A model generated the notes under the pieces. That model was not told the origin of the DNA. It did not search any database and saw only the letters and a program-made list of their open reading frames with translations. Both the position numbers and the translations under genes were made by a program. A stretch of DNA of 64,000 bases from NCBI GenBank assembly GCA_902567685.1, contig CACFNH010000001.1, positions 62,001 through 126,000 of the forward strand. Direction: 5' to 3'. Within the stretch, counting starts at the first letter, position 1; every line of letters begins with the position of its first letter. Source of the stretch: an uncultured Pelagibacteraceae bacterium. GTDB taxonomy: Bacteria > Pseudomonadota > Alphaproteobacteria > Pelagibacterales > Pelagibacteraceae. Positions 1-64,000 of this stretch are shown here, in pieces.

Positions 1-147
1 CTTTTCTGGAACTGGAAAAGGAGATTGTCCAAATCCAAAATGATAAATTTTTTTTCCAGATTTAACTAATTCTTTGCTTTTTTCATTGATAGCTAAAGTT
101 GCTGAAGGGACAAGATCAAGGATATTTTTTTTAACCAAATCTTTCAT
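1..147 (-). CDS. PLP-dependent aminotransferase, N-terminal fragment
   Basis: Only the first 49 codons are inside the window; the gene runs off the left edge. The N-terminus (starting MKDLVKKNILDLVPSATLAI) followed by a Gly-Phe-Gly-Gln-Ser-Pro-Phe-Pro-Val-Pro segment resembles the start of class I/II (aspartate aminotransferase fold) enzymes, where this segment lines the substrate pocket. The ATG at 147 follows an 18-bp palindrome and a plausible promoter. The catalytic lysine lies outside the window, so the substrate cannot be named. A class I/II aminotransferase is likely; anything narrower would be a guess. Confidence 0.6.
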   Translation of the reverse strand, partial: MKDLVKKNILDLVPSATLAINEKSKELVKSGKKIYHFGFGQSPFPVPEK

Positions 148-150
148 AAT

Positions 151-168
151 AACTTTTAATTAAAAGTT
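151..168. repeat. 18-bp perfect palindrome upstream of the aminotransferase
   Basis: AACTTTTAA followed immediately by TTAAAAGTT forms a perfect 18-bp palindrome ending 3 bases from the aminotransferase start codon. It lies between the putative -10 box and the ATG, so it could be an operator or sit in the 5' leader. In such AT-rich DNA a chance palindrome is possible. Confidence 0.4.
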
Positions 169-175
169 ATTTCTT

Positions 176-205
176 TCTATACGGGGAGTGCTGGTTTCAA
201 GTCAA
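176..205 (-). promoter_or_regulatory. putative promoter of the left-edge aminotransferase
   Basis: On the minus strand TTGACT (205-200) and TATAGA (181-176) are separated by 18 bases, a fair match to a housekeeping sigma-70 promoter. It points to the aminotransferase ATG at 147. Start site not proven. Confidence 0.4.
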
Positions 206-221
206 TAATAAAATAGAACAT

Positions 222-250
222 TTGACAAATTGATTCGGTCATGTTTTAAT
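222..250 (+). promoter_or_regulatory. putative sigma-70 promoter of the helicase-terB-fdxA-carD operon
   Basis: TTGACA (222-227) and TTTAAT (245-250) are separated by 17 bases, nearly the consensus. The expected start near 257 leaves a leader of about 50 bases before the helicase ATG at 309. Confidence 0.55.
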
Positions 251-308
251 CTTATTTTGTTCTCAACAGAGACCTATATATAGTATAAAAAAAAATATCT
301 AACACAAA

Positions 309-2774
309 ATGGAAAAATCCTCTAAAAAAATTATTGCTCTTTTAGGGCCTACAAATACTGGGAAAACCTTCTTAGCTATTAATAAGATGCTTGAATACAA
401 TACGGGTATTTTTGGACTTCCATTAAGACTTTTAGCAAGAGAGGTTTATGACAAATGTGTAAATAAAGTTGGAGCAGAAAAAGTCGCTTTGATTACAGGA
501 GAAGAAAAAATAATTCCAAGCTCAGCGAACTACTTTATTTGTACAGTTGAGTCTATGCCCAAAAACAAATCTGTAGATTTCATTGCTATAGATGAAATTC
601 AAATGTGCTCGGACAAAGAAAGAGGTCATATTTTTACTGAAAGACTGCTTCATTCAAGAGGTGGAGAGCTAACAATGTTTCTGGGCTCACAGATCATGAA
701 GAATATAATTAGAGATTTAATACCTAATGTAGAGTTTGAAAATAAGGAAAGATTTTCGAAATTAAGTTATGGAGGATACAAAAAGATCTCTAGACTGGAT
801 AGAAAAGTTGCTTTGATTGCATTCTCTATAGAAGAAGTTTATGCAATTGCAGAACTTATAAGAAGACAAAAAGGTGGTGCAGCAGTCATAATGGGTTCTT
901 TAAGCCCCAAAACCAGAAACTCTCAAGTAGATTTGTATCAATCAGGAGATGTTGACTATCTTGTTGCTACCGATGCAATTGGAATGGGTTTAAATATGGA
1001 CATAAATGAAATTTATTTTTCAAATTTAAAAAAATTTGATGGTAAAAAAAATAGAAGACTTAATGTAATAGAAATTTCTCAGATTGCTGGCAGAGCTGGA
1101 AGATTTAAAAATGATGGAATATTTGGAACAACTGGTGATTGTGATAATCTTAATTCTGATGAGATAGAAAACATAGAAAAGCATACTTTGCCAGAAAGCA
1201 AAATGCTGTATTGGAGAAATCATGAACTAAATTTTGACTCTCCAGAAAATTTAATTTCATCTTTAGAATTAAAACCTAAAAAAAATAGTCTTTTGAGAAC
1301 TAAGGATTCATTAGATGAAAATGTTTTAAGGCATTTTTTGAAAAAAGGAGAAAATAATCTCTTATATTATAAAAATTTAAAACTTTTATGGGAATGTTGT
1401 CAAATTCCTGACTTTGAAAAAAAGGCATATGGTCAACATATTAATATTGTGGACAAGGTTTTTATGTTTTTATCTACTAGAAAAAAAAGAATACCTAATG
1501 ATTACATGAAAGAGCAGCTCAAAGGTCTTGAAAAAGAACATGGTAATATAGATGTATTATCTCATAGAATATCTAATGTAAGAACATGGTCCTATGTATC
1601 CAACAAAAAAAATTGGGTAGAAAATTCTGATTATTGGATACAGCGTACAAAAAATATTGAGGATAAGTTATCAGAAAAATTACACGATGAGCTTACAAAA
1701 AGTTTTATAGATAAAAAAATAAGCATTTTATCTAGAGGACTTAAACAAGATATAGTTTTAAACACAGAGGTTCAAAAAGATGACAAAGTTTTAATAAATG
1801 AACAGTATATTGGAGTTCTTAAGGGTTTAAAATTTAATATAGAATTGACTTCAAAAACTTTAGATACAGATATTAAATCAATTAAAAAGGCTGCTAGAAA
1901 AGGGATAGCTGAGGAGCTTTCAAAAAGGGTTAAAAATATTATCGAAAAAAAAGTAATTAATATTGAAAATGATAACAAAATCTATTGGAATAAAAACCCA
2001 ATAGCAAAAATTAAAAAAGGAAATGACTACTTAAACCCTACAATTGAGATTATTGCCGATGATTCTCTGTCTAAAGAATCAAATTCAGACCTAGAGTTAT
2101 TTCTTAAAAATTGGCTTTTCATGCATATAAATGATGAACTGAAAGATCTATTGAATTTAAGAAAGATAAAAATTAAAAATCAATACCTACGAGCTCTGGT
2201 TTTCCAACTTTATGAAAACAATGGGATTATAAAAAGAAAACAAATAGAACACATAGTTAAACTTATATCCAAAGAAGAAAGAAAAAAACTTTGGGGTATG
2301 GGTATTAAAATAGGAAAATATCATATTTATTTACCGAGAATGTTAAAACCTAAAGCTGTTTCTTTAAGAGTAAATCTTTGGAAATTATTTTATAATATTG
2401 AAACAAATACTCAAATTCCTAGATCAGGATTAAATTTTATAGATAGTAAAAATGTTGATAAAAGATTTCTTCTTTTATGTGGTTTTGAAAATTTTAAGGA
2501 TTTCTTTGTAAGAGTTGATATTTTAGAAAAACTATTTATAAATATTCTAAATAAAACTGTAGCTAGAAAGTTCAAAATAACAGCAGAAATGATGAATTTA
2601 TTAGGTTGTTCCAAAGAAAATTTTTATAAGCTTATGGAATTAATGAATTATAAAAAAGATAAAGAAAAAGATACTTACATTTTTTTAGGAGAAGACAAAA
2701 AATTTAAGAAAATTTTCAAAAATAGAAAAATTGCAAGTCCATTTGATAAGCTTCTTTCTTTAAATATAAAATAA
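309..2774 (+). CDS. SUV3-like ATP-dependent RNA helicase
   Basis: 821-residue superfamily-2 helicase. Walker A GPTNTGKT is at residues 13-20 and the DEIQ Walker B box at 95-98, a combination typical of the mitochondrial SUV3/alphaproteobacterial helicase group. The C-terminal helicase lobe follows, with VATDAIGMGLNMD and the arginine-finger motif QIAGRAGRF around residues 220-270. The rest is a long Lys-rich region of about 500 residues without a motif I can name. By family it unwinds RNA or structured nucleic acid in the cytoplasm using ATP. It heads a tight operon (0-base gap to terB) with fdxA and carD, an order common in alphaproteobacteria. A small S4-domain gene often sits next to this helicase in relatives; here a TerB-like gene takes that place. 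Confidence 0.85.
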   Translation: MEKSSKKIIALLGPTNTGKTFLAINKMLEYNTGIFGLPLRLLAREVYDKCVNKVGAEKVALITGEEKIIPSSANYFICTVESMPKNKSVDFIAIDEIQMCSDKERGHIFTERLLHSRGGELTMFLGSQIMKNIIRDLIPNVEFENKERFSKLSYGGYKKISRLDRKVALIAFSIEEVYAIAELIRRQKGGAAVIMGSLSPKTRNSQVDLYQSGDVDYLVATDAIGMGLNMDINEIYFSNLKKFDGKKNRRLNVIEISQIAGRAGRFKNDGIFGTTGDCDNLNSDEIENIEKHTLPESKMLYWRNHELNFDSPENLISSLELKPKKNSLLRTKDSLDENVLRHFLKKGENNLLYYKNLKLLWECCQIPDFEKKAYGQHINIVDKVFMFLSTRKKRIPNDYMKEQLKGLEKEHGNIDVLSHRISNVRTWSYVSNKKNWVENSDYWIQRTKNIEDKLSEKLHDELTKSFIDKKISILSRGLKQDIVLNTEVQKDDKVLINEQYIGVLKGLKFNIELTSKTLDTDIKSIKKAARKGIAEELSKRVKNIIEKKVINIENDNKIYWNKNPIAKIKKGNDYLNPTIEIIADDSLSKESNSDLELFLKNWLFMHINDELKDLLNLRKIKIKNQYLRALVFQLYENNGIIKRKQIEHIVKLISKEERKKLWGMGIKIGKYHIYLPRMLKPKAVSLRVNLWKLFYNIETNTQIPRSGLNFIDSKNVDKRFLLLCGFENFKDFFVRVDILEKLFINILNKTVARKFKITAEMMNLLGCSKENFYKLMELMNYKKDKEKDTYIFLGEDKKFKKIFKNRKIASPFDKLLSLNIK

Positions 2775-3164
2775 ATGAGTAAATTAGATAAACAAAGTGT
2801 AATAGGTATATCTGCATTATTAGTCCATGCTGCTAATATAGATGAAATTTATTCTGATCATGAAAAAGATCTAGTAAAAGACTTTATAAAGTCATATTTA
2901 AAAGATGATGACTCTAATGAAATTTTAAAGCAAGCTGAAGAAATAGAAAAAAATTCTAATCAATTATTGAACTATACAAATATTATTAAAAAAAATTCAA
3001 TGGATATTAAAAAAGATATTATTGAACATTTGTGGAAAGTTATAATTTCAGATAATTCAGTAGATCAATACGAATCTAATTTAATGCGAAGAATTTGTGG
3101 GTTAGTTTATTTTCCAGATAAAGAATGTGCAGAAATAAAACTTAAACTTTTAAACTCTAAATGA
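2775..3164 (+). CDS. TerB-family protein
   Basis: 129-residue, mostly helical acidic protein. It resembles the TerB/DjlA N-terminal helical domain: an early [12 protein letters not shown]-like helix (here [15 protein letters not shown]) followed by alternating acidic helices and a second half with [16 protein letters not shown], the internal duplication typical of TerB. TerB domains bind metal and take part in stress-linked membrane complexes, but no precise role is known for stand-alone copies. It starts directly after the helicase stop and overlaps fdxA by 4 bases (ATGA), so it is translated with them. Family fairly sure, function unknown. Confidence 0.7.
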
Positions 3165-3502
3165 CTTATATTGTAAAAGATGAATGTATAAAATGTAAGC
3201 TCACAGATTGTGTTGAGGTTTGTCCGGTTGATTGTTTTTATGAAGGTGAGAATATGCTAGTAATCAATCCTGACGAATGTATAGACTGTGGCGTTTGTGA
3301 ACCAGAATGCCCTATCGATGCAATCAAAGCTGATACAGATGAAAGTATAGAGAATAAGGAAAAATGGTTGTTGCTAAATAAAAAGTTTTCTGCAATATGG
3401 CCTAATATTTCAAAAAAAAAGGAACCAATGGTTGACCATGAAAAATTTAGAGATTTAAAAGATAAATACAAAAAATATTTTTCAGAAAAACCAGGAAAAT
3501 AA
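3161..3502 (+). CDS. fdxA: 7Fe-type ferredoxin
   Basis: 113-residue soluble ferredoxin. The cysteine pattern is that of 7Fe (3Fe-4S plus 4Fe-4S) ferredoxins: an N-terminal [18 protein letters not shown] block and then [16 protein letters not shown]. The C-terminal half (from about residue 60) is the usual charged tail of alphaproteobacterial FdxA. It carries low-potential electrons in the cytoplasm; the partner is not shown by the sequence. Start overlaps the terB stop (ATGA). It is followed 3 bases later by carD, matching the fdxA-carD pairing seen in many alphaproteobacteria. Confidence 0.92.
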
Positions 3503-3505
3503 AAA

Positions 3506-4204
3506 ATGAAAAAAAAAAGAAAAAAAAACAAGATAAAAATAAAAAAAGTAATCAAAAAATCAATTAGCAAAATTAAAAAAACTTTAAAAGCTAAAATATC
3601 CAGTAATAAGGAAAAAGAAGAAATCCAAAAAAGAAAAAGTACCTTTTCATCGGAAGAAAAGGTTGAAATCAAAAAAATAAAAAAACAAGCTACAGAAAAA
3701 AGAAAGTATAATATTAAAGATTTTGTAGTTTATCCTAAACATGGAGTAGGTAAAATAATTGCAGTAGAAAAAGCAACTATTGGTCAAATAGATATACAAT
3801 TTTATAAAATCTTTATTGAAAAAGAAAAATTAACTTTAACTGTACCAATTAATCAACAATTAAATTTAAGACCTATATCAACAATAAATCAAATCAATAA
3901 ATGTATTTCAATTTTAAAAAGTAAACCAAAAATTAAAAGAACTATGTGGAGCAGAAGAGCACAAGAATATGATCAAAAAATTAATTCTGGAAAGATTTAT
4001 GAACTTGCTGAAGTTGTAAAAGATCTCAACAAAAATACTGATATAATAGCTGACCAATCTTACAGTGAAAGACAACTATTTGAAAAAGCCTACGAAAGAC
4101 TTAAATCTGAGTTTGAAGCGGTCATGAAAGCTGGTCCTGAAGAAGCACAAAAAAAAATGGATAAAGCTTTAGGAAGAAATAAAAATTTAAATTTAGAGCA
4201 ATAA
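3506..4204 (+). CDS. carD: CarD/CdnL-family transcription regulator with Lys-rich N-terminal extension
   Basis: 232 residues. From about residue 70 it matches the CarD_CdnL_TRCF domain (VVYPKHGVGKIIAVE, then an RNA-polymerase beta-interacting Tudor-like fold), followed by a helical DNA-contacting C-terminal part (TMWSRRAQEYDQKINSG). CarD/CdnL proteins stabilise the open complex at rRNA and growth-related promoters. The first about 70 residues are an unusual Lys-rich extension, opening MKKKRKKNKIKIKK; alphaproteobacterial CdnL is usually about 170 residues and lacks it. The extension is coded through two long poly-A runs (10 and 9 A), so an indel or different start cannot be excluded. Last gene of the operon. 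Confidence 0.88.
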   Translation: MKKKRKKNKIKIKKVIKKSISKIKKTLKAKISSNKEKEEIQKRKSTFSSEEKVEIKKIKKQATEKRKYNIKDFVVYPKHGVGKIIAVEKATIGQIDIQFYKIFIEKEKLTLTVPINQQLNLRPISTINQINKCISILKSKPKIKRTMWSRRAQEYDQKINSGKIYELAEVVKDLNKNTDIIADQSYSERQLFEKAYERLKSEFEAVMKAGPEEAQKKMDKALGRNKNLNLEQ

Positions 4205-4242
4205 AAAACGCCCTTTTTAATTTAATAAGAAAAAAGGGCGTT
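4203..4242 (-). terminator. intrinsic terminator of the micropeptide gene
   Basis: A 12-bp perfect stem (4207-4218 with 4231-4242, AACGCCCTTTTT and its complement) with a 12-base loop. Read on the minus strand it is followed by a run of six T and lies 10 bases after the micropeptide stop codon. Read on the plus strand it directly follows carD but has no U run after it, so it mainly serves the minus strand. Confidence 0.75.
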
Positions 4243-4251
4243 ATAAAAAAA

Positions 4252-4326
4252 CTATCTTCTTCTTCTTCTTCTTCTTTTAGCTTTTTTTGCTTTTTTCTTT
4301 TTAGCTTTTCTTCTACGTTTAGCCAT
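4252..4326 (-). CDS. 24-residue Lys/Arg micropeptide
   Basis: The open frame reads MAKRRRKAKKKKAKKAK followed by seven arginines: 24 residues, only Met, Ala, Lys and Arg, with 10 Arg, 9 Lys and 4 Ala. Evidence that it is a gene: a good Shine-Dalgarno match (AAAGGGAG, 4333-4340) 6 bases before the ATG, a TTGACA promoter element upstream and an intrinsic terminator right after the stop. Nothing else explains this transcription unit. Such a peptide must bind nucleic acid or another polyanion, like the histone-H1-like or protamine-type basic tails; that is inference. The arginine tail is coded by seven AGA codons, a triplet repeat that could vary in length. I know of no named family. It faces carD, whose N-terminus is also Lys-rich. 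Confidence 0.65.
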   Translation of the reverse strand: MAKRRRKAKKKKAKKAKRRRRRRR

Positions 4327-4332
4327 CTTTAT

Positions 4333-4340
4333 CTCCCTTT
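4333..4340 (-). promoter_or_regulatory. Shine-Dalgarno site of the micropeptide
   Basis: AAAGGGAG on the minus strand, 6 bases before the ATG at 4326. Clear Shine-Dalgarno sites are rare in this window, so it is good evidence for translation and decides the start. Confidence 0.65.
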
Positions 4341-4375
4341 TGTTTAAACAAATCTTTTTGATTCGTTTATTAATT

Positions 4376-4406
4376 ATTACATTAATTAATTAAAGATTCA
4401 TGTCAA
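4376..4406 (-). promoter_or_regulatory. putative promoter of the micropeptide gene
   Basis: Minus strand TTGACA (4406-4401), a perfect -35 box, with TGTAAT (4381-4376) 19 bases downstream as a possible -10. The spacing is long, so the -10 assignment is uncertain. The transcript to the terminator would be about 165 bases. The remainder of 4407-4538 is AT-rich and shows nothing else. Confidence 0.45.
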
Positions 4407-4538
4407 ACATAAATTAGTTTGCAAAATTGATTCAAATTTTTAATTTTTTAATTATTTTTTTAATATTTAATTAAAATTTAAAAAAGTTAGCAATATCAAT
4501 GTTTTTTTAAGCAAAAGAAATAAGTTTGAATTTAAATT

Positions 4539-6215
4539 TTAATAAAGATTTTCTAGTTGTTGTTTATAATTTTTAACAATTTCTTTTCTTTTTAACTTTA
4601 AAGTTGGTGTTAACATTCCGTTTTCAATTGTAAATTCTTCGTTAATTAAAATAAATTTTTTTATTTTTTCTATTAAAGTTAAATTTTTATTTATACTTTC
4701 AATTATAAGTTTAATTTTTTCTTTATTAATTTCTTTTTCTACAATAATTATTGCAACTAAGTAATTTTTTTTGTCTCCATAAACAAATGATTGTTTAATA
4801 TTTTCATTCAAACATAAAATATTTTCAATTTTACTTGGAGATATGTTATCTCCCCCAAGATTCACAATGATATCTTTTTTTCTGTCAGTAATTTTTAAAT
4901 AATTATTGCTATCTAACTCTCCAATGTCTCCTGTGTGCAGCCATCCATTTTTAATTACTTTGTTAGTTTCTTCTTTTAAGTTCCAATATCCTAACATTAC
5001 ATTTTCACCTTTAATAAGAATCTCACCATCTTCAGATATTTTGACTTTATTTGTTCTAAATGGAGGACCTACAGATTCGACTTTTATTAAATTAGGTAAA
5101 TTGCAACTAACCACTGGCGAGGCCTCTGTCAGACCATATCCTTGAAGAGTGGGCAACCCTACAGCATTTAAAAATTCACCTATATTCTGATCTAAAGCGC
5201 CACCCCCAGAAACAAAAGCTTGAAGGTTTCCTCCAAATTGACCCCTAATTTTTTTTCTAACTAATTTTTCGCACAAAAAATTTACTATTTTTTCTCCAAA
5301 TTTTAATTCATTTTTTTTTAAAACCTTTTTTCCTAAATTTAAGGTTTGATTAATTAGTGTCTTTTTTAGACCAGATTGCTTCTCAAAATTCATATTTATT
5401 TTTGTAAAAAGATTTTGATAAAATCTCGGAACTGCTGTCATAATTGTAGGTTTGGCAACCCCCATATTTGAAATAAGCTTTTCTAAACTTTCGGCATAAA
5501 ACACTTTAGCGCCAACTATAATTTGAATGAACTGAACGGTGTGTTCATATGAATGAGACAAAGGCAACCAAGTTAAAAAAACAGGTTCTTTTTTATTAAT
5601 TAAAGGTTCAAGTAATTCAACAGCTCCTTCACAATTAGACAAAATTCCACCATGACTTAAAACTACCCCTTTAGGATTTCCTGAAGTACCTGAGGTATAA
5701 ATTATACATGCAGGCATATTTCTTTTTAAATTTTTATTTATAATCCTTTCATTTAAATTTTCATTTAATATGTCTTGAATTAGTAAACTTTCACCATCTA
5801 TTTTTTCAAAGGATATAATTTTTTGCTGATCTTTATTTATAAATTTATTAATCTTCTTAAACTGATCATTGTTGGAAACAATTATTAAAGAAGGTTTGCA
5901 ATCATTTAAAATGTATTCATAGTCATTAACGGAGTAAGTAGTAAAAATTGGAACAGAAATACCTCCAGCATTCATTACAGCTATGTCCGACATTAACCAG
6001 TAAGGCCTATTCTCAGAGAGAATCAAGCATCTATCACCCTCTTTTATTAATGATTTAATCTTAATAGTAAGTTTGAAAATTCGTGTAGTCACATCTTGCC
6101 AGTTATAAGTCCCCTTACCTGGTTTTAACCATTTTAAGAAAGGTTTTTTGTTGTCTACTTCTTCTACTTTTTTAAAATAAAGTTCGACTAGGCTGTTTAA
6201 TTTGCTTATATCCAT
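4539..6215 (-). CDS. long-chain fatty-acid--CoA ligase (AMP-binding)
   Basis: 558-residue acyl-adenylate-forming enzyme. The P-loop-like AMP-binding signature IIYTSGTSGNPKGVVLSHGG is near residue 175, the A5 motif GYGLTEASPV near 360, and the hinge/A8 region GWLHTGDIGELD...ITDRKKDIIVNLGG near 430-455. This matches FACL (FadD15/FAA1-type) ligases, which activate fatty acids with ATP and CoA at the inner membrane face. Members of this type are usually around 600 residues; this one is slightly short, which fits genome streamlining. It lies just downstream of tRNA-Leu on the same strand. Chain-length preference cannot be read. Confidence 0.88.
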   Translation of the reverse strand: MDISKLNSLVELYFKKVEEVDNKKPFLKWLKPGKGTYNWQDVTTRIFKLTIKIKSLIKEGDRCLILSENRPYWLMSDIAVMNAGGISVPIFTTYSVNDYEYILNDCKPSLIIVSNNDQFKKINKFINKDQQKIISFEKIDGESLLIQDILNENLNERIINKNLKRNMPACIIYTSGTSGNPKGVVLSHGGILSNCEGAVELLEPLINKKEPVFLTWLPLSHSYEHTVQFIQIIVGAKVFYAESLEKLISNMGVAKPTIMTAVPRFYQNLFTKINMNFEKQSGLKKTLINQTLNLGKKVLKKNELKFGEKIVNFLCEKLVRKKIRGQFGGNLQAFVSGGGALDQNIGEFLNAVGLPTLQGYGLTEASPVVSCNLPNLIKVESVGPPFRTNKVKISEDGEILIKGENVMLGYWNLKEETNKVIKNGWLHTGDIGELDSNNYLKITDRKKDIIVNLGGDNISPSKIENILCLNENIKQSFVYGDKKNYLVAIIIVEKEINKEKIKLIIESINKNLTLIEKIKKFILINEEFTIENGMLTPTLKLKRKEIVKNYKQQLENLY

Positions 6216-6219
6216 AATT

Positions 6220-6306
6220 TGGTGGGCGAAGAGAGACTCGAACTCTCACAGTATTGCTACCATTGGATTTTGAGTCCAACGCGTCTACCAGTTCCACCAT
6301 TCGCCC
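6220..6306 (-). tRNA. tRNA-Leu (anticodon CAA)
   Basis: Minus strand folds into a class II tRNA: acceptor GGGCGAA pairs with TTCGCCC, the anticodon arm is TTGGA-CTCAAAA-TCCAA giving anticodon CAA (Leu, UUG codon), there is a long variable arm, and the T arm is GAGAG-TTCGAGT-CTCTC. The CCA end is encoded (6220-6222). It lies 4 bases upstream of the acyl-CoA ligase gene. Confidence 0.95.
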
Positions 6307-6328
6307 GTTATTGTTCATTAATTACAAT

Positions 6329-6334
6329 ATTATA
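6329..6334 (-). promoter_or_regulatory. putative -10 box for tRNA-Leu
   Basis: A perfect TATAAT on the minus strand ending 22 bases before the tRNA 5' end. No convincing -35 at the usual spacing. It overlaps the region just after the small upstream gene. Confidence 0.4.
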
Positions 6335-6336
6335 TA

Positions 6337-6522
6337 TTATTTCTTCCAACAAACTGATGAAGATATCAAAATTGCCATTAGCAGCCAAATTATATAAGAC
6401 TCCCCATGAGTTAATTCATAAGAAGCTCCAAATAATTTCGCTAGAATTAAGACTGCATACACTATTAATGGAGATAAAATCAAACTTACTAAGAACTTAA
6501 TTATTGTACATTTAAAATTCAT
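6337..6522 (-). CDS. small hydrophobic membrane protein, unknown function
   Basis: 61 residues beginning MNFKCTIIKFLVSLILSPLI. Two hydrophobic stretches (about residues 8-30 and 42-57) separated by a polar loop with Glu, Thr, His, Gly, Glu predict a two-pass membrane protein with short ends. No Shine-Dalgarno sequence is seen, but that is normal here. It fills the gap between tRNA-Leu and the divergent YqaA-like gene, and a competing plus-strand frame overlaps the tRNA, which makes this strand the better choice. I do not recognise a family. It could also be a chance frame. Confidence 0.4.
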   Translation of the reverse strand: MNFKCTIIKFLVSLILSPLIVYAVLILAKLFGASYELTHGESYIIWLLMAILISSSVCWKK

Positions 6523-6564
6523 ATTTAAATAGTATTCAAAAAATTATCATTTATAAATAGTAAA

Positions 6565-7176
6565 ATGATTAAAAAATTCTATGATAAATGTGTAAAAGCT
6601 GCAGGTCACAAAAGTTCTAAGCATTTTCTTGCTTTTTTTTCGTTTATTGAAAGTTCTTTCTTTCCTATACCTCCAGATGTGATGATTGTACCTATGACAG
6701 TTGCAAAAAAAAATGATTACTTAAAAATTTTTTTAGTGGCAACGACATTTTCAGTTCTAGGTGCTTTGTTTGGATACTTTATAGGTTATGTTTTTTTCAA
6801 TGAAATTGGCACTAAAATATTTGAACTATATGGGTATGAAGATCCAAATTTTTTAAAAGAAAAATTTTCTACAAAAGGGGGTTTTCTTTCTTGGTTAGGT
6901 ATACTTTTTACAGCAGGATTTACTCCTCTACCTTTTAAGCTTTTAACTATTTCAAGTGGATTTATTCATTTTAATTTATTTTTTTTTATAATTATTTGCA
7001 TTTTTACAAGAGGTTTGCGATTTTTTTTAATTGCATTTTTAACTTATAAATATGGAGAAAAATTTGGTCCTTTTCTAGAAAAAAAGGGGGCAAAATGGTC
7101 CATCATAATTGGTCTTGCAATTATAGTTTTAGCTTCAATTATTTATTTTATTTTAAAATCCTATGGAACAAATTAA
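6565..7176 (+). CDS. YqaA-type DedA/VTT-domain membrane protein
   Basis: 203-residue integral membrane protein with about four to five membrane segments. The FFSFIESSFFPIPPDVMIVPM start, the central GALFGYFIGY segment and the FTAGFTPLPFKLLTISSGF re-entrant loop are typical of the YqaA branch of the DedA/VTT (SNARE-associated) superfamily. Relatives of the wider family move phospholipids across the inner membrane; the YqaA branch itself has no settled role. It overlaps dsbB by 14 bases, so these two and coq7 form one operon. Confidence 0.8.
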   Translation: MIKKFYDKCVKAAGHKSSKHFLAFFSFIESSFFPIPPDVMIVPMTVAKKNDYLKIFLVATTFSVLGALFGYFIGYVFFNEIGTKIFELYGYEDPNFLKEKFSTKGGFLSWLGILFTAGFTPLPFKLLTISSGFIHFNLFFFIIICIFTRGLRFFLIAFLTYKYGEKFGPFLEKKGAKWSIIIGLAIIVLASIIYFILKSYGTN

Positions 7177-7645
7177 AAATAAATTTATTCTTATTTTAAT
7201 AATGTTATTTAGTATTTTTGCATTAATTTCTGCATATTTTATCCAATACATTTTAAATCATGAGCCGTGCAATCTTTGCCTTATTGAAAGAATTCCATAC
7301 TTCCTTGCCATATTTCTTATAATTCTAACTATGGTCTCAAAAAGGTTTGAAAAAATAGTTTTATGCCTATTAAGCCTAGTATTTATTTTTGGCGCAATGG
7401 TGTCTTTTTATCATTTTGGAATTGAACAAGGTTTTTTTAGTGAGTCTCTAGTTTGTAGCTTAGAAAAAAATAATTCGAACTTATCAAAAATAGAAATTCT
7501 TGAACAATTAAAGCAAACAACGGTCAGTTGTAAGAATGTAACTTTCAGGATTTTTGGCTTATCACTTGCTACAATAAATACAATTATATCATTAATTTTA
7601 AGTGTTATAACTATAAAGCTTTTTACAAATTATGACAAAAACTGA
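7163..7645 (+). CDS. dsbB: disulfide bond formation protein DsbB
   Basis: 160-residue inner-membrane protein with four hydrophobic helices. The first periplasmic loop carries the redox pair Cys36-Asn-Leu-Cys39 (EPCNLCLIERIPY, a DsbB hallmark) and the second loop has Cys98 and Cys123. DsbB re-oxidises DsbA and passes electrons to ubiquinone. Placement directly before a ubiquinone-synthesis gene (coq7, 14-base overlap) fits this. No dsbA is in the window. Confidence 0.85.
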   Translation: MEQIKNKFILILIMLFSIFALISAYFIQYILNHEPCNLCLIERIPYFLAIFLIILTMVSKRFEKIVLCLLSLVFIFGAMVSFYHFGIEQGFFSESLVCSLEKNNSNLSKIEILEQLKQTTVSCKNVTFRIFGLSLATINTIISLILSVITIKLFTNYDKN

Positions 7646-8165
7646 AAAGAAAATATTGGAAGAAATTATTAGAGTTGATCATGCGGGAGAGAGAGGCGCA
7701 ATAAAAATTTATGAGGGTCAATTACTTGCACTTAAAACCTTTAAACATGATGAAGAATTGAGAAGAAAAATTGAAGAAATGAAAGAACATGAGGCTGAAC
7801 ATCTAAATTTTTTTGATAAGGAAATACAAAAAAGAAATATAAAACCAACAAAATTGCTTCCTGTTTGGGATTTATTGGGTGTGGCTTTAGGTTTTGGTAC
7901 AGCAATGCTGGGGAAAAAAGCAGCCATGTTATGTACTGCATCAGTTGAAGAAGTAATAGATGATCATTATAAAAATCAAACATATAAATTAAAAGAAGAT
8001 GAAAAAGCTTTAAAAGAAAAAATTATAAAATTTAGAGAAGATGAATTACATCATAAAAATATTGCCTATGAGGAAGGGGCAACAAAAGAAGGATTTTATG
8101 GATTTTTAGATAAAGTTATAAAAACTTCATCAAAAATTGCGATAACAATATCTGAAAAAATATAA
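7632..8165 (+). CDS. coq7: Coq7-type ubiquinone hydroxylase (demethoxyubiquinone hydroxylase)
   Basis: 177-residue di-iron protein of the COQ7 family, which performs a late hydroxylation in ubiquinone synthesis at the inner membrane. The four-helix ligands are visible: RVDHAGERGA (Glu20), EEMKEHEAEH around residues 48-57, SVEEVIDDHY near 100-110, and FREDELHH around 137-145. Length equals the short bacterial and mitochondrial form. It overlaps dsbB by 14 bases and ends exactly before the convergent HNH gene (no spacer). Confidence 0.92.
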   Translation: MTKTEKKILEEIIRVDHAGERGAIKIYEGQLLALKTFKHDEELRRKIEEMKEHEAEHLNFFDKEIQKRNIKPTKLLPVWDLLGVALGFGTAMLGKKAAMLCTASVEEVIDDHYKNQTYKLKEDEKALKEKIIKFREDELHHKNIAYEEGATKEGFYGFLDKVIKTSSKIAITISEKI

Positions 8166-8735
8166 TTAAGGTTCTAGTTCTATATCCCAATATAAATAAT
8201 CCATCCAACTTTCATGAAGAAAGTTTGGCGGAAAATTTCTGCCATTTTTATGAAGATCATCTACAGTTGGCCTGTAAGGTTTATGGAATAATTTTAAATC
8301 ACAATCATTATAAAGTTTTCCTCCTTTTTTAACGTTGCAGGTAGAACAAGCAGTCACAACATTTTCCCAGTCTGTAATTCCTCCTTTTGACTTTGGCAAA
8401 AGATGATCAAAAGTTAAATCTTTTTTATCTCCACAGTATTGACAGGTAAACTTGTCTCTAAGAAAAACGTTAAATCTTGTAAAGTTTGGATTTTCAGAGG
8501 GCTTGATAAAACTCTTTAAAGCAATAACGCTAGGTAAATTCATTTCAAAAGAAGGGCTTCTAATTTTTCTTTTATAATTTGATACTATGCTTACTCTATC
8601 AAGAAAAACTGATTTCACTGCATCTTGCCAACACCATAAGGACAAGGGGTAGTAGCTCAAAGGTCTAAAATCAGCATTTAAAACTAAAGCTGGACATTTT
8701 TCTAGCGGGACTTTCTCATTTGCAGATATAATCAT
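8166..8735 (-). CDS. HNH endonuclease family protein
   Basis: 189 residues. The first about 90 form the conserved N-terminal part seen in alphaproteobacterial stand-alone HNH proteins (PALVLNADFRPLSYYPLSLW). The HNH/zinc core follows: Cys98-x2-Cys101, the catalytic DH pair (Asp110-His111) in FDHLLPKSKGG, then Asn124 and Cys130-x2-Cys133. This group is widespread as a chromosomal single-copy gene; substrate and role are not established. It is convergent with coq7. I see no restriction, phage or intein context, so housekeeping nucleic-acid processing is more likely than defence. Confidence 0.85.
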   Translation of the reverse strand: MIISANEKVPLEKCPALVLNADFRPLSYYPLSLWCWQDAVKSVFLDRVSIVSNYKRKIRSPSFEMNLPSVIALKSFIKPSENPNFTRFNVFLRDKFTCQYCGDKKDLTFDHLLPKSKGGITDWENVVTACSTCNVKKGGKLYNDCDLKLFHKPYRPTVDDLHKNGRNFPPNFLHESWMDYLYWDIELEP

Positions 8736-8801
8736 GCTTAAAAACTATCTGAATAATTAAATTATATCAAGTTATAATTTTATTATGATTTTAATTAATT
8801 T

Positions 8802-9455
8802 TTAGTAAAAATTTTTTTTTATAAACTCTAAGCCTGCGCTAGATCCTTCGCTTGGTATACGATGTTCGCAATTTTTAAAAATTTTTGTTTCTATTTTGTA
8901 TTCATTTTTATCAAAAAATTCTCTAGCTTCCAACAAATAACTAATTGGAACGACTTCATCTTTTTCACCGTGCATTAGCATTATTTCTGGTCTTGAATTA
9001 ATATTTTTTTCCAAATGTTTTGGATTAATTATTTTTCCTGAATATCCCAAAATACATCTTACCTTTTCTTTTCTTTTTAAACCGGCTTGCAAACTAATCA
9101 TACAACCTTGACTAAAACCTCCGATGCCAATTTGGTCTGAGTTTAAATTATTTTTTAATTTTACTTCATCTATTAATTTATTTAATTTCATTTCCGCAAT
9201 TAATGATTTGGCTAAAATTTCATCTTCAGTTATGTCAATTAGATCAAACCATTGAAAACCAGTAGGACTAACAGCGCACTTCTCTGGTGCATCTGGGCAA
9301 ATAAAAATTGTTTCAGGCAAATAATTTTTCCAATAATTGGCCAATAAAGAAATATCTTTTCCGTCTCCTCCATACCCATGGCAAAGTATCATTGCATTTT
9401 TTGGTTTTTCTTTAGAAAGTGGATCCAAAACTATAGTGTTTAAAGAATAAGTCAT
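8802..9455 (-). CDS. alpha/beta-hydrolase, carboxylesterase/phospholipase type
   Basis: 217-residue cytoplasmic alpha/beta hydrolase of the Abhydrolase_2 (LysoPL/acyl-thioesterase, YpfH-like) group. Oxyanion-loop CHGYGGDGKD near residue 26, nucleophile elbow GFSQGC near residue 113, acid in MHGEKDEVVP near 166, and a catalytic His in CEHRIPSEG near 197. Such enzymes cleave small carboxylic or acyl-thio esters; the substrate is not readable. Divergent from argH across a 124-base AT-rich gap (9456-9579), which must hold the promoters of both genes but shows no clear consensus boxes. Confidence 0.85.
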   Translation of the reverse strand: MTYSLNTIVLDPLSKEKPKNAMILCHGYGGDGKDISLLANYWKNYLPETIFICPDAPEKCAVSPTGFQWFDLIDITEDEILAKSLIAEMKLNKLIDEVKLKNNLNSDQIGIGGFSQGCMISLQAGLKRKEKVRCILGYSGKIINPKHLEKNINSRPEIMLMHGEKDEVVPISYLLEAREFFDKNEYKIETKIFKNCEHRIPSEGSSAGLEFIKKNFY

Positions 9456-9579
9456 TATTTTATTAAAATTAATTATATTCTTTTAAAAACTGAATGCTAA
9501 TAATAAATAATATGTGTATATAGACTTTAAAAGATTTACTAATTTTCATATTAATTTAAATTGAAATTGGTACAGTAAA

Positions 9580-10969
9580 ATGAAAAATAAAAGTAAAACA
9601 GTTTGGTCAAAAAGATTTAAAGAAAAAACCTCTAAATCTTTTGAAAGAATAGGATCTTCAATAAAAGTTGACAAAAGACTTTATAAAGAAGATCTCTTTG
9701 CTTCAAAAATTCATACTCAAATGCTAGTTAAACAAAAAATTATTCCTTCAAAAGAAGGAAAAAAAATTATATCTGGGCTTAATAAAATCAGACAACAAAT
9801 TGATAAAGGTAAATTTGTTTTTAAAGAAAAATTTGAAGACATACATTTAAATATAGAAAAAAAGTTATTTGAAATAGTTGGTCCAGCAGCAGGATATCTT
9901 CATACAGCTAGATCAAGAAATGATCAGGTTGTAACTGATTTTAAGCTTTGGACAAAAAAGTCTACAAAAGAAATTATAAAAGATATCTCTGAAATTATGA
10001 AAGCATTAATTAAAAAATCTGAAAAAAAATACTGGGACAGTTATGCCTGGCTTCACACATCTTAAAAATGCACAGCCTATCTCTTTTGCCCACTATTTAT
10101 TGGCATACTACGAAATGCTTAAAAGAGATAAAAAAAGATTTTTGAATAACTTAGATCTTTTGGATGAGTCGCCTCTTGGAGCCGCTGCTCTTTCTGGAAC
10201 ATCATACAAGATAAATAGAAACTATACTTCAAAAAAACTTGGTTTTAAAAAACCAACAGATAATTCTATTGACTCTGTATCAGATAGAGATTTTGCAATT
10301 GACTTTCTTTACGCTAGCGCAGTTTGTGCCATGCATTTATCAAGATTAGCAGAAGATTTTATTATTTTAAATTCAGATGCTTACAAATTAATTAGTTTTA
10401 AAGATAGTATGCTTACAGGATCATCAATTATGCCTCAAAAGAAAAATCCAGATCCTGCGGAATTAATTAGAGGAAGAACAGGAATTAATTATGGAAAATT
10501 AAATTCAATTCTTACAATTATGAAGGGATTGCCTATTTCTTACTTTAAAGATTTGCAAGACGATAAATCTTTAGTTTTTGACGGCTATGATACTTTAAAA
10601 GACACTCTCATAATGAGTTTAGAGCTAATTAACAATTTAAAACCTTCAAAAGAAAGGATGTACAAGATGGCAAATGAAGGTTTTACGACAGCTACGGATT
10701 TTGCAGATTATTTAGTTAAAGAAAAAAAGTTATCATTTAGACAATCCTATGATATTTCTTCAAAGTTAGTTAATTACGCTGAAAAAAATAATAAAAACTT
10801 AGATAAAATTTCTCTTAATGAATTAAGAAAATTTAATAAAAGTTTGGATAAAAGCGTATTAAAAATATTTAATGTAAAAAATTCAATGAACTCTAAATCT
10901 TCTTATGGAGGAACAGCTGAAAAAAATATTAAAAAAATGATAAAAAAATATAAAAAGGAGGCAAGATGA
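9580..10969 (+). pseudogene. argH: argininosuccinate lyase, interrupted by a frameshift in a poly-A run
   Basis: Two adjoining frames (9580-10065 and 10043-10969) together give a full-length ArgH of about 460 residues. The enzyme splits argininosuccinate into arginine and fumarate. The first frame has the N-terminus and the HTARSRNDQV region; the second holds FTHLKNAQPISFAH and the family signature GSSIMPQKKNPD. The break is at eight A (10022-10029): with seven A the reading becomes ...SEKNTGTVMPGFTHL, the expected family sequence. No other damage is seen, and the downstream lptM-lysA arrangement is intact. So this is an assembly or sequencing error, a very recent mutation, or a gene rescued by slippage. 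The native product is ArgH with near certainty; its state is unresolved. Confidence 0.85.
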
Positions 10970-11076
10970 AAATACTCTTTTTGCTTTTAATAAGCTTTAT
11001 AATTTTGGTGAATTGTGGAAAAAAATCTGATCCTCAATACCAAAGTAAAATTGCTAGTGAGATTAAAATAATTTAA
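10966..11076 (+). CDS. lptM: LptM-like small lipoprotein
   Basis: 36 residues, opening MKILFLLLISFIILVNCG. It has a lipoprotein signal peptide with lipobox Leu-Val-Asn-Cys17, then Cys-Gly-Lys-Lys-Ser-Asp-Pro, matching the CG-K-K/G-P start of LptM (formerly YifL), which helps the LptD-LptE outer-membrane translocon mature. The strongest Shine-Dalgarno sequence in the window (AAGGAGG, 10955-10961) precedes the ATG, which overlaps the argH stop (ATGA). The position between argH and lysA is the usual alphaproteobacterial one. The mature part is very short. Confidence 0.78.
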   Translation: MKILFLLLISFIILVNCGKKSDPQYQSKIASEIKII

Positions 11077-11084
11077 TAGAATAA

Positions 11085-12314
11085 ATGTCCTCATTTAAAT
11101 ATAAACAAAAAAAACTATTTGTTGAAAATATATCTGTTTTCAATCTTGCAAAAAGAAATCGGACTCCCTTCTATCTCTATTCAGGTTTGCAAATAAAAGA
11201 GAACTACTCAAATTTTATAAAGAATTTTAAAAACATTAATCCTCTTATATGTTTTTCAGTAAAGTCTAATTCTAATCCTTATATTTTAAGATTCTTAGGG
11301 AAGTTAGGTTCAGGAGCTGATGTAGTTTCATATGGAGAATTGCTAAAAGCTCTAAAATCGGGAATAAAACCAAATAAAATTGTCTTCTCTGGGATTGGGA
11401 AAAGTGAAGAAGAATTAAAATTAGCTATAAAAAAGAAAATTTTATTAATTAACATAGAGTCAGAAAGTGAAGCTCTTTTAATTAATAAAATTTCTAAAAA
11501 AATGAACAAAAATACATCGATTGGTCTGAGATTGAATCCTGATATTAGTGTTAAAACTCATAGAAAAATTTCTACTGGTAAAGCAGAAGATAAGTTTGGT
11601 TTATCCAAAAAGGATATTTTATCACTTTGTAAAAAAATTAATAATATGAAAAACCTAAGATTAAATGCTCTTAGTGTTCACATTGGAAGTCAAATACTTT
11701 CTGACAACCCTTATAAAAAATCTTTAAAAATAATTGCTGATATAATAAAAAAAACAAAAATTAAATTTAAATTTATTGATTTAGGTGGAGGCTTTGGAAT
11801 TAGTTATCGAAAAAAAGAAAAGAAAATCAAATTAAAAAACTACTCTAATTTAGTTAATAACTTTAAAAAAAAATTCAACTGTAAAATAATTTTTGAGCCA
11901 GGAAGATCTATTATTGGCAATACTGGAATCCTAGTATCAAAAGTTCAATACATAAAAAAAGGAAGAAATAAGTCTTTCATAATTTTGGATGCAGGTATGA
12001 ACGATTTTATGAGACCTGCTTTATATGATGCCTTTCATAATATTATTCCAATCACAAAGACAAATAAAAAAATCAAAGGTTCTGTTGAATTCGTTGGACC
12101 TATATGTGAAACGACATGCAAATTTGGAAGATATAAAAACTATCAAAGACTAAATGAAAACAACTATGTTGCTATAAGCAATGTTGGTGCATATGGTTTT
12201 GTCTTGTCTTCAAACTATAACACAAGACCCTTGTTAGCAGAGATTTTTGTCAGAAAGAATAAAAACAAAACAATAAGAAAAAGACAAAACTTATTAGAAC
12301 TTATAAAAGTTTAA
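11085..12314 (+). CDS. lysA: diaminopimelate decarboxylase
   Basis: 409 residues. It makes L-lysine from meso-diaminopimelate with PLP. The PLP lysine lies in CFSVKSNSNP (about residue 61), followed by HIGSQI, the phosphate-binding GGGFG, EPGRSI and the substrate-binding CETTCKFGR and GAYGFVLSSNYN motifs: a fold-type III barrel plus C-terminal beta domain. Length is normal. It follows lptM by 8 bases and its stop overlaps the plsC start by one base. Confidence 0.95.
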   Translation: MSSFKYKQKKLFVENISVFNLAKRNRTPFYLYSGLQIKENYSNFIKNFKNINPLICFSVKSNSNPYILRFLGKLGSGADVVSYGELLKALKSGIKPNKIVFSGIGKSEEELKLAIKKKILLINIESESEALLINKISKKMNKNTSIGLRLNPDISVKTHRKISTGKAEDKFGLSKKDILSLCKKINNMKNLRLNALSVHIGSQILSDNPYKKSLKIIADIIKKTKIKFKFIDLGGGFGISYRKKEKKIKLKNYSNLVNNFKKKFNCKIIFEPGRSIIGNTGILVSKVQYIKKGRNKSFIILDAGMNDFMRPALYDAFHNIIPITKTNKKIKGSVEFVGPICETTCKFGRYKNYQRLNENNYVAISNVGAYGFVLSSNYNTRPLLAEIFVRKNKNKTIRKRQNLLELIKV

Positions 12315-13021
12315 TGCAGTTCATTAAATCTTTGATATTTAATTTATTTTTTTATTCTGTTGTAATTGTAGTTTTAATAATAGCTATACCAGCTCTTATA
12401 TTGCCAAAAAAATTCACTTTATTATTTGGAAAACTTTTGGCTAATTTGATTATCTTTATTTTAAGAATAACTCTAAATACTAGAGTTATATTTCATGGTT
12501 TGGAAAATCTTAAAAAAGTTGATAAATTTTTTGTAGCATCTGCTCATCAATCTTTGCTTGAAACTTTTATTTTACAATCTCCACTTAATTTTCCTATCTT
12601 TATTCTAAAAAAAGAATTATTAAAAATACCTTTATTTGGTTGGTACTTAAAAAAGATGGGGTCAATAGAAATAGTTAGAGAAACAACTACAAGAGACAAT
12701 CTTGGATTTTTTGAAAAGATTAAAAAAGTTATCGATAAAGATAATAGGCCTCTACTTATATTTCCACAAGGCACAAGGGTAAAATTAGGAGAAAAAGTTC
12801 CATTCAAAAAAGGAGTAGGAAGAATTTATAGTGCGCTTAATATTCCTTGCATACCAGTTGCTTTAAATACTGGAAAAATATGGCCCAAAAATAGTTTTAT
12901 TAAATATTCTGGTGACATTCATATTTCATTTTTGGAGCCTATAATGCCTGGAATTGATAAAAATGAATTTTTAAATCAATTAGAAGAAAAAATATATTCT
13001 GAAATTGAAAAATTCTATTAA
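12314..13021 (+). CDS. plsC: 1-acyl-sn-glycerol-3-phosphate acyltransferase
   Basis: 235-residue membrane-associated acyltransferase. N-terminal hydrophobic helices (about residues 5-55) are followed by the catalytic block AHQSLLETF near residue 77, where the usual HX4D is HX4E, a variant I associate with alphaproteobacterial members. The glycerol-phosphate-binding FPQGTR comes near residue 155. It acylates lysophosphatidic acid to phosphatidic acid at the inner membrane. It overlaps lysA by one base and converges on tyrA with a 4-base overlap. Confidence 0.88.
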   Translation: MQFIKSLIFNLFFYSVVIVVLIIAIPALILPKKFTLLFGKLLANLIIFILRITLNTRVIFHGLENLKKVDKFFVASAHQSLLETFILQSPLNFPIFILKKELLKIPLFGWYLKKMGSIEIVRETTTRDNLGFFEKIKKVIDKDNRPLLIFPQGTRVKLGEKVPFKKGVGRIYSALNIPCIPVALNTGKIWPKNSFIKYSGDIHISFLEPIMPGIDKNEFLNQLEEKIYSEIEKFY

Positions 13022-13923
13022 CTTTTTTTTCTTCCAAAATCCGGTTTATCTGTGTCTTGGCCAGCTTTTATTATTTCTTTTCTGATGTTTTTAGTAGAAG
13101 AAAATATTTGAATTAACTTATCACTATTTTTTTCTCTAATTGCTTTTTTCATCTCTTCTAAATTTTCACTAAATGAGTCTAAAACTTTTAAAATATTTTC
13201 GCTATTATCAATAAAAATATCTCTCCACATAATTGGGTTAGATGCAGCAATTCTTGTGAAATCTCTTAACCCGCCTGCGCTATATTTGATTACATCATCT
13301 TTGAGGTTGTCTTCATTTTTCACAACAGACCTGACAATATTATAAGCTACTGCATGAGGCAGATGGCTTGTTAGAGATAAAATATGATCGTGTTCGATGG
13401 GGTTCATTATTTTTGTTTTGCTTCCAAGCAATTCCCAAAATTTTTTGACTTTTTCTATATCATCCTTTTTTGTATCTTCATCTGGAGATATAATGCACCA
13501 TCTATTTTGAAACAATTCAGCAAAACCTGATCCTGGCCCACTTTCTTCTGTTCCTGCAATTGGATGTGAAGGTATCCAAGAAACGTTCTTAAGATTAAAC
13601 CCTTGTACAATTTTGTTTGCTTCTCTTTTTACAGAACCTGTATCAGTAATAATAGTTCCTTCTTTTAAATGATCTTTGATTAATAAAAAGACTTCTTTGT
13701 ATGAACTTAATGGAGACGCAATTATAATAAGTTCTGAATCTTTCACTGCTGAAGGTATGTCGTTAGTAACATTTTCACTTAGTTTTTTATCTTTCAAAAA
13801 AGAAGATGCATCTTTTGATTTGTCATAAACATAGATTAATTTAGACACCTTCTTTTTTTGTGCTGCCCTCAAAATTGAAGATCCTATTAAACCACAGCCA
13901 ATTATTGATATCTTTTTAAACAT
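13018..13923 (-). CDS. tyrA: prephenate/arogenate dehydrogenase
   Basis: 301 residues. N-terminal Rossmann motif IIGCGLIGSS at about residue 7, then SHPIAGTEESGPG near 120, which holds the catalytic His of the TyrA family, and the helical dimerisation domain with TSHLPHAVAY and GGLRDFTRIAAS. It catalyses oxidative decarboxylation of prephenate (or arogenate) on the way to tyrosine, using NAD(P). No fused chorismate mutase or ACT domain. It overlaps hisC by 8 bases, the usual hisC-tyrC pairing of alphaproteobacteria, which suggests the aminotransferase also serves aromatic synthesis. Confidence 0.92.
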   Translation of the reverse strand: MFKKISIIGCGLIGSSILRAAQKKKVSKLIYVYDKSKDASSFLKDKKLSENVTNDIPSAVKDSELIIIASPLSSYKEVFLLIKDHLKEGTIITDTGSVKREANKIVQGFNLKNVSWIPSHPIAGTEESGPGSGFAELFQNRWCIISPDEDTKKDDIEKVKKFWELLGSKTKIMNPIEHDHILSLTSHLPHAVAYNIVRSVVKNEDNLKDDVIKYSAGGLRDFTRIAASNPIMWRDIFIDNSENILKVLDSFSENLEEMKKAIREKNSDKLIQIFSSTKNIRKEIIKAGQDTDKPDFGRKKS

Positions 13924-14998
13924 TAATAATTTTTTTTAACCTTGAAATAAACTTTACGTTTTCCTTTGAATTTCCTATAGTTACTCTTAAGGAGTTTTTA
14001 ATTCCATAGATATCTGTCTTTCTTAAAAGAATTCCAGATTGTGCCAAATCTTTAAATATTTTTTTTGAAGAAATATTCAATTGATCAAAATTAATTAATA
14101 AAAAATTTGTACTACTTTTATTGGTTTCAATTTTAAGTTTTTTAAATATCATGAACATCTTTTTAGACCATTGTTTAACATGCTTTATCTCTTTTTTTAA
14201 CCAAGATGTGTCTTTTACTGCAACCGAGGCAGTAAAAAGTGCAGGGCTGCTAACATTAAATGGAGGCTTCAATTGATTTAAAAAATTTATAATTCTCCTT
14301 GATGAATATCCCCATCCTATCCTTAATCCAGCTAATCCATATATCTTAGAAAATGTTCTAGTAACAACAACATTTTGAGATTTTGAAAATAATTTTAATC
14401 CTGAAGAATAATCTTTTTCATTAACATATTCAAAATAAGCATCATCAATAACTAACAATATATTACTTCTTAATTTTTTTCTAAGTCTTATTAGTTCTTT
14501 TTTTTCCATGTATGTTCCAGTTGGATTATTAGGATTAGCTAAAAAAACAACTTTTGTCTTATTTGTTACACAAGAAAGTATATTATCAACTGATGCTTTA
14601 AAGTTTTTTTCCTTTGCATAAATAATTTTAGCCCCACTAATTCTGCTGTAAATTCTATAAATTATAAAACTAAACTTAGGAACAATTACCTCATCATTTT
14701 TGTTAATAAATGCCCTGCAAATTATTTCAAATATTTGGTCAGATCCTGAGCCAAGTATAATTCTATTGGGATCCAGACTAAATTTTTTAGCCAAAATTTT
14801 TCTTAAAGAAATACCGTCAGGATCAGGATATCTTTTAAAATTTTTTGAAACTTTAACATATTCTCGTACTGCTTTAGGGCTTGGACCTAATGCAGACTCA
14901 TTTGCAGAAAGTTTTATTTTAGCTATTTTTTTCTTAAAAGAACTGGAGCCAGCAATATACTTAGCTGCCTTGATATTTTTAAATTTAGGTAGTCTCAT
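13916..14998 (-). CDS. hisC: histidinol-phosphate / aromatic aminotransferase
   Basis: 360-residue class II PLP aminotransferase. LSANESALGPSPKA near the N-terminus is the substrate-gate motif of HisC, NPNNPTGT the cofactor-binding loop, DDAYFEY the PLP-Asp region, and TFSKIYGLAGLRIGW contains the PLP lysine. HisC converts imidazole-acetol phosphate to histidinol phosphate; copies next to tyrA commonly transaminate prephenate or aromatic ketoacids as well. Whether this is the only HisC cannot be seen. Transcribed divergently from metX. Confidence 0.9.
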   Translation of the reverse strand: MRLPKFKNIKAAKYIAGSSSFKKKIAKIKLSANESALGPSPKAVREYVKVSKNFKRYPDPDGISLRKILAKKFSLDPNRIILGSGSDQIFEIICRAFINKNDEVIVPKFSFIIYRIYSRISGAKIIYAKEKNFKASVDNILSCVTNKTKVVFLANPNNPTGTYMEKKELIRLRKKLRSNILLVIDDAYFEYVNEKDYSSGLKLFSKSQNVVVTRTFSKIYGLAGLRIGWGYSSRRIINFLNQLKPPFNVSSPALFTASVAVKDTSWLKKEIKHVKQWSKKMFMIFKKLKIETNKSSTNFLLINFDQLNISSKKIFKDLAQSGILLRKTDIYGIKNSLRVTIGNSKENVKFISRLKKIINV

Positions 14999-15069
14999 GT
15001 TTATTTTTATCTAATATATAAAAAAAGTCACTATATCTATATTTGAATTCATTTCTATCCTATATAAAA

Positions 15070-15098
15070 TTGACAAATTTATTAGTATTTAGTACACA
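15070..15098 (+). promoter_or_regulatory. putative promoter of the SAM-II/metX transcript
   Basis: TTGACA (15070-15075) is a perfect -35 box. Seventeen bases on lies TACACA (15093-15098), a poor -10. The expected start would fall at about the aptamer 5' end (15101), which supports the placement. The remainder of 14999-15069 is AT-rich and presumably holds the divergent hisC promoter. Confidence 0.4.
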
Positions 15099-15100
15099 TA

Positions 15101-15155
15101 TCGAGCGCTGATTTAACCAAATTGCGAGCGCAGAAATAAATGCTGCTAAACAGGG
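15101..15155 (+). promoter_or_regulatory. SAM-II riboswitch aptamer
   Basis: The stretch matches the SAM-II consensus nearly base for base: P1 strands GCGCT/AGCGC enclosing TGATTTAACC and ATTGC, then AATAAATG and GCTAAACAGGG as the pseudoknot strand. SAM-II is the usual S-adenosylmethionine sensor upstream of methionine genes (metX, metA) in alphaproteobacteria. Here it precedes metX, with an intrinsic terminator between aptamer and start codon, so SAM should turn methionine synthesis off. It differs clearly from the related SAM-V core. Confidence 0.93.
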
Positions 15156-15160
15156 TTTTT

Positions 15161-15187
15161 GCCCAGTTTTAGCTGGGCTTTTTTTTT
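15161..15187 (+). terminator. riboswitch-controlled terminator before metX
   Basis: GCCCAG (15161-15166) and CTGGGC (15173-15178) form the stem, followed by nine T (15179-15187). The start codon of metX comes only 2 bases after the T run. The 5' arm can instead pair with the aptamer 3' strand (15145-15155), giving an antiterminator. Confidence 0.85.
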
Positions 15188-15189
15188 AT

Positions 15190-16329
15190 ATGGATGACAA
15201 TTTAAAAAATATTAAAAAACTAAATATATCGAAGACTCTTTTGCTGGATTGTAAGCAAACTGTAAAAGATTTTCCTCTAGCGTATGAAACTTATGGGGAG
15301 TTAAATAAATCCAAAGATAACGCTATTTTAGTTTTTCATGCTCTTACAGGTGATCAGTTTGTAGCTGAAATAAACCCTTTAACAAAAAAAGAAGGTTGGT
15401 GGGTAACAGCTGTAGGGCCTGATAAGGCAATTGATACAAATAAATATTTTGTAATTTGTGCAAATGTTATTGGTGGGTGCATGGGTTCTTGGGGTCCTAA
15501 AGAAATAGACAAAAAAACAAATGAGTCATACGGTTTAAATTTTCCTGTAATAACAATAAGGGATATGGTTAGAGCACAAGAAACTCTTTTAGATTATTTA
15601 GGAATTGAAAAACTTCTTTGTGTCACAGGAGGATCTATGGGTGGAATGCAGTCACTTCAATTTTGTGCAACATTTCCAAATAGAACTTTTTCTGCAATCC
15701 CTATTGCTTGTAGCACAAGTCACAGTGCCCAAAATATCGCTTTAAATGAATTGGCTAGACAGGCTATTATGGCAGACCCAGTCTGGGACAAAGGAAAATA
15801 TTTAAAAAAAAACGTTCAACCCAAAAATGGTTTAGCCGTTGCAAGAATGGTAGGTCATATCAGCTATTTGTCAGAACAGGGAATGCAAGAAAAATTTGGT
15901 AGAAAACTTCAAGAAAAAGCGGACTTTGAATTCAGTTTTAATGCTGATTTTCAAGTTGAAAGTTATTTAAGACACCAAGGTTATTCATTTGTGGAAAGGT
16001 TTGATGCAAATTCCATTTTGTATATTACTAGAGCTATGGATTATTTTGATTTATCTAAACAATTCAAAGGAGGGCTTGTTGAAGCATTCAGTGGGCAAAA
16101 AACTAAATTTTTAATTATTTCTTTTTCTTCTGATTGGCTCTACACAACAAAAGAAAACAAAGATACAGTTATTGCACTCAATGCCTCAGGAGCTGATGTT
16201 TCTTTTGCAGAAATTAAAACTGACAAAGGTCATGATTCTTTTTTAGTAAATGAGCCAGAATTTTTAAAGACTTTGAAAGGATTTATAGACTCAATGCATA
16301 TAAAGTTTAAAAATGAAAAAAGAATTTAA
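15190..16329 (+). CDS. metX: homoserine O-acetyltransferase
   Basis: 379-residue alpha/beta-hydrolase-fold acyltransferase that acylates L-homoserine from acyl-CoA, the first committed step of methionine synthesis. FHALTGDQF near residue 56, nucleophile elbow GGSMGGMQ near residue 147, and a catalytic Asp and His in the C-terminal block (SSDWLY and KGHDSFL). Acetyl versus succinyl donor cannot be decided from the sequence alone. No Shine-Dalgarno sequence, since a terminator T run abuts the ATG. It overlaps metW by 17 bases. Confidence 0.95.
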   Translation: MDDNLKNIKKLNISKTLLLDCKQTVKDFPLAYETYGELNKSKDNAILVFHALTGDQFVAEINPLTKKEGWWVTAVGPDKAIDTNKYFVICANVIGGCMGSWGPKEIDKKTNESYGLNFPVITIRDMVRAQETLLDYLGIEKLLCVTGGSMGGMQSLQFCATFPNRTFSAIPIACSTSHSAQNIALNELARQAIMADPVWDKGKYLKKNVQPKNGLAVARMVGHISYLSEQGMQEKFGRKLQEKADFEFSFNADFQVESYLRHQGYSFVERFDANSILYITRAMDYFDLSKQFKGGLVEAFSGQKTKFLIISFSSDWLYTTKENKDTVIALNASGADVSFAEIKTDKGHDSFLVNEPEFLKTLKGFIDSMHIKFKNEKRI

Positions 16330-16906
16330 AGTAATTGCAGATTTATTACCTAAAAACGTCAGAGTTTTAGATGTTGGTTGTGGAGATGGTTCTTTAATGG
16401 ATCTTTTAATTGAAGAAAAAAATATAGAAGCTCGTGGTCTGGAGCTAGTAGAAGAAAATGTCAAAATATGTATTTATAAAGGTCTTTCAGTTATAGAGGG
16501 TGACGCAGAAACAGAGCTTCATCAATTTCCTAGTCAATCTTTTGATTTTGTTGTTTTGAGTCAAACTCTTCAAGCATTTTACAATCCCGAAAGAGTTTTA
16601 AAAGATTTATTAAGAATTGGAAAATCAGTAATTATTTCAATACCAAATTTCGGATATTGGAAGGTGAGAACAAGTTTGTTATTTTTTGGAAAAATGCCAG
16701 TGACAAAAACTTTACCAAATGCATGGTATAATACTCCAAATCTCCACATGTGCACGATTAAAGATTTATTTCATTTTTGTTTAGAAAAAAATATCAAAAT
16801 TAATAAAGTAATAGGAGTTAATGAGGAAAAAACTTCTGAGATAAAAAAAGGAAATCTTGAAATAAAAAATTTATTTTCTAAACTGGGGATATTTTTGCTG
16901 GGTTAA
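16313..16906 (+). CDS. metW: methionine biosynthesis protein MetW
   Basis: 197 residues, methyltransferase-like fold. Motif I is VLDVGCGDGSLMDLL near residue 20, followed by RGLELVEENV and the acidic VIEGDAETEL block. The FVVLSQTLQAF and PNFGYWKVR segments are typical of MetW. MetW partners MetX and is required for efficient homoserine acylation in several bacteria; a methyl transfer reaction has not been shown. It starts within the metX 3' end (17-base overlap) and is followed after 1 base by gloB. Confidence 0.92.
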   Translation: MKKEFKVIADLLPKNVRVLDVGCGDGSLMDLLIEEKNIEARGLELVEENVKICIYKGLSVIEGDAETELHQFPSQSFDFVVLSQTLQAFYNPERVLKDLLRIGKSVIISIPNFGYWKVRTSLLFFGKMPVTKTLPNAWYNTPNLHMCTIKDLFHFCLEKNIKINKVIGVNEEKTSEIKKGNLEIKNLFSKLGIFLLG

Positions 16907-16907
16907 A

Positions 16908-17672
16908 ATGCTAGAAATTTCTACTATTAAATGTCTAACTGACAATTACAGTTATTTAATTAGAGACAAAGAAACGAACTTAGTAGGAGTCATTGACCCC
17001 TCAGAATTTACTCCAGTGGACAGAACAATAGCTGAAAGCTATAAAAAATTAGACTTTATATTAAATACACATCATCATTTTGATCATGTAGGAGGAAACA
17101 AAAAGCTTAAAGAAAAATATAGTTGTAAAATTGCTGCTTCAAAAATAGATGAGTCTAGAATTCCTGGAATTGACATTAAATTAAAAGAAGGAGATTTTTT
17201 TAATTTTGGAAAAATTAATTTTAAAGTCATCTTTATTCCAGGTCATACTAAAGGTCATATAGCTTTTTATTCAAAATCTGAAAAAATTATATTTACAGGT
17301 GATACCTTATTTTCATTAGGGTGTGGAAGAATATTTGAAGGTACTTATAAACAAATGTTTGAGTCTTTAAATAAAATAAAGAGTCTTCCAACATCTACAA
17401 AAATTTATTGTGGGCATGAATATACAAAAAAAAATTTACAATTTTGCATGAAGTATGAAAATAACAACAATTTTTTAAGAAAAAAACTTAATTGGGTTAA
17501 CTCTCAGTTAGATAAAAAAAAACCTACTATTCCAATAAGTTTAGGAGAAGAACTAAAAACAAACATATTTTTGAGATGCAATGAACTATCTCTAAAAAAC
17601 GCTCTAGGAATGAATAATGCCTCTGATGAAGTAATATTCAAAAAATTACGTGATTTAAAAGATCAATTTTGA
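16908..17672 (+). CDS. gloB: hydroxyacylglutathione hydrolase (glyoxalase II)
   Basis: 254-residue metallo-beta-lactamase-fold enzyme, cytoplasmic, hydrolysing S-lactoylglutathione in methylglyoxal detoxification. Metal site THHHFDHVGG near residue 56, GHTKGH near 111, GDTLFSLGCGRIFEG near 130, and CGHEYT near 169, followed by the C-terminal HAGH domain with its glutathione-contact residues. Length is standard. It is the last gene of the metX transcript. Confidence 0.93.
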   Translation: MLEISTIKCLTDNYSYLIRDKETNLVGVIDPSEFTPVDRTIAESYKKLDFILNTHHHFDHVGGNKKLKEKYSCKIAASKIDESRIPGIDIKLKEGDFFNFGKINFKVIFIPGHTKGHIAFYSKSEKIIFTGDTLFSLGCGRIFEGTYKQMFESLNKIKSLPTSTKIYCGHEYTKKNLQFCMKYENNNNFLRKKLNWVNSQLDKKKPTIPISLGEELKTNIFLRCNELSLKNALGMNNASDEVIFKKLRDLKDQF

Positions 17673-17683
17673 CCCCATTAATC

Positions 17684-17711
17684 TTGACTTGAAAATCTTT
17701 CAAGTTATATT
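17684..17711 (+). promoter_or_regulatory. promoter of the rplU operon with an inverted repeat in its spacer
   Basis: TTGACT (17684-17689) and TATATT (17706-17711) with 16-base spacing make a good sigma-70 promoter. The spacer holds a perfect inverted repeat, ACTTGAAA-ATC-TTTCAAGT (17687-17705), which overlaps the last bases of the -35 box. A dyad here could be an operator. A Shine-Dalgarno-like AAAGGA lies before the rplU ATG. Confidence 0.6.
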
Positions 17712-17737
17712 GCCTTAAATTTAAAGGAACATATATT

Positions 17738-18163
17738 ATGTCATTTGCAATCATTCAAACTGGGGGAAAACAATATAAAGTTTCTGCCAGTAAAATTATC
17801 GAAGTAGAAAAATTACAGGCTGAAAAAGGGAAAACTATCCAGTTCAAGAATGTTCTACTTTTAAATGATGACAAAAATACTGAAATTGGCAATCCAAATA
17901 TTGACGGTGCAATCGTTGAAGCAAAATTAATAGACAATGTAAAAGATAGAACAATATTAGTTTTCCATAAGAGAAGAAGAAAACATTCTCGAAAAAAAAA
18001 TGGTCACAGACAAAGACATTCAAAAATACAAATAACAAAAATACTTTCAAAAGATGGCAAAATTATAGGAGAGGCAAAACTGCAGGCTGCACCAAAAAAA
18101 GCTAAACAACCTGAAAAGGAAATCAAGAAAAAAACTCTAGTAAAAAAAGTAAAAAATAAATAG
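17738..18163 (+). CDS. rplU: 50S ribosomal protein L21 with Lys-rich tail
   Basis: 141 residues; the L21 core (FAIIQTGGKQYKVSASKIIEVEKL through the RRRKHSRKKNGHRQ region and ITKI) occupies about the first 103. The rest is a Lys/Glu-rich tail ending KKVKNK, longer than the E. coli protein of 103 residues. L21 is a large-subunit protein bound to 23S rRNA. It heads the conserved L21-L27-ObgE order. Confidence 0.95.
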   Translation: MSFAIIQTGGKQYKVSASKIIEVEKLQAEKGKTIQFKNVLLLNDDKNTEIGNPNIDGAIVEAKLIDNVKDRTILVFHKRRRKHSRKKNGHRQRHSKIQITKILSKDGKIIGEAKLQAAPKKAKQPEKEIKKKTLVKKVKNK

Positions 18164-18172
18164 GTAAAAAAT

Positions 18173-18427
18173 ATGGCAACAAAAAAAGCTGGTGGATCAT
18201 CACGAAATGGACGAGATAGCAAAGGAAGACGTCTAGGCGTAAAAAAATATGGTGATCAAATCGTAATACCAGGAAATATAATTGTTAGACAAAGAGGAAC
18301 TAAAATATATCCTGGTCAAAATGTAGGAATGGGGAAAGATCACTCAATTTTTTCTCTAATAAAAGGCAAAGTAAAGTTCAAAAAATCAAAATCTGATAGA
18401 ACTTTTGTTTCAGTTATCCCCAATTAA
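18173..18427 (+). CDS. rpmA: 50S ribosomal protein L27
   Basis: 84 residues. [20 protein letters not shown] is the flexible L27 N-terminus that reaches the peptidyl-transferase centre; it has no N-terminal extension needing cleavage. The core [26 protein letters not shown] follows. It starts 9 bases after rplU. Confidence 0.96.
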
Positions 18428-18453
18428 TTTTATAAATAACTTTAGTTATTTAG

Positions 18454-20527
<2,074 letters not shown>

Positions 20528-20528
20528 A

Positions 20529-21770
20529 ATGAAATATTTAGAAAAAATTGGTATCAACTCAAAAAAAGCTTTTGAAATATTAAAGAAAGTTGATCATAAA
20601 AAAATTAAGTCTGTTTTAGAAAGTTATAATAAAAATATTCTTAGAAATAAAAATTTAATAATAAAAGAAAATATAAAAGATGTTAAGAATCTTAATAGAA
20701 AACATTTGGTAGACAGATTAATACTAAATGACAAAAAAATAGAGGAACTAAGAAGTTCTATTAATAGTATAAAAAATTATAAAAATCCTATAGGTAAAGT
20801 ATTAGAACAGTGGCAAAGACCTAATAATTTAAAAATAAAAAAAATATCAACACCAATTGGTGTAATTGCTATAATCTATGAAAGCAGGCCAAATGTAACT
20901 GCAGATGTCGCTTCTTTATGCTTAAAATCCTCAAATTGTGCAATTTTAAGAGGTGGATCTGAAGCTTTTAACTCTAATAAAATTCTTGCAAACTTATTTA
21001 GAAACTCATTAGAAAAAAATGGTGTTGATAAAAATTGTATTCAATTTATTGAAAAAAAGGATAAGAAAATTGTAGATTTTTTGCTTTCGAGAATGGAAAA
21101 ATATGTCGATGTAATTGTACCAAGAGGAGGAAAAAATTTAGTGAAAAAAGTTCAAAAATATTCCAAAATACACGTCATAGGTCATCTAGAGGGATTATGT
21201 CATATATATTTAGATAAATTCTCAAATTTAAATATGGCAAGTAAAATAATAATTAATGCTAAAATGAGAAGAACAAGTATTTGTGGAGCATTAGAAACCC
21301 TTCTTATAAACGAAAAAGTATTAAACTCTCATGGACTACCTATTATTAAATCTTTAATTGCTTTAGGATGTGAAGTTCGAGTGGATAAAAAAATTAATAA
21401 GCTTTTTAATAATAAACTAAGACTTGCAAAAGAACTAGATTGGAAAACTGAGTATCTAGATGCCAAGTTATCAATTAAAACAGTGAAAAATGTTAATGAA
21501 GCAATTTCACACATTTTAAAATACGGAACAATGCACACTGACAGTATTGTAACAAGCAATCCTAATATTGCCAAAACCTTTCTAAATAGTATTAATAGTT
21601 CAATAGCTATGCACAATGTATCAACGCAATTTGCAGATGGTGGTGAATTTGGATTTGGTGGTGAAATAGGTATTTCAACAAACAAACTTCCTCCAAGAGG
21701 TCCTGTTGGGGTCGATCAGCTTACGTCTTATAAATATTTAGTTTCAGGAAATGGAATTATTCGATCATAA
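20529..21770 (+). CDS. proA: gamma-glutamyl phosphate reductase
   Basis: 413 residues, aldehyde-dehydrogenase superfamily. IGVIAIIYESRPNVTADVASLCLKS near residue 115 and the catalytic Cys in TSICGALETLL near residue 254, with a C-terminal GGEFGFGGEIGISTNK block. It reduces glutamyl phosphate to the semialdehyde with NADPH, the second step of proline synthesis. Confidence 0.96.
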   Translation: MKYLEKIGINSKKAFEILKKVDHKKIKSVLESYNKNILRNKNLIIKENIKDVKNLNRKHLVDRLILNDKKIEELRSSINSIKNYKNPIGKVLEQWQRPNNLKIKKISTPIGVIAIIYESRPNVTADVASLCLKSSNCAILRGGSEAFNSNKILANLFRNSLEKNGVDKNCIQFIEKKDKKIVDFLLSRMEKYVDVIVPRGGKNLVKKVQKYSKIHVIGHLEGLCHIYLDKFSNLNMASKIIINAKMRRTSICGALETLLINEKVLNSHGLPIIKSLIALGCEVRVDKKINKLFNNKLRLAKELDWKTEYLDAKLSIKTVKNVNEAISHILKYGTMHTDSIVTSNPNIAKTFLNSINSSIAMHNVSTQFADGGEFGFGGEIGISTNKLPPRGPVGVDQLTSYKYLVSGNGIIRS

Positions 21771-21775
21771 ATTGG

Positions 21776-22330
21776 ATGGCTAAAATTAATAATGCAATTG
21801 GTGTATTAGGTGGAAGTTTTGATCCACCACATAGGGGACATTTAAAGATATCAAAAGTAAGTTTAAAAAAATTAAATTTAAAAATAATTTATTGGATTGT
21901 AACAAAAAAAAATCCCTTAAAAAAAAAACCTTATTTTTCAATAAATGAAAGATTAAAAAAATGTCGTAAAATAATAAAAGCAAATAAAAAAATACATATA
22001 AAATATTTGGATGATAAGATTAAGTCTTCAAGAACTATAAAAATTCTTGAGTATTTAATAAAAAAAAATAATAAAAGTCAGATATATTTAATCATTGGAT
22101 CTGACAATTTAATAGATTTTCACAAATGGGTTAGTTTTAAAAAAATATTAAAAATATGCAAAATAATAGTCTTTTCAAGAAAAGGCTTTGATGCAAAGGC
22201 TAAAAAATCTAGAATAATGAAACAAATTAAAGACAAAAATATCATATTTATTAAAAACCAAAAAATAGATATATCTTCAACTAAGTTAAGAAGTTATTAT
22301 AGGACAAATATATTTAATGGAAGTATATAA
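21776..22330 (+). CDS. nadD: nicotinate-nucleotide adenylyltransferase
   Basis: 184 residues. The nucleotidyltransferase motif GGSFDPPHRGHL lies near residue 12, IIGSDNLIDFHKW is the NadD substrate loop, and a C-terminal ISSTKLRS replaces the usual ISSTxIR. It adenylates nicotinate mononucleotide in NAD synthesis. Strongly AT-biased with many Lys codons. It overlaps rsfS by 14 bases. Confidence 0.92.
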   Translation: MAKINNAIGVLGGSFDPPHRGHLKISKVSLKKLNLKIIYWIVTKKNPLKKKPYFSINERLKKCRKIIKANKKIHIKYLDDKIKSSRTIKILEYLIKKNNKSQIYLIIGSDNLIDFHKWVSFKKILKICKIIVFSRKGFDAKAKKSRIMKQIKDKNIIFIKNQKIDISSTKLRSYYRTNIFNGSI

Positions 22331-22664
22331 AATAAAAGAAATAATTGAAAAAATATTAGACGATAATAAAGCAAACAACATAACGTCGATAGACCTAAGG
22401 AAAAAATCATTTATAGCTGATTATATGATAATTGCTTCCGGAACATCTTCTAGACATTTACAATCCCTATCAGAAATTTTAGTTGCTGAACTCAAAAAAC
22501 TTGGTTTAGAAAATTGCCGTATAGAAGGCAAGGAGAGCAATGACTGGAAGTTAGTTGATTCAATTGATATTATAGTTCATATTTTTCATCCAGAGAAAAG
22601 AAAGTTTTACGATTTAGAAAAAATGTGGTCTGAGTCATTACCAAAAGAAAAAGCCATGATATGA
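22317..22664 (+). CDS. rsfS: ribosome silencing factor
   Basis: 115 residues. The DUF143/Iojap core is seen: DDNKANNITSIDLR, YMIIASGTSSRHLQSL, EGKESNDWKLVDSIDIIVHIFHP and YDLEKMWS. It binds L14 and keeps the subunits apart when nutrients are low. In many bacteria rlmH follows; here ctpA follows directly with a 4-base overlap and rlmH is absent from this place. Confidence 0.93.
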   Translation: MEVYKIKEIIEKILDDNKANNITSIDLRKKSFIADYMIIASGTSSRHLQSLSEILVAELKKLGLENCRIEGKESNDWKLVDSIDIIVHIFHPEKRKFYDLEKMWSESLPKEKAMI

Positions 22665-23803
22665 GAAAAAAAATTTTATTTTGTTTATTTATATTTTTAA
22701 TAAATTTTAACTCTTCATACTCTAAAAATTCTGAAGAATTTTATAAAAAGATAGATTTATTTAGTGAGGTTCTTGATAAAATTCAAAATGAATATGTGGA
22801 TGAAGTGGATCAAGCAGAAATGATGGACTCGGCAATTAATGGTGTTCTTCAATCACTTGACCCTTATTCTGCTTACATGAGTCCTGAAGTATTTAAAGAT
22901 ATGCAAACGGATACAAAAGGTGAATTTGGTGGATTAGGAATTGAGGTGGGTATGGAACTAGGTGTTATAAAAGTAATAGCTCCGATAGATGGCACTCCTG
23001 CCTCTAAAGCGGGCATAAAGGCTGGCGACTACATAGTTGAAATAAATAAAGAACAAGTTCAAGGCAAAACTCTTATGGAAGCCGTTAAATTAATGCGTGG
23101 ACCAGTAGGAACTGATATTTCTTTAACTGTTAGAAGAAAAGGAGAAAAAAAATCTCTTGAATTTACAATCAAAAGAGAAATTATTGAAATTAAATCTGTA
23201 GATGCAAAAATAATAGAAAACAAAAATAAGGTAGCTTATTTAAAACTGAAATCATTTAATGAAAATAGTGATAAACAATTATTTAAAAAAATCAAAGAAT
23301 TTGAAAAAAAACAAAATCCAGTTGGTTATATAATAGATGTAAGAAATAATCCTGGTGGTTTGTTAACTCAAGCTATTAACATAACAGATTTTTTTTTAGA
23401 TAATGGAGAAATTGTATCAACTAAAGGAAAAAAATTAAGTGAAACTAGAAAATTTTTTGCAAAAAAAGGAGATGAAATTAAAGGAAAGCCAATTATTGTA
23501 ATAACTAATAATGGTTCAGCATCTGCCTCTGAAATTCTTGCAGGAGCATTAAAAGATCATAAAAGAGCAATTATCTTAGGTGAAAAGACATATGGCAAGG
23601 GCTCTGTTCAATCAATAGTTCCTCTTAAAAATGGGGGTGGAATGAGATTAACAATTTCAAAATATTATTTGCCATCTGGAAAATCTATTTCTGAAGTTGG
23701 TGTTCAGCCAGATATCTATGTTGAAGAAGTTGAAAAAAACTTTGAAATTGATACAAAAACTGATAACCAGTTAAATTATGCGATCAACCTTTTAGCTTCT
23801 TAG
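22661..23803 (+). CDS. ctpA: carboxy-terminal processing protease (S41)
   Basis: 380 residues. Signal peptide (residues 1-22, MRKKILFCLFIFLINFN then a SYSK cleavage region), N-terminal helices, a PDZ domain about residues 85-165 (GGLGIEVGM, AGIKAGDYIVEINKE), then the S41 core with the catalytic Ser in NNGSASASEILAGAL and Lys in EKTYGKGSVQ. It trims periplasmic or lipoprotein substrates. Tail-specific protease identity is sure; substrates unknown. It overlaps the rsfS stop. Confidence 0.94.
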   Translation: MRKKILFCLFIFLINFNSSYSKNSEEFYKKIDLFSEVLDKIQNEYVDEVDQAEMMDSAINGVLQSLDPYSAYMSPEVFKDMQTDTKGEFGGLGIEVGMELGVIKVIAPIDGTPASKAGIKAGDYIVEINKEQVQGKTLMEAVKLMRGPVGTDISLTVRRKGEKKSLEFTIKREIIEIKSVDAKIIENKNKVAYLKLKSFNENSDKQLFKKIKEFEKKQNPVGYIIDVRNNPGGLLTQAINITDFFLDNGEIVSTKGKKLSETRKFFAKKGDEIKGKPIIVITNNGSASASEILAGALKDHKRAIILGEKTYGKGSVQSIVPLKNGGGMRLTISKYYLPSGKSISEVGVQPDIYVEEVEKNFEIDTKTDNQLNYAINLLAS

Positions 23804-23807
23804 GTTT

Positions 23808-24278
23808 ATGCAAAATAAGCCTTTACCATTAAGAACGGGAGTAGGCGTTATCGTCTTAAATCAAAATAACAAAGTTTTTGTAGGGAAAAGAAAAGATAAT
23901 CCAGTAAATAAATGGCAAATGCCGCAAGGTGGAGTTGATCCAGGTGAAACTTTTTTAGAAGCAATGAAAAGAGAGTTAGAAGAAGAAACTAGCATAAAAA
24001 ATATAAAAATTTTAAAAGAATTAGATTATTGGCTAGAATATGAGTTGCCAAAAAATCTTATTGGAATTATTTGGAAGGGAAAATATAGAGGACAAAAACA
24101 AAAATGGTTTATAGCAAGGTTTTTGGGTCCTGATAGTGAAATAAATCTAAATACTAAAAAACCAGAATTTATTGAATGGAAATGGATAGAAGTAAATGAA
24201 TTGCCTAATGTAATTGTCGATTTTAAAAAAGATGTTTATAAAAAATTAGTTAAAGAAATGAATAATTTTATTGTTTAA
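23808..24278 (+). CDS. rppH: RNA pyrophosphohydrolase (Nudix)
   Basis: 156 residues. The Nudix box GGVDPGETFLEAMKRELEEE lies at about 45-65, with MPQGG just before it, as in RppH. LPLRTGVGVIVLNQNNKVFVG and the aromatic QKWFIARF are also RppH-like. It removes pyrophosphate from 5'-triphosphate RNA and so starts mRNA decay. It runs convergently into atpC, overlapping its 3' end by 11 bases. Confidence 0.9.
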   Translation: MQNKPLPLRTGVGVIVLNQNNKVFVGKRKDNPVNKWQMPQGGVDPGETFLEAMKRELEEETSIKNIKILKELDYWLEYELPKNLIGIIWKGKYRGQKQKWFIARFLGPDSEINLNTKKPEFIEWKWIEVNELPNVIVDFKKDVYKKLVKEMNNFIV

Positions 24279-24660
24279 TTTCTTTTAATGTGTCTAGTTT
24301 ATAAGACAAAATATATTTTTCTTTATCTTTGATGTCTTTTTTACTTAGTGTTTCAGTAGAGTCATGTATCATTTTATCTATTTGATTTTTTGATAAATTT
24401 TTTACATTTACCGCGCTGGAAGAAAGTATTAATAAGTAATTATTATTGAACTCTACTATTCCATCTTCAACAAAAAACTTATCACTTCCTTTGTCAGTTT
24501 GTGTTTCTACAAAACCAGGTCTTAAAAAAGTAACTAAGGATATATGATCTTTTAATATCCCCATTAAGCCTTCAAATGAAGGTATTGTTACTTGCCTAGC
24601 CTCTGTTTTAATTATTGTTTGTTCTGGGCTAATTATCTCTAAATTAAAATTCTCAGACAT
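24268..24660 (-). CDS. atpC: ATP synthase epsilon subunit
   Basis: 130 residues. N-terminal beta-barrel LEIISPEQTIIKTEARQVTIPSFEG with the GILKDHISLVTFLRPG loop, then a helical C-terminus. It forms part of the F1 central stalk. Last gene of atpHAGDC, 7 bases after atpD. The membrane Fo genes are not in the window, the split operon usual in alphaproteobacteria. Confidence 0.94.
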   Translation of the reverse strand: MSENFNLEIISPEQTIIKTEARQVTIPSFEGLMGILKDHISLVTFLRPGFVETQTDKGSDKFFVEDGIVEFNNNYLLILSSSAVNVKNLSKNQIDKMIHDSTETLSKKDIKDKEKYILSYKLDTLKEIKQ

Positions 24661-24667
24661 AGTAGTA

Positions 24668-26095
<1,428 letters not shown>

Positions 26096-26971
26096 TTATA
26101 AACTTTCTGCTCCTGATATAATTTCTATTAACTCTTTAGTTATTGAAGCTTGTCTACTTCGATTATAATTTATTGTAAGCTTGTCAACTAAATCACCTGC
26201 ATTCCTAGTTGCGTTATCCATTGCTGTCATTCGTGAACCTTGTTCGCTAGCTGCATTTTCAAGAAATGCTTTAAATACCTGGGTTGATATATTTTTTGGC
26301 AACAAGTCTTCCAAGATCTCGTCCTCCTCTGGCTCAAACTCATAAGATTTTTCTTCATCGATTTTTTCATTTTCTTTCTTCTCTACAGGAATTATTTGTT
26401 GAGCCTGAGGTATTTGGGTAATAACATTTTTAAAATTGTTAAAAAATAGGACACACTTATCAAATTCTTCTTTTTCAAAAAGTTTTAGAATTAATTTTCC
26501 TACTTCTTCTGCTTCTTTAAAGGTTATTTTTTTTCTATCCTTGAAGCTAATTTTTTCAACAACAAATTTCCCATATTCTCTTTTTAATTGATCTAAGCCC
26601 TTAGAACCAACAGTAATAATCTTGAGTTCTTTTCCTTGACTTAAAATATCTTTAAAATAGTTCTTAGCTAGTTTACAAATATTTGAATTAAACCCTCCAC
26701 ACAAACCTCTGTCTGCTGTCATAACAATACATAAATAAGTTTTTTCTTTTCCAGTACCAATTAATAATTTTGGAGCATTTTCAGCGTCACTTACTGATTT
26801 TGTTAAATTTAAAATTATATTTTGCATTTTTTCACTATATGGTCGTCCTCTCTCTGCGCTTTCCTGGGCTTTTTTTAATTTTGCTGCCGCTACCATTTTC
26901 ATAGCTTTTGTTATTTTTTGTGTTGATTTAACACTTTTAATTCTCTTTTTTAAATCATCTAAACTTGGCAT
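26096..26971 (-). CDS. atpG: ATP synthase gamma subunit
   Basis: 291 residues. N-terminal helix [31 protein letters not shown]-like start (first 20 residues diagnostic), ADRGLCGGFN in the Rossmann part, and the C-terminal MTAMDNATRNAGDLVDKLTINYNRSRQASITKEL helix. It is the rotating shaft of F1. It overlaps the atpA stop by one base. Confidence 0.97.
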   Translation of the reverse strand: MPSLDDLKKRIKSVKSTQKITKAMKMVAAAKLKKAQESAERGRPYSEKMQNIILNLTKSVSDAENAPKLLIGTGKEKTYLCIVMTADRGLCGGFNSNICKLAKNYFKDILSQGKELKIITVGSKGLDQLKREYGKFVVEKISFKDRKKITFKEAEEVGKLILKLFEKEEFDKCVLFFNNFKNVITQIPQAQQIIPVEKKENEKIDEEKSYEFEPEEDEILEDLLPKNISTQVFKAFLENAASEQGSRMTAMDNATRNAGDLVDKLTINYNRSRQASITKELIEIISGAESL

Positions 26972-28503
26972 TATTTTTTATTTTTTTTGTGTTCTTCTAT
27001 AGTTTGTATTAAAGATTTTTCATCTTCTTCTTCTAATTTTCCTGAGGATTGTATATTTTCTAAAATCTCAGGTTTTTCATTTTTAATTTTCTCAATTATA
27101 TTTTTCTCAAAGGACTTGATCTTGCTTAGATCAACATCATCTAAATAACCTTTAACTCCTGTAAAAACTGAAACAACTTGTTCTGCAACTGTTAATGGAG
27201 AGTATTGATCTTGCTTTAGTAATTCAGTTAATTTTGAACCTCTGTTCAATAATTGTTGTGTGGAAGCATCAAGGTCTGAGCCAAATTGTGCAAAAGCAGC
27301 CATCTCACGATATTGTGCTAGTTCTAATTTTATTGAGCCTGCAACTTTTTTCATAGCTTTAATTTGAGCAGCAGAACCAACCCTGGAAACTGATAGACCA
27401 ACATTTACTGCTGGACGAATTCCTTGGTTAAAAAGTTCTGTTTCTAAAAATATTTGACCATCTGTAATTGATATAACATTTGTAGGTATGTAAGCAGAAA
27501 CATCTCCGGCCTGTGTTTCAATAATAGGCAAAGCTGTTAAAGATCCTCCGCCTTTTGTATCACTTAACTTAGCTGCTCTTTCTAATAATCTACTGTGTAA
27601 ATAAAAAACGTCTCCAGGATAAGCTTCTCTTCCAGGAGGCCTTCTTAATAATAATGACATTTGTCTATACGCTACTGCTTGTTTAGATAAATCGTCATAA
27701 ATAATAAGGGCATGCATTCCATTATCTCTAAAGTATTCTCCTATAGTACATCCTGTATATGGAGCTAAAAACTGCAATGGAGCAGCATCAGAAGCGGTAG
27801 CCGAAACAACCGTAGTATATTTCATGGCTCCAGCATCCTCTAAGGTTTTAACAATTTGCGCTACTGTTGAACGTTTTTGACCTATAGCAACATAAACACA
27901 ATATAGTTTCTTTTTTTCATCATCAGAATTATTAATTTCTTTTTGGTTTATAATTGTATCTATAGCAACTGCTGTTTTACCTGTTTGTCTGTCTCCAATA
28001 ATTAACTCCCTTTGACCTCTGCCAATAGGAATTAAACTGTCTATGGCTTTTAATCCTGTCTGCATTGGTTCATTTACTGATTGTCTGGGTATAATTCCTG
28101 GAGCTTTAACTTCTACTCTTTTTCTTTGAACTTTAGTTGAAAGATTTCCTTTACCATCAATAGGATTGCCTAGACCATCTACAACTCTTCCTAATAATTC
28201 TTTTCCAACAGGAACATCCACGATGGAATTAGTTCTTTTTACAGTATCTCCTTCTTTAATTTTTCTATCGTCACCAAATATGACTACTCCTACGTTATCG
28301 TTTTCAAGATTTAATGCCATGCCTTTAGAACCATCGTCAAACTCAACCATTTCACCAGCTTGAACATTGTCTAGTCCATAAACTCTCGCAATACCGTCTC
28401 CAACAGATAAAACTTTTCCAACTTCAGAGATCTCTACTTTTTCTCCAAAATTTTTTATTTGTTCTTTTAATAGTTTTGTAACTTCAGAAGGATTTATTTG
28501 CAT
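26971..28503 (-). CDS. atpA: ATP synthase alpha subunit
   Basis: 510 residues. P-loop GDRQTGKT near 169, [15 protein letters not shown], and the [29 protein letters not shown] block. It forms the non-catalytic nucleotide sites of F1. Starts 1 base after atpH. Confidence 0.98.
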
Positions 28504-28504
28504 A

Positions 28505-29062
28505 TCAATTCTCTAACATAAGTTGCTCATATTTCTTTAATTTATTTTTTATAGAAGTATCGATCATCAAGCTTCCTAATTGCATTTTTAATCCTCCAAT
28601 TAAATCTTTATCTATTTTATGTTCAAAACTAATAGAAGATCCAATTGCCTTTGATAGTTCAGAGCTTATATTTTTTAATTCCTCTTCAGTAAGATTTTTT
28701 GAAGAAATTAATGAAGCGCTTAATTCTCCTCTTTTTTTAGATGACAATTTTAAAAAGCTTTTAATGATTTTTTTTAAAAAAAATATCCTTCTTTTTGTTA
28801 CAAGTATTGATAAAAAATTATTTAAAATCTTAGAAAAGTTCATTATTTTAGAAAGTTTATTTACTATGTTTAGTTGATTATCAAGAGAATGCGTCGGATT
28901 TTTAATAAAATGTTCTAATTCTTTATTTGACTCATAAACATTTAGTAATTCTTTAACATTTTTTTCCACCATTTCTAACTCTGAACTTTCATTAACTAAT
29001 TCAAAAAGTGCACGAGCATACCTTTCAGAAGTTTCTGTTGAAAAAGATTTGTTCGAGCTCAC
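28505..29062 (-). CDS. atpH: ATP synthase delta subunit
   Basis: 185 residues, helical. [16 protein letters not shown] near the N-terminus and the C-terminal [30 protein letters not shown] are typical of OSCP/delta, the peripheral-stalk link on top of F1. The start is GTG. It lies 89 bases downstream of priA; that gap probably holds the atp promoter but no clear boxes are seen. Confidence 0.95.
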
Positions 29063-29151
29063 TTTTTTATCCTATATTAAAGAATTTAGTTAAGAAAACG
29101 ATCAGATTTCGTACCATAAGCAATTATCTCGTTCAAGACACTATAGTTGTA

Positions 29152-31107
29152 CTAAGTAAAATTTATTGGATCAACATCAACTGTAAGTTTAATTTTGCTA
29201 GAAATCCTTATTTTGTCTAAAAATTTAATAAGCTTTTTCTGAATAAAAATCTCACTTTTTGACCTAAGTAGCAATCTAGTTCTAAACATTTTTTTTACTC
29301 TAAATACAGGAGAATCCACTGGTCCCAAAACTTCTAATCCTTCAATATTTTGTATCTTTTTTTTTATTTCTTTAGCTCCAATAAGACTCAACTCTTTTGA
29401 TCTGGAAGAAATAATCATAGCTATCAATCTTTTAAATGGAGGAAGATTATTTGACTTTCTTATAAGCAATTCATTTTCAAGAAACTTTTCAGGATTATTT
29501 TGTAACAAGTCATTTAGGGTCTCACTAGAAGGTGTTAAAGTTTGATAAACAATAATTGATTTTGAAGAAAATCTGCCTGCTCTTCCACTAAGTTGGTTAT
29601 AAAGTTGAATATTTTTTTCTGTTGTTCTTAAATCATATCCTTTGCCAGAAAAATCTGCATCAACTACAACTATACAATTTAACTTTGGAAAATTAAATCC
29701 TTTAGAAATCATTTGTGTTCCTACTAAAATATCAATTTGATTTTTTTGAATTTTTTTAAACATTTTCTCACTTTCACTTTTTTTTGAAAGATAGTCGCTA
29801 GAAAAGATTTCTATATTTTTCTTAGGATATTTAACTTTTAATTCATCAAATATCTTTTCAACTCCGGGCCCATACATCCTAAAATTACAATCAGTTTTAT
29901 TATTTTTACATTTTTTTTTTATTTCTCTTTTATATCCACAGTGATGACAAACCAGCATGTCTATAGATTTATGGTAGGTAAAATATATAGAGCAATTAGG
30001 ACAAGCATGTTTATATCCACAATTTTTACAAATTAAAAAAGGTGCATATCCTCTTCTGTTTAAAAAAAATAAAATTTGTTCATCTCTTTTTAGATATTCA
30101 TCTACTATTTTTATTGTTTCATTAGCTATATACTGATTTTTAAGATTCTCTAAATTCAGATTTATAATCTTAGTTTCTGGCAGAGGATAGTTATTAAATC
30201 TTTTTAAAATTTTCGTGTGTTTGTATTTTTTATTTTTTATATGATTAAAAGTTTCTAAGGACGGTACAGATGAAACTAGAATGATTGGCAAATTCTGAAT
30301 TGATGCCCTTGCAACAGCCATATCTCTTGCATTGTAAATTAGTCCTTCATCTTGTTTATAAGAAGAGTCATGCTCCTCATCTACTACAATTAATCCTAGA
30401 TCTTTAAAGGGTAAAAATAAAGATGATCTTGCACCAACGACTAATTTAATTTCATTTTTATTAACTCCATGCCAGATTTTTTTTTTATTTTTTAGAGTTA
30501 TTTTGGAGTGCCATATTGCAGGTTTTGAACCAAAAAAATTTAAAAATCTATCTTCAAATTGATTTGTTAAAAAAATCTCTGGCAATAATACTAAAGCTTG
30601 TTTTCCTTTTTTTAATATTTCTTTAATACACTCAAAATATACGATTGTTTTACCTGACCCAGTGACTCCCTGAAGTACTGAAACATTAAAATGACCTCCT
30701 AATTTTTTTAAATCTTTAAGAGCAATTTTTTGTTCTTCATTTAAAAAATATTTTTTCTTTTTAACAAATCCTTTAAAATCTTTTTTATTTTCAGTTTTAA
30801 CAAAATTATTTTTTCCTCCTAAACACATTTTTAATGCTTTGCCTTTTGAAACAATGTTGTAAACAGAAAACCAGTCGATAAATTCAACCATCTTTTTATC
30901 TAAATTAATTTTCTCTATTTTTTTATTAATCTTTTTTAATTTTATCTTTTTGTCAGTAACTTGTATCTTGTCCCATACAACACCAATCTCTTTACTGTTT
31001 CCGAATGGAACTTCTACGATATCGCCTTTTTGTAAATTATCTTTTTTGCTAGATATGTATGTTAAAGGATAGTTAAATATTTTCGGCAATAAAACAGGAA
31101 TTTTCAT
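29152..31107 (-). CDS. priA: primosomal protein N' (replication restart helicase)
   Basis: 651 residues (E. coli has 732). N-terminal DNA-binding domain, Walker A GVTGSGKT near 145, DEEHD near 240, zinc-binding Cys pairs CKNCGY, CPNC and CHHCGY, a last pair spread as Cys-x6-Cys instead of Cys-x2-Cys, and helicase motifs DILVGTQMISKGFNFP and QLSGRAGRF. It reloads the replisome at stalled forks. Placement just upstream of atpH is seen in many alphaproteobacteria. Confidence 0.94.
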   Translation of the reverse strand: MKIPVLLPKIFNYPLTYISSKKDNLQKGDIVEVPFGNSKEIGVVWDKIQVTDKKIKLKKINKKIEKINLDKKMVEFIDWFSVYNIVSKGKALKMCLGGKNNFVKTENKKDFKGFVKKKKYFLNEEQKIALKDLKKLGGHFNVSVLQGVTGSGKTIVYFECIKEILKKGKQALVLLPEIFLTNQFEDRFLNFFGSKPAIWHSKITLKNKKKIWHGVNKNEIKLVVGARSSLFLPFKDLGLIVVDEEHDSSYKQDEGLIYNARDMAVARASIQNLPIILVSSVPSLETFNHIKNKKYKHTKILKRFNNYPLPETKIINLNLENLKNQYIANETIKIVDEYLKRDEQILFFLNRRGYAPFLICKNCGYKHACPNCSIYFTYHKSIDMLVCHHCGYKREIKKKCKNNKTDCNFRMYGPGVEKIFDELKVKYPKKNIEIFSSDYLSKKSESEKMFKKIQKNQIDILVGTQMISKGFNFPKLNCIVVVDADFSGKGYDLRTTEKNIQLYNQLSGRAGRFSSKSIIVYQTLTPSSETLNDLLQNNPEKFLENELLIRKSNNLPPFKRLIAMIISSRSKELSLIGAKEIKKKIQNIEGLEVLGPVDSPVFRVKKMFRTRLLLRSKSEIFIQKKLIKFLDKIRISSKIKLTVDVDPINFT

Positions 31108-31135
31108 GCCCAGATTCTATTTGAAATTATATCAA

Positions 31136-32539
31136 TTAAAAATGAATTGCTCTTTTATCAACAGCCAATGCCGCTTCTTTTATTGCTTCCGTGTGTGTTG
31201 GGTGTGCATGACACGTTCTAGCAATATCTTCGGCACTTGCTCCAAATTCCATTGCTAAAGCCATCTCTGCAATCATGTCTCCGCAATGAGGTCCAATAAT
31301 ATGTACTCCTAAAACTTTATCTGTTTTTGAATCAGCTAATATCTTTACAAATCCCTCTGTCTTGTTGTTTACTTTTGCTCTTGAGTTTGCAAGAAATGGA
31401 AATTTTCCAATCTTATAATTTATATTTAAACTTTTAAGCTGTTCTTCATTTTTTCCTACATATGCGACTTCTGGAGAAGTGTAAACTACACCCGGTATTA
31501 CATCATAATTAACATGTCCTTTTTGGCCAGCTAATATTTCTGCAACAGCCACTCCTTCTTCTTCTGCTTTATGAGCTAACATCGGACCGTTAATAACATC
31601 GCCGATAGCATAAATATTATTTACTGAAGTTTGAAGTGCTTTATTTACTTTAATCCTGCCTTTGTTATCTTTAATTATTCCTACTTTAGAAAGATTTAAC
31701 CCCTCGGTATAAGGCTTCCTGCCAACTGCAACCAATACTTTATCTGCTTCTATTTCTTCCTTCTTAGAATCTTTATTGTTTGTAAATTCAACTTTTACCA
31801 AATTAGATTTATCTTTTACTGATGTTACTTTAGAGTTTAGTTTAAATTTAATACCTTGTTTTGTTAAGATTTTTTCAAATTCTTTTGATATTTCTTTATC
31901 CATTCCAGGTGTTATGGAATCTGAGTACTCTACTACGGTAACTTCTGATCCTAATCTTGACCAAACTGACCCCATCTCTAGACCAATATATCCTCCTCCT
32001 ATAACTATTAGTTTTTTTGGTACTTGATTTAATGATAGTGCCCCTGTTGAAGAGACAATATTTTTTTCATCAATATTTATACCTGGTAAAGAAACAGCAG
32101 ATGATCCTGTAGCAACTACTATATTATTTGTCTTATAGGATTTTTTTTTATCACCATCATAAACAATAACATCATTTTTAGAAAAAATAACACCTTTGCC
32201 TTTTAAATAAGTTACTTTGTTTTTTTTAAACAAAAATTCAACACCTTTTGTCAAAACTTGAATTGATTTATTTTTAGCTTTCATCATTTTTTCTATATTC
32301 AGCTTGATGCTGCTAATTTCTATACCTTGTTCGTTAAAATCTTTTTTAGCATTCTCATAATTTTCTGATAAATTTAGCAAACTTTTTGATGGTATGCATC
32401 CGACATTTAGACAGGTGCCTCCAAGAGAGCCTCTGGATTCTACACATGCAGTTTTCAAACCTAATTGTGCAGATCTAATCGCACACACATATCCGCCTGG
32501 CCCACCTCCAATAACTATAACGTCAAATTTATTTTCCAT
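31136..32539 (-). CDS. lpdA: dihydrolipoamide dehydrogenase (E3)
   Basis: 467 residues. FAD motif VIGGGPGGYVCAIRSAQLG at the N-terminus, redox disulfide GGTCLNVGCIPSK near residue 41, NAD motif VIGGGYIGLEMGSVW near 178, and the C-terminal catalytic HAHPTHTE. It re-oxidises the lipoyl group of SucB and passes electrons to NAD. It follows sucB by 4 bases, so it likely serves 2-oxoglutarate dehydrogenase; other complexes may share it. Confidence 0.96.
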   Translation of the reverse strand: MENKFDVIVIGGGPGGYVCAIRSAQLGLKTACVESRGSLGGTCLNVGCIPSKSLLNLSENYENAKKDFNEQGIEISSIKLNIEKMMKAKNKSIQVLTKGVEFLFKKNKVTYLKGKGVIFSKNDVIVYDGDKKKSYKTNNIVVATGSSAVSLPGINIDEKNIVSSTGALSLNQVPKKLIVIGGGYIGLEMGSVWSRLGSEVTVVEYSDSITPGMDKEISKEFEKILTKQGIKFKLNSKVTSVKDKSNLVKVEFTNNKDSKKEEIEADKVLVAVGRKPYTEGLNLSKVGIIKDNKGRIKVNKALQTSVNNIYAIGDVINGPMLAHKAEEEGVAVAEILAGQKGHVNYDVIPGVVYTSPEVAYVGKNEEQLKSLNINYKIGKFPFLANSRAKVNNKTEGFVKILADSKTDKVLGVHIIGPHCGDMIAEMALAMEFGASAEDIARTCHAHPTHTEAIKEAALAVDKRAIHF

Positions 32540-32543
32540 TTTG

Positions 32544-33878
32544 TTATAAGTTTAAGAAGAGCCTTTTGGGTTGTTCTAAGCTCTCTTTAATTGTTTTTAA
32601 AAAAGAAACTGCTTCCTTCCCATCTATTATTCTATGATCATAGGATAAAGCTAGGTACATCATTGGCCTTATAACAACATCTCCATCTATAACTATAGGC
32701 CTTTCAATAATATTATGCATTCCTAATACTGCAGACTGTGGGGGGTTTAATATTGGCGTAGATAGCATTGATCCATAAATTCCTCCATTAGTAATGGTAA
32801 ATGTTCCCCCTTGAAGATCTTCTATAGTAATTTTTCCATCTCGAGCCTTTTGACCTAATAAAGAAATATTTTTCTCGATATCTGCAAAAGACATTTGATC
32901 TGTATCTCTTAAAACTGGAACAACCAGACCTCTATCTGTTCCTACTGCAATACTTATATTATAATAATTTTTATAAACAATTTCATCACCTTGGATCTCT
33001 GCATTAACTGCAGGATAATTTTTTAGACCAATTACACAAGCTTTGACAAAAAATGACATAAATCCTAACTTAGCTGAATATTTTTTTTGAAAATCATCTT
33101 TGTAGTTATTTTTCATAGAAATAATTTCTTGCATATTAACTTCATTGAATGTTGTAAGCATTGCTGCATTTTCTTGTGCTTCTTTCAATCTTTTTGCAAT
33201 AGTCATACGAAGCCTAGTCATTTTTATTCTTTCTTCTGGTCCATGAGCTAATTTTCTTTTGGAAGGTGCTGGATTAACTCCCATTAAATTCATAATGTCT
33301 TCTTTAAGAACAACTCCATTTTTTCCTGTACCTTCAACTTCCTCTAAATCTACTTTAGATTCTGCAGCTAATTTTCTCGCCGCTGGAGAGAGTGTTTTTT
33401 TCTTTAAAGGTGTTTGTCTTTCTTCTTCGACATTATTTAAAACCAGAGGAGAATCATTTGTGCTTTCCTTTTCTTCATTTTCTAAAATCAGAGGTTTGAA
33501 TTGCTTTTCCTCGTTACTTTGATTTAAAATTAAAGGTTCATCTTTAATCTCTTTTTTTATCTCATTCTTTTTTATTGTTGGTTTTTTTATTGGTGGTGAA
33601 TATTTTCTTTCGCTTTCGCTAATTGTTTCTTTAGATACTGATAATTTTCCTATTGTTCCTAAAATTGAACCAACATTGACTGTTTCTCCCTCACTAACAG
33701 TTATTTTTTCTAACATTCCATTCGACGGCGAAGGAACTTCGATATTCACTTTATCTGTTTCTAATTCTACTAAAGGTTCATCTGAAGAAACTTTGTCACC
33801 CTTATTTTTTAGCCATTTTGAAACAGTGGCTTCAGTAACAGACTCTCCTAGTGATGGAACTATTATTTTTTCAGACAT
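32544..33878 (-). CDS. sucB: dihydrolipoyl succinyltransferase (2-oxoglutarate dehydrogenase E2)
   Basis: 444 residues. One lipoyl domain (1-76, lipoyl Lys43 in ETDKVNIE), a long charged linker (about 80-162), a peripheral-subunit-binding domain ([12 protein letters not shown], near 163-200), and the catalytic domain with SYDHRIIDG near 415. It transfers succinyl to CoA. The linker is unusual: three spaced copies of a P-L-(I/V)-L motif at 115, 129 and 144 in acidic sequence, rather than an Ala/Pro linker. It overlaps the sucA stop by one base. Confidence 0.95.
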
Positions 33879-36766
33879 TATTTAAACTTTCCTAATACCT
33901 TTTCTAATATTTCATTTTGCTCTGCAAGATGTTTCTTAAGATATCCACTAGCAGGAGATGCCGCAGGTTTTCTGCCAATATATTTAACCTCTTTGTTTTC
34001 TGCTTTTATATAATCTAAACTCCATTGTATATAATTTCTTACAGTATTCCATGCTCCCATATTTTTAGGCTCTTCTTGACACCAATAAAATTTTGAATTT
34101 TTTTTAAATCTTTTTAACTCACGAGCAAGAGTTTTTACTGGAAAAGGATATAATTGTTCAATTCTTATAAAAAACACCTCTTTATTTTTGACTTTTTCTC
34201 TAGCATCTAAAAGATCAAAATAAATTTTTCCAGAGCACATAATTACTTTTTTTATTTTTTTATCATCTTTAAGTTTAATTAAATTATATTTCTTATAATC
34301 TGCATGATCATTTAAAACTCTATGAAATGAATTCTTTTTAGTAAAATCTTCTATATTTGAAGTGCATCTTTTATTTCTTAATAAAGATTTTGGCGTCATG
34401 ATTATTAAAGGTTTCCTAAAATCCCTATGTATTTGTCTACGTAAAACATGAAAATAATTTGCTGGAGTAGTACAGTTCACCACTTGAATGTTTTCTTGAG
34501 CACACAATTGTAAAAATCTTTCTAATCTAGCTGATGAATGTTCAGGTCCTTGACCTTCATATCCATGTGGGAGCAACATAACCAGTCCATTGGCTCGAGC
34601 CCATTTTCTTTCTGCAGAAGTTATAAACTGATCAATTATAACTTGAGCACCATTAGCAAAATCACCAAATTGTGCTTCCCAAGCTACCAGAGTAGCAGGT
34701 TCTGATAAGGCATAACCATATTCAAATCCCAGTACAGCCATTTCAGAGAGTAAACTGTCTATAATTTCATATCTTTTTTGGTTTTTGGAAATATTATTCA
34801 AAGGTACATATTTTTTTCCATTCACTTGATCTTTTAGTACAGAATGGCGTTGGCTGAAAGTTCCTCTTGCTGAATCTTGTCCAGAAAGTCTAACTGGAAA
34901 TCCTTCATCTAATAAAGTTGCAAAAGCTAGATGCTCAGCAGTGGACCAGTCGAATCCTTTTCCAGTCAAAAACATTTTCTTTTTGTTTTCAAATATCTTT
35001 CTTATAGTTGGATGGGCATTAAAGTCATCCGGAATAGTTGTAATTTTTTCTCCAATTTTTTTTATTTTCTCTAATGAAACTCCTGTAATTCCTCTTTTAT
35101 CTTTTCCTCTTTCAGGTTTATATCTTGACCAAACTCCTTCATACCATTCTAGTTTAGGTTTATATTCTTTAGCTGTTTTAAATTGTTCTTCAAGAAGATT
35201 TTTAAATTTAATCTTCATATTATTAAGTTCCTCTTGAGAAATAGTTCCCTCTTTAATTAATTTATTTGCATAAATGTTAAGTGTTGATGGGTGCTTTTTA
35301 ATTTTTCTATACATAGTGGGCTGAGTAAAAGATGGTTCATCTCCCTCATTGTGTCCAAAGCGTCTATAACAAATCATGTCTATAACAACATCTTTATTAA
35401 ACTTCTGTCTGTAATCAGTTGCAATTTTAGCACAATGCACAACCGCTTCAGGATTATCTCCATTTACATGCAAGATTGGTGCATCAACCATTTTTGCTAA
35501 ATCTGAAGGATATGGGGATGAACGAGCAAATTTTGGACTTGTGGTAAAACCTATTTGGTTGTTAATAATAATGTGTATTGTTCCTCCTGTGTTATGACCT
35601 GGAAGTCCAGACATAGCGAAGCACTCAGCAACAACACCTTGTGCAGCAAAAGCTGCATCACCATGAATTAAAACTGGAACAACTTGATTTCTTTTATGAT
35701 CATTATGAAAAAATTGTTTGGCTCGTGTTTGTCCCAACACTACTGGATTCACTGCTTCAAGATGTGAAGGATTGTCAGTTAAAGAAACATGAACCAAGTT
35801 TCCATCAAATTCTCTATTTGATGAAGCTCCTAAATGATACTTAACATCACCAGTGGAGTCTGAGCTAAAAGAAGCATAATCTCCAGAAAATTCATTAAAC
35901 ATTCTTTTGTAAGATTTTTGCAACACATTAGCTAAAATGTTTAATCTCCCTCTGTGAGGTTGTCCAATTTTAACCTCTTTAAAGCCAAGGTGACCTCCTC
36001 TTTTAATTATTTGTTCTAATGCGGGAATTAAAGCTTCTCCTCCATCAAGTCCGAATCTTTTAGTTCCAACAAATTTTATAGCTAAAAATTTTTCAAAACC
36101 CTCTGCTTGTATTAATTTGTTTAGAATTGCTTTTTTTCCATTTTCGGTAAATTTAAGTTGGTTTTCTTTTTTTTCCATTCTTTCTCTAAACCAAATTTTT
36201 TCAACTGGATCGGAGATATGCATATATTCCACACCGATATTTGAACAATAAATTTTTCTAAAAAATGTAAGAATTTGACTAATACTTGCGTACCCTTTAT
36301 TCATGTAAGACCCTACATAAATTTTTTTATTGTAATCTTCTTTACTAAAGCCATGATCTCCAGGATGCAAATCTTCAAGATATTTTCTCTCCATCATTCC
36401 AAGTGGATCAAGATCAGCAATAAGATGGCCTCTAATTCTGTAAGCTCTAATTAGTGCTATCGCTTTTACAGATTGTTCTTTTTCTTCTTCATTGATTTTA
36501 TCAAAAATCACCTTTTCTTTTGTATCTTTTTTTGGAACATCTTTTTTAAGTACAATTTCTTTATTAAGTGACCAGCTTGGTCCCTGTAAATCTTTTAAAA
36601 TAACTTCCTCATTTTCCTCAAGACCATCAAAAAATAATCTCCAATCTTCTGGTATTTTTTTTGGATTTGATAAATAGTCAGAATAAAATTTTTTAATAAA
36701 AGAAGAATTATTTCCTGCAAGAAATGATGTTTTTTTATACGTGTTATTATTCTCTGAAGATGACAT
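33878..36766 (-). CDS. sucA: 2-oxoglutarate dehydrogenase E1
   Basis: 962 residues, thiamine-diphosphate enzyme. N-terminal E2-binding helix region ([23 protein letters not shown]-like), [29 protein letters not shown], the Th[12 protein letters not shown]...[18 protein letters not shown] region, and the C-terminal [22 protein letters not shown]. It decarboxylates 2-oxoglutarate in the TCA cycle. Normal length. Confidence 0.97.
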
Positions 36767-36800
36767 TTTAAAAACTCATTTTAGCACAATTATGAAAAAA

Positions 36801-37676
36801 TCAACCATTTAGTTTTTCATAAAGGGTTTTTCCAATATCTGCAGGTGACTTTGAAATGATAATTCCAGCAGATTTCATAGTTTCAATTTTATTTTCTGCT
36901 CCACCTTTCCCGCCAGAAATTATGGCACCAGCATGACCCATGCGTTTCCCTGTTGGAGCTGTTAAACCAGCTATAAAACCAACAATAGGTTTCTTTATTT
37001 TTGATTTTTTTAAAAATTCAGAAGCATCTTCTTCTGCGGAGCCTCCTATTTCTCCAATCATTACTATAGATTGTGTTTCTTTATCTTCTAAAAATAACTC
37101 CAAACAATCTATAAAATTAGTGCCATTTATTGGATCTCCACCAATGCCTATGCATGTTGATTGACCCATGCCATTAGCTGTAGTTTGCGCAACTGCTTCA
37201 TAAGTTAATGTTCCCGACCTTGATACTATACCAACAGAACCTTTTTTATGAATATTGCCAGGCATAATTCCAATTTTACATTCTTCAGGTGTTATTATTC
37301 CTGGACAATTAGGTCCAATGAGTCTGCTATTACTTTTTAGTAACTTTTGTTTTACATTTATCATATCAATAATTGGTATTCCTTCAGTAATACAAACTAT
37401 TAGTTCGATTTTTGCATCTATTGCTTCTATGATGGCAGAAGCGGCAAATTTTGGAGGAACATAAATCATAGTAGCATTTGCCTTGGTATTTTTTTTTGCC
37501 TCTTCAACTGAATTAAAAACAGGTAAGCCTAAATGTTTTTGACCGCCTTTTTTCGGCGTAACCCCTCCTACAAGTTGTGTTCCATATTTAATTGCCTGCT
37601 CAGAATGAAAAGTTCCATGAGTGCCTGTAAAACCTTGGCATATTAGTCTGGTATTTTTATTTATTAAAACTGACAT
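36801..37676 (-). CDS. sucD: succinyl-CoA synthetase alpha subunit
   Basis: 291 residues. CoA-binding Rossmann start [40 protein letters not shown], and the phosphohistidine in [13 protein letters not shown] near 247. It forms ATP or GTP from succinyl-CoA together with SucC. Starts directly at the sucC stop. Confidence 0.97.
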
Positions 37677-38837
37677 CTATTTAATTGCCTGGACAATCTT
37701 TTTTGCAGCATCATTTAAGTCTGCAGCCGATAATATCTTTAAATCAGATTTATCTAAAATTTCTTTCCCTTCTTTGTAATTTGTTCCAGCTAATCTGACA
37801 ACTAAAGGAATTTTTAAATCTGTTTCTTTTGCAGCTTCAACTAACCCTTGGGCAAGAACATCGCATCTCATAATCCCGCCAAAAATATTAATTAAAATTC
37901 CTTTTACATTTTTGTCTGAAAGAATTAATTTAAAAGCTGCAGTTACTTTTTCTTTTGATGCGCCACCACCAACATCTAAAAAATTGGCTGGTTCCTGTCC
38001 ATATAGTTTTATTATATCCATTGTAGCCATTGCAAGACCTGCTCCGTTAACCATACATCCTATAGAGCCATTTAATTTGATATAAGATAAATCATATTTG
38101 CTAGCATCAATCTCGGAAGGATCTTCCTCATTAAGATCTCTTAGTTTTAATATTTCTGGTTGTCTAAAAATAGCATTATCATCAAAACTCATTTTGGCAT
38201 CCAAACAAATTAATTTATTGTCTCTAGTTACAATCAGAGGATTGATTTCTATTAAAATTGCATCTTTTTCTTGTAAAATTTTGAATAATGATTTTATTAG
38301 GTTGGCAGCATCTTTTTTAAGATTTGATTTAAAATCAAAAGGTTTTATTATTTTCTCTATATCCATTTCATCCAAATTTTTTTTCAATTCAACTCTTGTT
38401 GTTGTGATTTTTTCTGGATTTTCTTTAGCTACTTTCTCAATATCCATTCCACCATCAGTGCTACTGATGAAAGCAATTTTAGAACTTTCCCTATCTACAA
38501 GACATGAAAGATAAAGTTCTCTTGAAATCTCAGATGCCTCTTCTATGTAAAGTCTTTTTACTTCTTTTCCTTCTGGACCAGTTTGATGAGTTATTAAAAT
38601 CTTACCCAGCATATTTCTTGATTCTTTTTCAAGATCTTCAAAATTTTTTAAAACTTTAACCCCGCCAGCTTTACCTCTGCCACCAGCATGGATTTGAGCC
38701 TTTAATACAAACTTTTCTGATTTTAAATTTTTTATTTTATTTTTAATCTCTTCAAGCTTAAAAACTACAATTCCATTAGAAACAGGAGCTCCATAAGCTT
38801 TTAGTAATTCTTTAGCCTGATGTTCATGAATATTCAT
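37677..38837 (-). CDS. sucC: succinyl-CoA synthetase beta subunit
   Basis: 386 residues. N-terminal MNIHEHQAKELLKAYGAPV, ATP-grasp HAGGRGKAGGVK, EINPL and the C-terminal NIFGGIMRCDVLAQG. It pairs with SucD. In relatives mdh lies directly upstream; here four unrelated genes (38901-43757) separate them. The 63-base gap after the GNAT gene may hold a promoter for sucCDAB-lpd, but no clear boxes are seen. Confidence 0.97.
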   Translation of the reverse strand: MNIHEHQAKELLKAYGAPVSNGIVVFKLEEIKNKIKNLKSEKFVLKAQIHAGGRGKAGGVKVLKNFEDLEKESRNMLGKILITHQTGPEGKEVKRLYIEEASEISRELYLSCLVDRESSKIAFISSTDGGMDIEKVAKENPEKITTTRVELKKNLDEMDIEKIIKPFDFKSNLKKDAANLIKSLFKILQEKDAILIEINPLIVTRDNKLICLDAKMSFDDNAIFRQPEILKLRDLNEEDPSEIDASKYDLSYIKLNGSIGCMVNGAGLAMATMDIIKLYGQEPANFLDVGGGASKEKVTAAFKLILSDKNVKGILINIFGGIMRCDVLAQGLVEAAKETDLKIPLVVRLAGTNYKEGKEILDKSDLKILSAADLNDAAKKIVQAIK

Positions 38838-38900
38838 TATGAGATAAATTTATTTAACATAAAAAGAATTATTTTCATATTAACTTTTTGATTAATGTGA

Positions 38901-39536
38901 CTAATTATAATATCTTTTTTTAAGAACAGTAAGATTATTTGTTATTCTTATTTTTTTTCCTACAAATTTAAAATTATTTTTTTTTAAATAAAAGTTGACT
39001 GATCCAACAGTCGGAGCTTCACATGTGATATATTTAAATTTATAAATATTTTTATGAATATTCTTAATAGTTTTATCAAAGAAATATTTTCCAAATCCAC
39101 TTGATTGATATTCTTTTTTAATAGCTAACAAATTAAGATTGAGGCAATTTTTTTTTAAATTTTTTTTTTTATTTAATAGAATCTTATCAATCTTAGTAAT
39201 TGCTAAAAAAATATTTATCAATGTAAGAAATCTAAAACTTAAAATCAAATTTGCTAATATTTTAAATCTTATTTTATGAAAATCTTTTATTAAATAATCT
39301 TCACTTTTAGTATATAGGGCATATCCAATTATAAATTTTTTTTTTTTTAAAACATATAAAAAAATATTGTTAGATGTTATTGCAATTTTAAGATATTTTC
39401 TTATAAGATTTTCATTTAATCTAGATACAAGAGCATGATTATTTTCCTTTTTTATAAGATGTAAAATTTCTATAAATTGTTTTTTAGAAAGTTCTTTTTT
39501 AACTTGAACAATCTTTAAATTTGAAAATTTTTTCAT
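38901..39536 (-). CDS. GNAT-family N-acyltransferase
   Basis: 211 residues, very rich in Lys, Ile and Asn. The acetyl-CoA site is visible as LNLLAIKKEYQSSGFGKYFF near residue 135-155 (the Q/R-x-x-G-x-G/A pattern reads Q-S-S-G-F-G), followed by a late strand and SVNFYLKKNNFKFVGKKIR, the typical GNAT end. Substrate unknown. It overlaps the upstream membrane protein by 4 bases (ATGA), the end of a 4-gene cassette. In that context it may N-acylate an amino sugar made by the DegT-family enzyme; this is inference. Confidence 0.75.
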   Translation of the reverse strand: MKKFSNLKIVQVKKELSKKQFIEILHLIKKENNHALVSRLNENLIRKYLKIAITSNNIFLYVLKKKKFIIGYALYTKSEDYLIKDFHKIRFKILANLILSFRFLTLINIFLAITKIDKILLNKKKNLKKNCLNLNLLAIKKEYQSSGFGKYFFDKTIKNIHKNIYKFKYITCEAPTVGSVNFYLKKNNFKFVGKKIRITNNLTVLKKRYYN

Positions 39537-41101
39537 TTTAGTTCATTACAATTTATTATTTCTAAAATTAAAAAATGATCATTAGGTTTTTCTTCTTTAA
39601 AACAATTTTGAGGAATATAATTATAAACACGATCATTTATATTATATTTTGAATTAGGTTCAAAAATATATATTTTTTTTAAATCATTTTTTTTTATTAT
39701 ATTAATTAAATATTTCCTATAAGTTTCAAAATATTTAGTATCTTTCTTAGGATAACTAATTAAATCATATGTCCTACTAGGGGAATACAACTTTTCATTC
39801 AATAGTGAAGAGTAAAAATTATATTGTGACATAACCATTTTGTTATTTTTATCTTTTTCCAATTTTAAAAAAAATAGTTTTATTAAATGTATTTCTTCTT
39901 TTGGATCGTGAAAATATGGACTGATCCATTTTAAACCTTTTAAATTTTTGTGAATTTTTTCTGCTCTAATAGAGTTAGATATATTTGTATTATTTAATTC
40001 ATGAAATTTTCTATCAATATTAAATCTTTTATTATATTTTATAGTTGTAAATAAACATAATGCCAAAACAAAATAAGTAATAAATTTTTTATATTTTAGT
40101 TTTGTAGAGTTGTTATAAAAAATTAGAAATCCTGACAAAATAGGTATTAAAAAGAAAATATAAATTTGATTTTTTGTATATATTTGGTGAATCATAGTTG
40201 TAAAAAAGAAAGTTATTATAATTAAAAAGATTTCAAAATTTTTTGATTTAAAGTAGTTTTTAGTTTTCTTAAATACCAAAAAATTTAAAAAAAGGATTAT
40301 AAGGACGATTAGATGAATATACTTAAAATCCAATACTACATTTTTAAAAGTTAGCTCATACGTATCATATCTATTAATTCCTATTGATTGTGGAAATAGA
40401 AATATCTGTAATATAAATTCAGAAATAGGGATTTGTTTTGATAATAAAAAAAGGAATAATCCTACCAAAAATAGCAGTCCTCCTAGAGCATAAAAAATAA
40501 AAATATTTTTATTCTTTTTGAAAATTGCCAAATAAAAATTAATCAAACTTAACCCAAAAATTGTATAGGCCGCTGGTACTTGTTTCGAAAAAAAGGCCAT
40601 ACATAAAAAAAATGATGCAAAAAGCCAAAATAAGTCTTTATTTTTTACTATAGCAAAAATTGAAAAGTAAATCGCTATTAGTGAAAAAAAAGATGAATGT
40701 AAATCTAAAAAGGGTGTACCGCTAACAGGATACGCCAAAAAAGCAACAGCAACTGAAAGCAAAAATGATTGGGCAGAATTAATTAATAATAATCTAAATA
40801 TAAAAAATGAAAATAAGGTTATAACTACATTAAAAAAAGAAGCATGGATAAGATATGAGTACCAATTATTACCAAATATCTTAAAAAAAATAGCTTGAAA
40901 ATAGTCAATTATAAATCCATGTACGATCCAATAATCTTTTACTGGCACGTCTCCTAGCAATATTCTATATCCATTATCATAATGAATAAATGTATCTACC
41001 GGGTAAACACCACGTGAGCCTATGTAAAAATTTAAACTAAAAGAAATTATTATAAGAGGTACATAAATATAAAAATTTTTATATTCAATATATTTTGACA
41101 T
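39533..41101 (-). CDS. polytopic membrane protein, GT-C glycosyltransferase-like
   Basis: 522 residues with about ten to eleven hydrophobic segments and a C-terminal soluble part from about residue 370. The first extracytoplasmic loop contains YPVDTFIHYDNGYRILLG and KDYWIVHG, like the acidic first loop of ArnT/PMT-type GT-C enzymes that use polyprenyl-phosphate sugars. No firm DxD motif; family assignment rests on topology and loop position. It probably transfers a sugar at the outer face of the inner membrane. Third gene of the cassette; 9 bases after the aminotransferase. Confidence 0.6.
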   Translation of the reverse strand: MSKYIEYKNFYIYVPLIIISFSLNFYIGSRGVYPVDTFIHYDNGYRILLGDVPVKDYWIVHGFIIDYFQAIFFKIFGNNWYSYLIHASFFNVVITLFSFFIFRLLLINSAQSFLLSVAVAFLAYPVSGTPFLDLHSSFFSLIAIYFSIFAIVKNKDLFWLFASFFLCMAFFSKQVPAAYTIFGLSLINFYLAIFKKNKNIFIFYALGGLLFLVGLFLFLLSKQIPISEFILQIFLFPQSIGINRYDTYELTFKNVVLDFKYIHLIVLIILFLNFLVFKKTKNYFKSKNFEIFLIIITFFFTTMIHQIYTKNQIYIFFLIPILSGFLIFYNNSTKLKYKKFITYFVLALCLFTTIKYNKRFNIDRKFHELNNTNISNSIRAEKIHKNLKGLKWISPYFHDPKEEIHLIKLFFLKLEKDKNNKMVMSQYNFYSSLLNEKLYSPSRTYDLISYPKKDTKYFETYRKYLINIIKKNDLKKIYIFEPNSKYNINDRVYNYIPQNCFKEEKPNDHFLILEIINCNELK

Positions 41102-41110
41102 TTACTATTA

Positions 41111-42355
41111 TTATAGCTTAGAGCAATAAACTTCTATATTTTTTACTACAAAATCTATATGGGTCTTTTGAATTTTCGGATGGATGGGTAAGCAAACTAG
41201 TTCTTTCTCATATCTATCAGCATTAATACAAGTTTTTTTATTTTTAAACATTTTTTCACAGTTATAATAATGTTTTAATCTTACTTCTATACCTTTTTCT
41301 AAAAGAAATTTATTCAAGTGATTTTTGTTCTTAGCTAATAATGGAAAATCTAAAAAATTTTGATAATTTGAGTCAGTTATATTTATTAAATTAAATTTCT
41401 TATTTTTAATATTTGACAATTTTTTGAAATAATATTTATGTTTTGTCTTTCTTAAATTAAATATCTTTTTTCTATAGATTTTTTCTTTTATTTGATAATA
41501 AGTAGCATTGGTAGATAAATCACTTATTTTAGAAAAATAATACCTAGGAAATTTTTTGTTAATTGACCTTAATGAAGGATAAAATAAATGTAAAATTGGT
41601 TTAATATTTTTAGTATGAGAATATTTAATGATGTGTAAAAAAATATTTTTATATAAAAAGTTAAAAGACATTAATTTTAATATAATGTAAATAATTACTT
41701 GTTTGAAAAGAGGTAAAAAAAAGAAATTACTTAATTTACTCTTCTCATGATTACAGTACTCAATAAAATCTTTATTATTAGTTGATGCAGCGCCACCAAA
41801 AAAAGAAGAAATATTTTTCATAATGTTAAAACTATAAATGGTAAAATCACCAAGATTTCCAGAATAAATTTTTTTATTTTTTACTTTGGTAAAATTATCA
41901 AAATAAATTGCATTATCTTCTATTAAAATAACTTTATATTTTTTTGCTAATTTTTTTATCTTTTTCGAATCTTGATAATTATTAAACATATTAGTTAAGA
42001 CTATAGCCAGAGTCTTTTTAGATATTTTTTTTTTCAAATTACTGATATCAATAAATCCTGTTCTATAATTTATGTCACAAAATTTTATTTTTAAATTTAG
42101 ATTTGCAGCAATATTGACCATTTCAGGTAAGTTATATGCGCAAAAAATTATTTCTTTTTTATTATTCTTTTTTTTTAAAAATTTAAGTATGAAAAAAAAA
42201 GCAACTCTACATTGGCTAAATAGGGCTGTAAATTTTTTACTTGACTGTTTTGAGATAATTTTCTCAATTAAATTTCTTTTTTCTTTGATTTTATTTCTTC
42301 TAAATAAGCTAGAAAAAAAATTTAAAAAATTAAGATAAATCCATATACGAAACAT
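41111..42355 (-). CDS. DegT/DnrJ/EryC1-family sugar aminotransferase
   Basis: 414 residues. After a 50-residue Lys-rich N-terminus it has the PLP fold: AFFFILKFL near the cofactor pocket, the ring-stacking region EIIFCAYNLPEMVNIAA, VILIEDNAIYF with the pyridine-nitrogen Asp, and YSFNIMKNISSFFGGAAS with the PLP lysine in the expected place. Members aminate nucleotide-linked keto sugars for surface polysaccharides. It lies 1 base after the GMC-like oxidoreductase, which could supply the ketone. Markedly more AT-rich than mdh or suc. Active-site residues look intact; the substrate is unknown. Confidence 0.78.
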   Translation of the reverse strand: MFRIWIYLNFLNFFSSLFRRNKIKEKRNLIEKIISKQSSKKFTALFSQCRVAFFFILKFLKKKNNKKEIIFCAYNLPEMVNIAANLNLKIKFCDINYRTGFIDISNLKKKISKKTLAIVLTNMFNNYQDSKKIKKLAKKYKVILIEDNAIYFDNFTKVKNKKIYSGNLGDFTIYSFNIMKNISSFFGGAASTNNKDFIEYCNHEKSKLSNFFFLPLFKQVIIYIILKLMSFNFLYKNIFLHIIKYSHTKNIKPILHLFYPSLRSINKKFPRYYFSKISDLSTNATYYQIKEKIYRKKIFNLRKTKHKYYFKKLSNIKNKKFNLINITDSNYQNFLDFPLLAKNKNHLNKFLLEKGIEVRLKHYYNCEKMFKNKKTCINADRYEKELVCLPIHPKIQKTHIDFVVKNIEVYCSKL

Positions 42356-42356
42356 A

Positions 42357-43757
42357 TTATATTTCTTTACCGATTCTTCTAGAATTCGCCATGATCAATC
42401 CTAAAGGATATTTATTCTTTTTAAAATTTAAAACTGAACCATCAATTAAATAAATTTTTTTATTATTTCTTAGTTGACATTTTTCATTTACTGATAATTT
42501 TCCTTTTTTACCCATCAAAATAGTACCAAAATAATGAAAATCAGCTCCATATCCAGGAAAATAATTTATATAAAATGGTAAAAATCTTTTAGTTTTTTTT
42601 AAGAATTTAAAAACAGTATTATTTATTTTTTTAAAAAGTTTTTTTACATCTTTATTTTTTGAATATATTTCGTAAAAACTATTTTTTTTTTTCATAAAAA
42701 GATTTCCATGTTTAGGTTCAATTAGGATATTTGAAAAAATTAAATTTTCTCTAAAAATATTTATAATAAATTTAAAAGGACTTAAAAAAAATTTAAATTT
42801 GATAATCGCATCAATTATTATTTTATTTCCAGGTCTAAAATCAGCAGTAAATAAATATGGTTTAGATTTTGATTTTAAATGTAAATGTGAAGGTTGGAAT
42901 TTCATAGCATTCTTCCACTTATTTTTTGAAAAATATAGAGAAAACAAGCGTGGATGATGATTAATTCTTACTTCTTTACTAATATTTAAGTAATCCATAA
43001 TCAACTTAGTTGTTATTAACGTTCCACATCCTAAAATTAGTTTTTTGGTTAAAAAAGTTTTTTTTTCTTTACTATTTTTGCAATTTATTAAAACTAAATT
43101 TTTATAATCTTTTATTTCTTCAATAAAATAATTATGAAAAGTAATATTTTTTTTTTTTAGGTGTTTGTTGTAGAAATTTAATGGAGTAAGTTTATCTTTG
43201 TCTTCATTAATATCACTAAACTTGATAATTCTATTGGATTTTTTTTGAAAAGCTAAAATAGGCTCATCTAAGTATAGATCATAATTTTTATTAAAAAATT
43301 CTTTACCAATATATTGATTTTTTTCAAAAGGATTCTTTGTTGAATCGTCAAAATTTCCAATTAGACTCAATTTTTTGAAAAGTTCTTTGAAAGAGTTAAG
43401 TATTTTTATTTGTGTATTTTTTTTAAGATGATTAATATCACCTAAGATATTTTTATCTATTTGTAATCCCCAATAATTTGATAAACCTCCAAATTCTAAA
43501 GAGCCAAAAAAGTTATTTTTTTTATTTACTTTAATTTTATTAAAATGAAAATAATCTAATACCTGATTTTCTTCACCAATCATTTGGGGGGGTAAAATTT
43601 TAAAAATATGTTTATTATTAATTTTAGATTTTTCTTTTGTATTTCTTTTAAATGAAATTACATCTATTTTTTTATTTTTTTCTAAATATGAATCTATAAA
43701 AGCAAGGCTAGACAAACCTGTACCTACTAATAAAACATCGTATATTTTATTTTTCAC
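42357..43757 (-). CDS. GMC-like FAD-dependent oxidoreductase
   Basis: 466 residues, GTG start. The FAD motif [11 protein letters not shown] is near residue 11, FGGLSNYWG near 90, and the C-terminal domain [13 protein letters not shown] followed by LIDGSVLNF and [16 protein letters not shown] matches the glucose-methanol-choline family end. No signal peptide. Substrate not readable; sugar or alcohol oxidation is the family role. The GTG start overlaps the mdh stop (GTGA), so it is translationally joined to mdh although unrelated to it. First gene of the inserted cassette; more AT-rich than its neighbours. Confidence 0.72.
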
Positions 43758-44710
43758 AAAGTTGGATCAATTTTCTTAGCGGCATCAAATAATTCTTGAA
43801 CTGCTTTGATTGATTTTTTGAAATTATTTTCCTCTTCCTTATTGAGTTTAAGTTCAATAATTTTTTCTACTCCATTTTTTCCAATAACTACTGGCACTCC
43901 AGCATATATATCTTTGACTCCATATTGGCCATTAATATGTGCAGCACAAGGCAAATGTTTTTTTAAATCTTTTAAATAACTTTCAGCCATCTCTACACCG
44001 GAAGCGGCAGGCGCATAAAAAGCTGATCCTTTTTCTAAGTATTTTACTATTTCTGCTCCACCTTTTTTTGTTCTATTCACTATTTCATCTAATTTATTTT
44101 TAGAAATCATGCCTTCATCAACGCATTGATGAATTTTTTTACCATCAATAAAAGTGTGATCTAACATTGCCACCATACTATCTCCATGACCGCCTAGAAC
44201 TAAAGATTTGATTTTTTGTACAGGGATTTTTAGCTCTTGAGATAAAAAATAAATAAATCTAGAGGAGTCAAGTATGCCAGCCATACCAACAACCTTATTG
44301 GTGGGTAAATTAGAGTATTTTTGAAGAGCCATTACAATTACATCAAGAGGGTTGGTAATACATATAACAAAAGCATTAGGAGATGTTTTTTTTACACCTT
44401 CAGCTACTTCTTTAATTATCTTGAGATTGATGCTAAGCAAATCATCTCTTGTCATGCCGGGTTTTCTAGGTACTCCTGCAGTTATAATTATAACATCAGA
44501 ATCTTTTGTATCCTCATATTTGTCAGTTCCTGACAATTTAACATTAAAACCATTTACTGGAGCAGATTGAGCTATATCTAATGCTTTGCCCTTTGCTATT
44601 CCTGAAGCAACATCAAATAAAATGATGTCCCCTAATTCCTTCAAAGCTATTAAATGTGCTAGAGTTCCTCCGATTTGTCCAGCTCCTATTAAAGTGATTT
44701 TATTTTTCAA
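43754..44710 (-). CDS. mdh: malate dehydrogenase
   Basis: 318 residues, LDH-like type. NAD motif [14 protein letters not shown] at the N-terminus, substrate Arg residues in [13 protein letters not shown] near 80-92, ITNPLDVIV, and catalytic His in LGGHGDSMV near 175. It oxidises malate to oxaloacetate. The stop overlaps the GTG start of the oxidoreductase. In relatives sucC follows mdh directly. Confidence 0.97.
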
Positions 44711-44726
44711 TTTTTTTCCTCTTTAT

Positions 44727-46220
44727 TTATTTCATAGTTGGCATTGTAAATTCAGGATCAGATCTTAGCCCAGATGGCCATCTAGAGGTCATGGTCTTTA
44801 ATTTAGTGTAAAATCTTACACCTTCAGGACCATGCATGTGCTGATCGCCAAATAAAGATCTTTTCCATCCACCAAAACTATGAAATGCAACAGGCACTGG
44901 AATGGGTATATTTATACCTACCATACCAATCTTAGCTTTGTTAGAAAAGGTCCTCGCAGAGTCTCCGTCCCTGGTAAATATACTCACTCCATTTCCAAAT
45001 TCATGATCATTTACTAGCTGCAAGGCTTCATCAAAATTTTTTACTCTTACTACTGATAAGACTGGTCCAAATATTTCTTCCTTATAAATTCTCATATCTT
45101 TCTTTACATGATCAAATAAACAACCTCCCAAGTAGTGTCCATTTTCATATCCTTGAAGTTTAAATTTTCTCCCATCAACAATAAGTTTAGCTCCTTCTTT
45201 TACTCCAAGATCAACGTAGCTTTTTACTTTTTCTAAATGTTCTTTAGTAACTAAAGGTCCCATTTCAGATTTTTTATCCATTCCTGGACCAATCTTCAGA
45301 GCTTCAACTTTTTTAGCTAAATTTTTTACAAGATCATCTCCAACATTTCCCACTGCTACTGCTACTGATTGAGCCATACACCTTTCTCCAGCAGAACCAT
45401 AAGCTGCTCCCATTAAACCATTAACTGCTTGTTCCAAATCACAATCTGGCATTACAACACAATGATTTTTGGCGCCTCCTAAGGCTTGAACTCTTTTTTC
45501 ATTTTTAGCACAGTTCTCATAAATATATTTTGCTATAGGAGTAGACCCAACAAAGCTTACAGCTAAAACATCTTTGTTTTTAATTATTGCATCTACAGAT
45601 TCTTTATCCCCATTAACAACATTAAATACTCCTTTTGGTAACCCAGCTTCTAAAAATAATTCAGCTAATTTAATTGAACAAGAAGGATCTTTTTCTGAAG
45701 GTTTTAGTACAAAAGTATTTCCACATGCTATAGCCATTGGAAACATCCACATAGGCACCATAGCAGGAAAGTTAAAAGGAGTAATACCTGCACAAACTCC
45801 TAATGGTTGTCTTGTTGACCAACTGTCGACATTTGTTCCTACATTCTCAGTAAATTCGCCCTTCAACATCTGGGGAATTCCACAAGCATATTCTACTACT
45901 TCTAACCCTCTGACTAATGATCCTTTTGCGTCCTCATAAACTTTTCCATGTTCTGAAACAATAGTTTTAGTAAGTTCATCAGAATTTTTTTCTATTAATT
46001 CTTTAAACTTAAACATTATTCTGGCTCTTTGAATTGGTGGTTTGTTGGACCAAGACTCAAAAGCTTTTTTTGCAGACTCTACTGCATAGTTTAAATCTTT
46101 TGCAGTCCCGAGTTTTACTTCTGCGCTTTGTTCTCCCGTGGCTGGATTGAATACTTTTCCAGTTCTTTTTGAATCTCCTGAAAAATTCTTACCTTCTATA
46201 AAATGTTCGATTAATTTCAT
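44727..46220 (-). CDS. mmsA: CoA-acylating methylmalonate-semialdehyde dehydrogenase
   Basis: 497 residues, aldehyde-dehydrogenase superfamily. ITPFNFPAMVPMWMFPMAIACGN near 143-165, GGAKNHCVVMPDCD near 255, catalytic Cys in GSAGERCMAQS near 285, and IPIPVPVAFHSFGGWKRS near 450, a signature of MmsA. It converts methylmalonate or malonate semialdehyde to propionyl- or acetyl-CoA, in valine and beta-alanine or myo-inositol breakdown. It sits between sdhB and mdh. Confidence 0.93.
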   Translation of the reverse strand: MKLIEHFIEGKNFSGDSKRTGKVFNPATGEQSAEVKLGTAKDLNYAVESAKKAFESWSNKPPIQRARIMFKFKELIEKNSDELTKTIVSEHGKVYEDAKGSLVRGLEVVEYACGIPQMLKGEFTENVGTNVDSWSTRQPLGVCAGITPFNFPAMVPMWMFPMAIACGNTFVLKPSEKDPSCSIKLAELFLEAGLPKGVFNVVNGDKESVDAIIKNKDVLAVSFVGSTPIAKYIYENCAKNEKRVQALGGAKNHCVVMPDCDLEQAVNGLMGAAYGSAGERCMAQSVAVAVGNVGDDLVKNLAKKVEALKIGPGMDKKSEMGPLVTKEHLEKVKSYVDLGVKEGAKLIVDGRKFKLQGYENGHYLGGCLFDHVKKDMRIYKEEIFGPVLSVVRVKNFDEALQLVNDHEFGNGVSIFTRDGDSARTFSNKAKIGMVGINIPIPVPVAFHSFGGWKRSLFGDQHMHGPEGVRFYTKLKTMTSRWPSGLRSDPEFTMPTMK

Positions 46221-46244
46221 AGTCTTTATTGCTTAAATAAGCTT

Positions 46245-47018
46245 TTAACTTGTTGCAAGCATTTTTTTTATAGAAGCTATTGCTTTTGCTGGATTTAATC
46301 CCTTTGGACAAGCATTAGTACAATTCATAATCGTGTGGCATCTATAAAGTTTTAATTCATCGGCGACTTTCTTTAATCTTTCCTTCCTGTCTTCATCTCT
46401 GCTGTCCACAATCCATCTGTAAGCTTGCAGTAAAACAGCAGGTCCTAAATATTTGTCTCCATTCCACCAATAACTAGGGCAAGAAGTTGAACAACAAGCA
46501 CACATGATACATTCGTAAAGCCCATTCAATTTTTTTCTATCTTCTTTTGATTGTAAGTTTTCCTTGTTTTCATTTGTTTTTGAAGTTTTCAACCATGGTT
46601 CAACTGACTCATATTGTTTGTATAAAGTACTAAGATCGCCAATTAAATCTTTTAACACTTTTAAATGAGGTAGAGGATAAACGTTTATATCTCCTTTTAT
46701 TTCTGAATGAGGTTTAGTGCAAGCCAGACCATTTTTTCCATCCATATTCATTGCACAAGATCCACAAACACCATGGGCACAAGATCTTCTGTAAGCTAAA
46801 GAAGGATCAATTTCATTTTTAATTTTGTTTAAAACATCTAAAACTTTAGAAGGACAATTGTCCATATCAACTTCGTAGGTATCAATTCTTGGATTTTTTC
46901 CAGAAGATGGATCCCATCTGTAAACATTAACTTTTCTAATATTTTTAGAACCTGTAGTATCTTTATAATAAGTACCTTTTTCAACTTTTGAATTTTGAGG
47001 TAAATTTATTTGAACCAT
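46245..47018 (-). CDS. sdhB: succinate dehydrogenase iron-sulfur subunit
   Basis: 257 residues. The 2Fe-2S cysteines are in [24 protein letters not shown] (split here as two motif groups), then 4Fe-4S and 3Fe-4S ligands in [17 protein letters not shown] and [17 protein letters not shown]. It carries electrons from SdhA to the quinone site. One-base overlap with sdhA. Confidence 0.96.
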
Positions 47019-48793
47019 TAGTAAACTCTTTCTTTAGGTGGAAAATATTGTACATCATTTGTTAAGGTAGTTCTATGAACAGGTCGATAATCAATTTTTG
47101 TTTTACTACCATTACACCAAGACAAAGTATGTTGCATAAATTTTTTATCATCTCTTTTTGGAAAATCCTCTCTCGCGTGGGCACCTCTACTTTCTTTTCT
47201 ATGATATGCGGAGTCCATAGTCGTTATGGCCTGTCTGATTAAATTATCAAATTCTAAAGTTTCAACCAAATCAGTGTTAAATATCAAAGATTTGTCTTTA
47301 ACAGCAATAGACTCCATTTCTTCAAATGGTTTTCTTATTTCTTTTGTTCCTTCCTTTAAAGTTTTTTCTGTTCTAAACACTGCGCATTTAGACTGCATTA
47401 CTTTTTGCATTGATAATCTTAAATCTGCTGTATTGATATTTCCATTCCCATTTCTTAAGCTGTCAAACCTTTGTAAAGATTTGTCTGTTTCTGATTTAGA
47501 TATTTCTTCATGTAACATCCCAGGTTTAACTATTTCAGCAGCTCTTTTAGCGGCGGCTTTTCCAAAAACTACAAGATCAATTAATGAGTTTGAACCAAGT
47601 CTGTTTGCTCCATGAACAGATACACATGCTGCTTCACCGATAGCCATAAGTCCTGGAACAGTTTGTTCTGAACCATTCATTGTTATAACCTCAGCTTTAT
47701 AATTTGTTGGAATGCCTCCCATGTTATAGTGAACTGTTGGAACTACTGGAATTGGTTCTTTAGTAACATCTACGTTTGCAAATAATTTTGATGACTCTGA
47801 TATTCCTGGAAGTCTTTCTTCTATTACTTTTGGATCTAAATGATCTAAGCGCAGATGAACGTGATCTTTTTCTTTACCTACGCCTCTTCCTTCATTGATT
47901 TCTATGGCTATTGATCTGCTTACTACATCTCTTGAAGCAAGATCTTTAGCTTTAGGAGCATAGCGTTCCATAAATCTTTCTCCTTTAGAATTTAATAAAT
48001 AGCCTCCTTCTCCTCGGACACCTTCAGAAATTAGTGTTCCATGTCCGTAGATGCCAGTTGGATGAAACTGAACAAATTCCATATCCTGAAGAGGTAGACC
48101 CGCTCTTAAAACCATTGCATTACCATCACCTGTACATGTATGTGCAGAAGTTGCAGAATAGTAAATTTTTCCATAGCCGCCTGTTGCTATAATTGTAATA
48201 TGGGCTCTGAATCTGTGTATAGTTCCATCGTTTAAATTCCAAGCTAATATACCTTTGCATTGTCCATTTTTCATTAAAAGATCTAAAGCAAAATACTCAA
48301 TAAAAAATTCAGTATTATGTTTCAAAGCTTGCCCATACAAAGTATGTAATATAGCGTGACCAGTTCTATCTGCAGCAGCACAAGTTCTTTGTACTGTTTC
48401 ATTACCATAATTTTTTGTCATACCTCCAAAAGATCTTTGATAAATTTTTCCATCTTCAGTTCGGCTAAAAGGAACACCATATTTTTCTAATTCCAAAACA
48501 GCTTTAGGTGCTTCTTTGCATAAATACTCGATACAATCTTGATCTCCTAACCAGTCTGACCCTTTAACAGTATCATACATATGCCAACGCCAATCATCTT
48601 CCCCCATATTTCCTAAAGCAGCAGATATTCCTCCTTGGGCTGCTGAAGTATGACTTCTAGTAGGAAAGACTTTTGATATACATGCTGTTTTTAATCCTGC
48701 TTCGCTGAGTCCCACTGCTGCTCTTAACCCTGATCCTCCAGCGCCTAAAACTACTACATCATATTCGTGGTCTATAATTTTATAAGAGTTCAT
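47018..48793 (-). CDS. sdhA: succinate dehydrogenase flavoprotein subunit
   Basis: 591 residues. FAD motif [20 protein letters not shown], covalent-flavin His in SHTSAAQGG near residue 48, catalytic [11 protein letters not shown] and the RGARAR-type loop near 290 replaced by [13 protein letters not shown], plus [10 protein letters not shown] and [10 protein letters not shown]. It oxidises succinate to fumarate. It overlaps sdhD by 4 bases. Confidence 0.97.
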
Positions 48794-49119
48794 AAACTTA
48801 ATCTAAAAATTACCAATATTGTTAATGTTGGAACTATTATAGCAAATAAATAGAGTAATTTATTTGCGACATTTTTAATTTCTTGTTTCTCAATATAGTC
48901 CTCAAATATCTCACTTATACTTAATGCTGAATAAAAAAAAGCAAGAATCATTAAAAGTGAAGTTAAAAATTTTGAAGGTTGAGTAGTAAAAAATGCTAAA
49001 ACTTCATCAAAGCTTTTATCATAAATTGCTACTAAATTAATTATAAACCATATCATCAATGGCAATAGAGCAATTGAACTTAACTTTAAAAATATCCACT
49101 TTTTAGTAGCTTGCACCAT
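48790..49119 (-). CDS. sdhD: succinate dehydrogenase membrane anchor SdhD, heme ligand His replaced
   Basis: 109 residues, three membrane segments. From FFTTQPSKF it aligns without gaps to E. coli SdhD: the quinone-site Asp-Tyr pair is kept (Asp74-Tyr75, in FEDYIEK), but the position of the heme b ligand His71 is Tyr63 (FFYSALS). The whole protein contains no histidine at all. It helps form the quinone site and anchors SdhAB. Its partner SdhC has also lost its ligand. It starts 5 bases after sdhC and overlaps sdhA by 4. Confidence 0.88.
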
Positions 49120-49124
49120 TTTTG

Positions 49125-49508
49125 TTACAATTGTCTTCCCAATAAATAAATTAAAACTGTTAATATAAAAGAACCAAAAATAACTATTAGACCAGTTATC
49201 CTAGAAGTTTTTAACTCAAAACCGTAGCCTAAATCCCAAAATAAATGTCTAATTTCACTTAAAATTTGAAAACTAAAAGACCAAATAATTCCAATAATGA
49301 TAAACTTGCCTAGGAAGGAGTTCAAAATATTTTCTATAAATTCATATCTTGTAACTCCAAGCAGCAAAGATGAAATCCAAATAGATATAAAGGTTAATGC
49401 TATAATATTTATAACTCCTGTAATCCGATTTGAAATAGATATTAAAGATGAAATATGCCAGCTATAAATTTGAATATGGGGAGACAAAGGATTGTTTTTA
49501 TTTTTCAT
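49125..49508 (-). CDS. sdhC: succinate dehydrogenase cytochrome b556 subunit SdhC, heme ligand His replaced
   Basis: 127 residues, three membrane segments. N-terminal SPHIQIYSW and SISNRITGV match the SdhC signature; the quinone-site Ser and Arg (Ser24, Arg28) are kept, while the usual His between them (E. coli His30) is Asn27. Aligning the conserved IRHLFWDLGYG block puts Gln81 (codon CAA, 49266-49268) at the heme-ligand position (E. coli His84); His88 matches E. coli His91, which is not the ligand. It shares its first base with the asd stop. Confidence 0.9.
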   Translation of the reverse strand: MKNKNNPLSPHIQIYSWHISSLISISNRITGVINIIALTFISIWISSLLLGVTRYEFIENILNSFLGKFIIIGIIWSFSFQILSEIRHLFWDLGYGFELKTSRITGLIVIFGSFILTVLIYLLGRQL

Positions 49509-50500
49509 TATAATTTTTTTGTTAAGATTTCTGCAATCTGAACTGTATTTAATGCAGCTCCTTTTAATAAATTATCTGAAACTACCCACATGTTAAAAGC
49601 TTTTTCGTTAGAATTATCTTTTCTAATTCTAGATATAAAAGTCAAATGATCACCTTCAGCCTCTATAGGTGTAATATATCCTCCATCTTTAGGTTCATCA
49701 ACAACTTTGCATCCTGGGGCATCTTTAAGTATAGCTCTAACTGTTTCTAAATCATATTCACTTTCAAACTCAACATTTACTGACTCAGAATGAGAAGTTT
49801 TTACAGGAACTCTTACACAAGTTGCAGTTAAACCTATTTTTTGATCTAAAATTTTCTTTGTTTCGTTCTCCATTTTCCATTCTTCTTTTGTGTATCTGTC
49901 TTCAACAAAAGAGTCTATATGAGGTATCAAATTGAATGCTATTTGTTTTGTAAAATTTTCAGATTTTATTTTTTTGCCACTTAAGTAGTCTTTAGTCTGA
50001 CTAATCAACTCATCGGTAGGCGCCTTTCCTGCACCAGAGACAGCTTGGTAAGTCGAAACAACTACTCTTTTTATTTTGTATCTCTCATGAAGAGGCTTTA
50101 AAGGAAGCATAAGTTGAATTGTTGAACAATTAGGATTTGCAATAATATTTTTATGATTTTTTAATGACTCCGGATTAACTTCTGCAACTACCAAAGGAAC
50201 ATGTTTTTCCATTCTAAAATATTTTGAATTATCTATAACTATAGTTTTTTTTGAAGCCTTAGGTACCCATTCTTTGGCAATTTCACTTCCAGCAGCAAAA
50301 ATAGTAATTTCTGCTTTAGAAAAATTATATTTTTCCAATTGTTCAATTTTTAATTCTTTTCCTTTAAAAATTAATTTCTTTCCTTCACTTTTTTTCGATG
50401 CAACTAAAAAAAGATTCTTAATTTTTATGTTGGATTTTTCTAAAACTTCTATAGTTTTTCTGCCTACATTGCCTGTGGCACCAATTATAGCTAAATTCAT
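49508..50500 (-). CDS. asd: aspartate-semialdehyde dehydrogenase
   Basis: 330 residues. NADP motif AIIGATGNVGRKTIEVLEKS at the N-terminus, catalytic Cys in NPNCSTIQ near 129, SGAGKAPTDEL near 172, and HSESVNVEFE near 245. It reduces aspartyl phosphate to the semialdehyde for lysine/DAP, methionine and threonine, so it feeds lysA and metX elsewhere in the window. It follows leuB by 14 bases. Confidence 0.95.
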   Translation of the reverse strand: MNLAIIGATGNVGRKTIEVLEKSNIKIKNLFLVASKKSEGKKLIFKGKELKIEQLEKYNFSKAEITIFAAGSEIAKEWVPKASKKTIVIDNSKYFRMEKHVPLVVAEVNPESLKNHKNIIANPNCSTIQLMLPLKPLHERYKIKRVVVSTYQAVSGAGKAPTDELISQTKDYLSGKKIKSENFTKQIAFNLIPHIDSFVEDRYTKEEWKMENETKKILDQKIGLTATCVRVPVKTSHSESVNVEFESEYDLETVRAILKDAPGCKVVDEPKDGGYITPIEAEGDHLTFISRIRKDNSNEKAFNMWVVSDNLLKGAALNTVQIAEILTKKL

Positions 50501-50514
50501 AATAAGTGCTTATT

Positions 50515-51618
50515 TTATTTCAATTTTGAGATAATTGCATCACCCATATCAGCAGTGGTGACTTCTTTTTTTCCAGCAGATATAATATCTTTAGTTCTTA
50601 AGCCATCATCTAATACTTTTTGAACTGCTTCATCTAACAAATTAGCTTCTTTATCAAGATCTAGCGAATATCTTAAAGCCATAGATAGGCTTAGTATTGT
50701 CGCTATTGGATTTGCAATATTTTTTCCTGCAATGTCTGGGGCAGAACCATGAACAGGTTCATACAAAGATCTTATTTTGCCATTTTTGTCTTTTGCTCCA
50801 AGAGAGGCTGAAGGTAGTAAACCTAACGAACCTGTTAACATAGCTGCTTCATCAGACAACATATCCCCGAACAAATTGTCTGCTAGTATTACATCAAACT
50901 GTTTAGGATTTCTTAATAGCTGCATCGCACAATTATCTGCTAGCATATGATTTAATTCAATTTTTTTAAAATCTTTTTCTTTTAATTTTTGAACCTCTTC
51001 CCTCCATAAAACTCCTGCTTCCATAACATTTGATTTTTCACAAGAAGTCACTTTATTTTTTCTTTTTTTTGCCAAATCAAAAGCAACTCTAGCAATTCTT
51101 TGTATTTCACTTGTAGTATAAGAATGAGTGTTTACGCCTCTTCGCTCATTATTTTCTATTGGTTCAATTCCTCTTGGTTCACCAAAATATATGCCTCCTG
51201 TTAACTCCCTTACAATCATAATGTCTAATCCAGAAACTATTTCAGGTTTTAAAGTTGATGAGTCCACTAATTGCTTAAAACAAATTGCAGGTCTAAGATT
51301 TGCAAATAATTTTAATTCTTTTCTTAATTTTAAAAGAGCTCTTTCAGGCTTTTTCGAAAATTCTAAATTATCCCATTTTGGGCCACCGCATGCTCCTAAT
51401 ATTACTGCGTCTGAATCTAAAGATTTATAAAAAACTTCATCTGTTATAGGAATCTGATTTGCGTCAATTGATGCCCCGCCAATCAATTCTTCCTCAAAAC
51501 TAAAATCAAGAGATTTATTTTTATTAAACCATTCTATTATTTTTTTTACTTCTCTAACAACTTCTGGTCCTATTCCATCTCCGGGCAATAACAATATTTT
51601 TCTTTTGTTTTTAGACAT
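50515..51618 (-). CDS. leuB: 3-isopropylmalate dehydrogenase
   Basis: 367 residues. [17 protein letters not shown] start, [14 protein letters not shown] near 140, and [25 protein letters not shown] near 245, the metal and substrate site of the beta-decarboxylating dehydrogenases. Third step of leucine synthesis. Order leuC-leuD-leuB-asd with gaps of 1 to 14 bases. Confidence 0.96.
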
Positions 51619-51621
51619 ATC

Positions 51622-52218
51622 TTAAATCCAAGGTTTGTTTTTATTTACTCTATCTTCGAAAGCCTCTATGTTTTTTATTTTTTCAAGAGACAAAGCTATA
51701 TCGTCTAATCCTTCAGTAAGACATTTTTTCTTAAAAGTATCTAATTCAAATTCAATCGATTTATTTCCAAAAATAATTTTTTGTTCAGGAAGTTGAACTT
51801 CAATACTTTCTTTTCTAAGAGAGTATTGGGATAATTCTTTGATTGTATTTTCATTAGTAAAAATTGGTAGTATACCGTTCTTAAAACAATTATTATAAAA
51901 AATATCAGCAAAACTCTCACTAATTATAACTTTAATTCCAAAATCAATTAAAGCCCACGGCGCATGCTCCCTAGAAGATCCACATCCAAAATTTTTCCCT
52001 GTTATTAATATTTTGGAATCTTTATATGGTTCGTTATCTAAAGTGAAACCTTTGATAGGGTTTCCTTTCTCATCAAATCTCATTTCATAAAATAAGCTTT
52101 TTCCGAGCCCTGACCTTTTAATAGTTTTTAAGAATTGTTTAGGAATAATCTTGTCTGTATCTACATTAATTAAAGGTAGGTAGGCAGGAATACTTTTTAT
52201 ATTATTAAATTTTTCCAT
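51622..52218 (-). CDS. leuD: 3-isopropylmalate dehydratase small subunit
   Basis: 198 residues. NVDTDKIIPKQFLKTI near the N-terminus and FGCGSSREHAPWAL near 75 are the LeuD swivelling-domain signatures. It forms the isomerase with LeuC and lies 1 base after it. Confidence 0.96.
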   Translation of the reverse strand: MEKFNNIKSIPAYLPLINVDTDKIIPKQFLKTIKRSGLGKSLFYEMRFDEKGNPIKGFTLDNEPYKDSKILITGKNFGCGSSREHAPWALIDFGIKVIISESFADIFYNNCFKNGILPIFTNENTIKELSQYSLRKESIEVQLPEQKIIFGNKSIEFELDTFKKKCLTEGLDDIALSLEKIKNIEAFEDRVNKNKPWI

Positions 52219-52219
52219 A

Positions 52220-53629
52220 TTAATTCTTAAATTTTCTCACATCGGATAATCTACCTTCGATAGCAGCAGCTACTGCCATAGCGGGGCTTACTAAATGCGT
52301 TCTGCCTCCTCGTCCTTGTCTTCCTTCAAAATTTCTATTTGAAGTCGATGCACAGCGTTCTTTAGGTTTTAACTGATCCTCATTCATTCCTAGACACATC
52401 GAACATCCTGGTTCTCTCCATTCAAATCCAGAGTTTTTAAAAATTTTATCTATGCCTTCTTGTTCGGCCTGTTGTTTTACTAAACCTGACCCTGGAACAA
52501 CCATAGCATCAACATGTTCTGCTATTTTTTTATCTTTAAGAATTTTTGCAGCTTCTCTTAAATCTTGAATTCTTCCATTGGTGCAACTTCCTATAAAAAC
52601 TTTATCAATCTTTACATCAGTAATTTTTGTATTAGGTTTAAGGCCCATGTAATCCAATGACCTTTCCATGGCAACACGCTTTTCTTTATCTTTTTCTTTG
52701 TTAGGGTCTGGAACGAAACCATTTACTGAAACAACATCTTGAGGAGAAGTCCCCCAAGTTACTTGGGGTTCAATATTCTCTCCATCAATAGCTATTTCTT
52801 TATCAAATTTGCAATTATCATCTGATTTTAGGTTGCTCCAATAATCTAATGCCTTTTTCCAGTTGTCTTTTTTTGATGACATTGGCTTGTTCTCTAAATA
52901 TTTAAAAGTTTTTTCATCTGGTTGGATCAATCCTGCTCTAGCACCACCTTCTATAGTCATATTACAAATGGTCATTCTTTCCTCCATACTTAAGTTTTTA
53001 ATAACATTGCCTGAAAATTCTATAACAAAACCTGTGCCGCCTGCAGTACCTATTGTACCTATAATTTTTAATATTACATCTTTAGCAGTAATCCCAATTG
53101 GAAGTTTTCCATTTACTTTCAAAAGAAAGTTTTTTGATTTTTTTTGTATAAGAGTTTGAGTGGCTAAAACATGTTCCACTTCAGATGTACCAATTCCAAA
53201 AGCAAGAGCGCCAAAAGCCCCATGAGTGGCAGTATGACTATCTCCGCAAACTATAATTGTTCCTGGTTGTGTAAAACCTTGTTCTGGACCGATGATATGA
53301 ACTATCCCTTGTCTTTTATCGTTCATATCAAATAAGGGAACTCCAAATTCTTTACAATTATTTTTTAAAGCCTCTACTTGTATTTTAGACTCCTGATCAT
53401 TAATACCTTTTGATCGATCAGTTGTGGGAACATTGTGGTCTGCAACAGCTAAAGTAAGTTTAGGTTTTCTAACTTTTCTTTTTTGTAGTCTTAAACCTTC
53501 GAAGGCTTGGGGGCTAGTAACTTCGTGCACCAAATGTCTATCAACATATAAAAGAGAAGTTCCATCAGGTTGTTGGTGAACAAGATGATCTTCCCATATT
53601 TTATCATATAGTGTTTTTGACATCTTCAA
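52220..53629 (-). CDS. leuC: 3-isopropylmalate dehydratase large subunit
   Basis: 469 residues. Aconitase fold: [51 protein letters not shown], and 4Fe-4S cysteines in IGSCTNGR and CSMCLGMN. It isomerises 2- to 3-isopropylmalate. It starts only 7 bases after the rplS frame, so the leucine genes are probably co-transcribed with the ribosomal genes; no terminator is seen between. Confidence 0.96.
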
Positions 53630-53636
53630 GAATTAA

Positions 53637-54137
53637 TTATTTTTTTTGTTCTTTTTTTGGTTCTTCTTTTACAATTTCTTTTTTTACAGTTTCTTCTTTA
53701 GGTTTATTTTCAACCTTTTGCTTTGAATCTATTTGTTCAACATCTTGTGCCTGAATAGAAAGATCAGCTCCAATTTTCTTTTTAATTTTTTCTGATATTC
53801 TTGCAGATTTTCCTTTTCTGTCTCTTAGGTAGTAAAGTTTAGATCTTTTAACATCCCCTGATCTTATTATCTTTATGGAGTCTACTATTGGGCTGTATAA
53901 AGCAAATGTTCTTTCAACTCCCTCACCAAATGAAATTTTTCTAACTGTAAATGATGAGTTTATGTCTCTATTTTTTTTAGCAATACATACTCCTTCAAAA
54001 AACTGCACTCTTTCTCTTTTACCTTCGATTATTTTTACACCTACTTTAATAGTATCACCTGGAAAAAATTCAGTAATTTTTTTATTTGAAGTAATTTTTT
54101 TAACCGCTTCTCTGTTTATGTCTTCGATATTTTTCAT
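53637..54137 (-). CDS. rplS: 50S ribosomal protein L19 portion, probably with its own ATG
   Basis: 166 residues from the internal ATG at 54137, opening [15 protein letters not shown]. The L19 core ([56 protein letters not shown]) covers about 1-125. The tail is Lys/Glu-rich, ending EEPKKEQKK, much longer than the 115-residue E. coli protein. It sits at the 30S-50S interface. Free L19 most likely comes from internal initiation here, since ribosomes would not easily take a 397-residue fusion. Confidence 0.82.
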
Positions 54138-54830
54138 TTTTTTTTTCTTGTTAGTGTATTTTTCCCACAAATCAGGTCTCTGGCGACGTGTTATAGCCTC
54201 TGATTGAGATAAACGCCAGCCTTTAATTTTGGCATGATCACCAGATAATAAGACCTCTGGAACGCTTTTTTCCTCCCAAATTTGAGGTTTAGTATATTGA
54301 GGATATTCTAATAATCCATTTTCAAAACTCTCATCATGCTTTGACATATTATTTCCAATCACATTAGGTAATAATCTTAAAATAGAGTCAATGACCACAA
54401 AAGAGGCTGACTCGCCTCCAGACAAAATATAATCTCCAATACTAATTTCCTCTATACCTCTTGTGCCCAAAATACGTTCATCTACTCCTTCAAAATGTCC
54501 ACATACTAAATTAATGGTTTTTTCTTTAGATAATTCTTTTGCAAATTTTTGATCAAATTTTTTTCCTTTTGGAGAGAGATAAAAAATTCTTTCACCTTTT
54601 TTAGCATTTTTATCTATGGATTTTCCTAAAACATCTGGTTTTAATAGCATGCCATTTCCACCTCCGAACGGAGTATCATCTACTGTTTTATGTTTGTCTT
54701 CGGCAGAATCTCGAATATTTACAACCTCTAGGCTCCATATTTTTTTTTCTAATGCTTTGCCATACAAACCCTTATCTAAAGGGCCTGGAAAAATTTCTGG
54801 ATACAAAGTAAATACTCGAGCTGTCCACAT
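53637..54830 (-). CDS. trmD-rplS: TrmD-L19 continuous frame: tRNA (guanine-N1)-methyltransferase plus ribosomal protein L19
   Basis: 397 codons without a stop. Residues 1-231 are Trm[23 protein letters not shown]-like start, [13 protein letters not shown], the trefoil-knot SAM site [11 protein letters not shown] near 130, and [13 protein letters not shown] near 195. Residues from Met232 are L19. TrmD makes m1G37 in tRNAs. The junction is coded by ten A (complement of 54137-54146). With nine A the frame would read into TGA, and trmD and rplS would overlap as ATGA, the layout seen elsewhere in this window. So the fusion is either a one-base insertion (error or mutation) or a real variable joint. 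rimM, usually between rpsP and trmD, is missing here. Confidence 0.85.
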
Positions 54831-55291
54831 TATTTCTTTGGTTCTTCTTTCTTAGCTTCTTGTTTAGGAGCTTCCTTCTTTGGTTCTTCTTTCTTAGCTT
54901 CTTGTTTAGGAGCTTCCTTCTTTGGTTCTTCTTTCTTAGCTTCTTGTTTAGGAGCTTCCTTCTTTGGTTCTTCTTTCTTAGCTTCTTTTTTCCTATCCTT
55001 CTTAGGAATTGCTTTAAGAGGATTATTGCCTGCTTTAGGCATAGGCATTAATTGTACTTCGGCTAAGATTCTTGAAACTCTTAGAGTTGGTTTGGCTCCC
55101 TTACTAATCCAATGTTTTACTCTTTCTGCTTCTACTTTGATCCTTTCTTTCTTTTCTTTAGGTAAAAGTGGATTGAAAGATCCCAATTTTTCCACAAACC
55201 TTCCATCTCTTGGAAATCTACTGTCAGCAACAACAATTTTATAAATTGGTCTTTTTTTAACTCCTCCCATTGATAGTCTTATTCTTAACAT
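54830..55291 (-). CDS. rpsP: 30S ribosomal protein S16 with a tandem-repeat tail
   Basis: 153 residues; the S16 core ([55 protein letters not shown]) covers about 1-80. The tail from about residue 98 consists of a 14-residue unit, [14 protein letters not shown], repeated three and a half times. E. coli S16 has 82 residues. The tail is likely disordered. The stop overlaps the trmD start (TAATG) and ffh lies 10 bases upstream. Confidence 0.93.
54840..54987 (-). repeat. 42-bp tandem repeat in the rpsP tail
   Basis: Three identical 42-bp copies (54840-54881, 54882-54923, 54924-54965) and a partial fourth (54966-54987). The period is a multiple of three, so copy-number change keeps the frame. Exact identity between copies suggests recent duplication. 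Confidence 0.92.
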
Positions 55292-55301
55292 TTTATACCT
55301 T

Positions 55302-56654
55302 TCATTTTAGTTGATTTAATATTTCATCAGGTATTGCTCCTGATGGAATTTTTTTACCTTTTGACATTTTTTTCATCATATCTGTCATCATTCTGAATTG
55401 TTTTAATAATTTGTTTATCTTTGAAACATCTACTCCAGAACCTTGTGCAATTCTTTTTCTTCTTGAGCCACTAATAACTTTTGGATTTTCTCTTTCTTCT
55501 TTGGTCATAGAAAGAATTATTGCTTCATTGGAGGTTATCATGTCCTCATCTATAGATGCATTTTTCATTTGTTCTTTCATTTTATTTACACCTGGAAGCA
55601 TAGACATTACTCCTTCCATTCCACCCATTTTTTTCATTTGCCGAAGTTGATTTAAATAACTATCCATCGTAAACATTCCATCTTTAAGCTCTTCTTCAGC
55701 TTTTTTTACTTTCTCTTGATCCAAATCTTGCGCAGCTTTTTCAACTAAAGAAACTATGTCTCCCATACCTAATATTCGATTAGCTATTCTCTCAGGATGA
55801 AACAGTTCAATATCTTCAATTTTTTCTCCAACACCAATATACTTAATAGGTTTACCGGTAATATGCTTCATGCTTAGTGCTGCTCCACCTCTTCCATCCC
55901 CATCTACTCTAGTTAAAATTATACTTGAAAGATTTACAAATGAATTAAATTCTTTTGCTACATTAACTGCTATCTGACCTGTAAGAGAGTCAGCAACTAA
56001 TATTGTTTCTGAAGATTTTGTTAATTCTTTAATTTGTTTTATCTCAGTCATCATTTTAAGATCAATTTGTGTTCTTCCAGCTGTATCAAAAATTATAACG
56101 TCGGAACCATTAAGGTTTGCGGCACTTAAAGCTCTTTTTGTAATATCAATAGGTAATTGTTTTTCTACTATAGGAAGATTTATAATATTATTCTTATCGG
56201 CTAAAATTTTTAATTGTTCTTGTGCGGCTGGTCTATAAACATCCAAACTTACTAACATAACTTTTTTTTTATGTTTTTCTCCAATTAACTTAGCTAATTT
56301 TGCTGCAGTTGTAGTTTTACCTGAGCCTTGCAAACCTACTAAAAGAAAAGATACTGGTGGAACAGCATTGAAGTTTAATTCTTGATTTTTAACTCCTAAA
56401 ATATTGATCAATTCATCATTAACAATTTTTACTATCATCTGGCCTGGGGATGTTGATCTAATAATTTCCTGGCCAATAGCTTTTGGTTTGATATTTTCTA
56501 TAAATTGTTTTGCTACAGGAAGAGCTACATCAGCTTCTAATAAAGCTTGCCTGATTTCTTTTAGCCCAGAATCTACCTGTTCTTCATTAAGTGAAGGGGC
56601 CTTTTTTAGTTTAGAAAATATACTTTCTAATTTATTTGTTAAATTTTCAAACAT
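55302..56654 (-). CDS. ffh: signal recognition particle protein Ffh
   Basis: 450 residues. N domain, then the GTPase with [15 protein letters not shown] near 107, DTAGRTQID near 188, [14 protein letters not shown] near 245, and the Met-rich M domain from about 325 ([30 protein letters not shown]) which binds SRP RNA. It targets inner-membrane proteins with its receptor FtsY, whose gene lies nearby on the other strand. Confidence 0.97.
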
Positions 56655-56673
56655 TTCTAATCACACAACAACT

Positions 56674-56753
56674 ATCGCACTAGTGGGCGAACCCTCGCTG
56701 ACTAGTGTCGATCCCTTTATTTCTAAAGGCACCGCAAAATCTAACATTTGCGG
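56674..56753 (-). ncRNA. hairpin-rich GC-richer element in the ffh leader, unassigned
   Basis: The gap between divergent ffh and dapF is much richer in G+C than its surroundings and holds three good hairpins. One is 56674-56712: ATCG/CGAT and CACTAGT/ACTAGTG stems with an internal bulge and a GGG-loop-CCC tip (loop UUCG on the minus strand). The others are 56714-56729 (CCTTTA/TAAAGG) and 56732-56753 (CCGCAAA/TTTGCGG). In an AT-rich genome this is a mark of structured RNA. It lies 20-100 bases before the ffh ATG, so it may be a leader or a small RNA. It lacks the conserved GGAA-loop core of SRP RNA. Strand not certain. Confidence 0.5.
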
Positions 56754-56791
56754 AAGTGACGAGAAGCTACAATTAAGGGTTTTAAAAGTCA

Positions 56792-57628
56792 ATGAATAAA
56801 GATACTAATCAAATTATGGCAACTATAAATGCTTACAGAATGGACGGTCTTGGAAACAATTTTTTAATCATAGACCGAAGAAAAGATTTTTTAGAAATAA
56901 ATAAAGAAAAAATTGTTAATCTAGCAAATAAAAAAGCTGTGCCGTTTGATCAATTAATCACTTTGGAAAAAGAAGAAGAAAAAACTTATCCTATTAAAAT
57001 TTTTAATCCAGATGGTGTCGAGGTGTCTGCCTGTGGAAATGGTGTAAGATGTATTGCGTACTTAATTTTCCAGGAAAATAATCAAAAAAGAATTCTAATA
57101 AAAACAACAGAAAGAATTTTAAATGCTGAGGTTATTGGAAAACAAAATATTAAAATAAATATGGGTAAACCAAAGTTTAATTGGGATGAAGTGCCGTTAA
57201 ATAAAAACATGGATACAAAACAAATTGGTATAGATGTAGTTGAGAAAGAACTTGGATATGGTTTTTGTTTGAATATCGGTAATCCTCATATTATTTTTTT
57301 TGTAAAAGATAGTTTTAAAATTGATATAAAAAAATTAGGACCCAAAATTGAAAATTATGAATTATTTCCTGAAAGAATTAATGTAACCTTTGCCCAAATT
57401 TTGGATAAAAAAAACATCAAAGTAAATGTTTGGGAAAGGGGGGCAGGTCAAACAAAAGCTTGTGGTACTGCTGCTTGTGCAACTGCTGTTGCTGCTTTAA
57501 AAAAAGGATTAACAGATAAAAATCTTAATATTCACTTTAAGGAAGGAAGTCTTCAAATTAATTATGAAGAAGAGATATTTATGACTGGACCTGTTTCCAA
57601 AGTTAAAAAAATTAACTTAGATATTTAA
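56792..57628 (+). CDS. dapF: diaminopimelate epimerase
   Basis: 278 residues from ATG 56792; an in-frame ATG at 56816 (MATINAYRMDGLGNNFLIID) may be the true start, as family members begin near this motif. The two catalytic cysteines are in SACGNGVRCIAY near 80 and KACGTAACATAVAAL near 228. It makes meso-diaminopimelate for peptidoglycan and lysA. It overlaps ftsY by one base; the mtaB-like gene often found between them in alphaproteobacteria is absent. Confidence 0.93.
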   Translation: MNKDTNQIMATINAYRMDGLGNNFLIIDRRKDFLEINKEKIVNLANKKAVPFDQLITLEKEEEKTYPIKIFNPDGVEVSACGNGVRCIAYLIFQENNQKRILIKTTERILNAEVIGKQNIKINMGKPKFNWDEVPLNKNMDTKQIGIDVVEKELGYGFCLNIGNPHIIFFVKDSFKIDIKKLGPKIENYELFPERINVTFAQILDKKNIKVNVWERGAGQTKACGTAACATAVAALKKGLTDKNLNIHFKEGSLQINYEEEIFMTGPVSKVKKINLDI

Positions 57629-58506
57629 TGAAGCTCTTTCAAAATTTTAAATTTAGTGATTTATTTAGTAAAAAGAAGATAGATGAAAGCTTGTTAAATA
57701 AATTTGAAGAGCTTCTTATAGAATCTGATGTAGGAACAGAAATAGCTTCTGATTTAAAAGAAAAATTTAAAAAAGAAAAAATAGGAAAAGAAATTAAAGA
57801 TGAAAAAGAAATATTTTATTTCCTTGGAGAACAAATATCCAAAATACTAAGTCCTTACGAAAAAAATTTTAATAATCTTTATAAAAACACGCCATCTATT
57901 ATTGTCGTTGCGGGTGTAAACGGTGTTGGAAAGACAACTACGATAGGCAAATTAGGAAAATTATTTAAAGATGATGGAAAAAAAATAGTTTTTGGTGCTG
58001 CGGACACTTTTAGGGCAGCTGCTATAGAACAGCTAGAACTTTGGTCTAAAAAAATTGGTGCTGATTTTGTAAAGTCAGATTTAGGAACTGATCCTGCTTC
58101 TGTTGGATATAGAACTGCAAAGTTTGCAGAAAAAGAAAAGTCTGATTTAGCTTTCATTGATACTGCAGGAAGATTACAAAATAAAAAAAATCTTATGGAA
58201 GAATATAAAAAAATATTTACTGTTTTAAAAAAAATAAATCCTGAATATCCTCACGAAACTATTTTGGTTTTAGATGCCACTACAGGTCAGAACGCTTTAA
58301 ATCAAGTTGAAGAATTTAAAAAAATTTCTAATCTAACTGGTTTAATAATAACTAAATTGGATACTTCAGCAAAAGGAGGGATTTTATTAGCAATAAGTAA
58401 GAAATATAATTTGCCAATAGTTGCGGTAGGCATGGGTGAAAAAGAAACAGATCTTCATCCTTTTAAAGCAGAAAAATTTACAAAAGCCCTGTTAAGTTTG
58501 AATTAA
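57628..58506 (+). CDS. ftsY: signal recognition particle receptor FtsY
   Basis: 292 residues, only the NG core: helical N domain, P-loop GVNGVGKTTTIGKLG near 95, DTFRAAAIEQLE, DTAGRLQNKKNLMEEYKK near 177, and TKLDTSAKGG near 250. The acidic N-terminal A domain of E. coli FtsY is absent. It receives Ffh-bound ribosomes at the inner membrane. Converges on the hydrolase gene with a 1-base gap. Confidence 0.96.
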   Translation: MKLFQNFKFSDLFSKKKIDESLLNKFEELLIESDVGTEIASDLKEKFKKEKIGKEIKDEKEIFYFLGEQISKILSPYEKNFNNLYKNTPSIIVVAGVNGVGKTTTIGKLGKLFKDDGKKIVFGAADTFRAAAIEQLELWSKKIGADFVKSDLGTDPASVGYRTAKFAEKEKSDLAFIDTAGRLQNKKNLMEEYKKIFTVLKKINPEYPHETILVLDATTGQNALNQVEEFKKISNLTGLIITKLDTSAKGGILLAISKKYNLPIVAVGMGEKETDLHPFKAEKFTKALLSLN

Positions 58507-58507
58507 A

Positions 58508-59314
58508 TTATTTTAATTTACTTATAAAATTTTCAATATTTTTAATAAGTTCATTATTATATTCCATCATATGATCATCATTTTCTGGAAAATAAGAATA
58601 TTTTTTTCCTTTTATCTTATTAAATAAACTATAACTCATTTCAATTGGCACTAGATCATCTTGCTTTCCATGCATAATCAATATTGGAATATTTATTTTA
58701 TCAATTTTTTTTGAAGTTTCGTATCTGTCTTTTAGAAGAATACTTACCGGAAGATATGGATAGTAAAGTTTTGCTGCGTCTACCATTGAGGTATAAGGTG
58801 ATTCTAAAATAAGACCCGCTACATTAAAATCAAAAGCCATTTGGGTAGCAACTCCAGTTCCAAGCGACTCTCCATATAATATAATATTCTCTAAATTTAC
58901 TCCCTGTTCTTTGACCCAGTGTATTGTAGATCTTGCATCTTCGTACAAACCCTTTTCTGTTGGTTTTCCTTTGTTTCCACTAAATCCTCTCCATGAAACT
59001 AATAAAATATTAATATCTAAATTGTATAGTTCATTAATTTTATAAATTCGATTATTTAAATTTCCTGCATTTCCATGAAAAAAAATTAAAGTTTTATTTT
59101 TTTTAAAATCTTTTTCTACTATCCAACTTTTAAGTTGGATATTCTTGTTTACAGGAATAAAAACTTCTTTGTATTCGAAATTAATTTGATTATCTAAATA
59201 ATTATTTTCTTTTGGATGATAAAGTAAATTTCTCTGAAAAATATAAATATAAATAAGAACTAAAGAATAAATTATTAAAATTGTTAAAATAATATTTAAT
59301 AAGTATTTAGTCAT
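58508..59314 (-). CDS. alpha/beta hydrolase, BEM46/YfhR-like, membrane-anchored
   Basis: 268 residues. An N-terminal hydrophobic anchor (about 5-27) is followed by FFHGNAGNLNNRI near 80, nucleophile elbow GESLGTGVA near 150, an acid in MHGKQDDLVP near 215, and His in ENDDHMME near 245. Such proteins are serine hydrolases of unknown substrate, probably on acyl or lipid esters at the membrane. One-base overlap with the upstream MFS carrier. Confidence 0.82.
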   Translation of the reverse strand: MTKYLLNIILTILIIYSLVLIYIYIFQRNLLYHPKENNYLDNQINFEYKEVFIPVNKNIQLKSWIVEKDFKKNKTLIFFHGNAGNLNNRIYKINELYNLDINILLVSWRGFSGNKGKPTEKGLYEDARSTIHWVKEQGVNLENIILYGESLGTGVATQMAFDFNVAGLILESPYTSMVDAAKLYYPYLPVSILLKDRYETSKKIDKINIPILIMHGKQDDLVPIEMSYSLFNKIKGKKYSYFPENDDHMMEYNNELIKNIENFISKLK

Positions 59315-60525
59315 TATTTTTTGTTACAATAAATAAAATAAATATAAGAAAAGATACAAGACAACAAGAAAACAAAAAAAGAAATCTGAAAAGCAAATAT
59401 TTCACTAAAGCCTAAAAACTGCACAAAATCTATTATTAAACCAATGCCCCATTGTGTTACAAAAATACCTATAAAAAGAATTAAATTATATGAAGTAAAG
59501 GCTTTTCCAGCCAAATATTTTGGAAAAGCAAGAGCAACCGCTGGCTGAGTTAAAGATAGAGAAATAGTACTTAAAATATAGATTGTCCAATGAATGGAGC
59601 CTGCCTTAGAACCTAGTAAAATAATTATAAATAAAACCAAAAAACTAACAGGCAAACCAAATTTTAATAATTTCATTGTTCCTAACCCGCTGCTTGATAA
59701 TTTTGGTAAAATGTATCCCCATAAAAAAAAAGCTACTAGCATTGTAACATTAATCCAAAAAAGACCTGTAGCGCTTTCAAAGGGAGTATACCCCGAAACC
59801 CTGGTCATCCACGGGCCAGCCCATAAAGTAAGTATTGCAAACATTCCTCCGTAATTAAATATACCGATAGGAATTAGACTTCTAAAAAAATTATTTCTCC
59901 AAACTTCTGCTAAAGAACCCGCATTATCATTATTTTCTTTATTTTGGTCTTCCCAACTAGGAGCAATTAATAAAATTAAGACAATACAAATAAGCGTTAG
60001 AAAAGCTAATCCGCCAAACACCATTCTCCAGCCATAATCTGGTAACAACAGTTGAACAGGTAAGGATGAACAAATATAACCAAATGATCCTACCATTAGC
60101 ATCCATGAATTCAGTCTTTGTTGATATTTGTCTGCAAACCATATTCTATACGCTGTTAATGGTCCCATTAAACAAGCACTAACCCCAACTCCGATTAAAA
60201 CTCTTGATATAAAAAGACTAGAGAAATTTTTTGATAATGCAAAAGCTGTAACACCAATAAAAGCTATTAATAAAAAAGAAGAAACAATTTTTTTTGGACC
60301 ATGTTTATCAAGCAAGTATCCGAGCGGAATCTGCATGGAGCCAAAACCTAAAAAATACCCACCAGCCAAAAGACCAAGATCAGCGGCTTGTAGGCTAAAT
60401 TGAGATGTTAATACAGGCGAAAGAGTTGCAGTAATTGCTCTAAGAAGAGTTGATAAAAAATAACCAAAAGCAAATACAAGAAAAACTAAAACCGCTTTTT
60501 TTGTCGGTAAAATATATTTTTCCAT
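59314..60525 (-). CDS. major facilitator superfamily transporter
   Basis: 403 residues with about twelve membrane segments. The loop 2-3 motif is GYLLDKHGPKKI near 70, and the RVLIGVGVSACLMGPLTAYRIWF segment near 110-130 resembles motif B/C of MFS antiporters and sugar-phosphate or organic-anion carriers. Substrate unknown. It lies between the TRAP genes (9-base gap) and the hydrolase, which may share a pathway with it. Confidence 0.85.
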   Translation of the reverse strand: MEKYILPTKKAVLVFLVFAFGYFLSTLLRAITATLSPVLTSQFSLQAADLGLLAGGYFLGFGSMQIPLGYLLDKHGPKKIVSSFLLIAFIGVTAFALSKNFSSLFISRVLIGVGVSACLMGPLTAYRIWFADKYQQRLNSWMLMVGSFGYICSSLPVQLLLPDYGWRMVFGGLAFLTLICIVLILLIAPSWEDQNKENNDNAGSLAEVWRNNFFRSLIPIGIFNYGGMFAILTLWAGPWMTRVSGYTPFESATGLFWINVTMLVAFFLWGYILPKLSSSGLGTMKLLKFGLPVSFLVLFIIILLGSKAGSIHWTIYILSTISLSLTQPAVALAFPKYLAGKAFTSYNLILFIGIFVTQWGIGLIIDFVQFLGFSEIFAFQISFFVFLLSCIFSYIYFIYCNKK

Positions 60526-60534
60526 TTATTTAAA

Positions 60535-63195
60535 TTAAAAATTTAAAGATATATCTCGGTGATAAGAATTACATTTTGCAACAAACTTAGCTTGATCTTT
60601 AGTCAAACGGGACTGAAGTCTTAAACCTATATTGTTTTTTATCACTAAGTTATATTTTTCAAGTGCTGGCATTAAATTTTTTGCTGCATCTTTTCTCCAG
60701 TTAACTTCTTTATTAAATAATTCAAAGACTTCTATGCTTGTATCTGAAATTTTATTGGTTTCTTTGTTTTCGCTATCAAGTAAAGATAATAAATCGTCTA
60801 ATCTATTTGCAAATTCTTCGGTTCCTGAAATTTCTCCAAGTTTATCAAAAAGACTTTCTATAATTGAGATCGAATTTTCATAATTTTGATTATCAATATT
60901 TTTCTTTATATTGTTTATATCTGGAGAAAGTTCGCTTAACTTATCGTGATCTTTTATAAACATAGCAATTTGATCTAGGTTGTCGTATGCTTCATCAACA
61001 TTTTTTCTATATCTTTTCGTCAGTGTATTTTTAGTTTTATAAAGAGCCTCAAATTCTTTATTTGTTGAAGACCAGTTTGCTGGGATTTTTTCAGTTATTT
61101 CTTTAATCTCTAATTTATGATCTTCAATCTTCAATTCAATTTTATTTTTTGCAGCTACACTATCTTTTTTATCTTTGTCTAAATTTCTAATTTCAGCTTC
61201 TAATTTTTCTATTCTATTATTCAATTTTCTAGTTTTTTTCTCTATTTTTCTTACACTGAAGTGAAGTTCTCTATAATCTTCGGTAAACAAATCGTATTCT
61301 TTTTCGGTTTTTTGAAGTTTTCTAACTAAAGCAAAAGTTCCTAATGCATTTTCAAAGTGTTCCTCAAAAATATCTAATTTGTCATTAGGAAGATTTGAAG
61401 GAGTCGATTGTTGAAAGTCTTTAATAGCAGTTGTTATTTCCTGTTCTTTATTATTATAAATAGGAAACTTATATTCTTGTAAACAATGCTGAAGTTTAGG
61501 ATTCATGGGAGGCGGAGCTACATGAGATGTTAAGTATGTTCTTGCTGGTAGATAATTTACTAAACTTGGATAAAAACCTACGATTCCAAGTCCTATTAGC
61601 TGCAATATTATGAAAGGAACAACGCCTTTCCAAATATTTAGAGTTGTAACGAACTTAGGCGCAACACCTTTTAAATAAAATAAAGCAAAGCCAAATGGAG
61701 GTGTTAAGAAAGAGGTTTGCAAATTCATACCAATCATTACACCTAACCAAATTGCGCTAACATTAGCGCCGGTTTCAGCTAATAATATTGGTGCAATAAT
61801 AGGAACAACGACTACGGCAATCTCTATAAAATCAAGGAAAAAACCTAATAAAAAGATTACTGCCATCACAACAATAAACTGAGTCCAAAATCCTCCTGGT
61901 AAATCTTGTAAAAAATCTCTTACTAATTCTTCTCCTCCAAAAGCTCTGAAGCCTGAGGTCAACATCGCTGCTCCTAGAAGAATAATAAAAACCATCGATG
62001 TAGTTACACAAGTTTCTGTAACAACTTCCTTTAAAACATTATCAACCTTATAAGCTCTCCAAAAACTCCAAGAAATTCCAATTAAAAAGATAATAGTAAA
62101 AAAACCGGTAACTAAAATTGCAGTTAAGTTTCTAGTTTCTAGAGCTTTAATATTTAAGTTAAAATTATTTGAAATTATAAAAATCGGAATTAATGACACA
62201 ATAGTTATTATCAACGGATAAAAAGCATTTTTTTTACCTTGATGAAGACGATATCCTGCCATCAAGGTTGCCCCTATTGCTCCAATAGAACCAGCTTGAT
62301 TTACGGTTGCTATACCCATTAATATTGATCCAAGGACCGCAAAAATTAACGCAAGGGGTGGGATTATAACTATAACTACTTTTAACCAAAATTTAAGATC
62401 TAATTCGCCTTTAAATGGAACAGGTGGAGCTGCTTTAGGATTTAATCTTGCATATACAAAAACATACAACATATACAAACCAACTAATACTAACCCTGGC
62501 AGTAACGCTCCAAGAAACATATCTCCAGCACTTGTGGAGCCCACCCTAAGCTCACCAGGCATGTTAAACGCTCCAGTAAGTAATTTATAATCTGCCTGTC
62601 TCATTGTATTTGCAACATCAGAAGCACTGGCTAATTGATCGGCTATAATAATTAAAACAATTGATGGAGGTATTATTTGACCAAGTGTTCCAGACGAACA
62701 GACAATTCCGCTCGCAAGACTTTTGTCATATTTGTTATTCAACATAGTAGGCAATGAGATTAGACCCATTGCAATTACTGTTGCTCCAACTATACCTGTT
62801 GTTGCTGCAAGCAAAGCTCCAACAAAAATTACTGAAATTCCAAGTCCTCCGGGAATAGGACCAAATAATTGACCCATAGTTACCAAAAGATCTTCTGCAA
62901 TTTTAGATTTTTGCAGCATTATCCCCATAAAAATAAACAAAGGTATTGCAATTAGAGTATCGGTCTCTACATCCCAATAGTTGCTCCTAAAGTTAGTAAT
63001 ACCTGCTGTTAACCACTCTATCGGACCATCAGTTGCAAAATAAGCGCTAGCATTTCCTTCAAAAAGATATCCAAAAAAAGCTGCAAGACCTATTGAAATT
63101 ATGGCTGAGCCAGGTAATGCAAAAGCAACGGGGAATCCTGAAGCTAATGCTCCTATCATTATTAATACAAGTAAAGTTAAAAATAAATGTTCCAT
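60535..63195 (-). CDS. TRAP transporter large permease (DctM) with a long C-terminal helical tail
   Basis: 886 residues, twice the usual 430. The membrane part (to about 560) has the DctM features: SGFPVAFALPGSA, IPLFIFMGIMLQKSKIAEDLL, GATVIAMGLISLP, IIPPSIVLIIIADQ and QTSFLTPPFGFALFYLKGVAP. It also has extra membrane segments in its middle. The remaining about 320 residues are soluble, charged and helical, with a strong coiled-coil pattern near 640-720. The tail is in-frame and shows no damage. It should move a solute (often a carboxylate) with sodium together with the small permease and a periplasmic binding protein not in the window. Substrate not readable. Confidence 0.88.
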   Translation of the reverse strand: MEHLFLTLLVLIMIGALASGFPVAFALPGSAIISIGLAAFFGYLFEGNASAYFATDGPIEWLTAGITNFRSNYWDVETDTLIAIPLFIFMGIMLQKSKIAEDLLVTMGQLFGPIPGGLGISVIFVGALLAATTGIVGATVIAMGLISLPTMLNNKYDKSLASGIVCSSGTLGQIIPPSIVLIIIADQLASASDVANTMRQADYKLLTGAFNMPGELRVGSTSAGDMFLGALLPGLVLVGLYMLYVFVYARLNPKAAPPVPFKGELDLKFWLKVVIVIIPPLALIFAVLGSILMGIATVNQAGSIGAIGATLMAGYRLHQGKKNAFYPLIITIVSLIPIFIISNNFNLNIKALETRNLTAILVTGFFTIIFLIGISWSFWRAYKVDNVLKEVVTETCVTTSMVFIILLGAAMLTSGFRAFGGEELVRDFLQDLPGGFWTQFIVVMAVIFLLGFFLDFIEIAVVVVPIIAPILLAETGANVSAIWLGVMIGMNLQTSFLTPPFGFALFYLKGVAPKFVTTLNIWKGVVPFIILQLIGLGIVGFYPSLVNYLPARTYLTSHVAPPPMNPKLQHCLQEYKFPIYNNKEQEITTAIKDFQQSTPSNLPNDKLDIFEEHFENALGTFALVRKLQKTEKEYDLFTEDYRELHFSVRKIEKKTRKLNNRIEKLEAEIRNLDKDKKDSVAAKNKIELKIEDHKLEIKEITEKIPANWSSTNKEFEALYKTKNTLTKRYRKNVDEAYDNLDQIAMFIKDHDKLSELSPDINNIKKNIDNQNYENSISIIESLFDKLGEISGTEEFANRLDDLLSLLDSENKETNKISDTSIEVFELFNKEVNWRKDAAKNLMPALEKYNLVIKNNIGLRLQSRLTKDQAKFVAKCNSYHRDISLNF

Positions 63196-63198
63196 AAT

Positions 63199-64000
63199 TT
63201 AATTTTTTAAAAGTGTGTGAGTGCTACTCATAAAATAACTTGTAAATTGAGTTAGCATAGATACAGCAAATACAGCTAAATAAACTGCCATCAAATAAAG
63301 TAAGTACAATCCATTAGAACCTTGCTGGGTAATCTCAAAAGACATAACCGGGCCATTAATAATGCTTGCTTTGCCGCCCATTCCTAAAAATATAACTATA
63401 AGACAAAGTGGAATTCCTAATACCAATGATCCCATAGAGTTTGTCCATGCTTTTTTTCTTTCGGAAAAACCAGTGTACAAAACATCAACACGAACATGAC
63501 CTTCATGCATTAAAGCGTAGGCGCTTGCAAAAAGATAAAGAGCTGAATACCAAAAACGAACTAGATCTCCTTGAAAAGCTTGTTCATACTCAAAAATGAA
63601 CCTAGATAAAACAATTGAAAATTCACTGGCAACTACCAAAATAGCTAACCAAATGAAACCTACTGTTCTTGTAAAATATCCAATTACGAATGAAATTAAT
63701 ATTAAAGGGAAATGAACAAACGTAATTCTAAAATTTGGAATAACTAATTTAACTCTTAAAGTTTCACCTAAAATTGGTCCAACTAATTTTTCAACAACCA
63801 TAAATGAAATTAATAAATCTGCTGCTCCAACTATTAAAACAGCCCAGAAAGAAGATCGGATAACATAGGCAGTAAATTTAGTAAGAATTTTTGCATCATG
63901 TTCTAAGCTTTGATTAATAGACTTTAAAACATAAAAGATTACTAATAGTACTGAAATAAAATAAAAAAATAACTGAATAAAAGCAAGAAATAGTACAGAT
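63199..64000 (-). CDS. TRAP transporter small permease (DctQ), 5' end cut by the window
   Basis: The frame stays open from the stop at 63199 to the right edge, at least 266 codons. An ATG at 63801 exists, but upstream sequence in frame codes for two further membrane segments (FFYFISVLLVIFYVL and SFWAVLIVGAADLLISF), so the real start lies beyond the window. The part in the window has about six membrane segments, including AYALMHEGHVRVDVLY with the RVD motif typical of DctQ. It is longer than the common 160-200 residues. It pairs with the large permease 3 bases downstream. Confidence 0.85.
   Translation of the reverse strand, partial: SVLFLAFIQLFFYFISVLLVIFYVLKSINQSLEHDAKILTKFTAYVIRSSFWAVLIVGAADLLISFMVVEKLVGPILGETLRVKLVIPNFRITFVHFPLILISFVIGYFTRTVGFIWLAILVVASEFSIVLSRFIFEYEQAFQGDLVRFWYSALYLFASAYALMHEGHVRVDVLYTGFSERKKAWTNSMGSLVLGIPLCLIVIFLGMGGKASIINGPVMSFEITQQGSNGLYLLYLMAVYLAVFAVSMLTQFTSYFMSSTHTLLKN

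Follow-up and report, generated by a model that had tools for sequence, protein, structure and literature searches.

A three-hairpin RNA element lies before ffh, whose product is the protein half of the particle for protein export (SRP), in most of the Alphaproteobacteria sampled, and many of its members are missed by the Rfam family RF01793 (ffh), to which the copy in the window (the whole 64,000-nucleotide stretch of an uncultured Pelagibacteraceae genome analysed here) almost certainly belongs. RF01793 matches positions 56670-56722 on the minus strand with 55.4 bits against a gathering score of 35 (Rfam 15), and the sequence has the covarying bulged hairpin, the bulge cytosines and the same-strand site directly 5' of ffh that go with membership of the family. 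Since RF01793 matches it and the ffh motif was reported in 2009 from the corresponding spacer, between ffh (-) and dapF (+), of 'Cand. Pelagibacter ubique' HTCC1062 (Meyer et al., PMC2704228), the window element is already known, an ordinary representative of an orphan RNA family. It shares with the published motif the core hairpin, the bulge cytosines, the site before ffh and, in P. ubique, the ffh/dapF spacer, whereas two further hairpins (P2 and P3), a single-stranded 3' box, a variant whose core has C-G instead of the A.C mismatch, and a roughly doubled number of genomes are added here.

Identity and architecture of the ffh leader

Regarding base composition, positions 56655-56764 have a G+C content of 45.5% against a window mean of 29.1%, a value reached by 0.46% of the equal-length stretches of the window. 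The G+C-richer island described in an earlier note on this DNA is therefore present and its excess clear, although 45% against 29% is not the extreme contrast implied by "far more G+C". The three hairpins which that note had listed were recovered at 56674-56713, 56714-56729 and 56732-56753, each occurring once in the window. The UUCG cap it assigned to the long hairpin is an alternative reading and was rejected, being contradicted by conserved pairs of the hairpin top, which in relatives is GCGA/UCGC or GCGC/GCGC around a short loop and has a covarying last pair. Positions 56663-56760 fold with -34.7 kcal/mol on the minus strand and -37.4 kcal/mol on the plus strand, and none of 653 other 98-nt tiles of the whole window is as stable on either strand; shuffle z-scores for 56655-56791 are -3.3 (minus) and -5.3 (plus).

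No other Rfam family, including riboswitches and ribosomal-protein leaders, scored above threshold at the locus, and matches to CRISPR-DR17 and SNORD109A at 56500-56950 were discarded as far below the Rfam threshold. The earlier note had found no match to a known riboswitch or to SRP RNA; as to SRP RNA this agrees with the Rfam search, which does, however, assign the element to a known family. Its reading of the island as a structured RNA on the minus strand, forming the ffh leader, holds: the ffh upstream regions that it proposed to align show conservation and covariation in SAR11 and in other Alphaproteobacteria, and neither a lack of these nor an ordinary terminator pair, the outcomes it had named as speaking against its reading, appeared.

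The motif of Meyer et al. is a single bulged hairpin with conserved cytosines in the bulge (PMC2704228), and the RF01793 model omits two of the three helices found here, including only the 3' strand of P3, as unpaired. In the ffh upstream regions of SAR11 and other Alphaproteobacteria, P2 and P3 precede the Rfam hairpin (P4) almost without spacer (Table 1), giving an extended leader RNA of about 97 nt. This is the single match in the genome of the window, which is 82% complete, both to a covariance model built for the whole extended structure (R1) and to a second model that includes newly found R1 matches (R2); the E-values of both models are rough. In an alignment of 54 sequences, the P2-P3-P4 pairing is present in 94.3% of cells, against 40-50% for slid partners, and 214 cells are doubly changed compared with 74 in shuffles, counts that ignore phylogeny; in P4 all cells (100%) are paired and six of ten pairs doubly changed. 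In the 3' box, counted from the end of P4, U predominates at +4, position +10 is a pyrimidine and usually U, +11 is U, and G comes at +12 or +13, a pattern common to SAR11 and two other groups.

Table 1. Features of the extended ffh leader and its surroundings, in window positions
Feature	Position	Strand	Evidence or remark
Extended ffh leader RNA (P2, P3, P4 and 3' box)	56663..56760	-	R1 84.3 bits, E 5e-16; R2 80.6 bits
Hairpin P2, CCGCAAA/UUUGCGG	56732..56753	-	Absent from Rfam model; 4/7 pairs doubly changed, 93% of cells paired (54 sequences)
Hairpin P3, CCUUUA/UAAAGG	56714..56729	-	7/7 pairs doubly changed, 87% of cells paired (54 sequences)
Hairpin P4 (Rfam hairpin)	56678..56707	-	7 bp, tandem mismatches, then GCGA/UCGC
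Single-stranded 3' box UGUUG	56666..56670	-	Fixed spacing after P4; per-position base frequencies
-35 box TTGACT of ffh promoter	56787..56792	-	Touches first dapF ATG
Inferred transcription start region	56754..56760	-	From -35 distance, about 5 nt before P2
ffh, 450 aa	55302..56654	-	Start codon 11 nt after 3' box
rpsP (S16), next gene of operon, then trmD and rplS	54830..55291	-	S16 downstream of ffh in 20/20 genomes checked

The tandem mismatches of P4 are C56700.C56685 and A56699.C56686 in the window copy. Among 101 rows aligned to the model, one of them probably a second, false match in locus L100, the C.C mismatch is kept in all 101, while the position beside it is A.C in 61 rows and is replaced in the other 40 by C-G (35), G.U (4) or G-C (1). 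That one mismatch never varies while the positions around it covary would point to recognition. RF01793, whose model was built on A.C members, gives the C-G variant scores under its threshold.

An outer stem closing the three hairpins, suggested by single-sequence folds, was dropped as unsupported. In a partner test, strands of the same genome paired no better than strands combined across genomes outside SAR11 (p 0.25), and the advantage within SAR11 was only slight (p 0.04); the 5' strand of this stem, moreover, would for the most part precede the putative start of transcription. The junction of P2 and P3 (about 56729-56733 and 56712-56713) may be a branch-migrating one, as the GG that ends P2 has two possible partners: the CC at the start of P2, and the invariant UC that follows P3 (in alignment A1, columns 34-35 and 60-61). 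All of the bases concerned are nearly invariant. A long, nearly perfect GC-rich inverted repeat was observed between leader and ffh at loci L096 and L102, in two genomes of one family.

Distribution and genomic context in Alphaproteobacteria

Meyer et al. gave the range of the motif as P. ubique, Rhodobacterales, Sphingomonadales and Rhizobiales, and reported Rhodospirillales, Caulobacterales and other Rickettsiales to be without it (PMC2704228). Among 385 genomes of the class, R1 had matches in 132 at E 0.01, R2 in 231 and RF01793 in 106 at E 0.001 (81 over cut-off), where part of the gap between 231 and 106 comes from the differing thresholds and absences mean little because 10-14 candidates were scored per genome. 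R1 matched once per genome. In a sample of 398 genomes from the phylum, all matches listed fall in the same class. A pattern scan of named genomes served solely to supply named loci of SAR11 and Rhodobacterales, since its hits included chance matches from outside the class besides true members.

Forty R1 matches, from genomes with no reported RF01793 match or with none at the place concerned, were examined for their neighbours, and 39 of them sit 2-74 nt 5' of ffh on the same strand; all of 20 further R2 matches, half of which had been picked for weak E-values, also lie upstream of ffh. As the model takes no account of the neighbouring gene, these 59 of 60 newly found places form an independent check, and only three of the 59 reached the RF01793 gathering score when scored directly. 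Of the 89 RF01793 places fetched from the class, four are on pieces without ffh and the remaining 85 are all upstream of it on the same strand, at distances of 8-283 nt from the start codon. Overall, 144 of 145 places with known neighbours are linked to ffh. The distance of 283 nt (locus L084) is due to an intervening short frame, at 1560-1830, which resembles a small metal-binding domain.

Regarding the promoter, TTGAC was found 38-42 nt before P2 in 31 of 32 SAR11 and 27 of 47 other sequences, while the TTGACT of the window was not listed by a strict consensus promoter scan. As the -35 box keeps a constant distance, a promoter of the sigma70 type is predicted, with transcription beginning some 5 nt ahead of P2. 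In the window, the -35 box and the first ATG of dapF (56792) overlap, and dapF has another ATG in frame at 56819; if the first start is used, the divergent dapF promoter would consequently lie inside the ffh leader. The ribosome site of ffh in the window is without a clear Shine-Dalgarno sequence, and no intrinsic terminator (G+C-rich stem and T run) was detected on either strand at 56600-56900.

The genes 3' of ffh follow in a kept order: as far as the stretches covered extend, all 20 genomes checked have S16 there, 18 have trmD and 16 have rplS. The S16 protein of the window has a C-terminal tail of about three near-identical repeats. Its trmD and rplS are read as a single frame of 397 aa (53637-54830, minus strand), joined at a run of ten A, while in close relatives they are separate, slightly overlapping genes; the joined frame reflects either a true gene fusion or an assembly error, an indel in the homopolymer.

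Mode of action and alternative explanations

As a whole, the element is best explained as the cis-acting 5' leader of the ffh-rpsP-trmD-rplS messenger, which it probably is. Its tie to ffh argues for action in cis, and this part of the reading is likely; feedback by a product of the operon is proposed more tentatively.

It is unlikely that an independent, trans-acting small RNA gene lies between dapF and ffh by chance, the option that the earlier note had left beside a leader. Such a gene would be in line with the entry of RF01793 in Rfam as 'Gene; sRNA', although all evidence presented here points to a leader, with the detection of the motif among marine small RNAs noted by Meyer et al. (PMC2704228), and with findings in Sinorhizobium meliloti. 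In S. meliloti, the candidate Sm5 of the dapF< ffh> spacer, predicted to be 108-258 nt long, has a sigma70 promoter and gave an array signal on the ffh strand (PMC2573895), and deep sequencing gave a discrete RNA of 115 nt, SmelC778, overlapping Sm5 in the same place (PMC2873474); both are listed among small RNA candidates, and the text consulted makes no link to RF01793 (PMC2573895, PMC2873474). The dapF< ffh> spacer, the ffh strand, the sigma70 promoter and a length of 108-115 nt agree with the leader described here, the difference being the annotation as a small RNA candidate. From this position and from the report of the motif in Rhizobiales by Meyer et al., Sm5/SmelC778 is probably the RF01793 leader RNA, and there is thus probably at least one organism, S. 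meliloti, in which the leader builds up as a small RNA. A free small RNA gene would move, however, whereas 144 of the 145 places adjoin ffh on its strand, and in SAR11 the start codon follows 21-36 nt past P4, which leaves no room for a terminator; none was seen there. The tie to ffh thus makes the independent option less likely, although S. meliloti does have a discrete small RNA from this spacer.

Similarly, P4 is rather improbable as an intrinsic terminator that would make the leader a plain transcription attenuator. At least five T occur in the 8 nt directly behind P4 in 36 of 69 non-SAR11 sequences, a T-run of at least four was found in 17 of the 37 C-G variants and in 9 of the 46 sequences of the RF01793-like group, and a Rho-independent terminator was proposed for Sm5 (PMC2573895). 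The U-tract is missing in SAR11, however, with a run of three or more in 0 of 17 sequences and none in the window, so that termination cannot be the shared mechanism, and an ordinary terminator would not preserve the C.C mismatch and the fixed G/U box. The U-rich tail in about half of the non-SAR11 sequences suggests early termination in those organisms.

It is very doubtful that the element is SRP RNA or a decoy imitating its Ffh-binding domain. SRP RNA, which works with the product of the gene downstream of the leader, has GUCAG adjoining an A.C mismatch, and the leader, placed before ffh, likewise has GUCAG beside its A.C mismatch. This sequence is not kept in the leader (CCAG, ACAG, GCAG and UCCG variants occur), the RF00169 model of bacterial small SRP RNA has no match at the element, and the true SRP RNA, of other structure, is encoded by a separate gene at C1:312867, 194 kb distant, the sole RF00169 match in the genome. 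Meyer et al. also found the ffh motif to be without resemblance to SRP RNA (PMC2704228).

The structured strand is the ffh strand. A plus-strand structure, serving as a leader of the divergent dapF or as a palindromic protein site in DNA, was rejected on the direction of wobble pairs and is extremely improbable: the more stable plus-strand fold arises because the core A.C mismatch reads there as a U.G pair, whereas the Watson-Crick positions of P4 in 60 distinct core helices hold 23 G.U and 0 A.C on the ffh strand, of 79 sequences 62 have the more stable P3 on that strand and 10 the less stable one, and the element tracks ffh, dapF being found at no fewer than 41 of the 144 ffh loci.

For the cis-acting ffh leader, autogenous control is favoured as plausible, if unproven. 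P4 with the C.C mismatch, together with the 3' box, would be the putative recognition site, to which an operon product (Ffh, S16 or L19) or the assembled SRP would bind and thereby lower expression; owing to the kept order of the operon, synteny gives no means of choosing among Ffh, S16 and L19 as the ligand. Autogenous ribosomal-protein leaders are short structured 5' leaders of operons for RNA-binding proteins. The ffh leader is likewise short, structured and placed before an operon for RNA-binding proteins, but differs in that its core is without an rRNA-like copy in the genome. A search of the genome of the window, including 16S rRNA, for the core pattern returned a single occurrence, the element itself; rRNA mimicry was accordingly rejected, and as the core has no second genome copy, no mimicry of rRNA or SRP RNA favours a particular protein.

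In SAR11 only 11 nt separate the box from the start codon, and in the window a clear Shine-Dalgarno sequence is lacking, so that a bound protein would block ribosome entry and hence initiation. Blocking of the ribosome cannot be the shared mechanism either, since the distance to the start codon varies across 8-283 nt. In Alphaproteobacteria with a U-tract behind P4, binding could instead favour early termination and so yield a small RNA of about 100-115 nt.

Thus, the P2 and P3 hairpins, the 3' box, the wider range and the invariant C.C mismatch with its variable neighbour are new here, and the published family covers one of the three helices and less than half of the genomes found by the extended model; the Rfam model RF01793 should give way to a longer one. 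The marine motif is probably linked to an RNA already sequenced in S. meliloti. The invariant C.C mismatch and the 3' box could possibly form a specific binding site, widespread in Alphaproteobacteria, by which cells tune how much Ffh they contain; if true, this would be a dedicated RNA control of SRP levels, and the redefined leader with its invariant mismatch gives a precise mutation target for how bacteria set the amount of Ffh.
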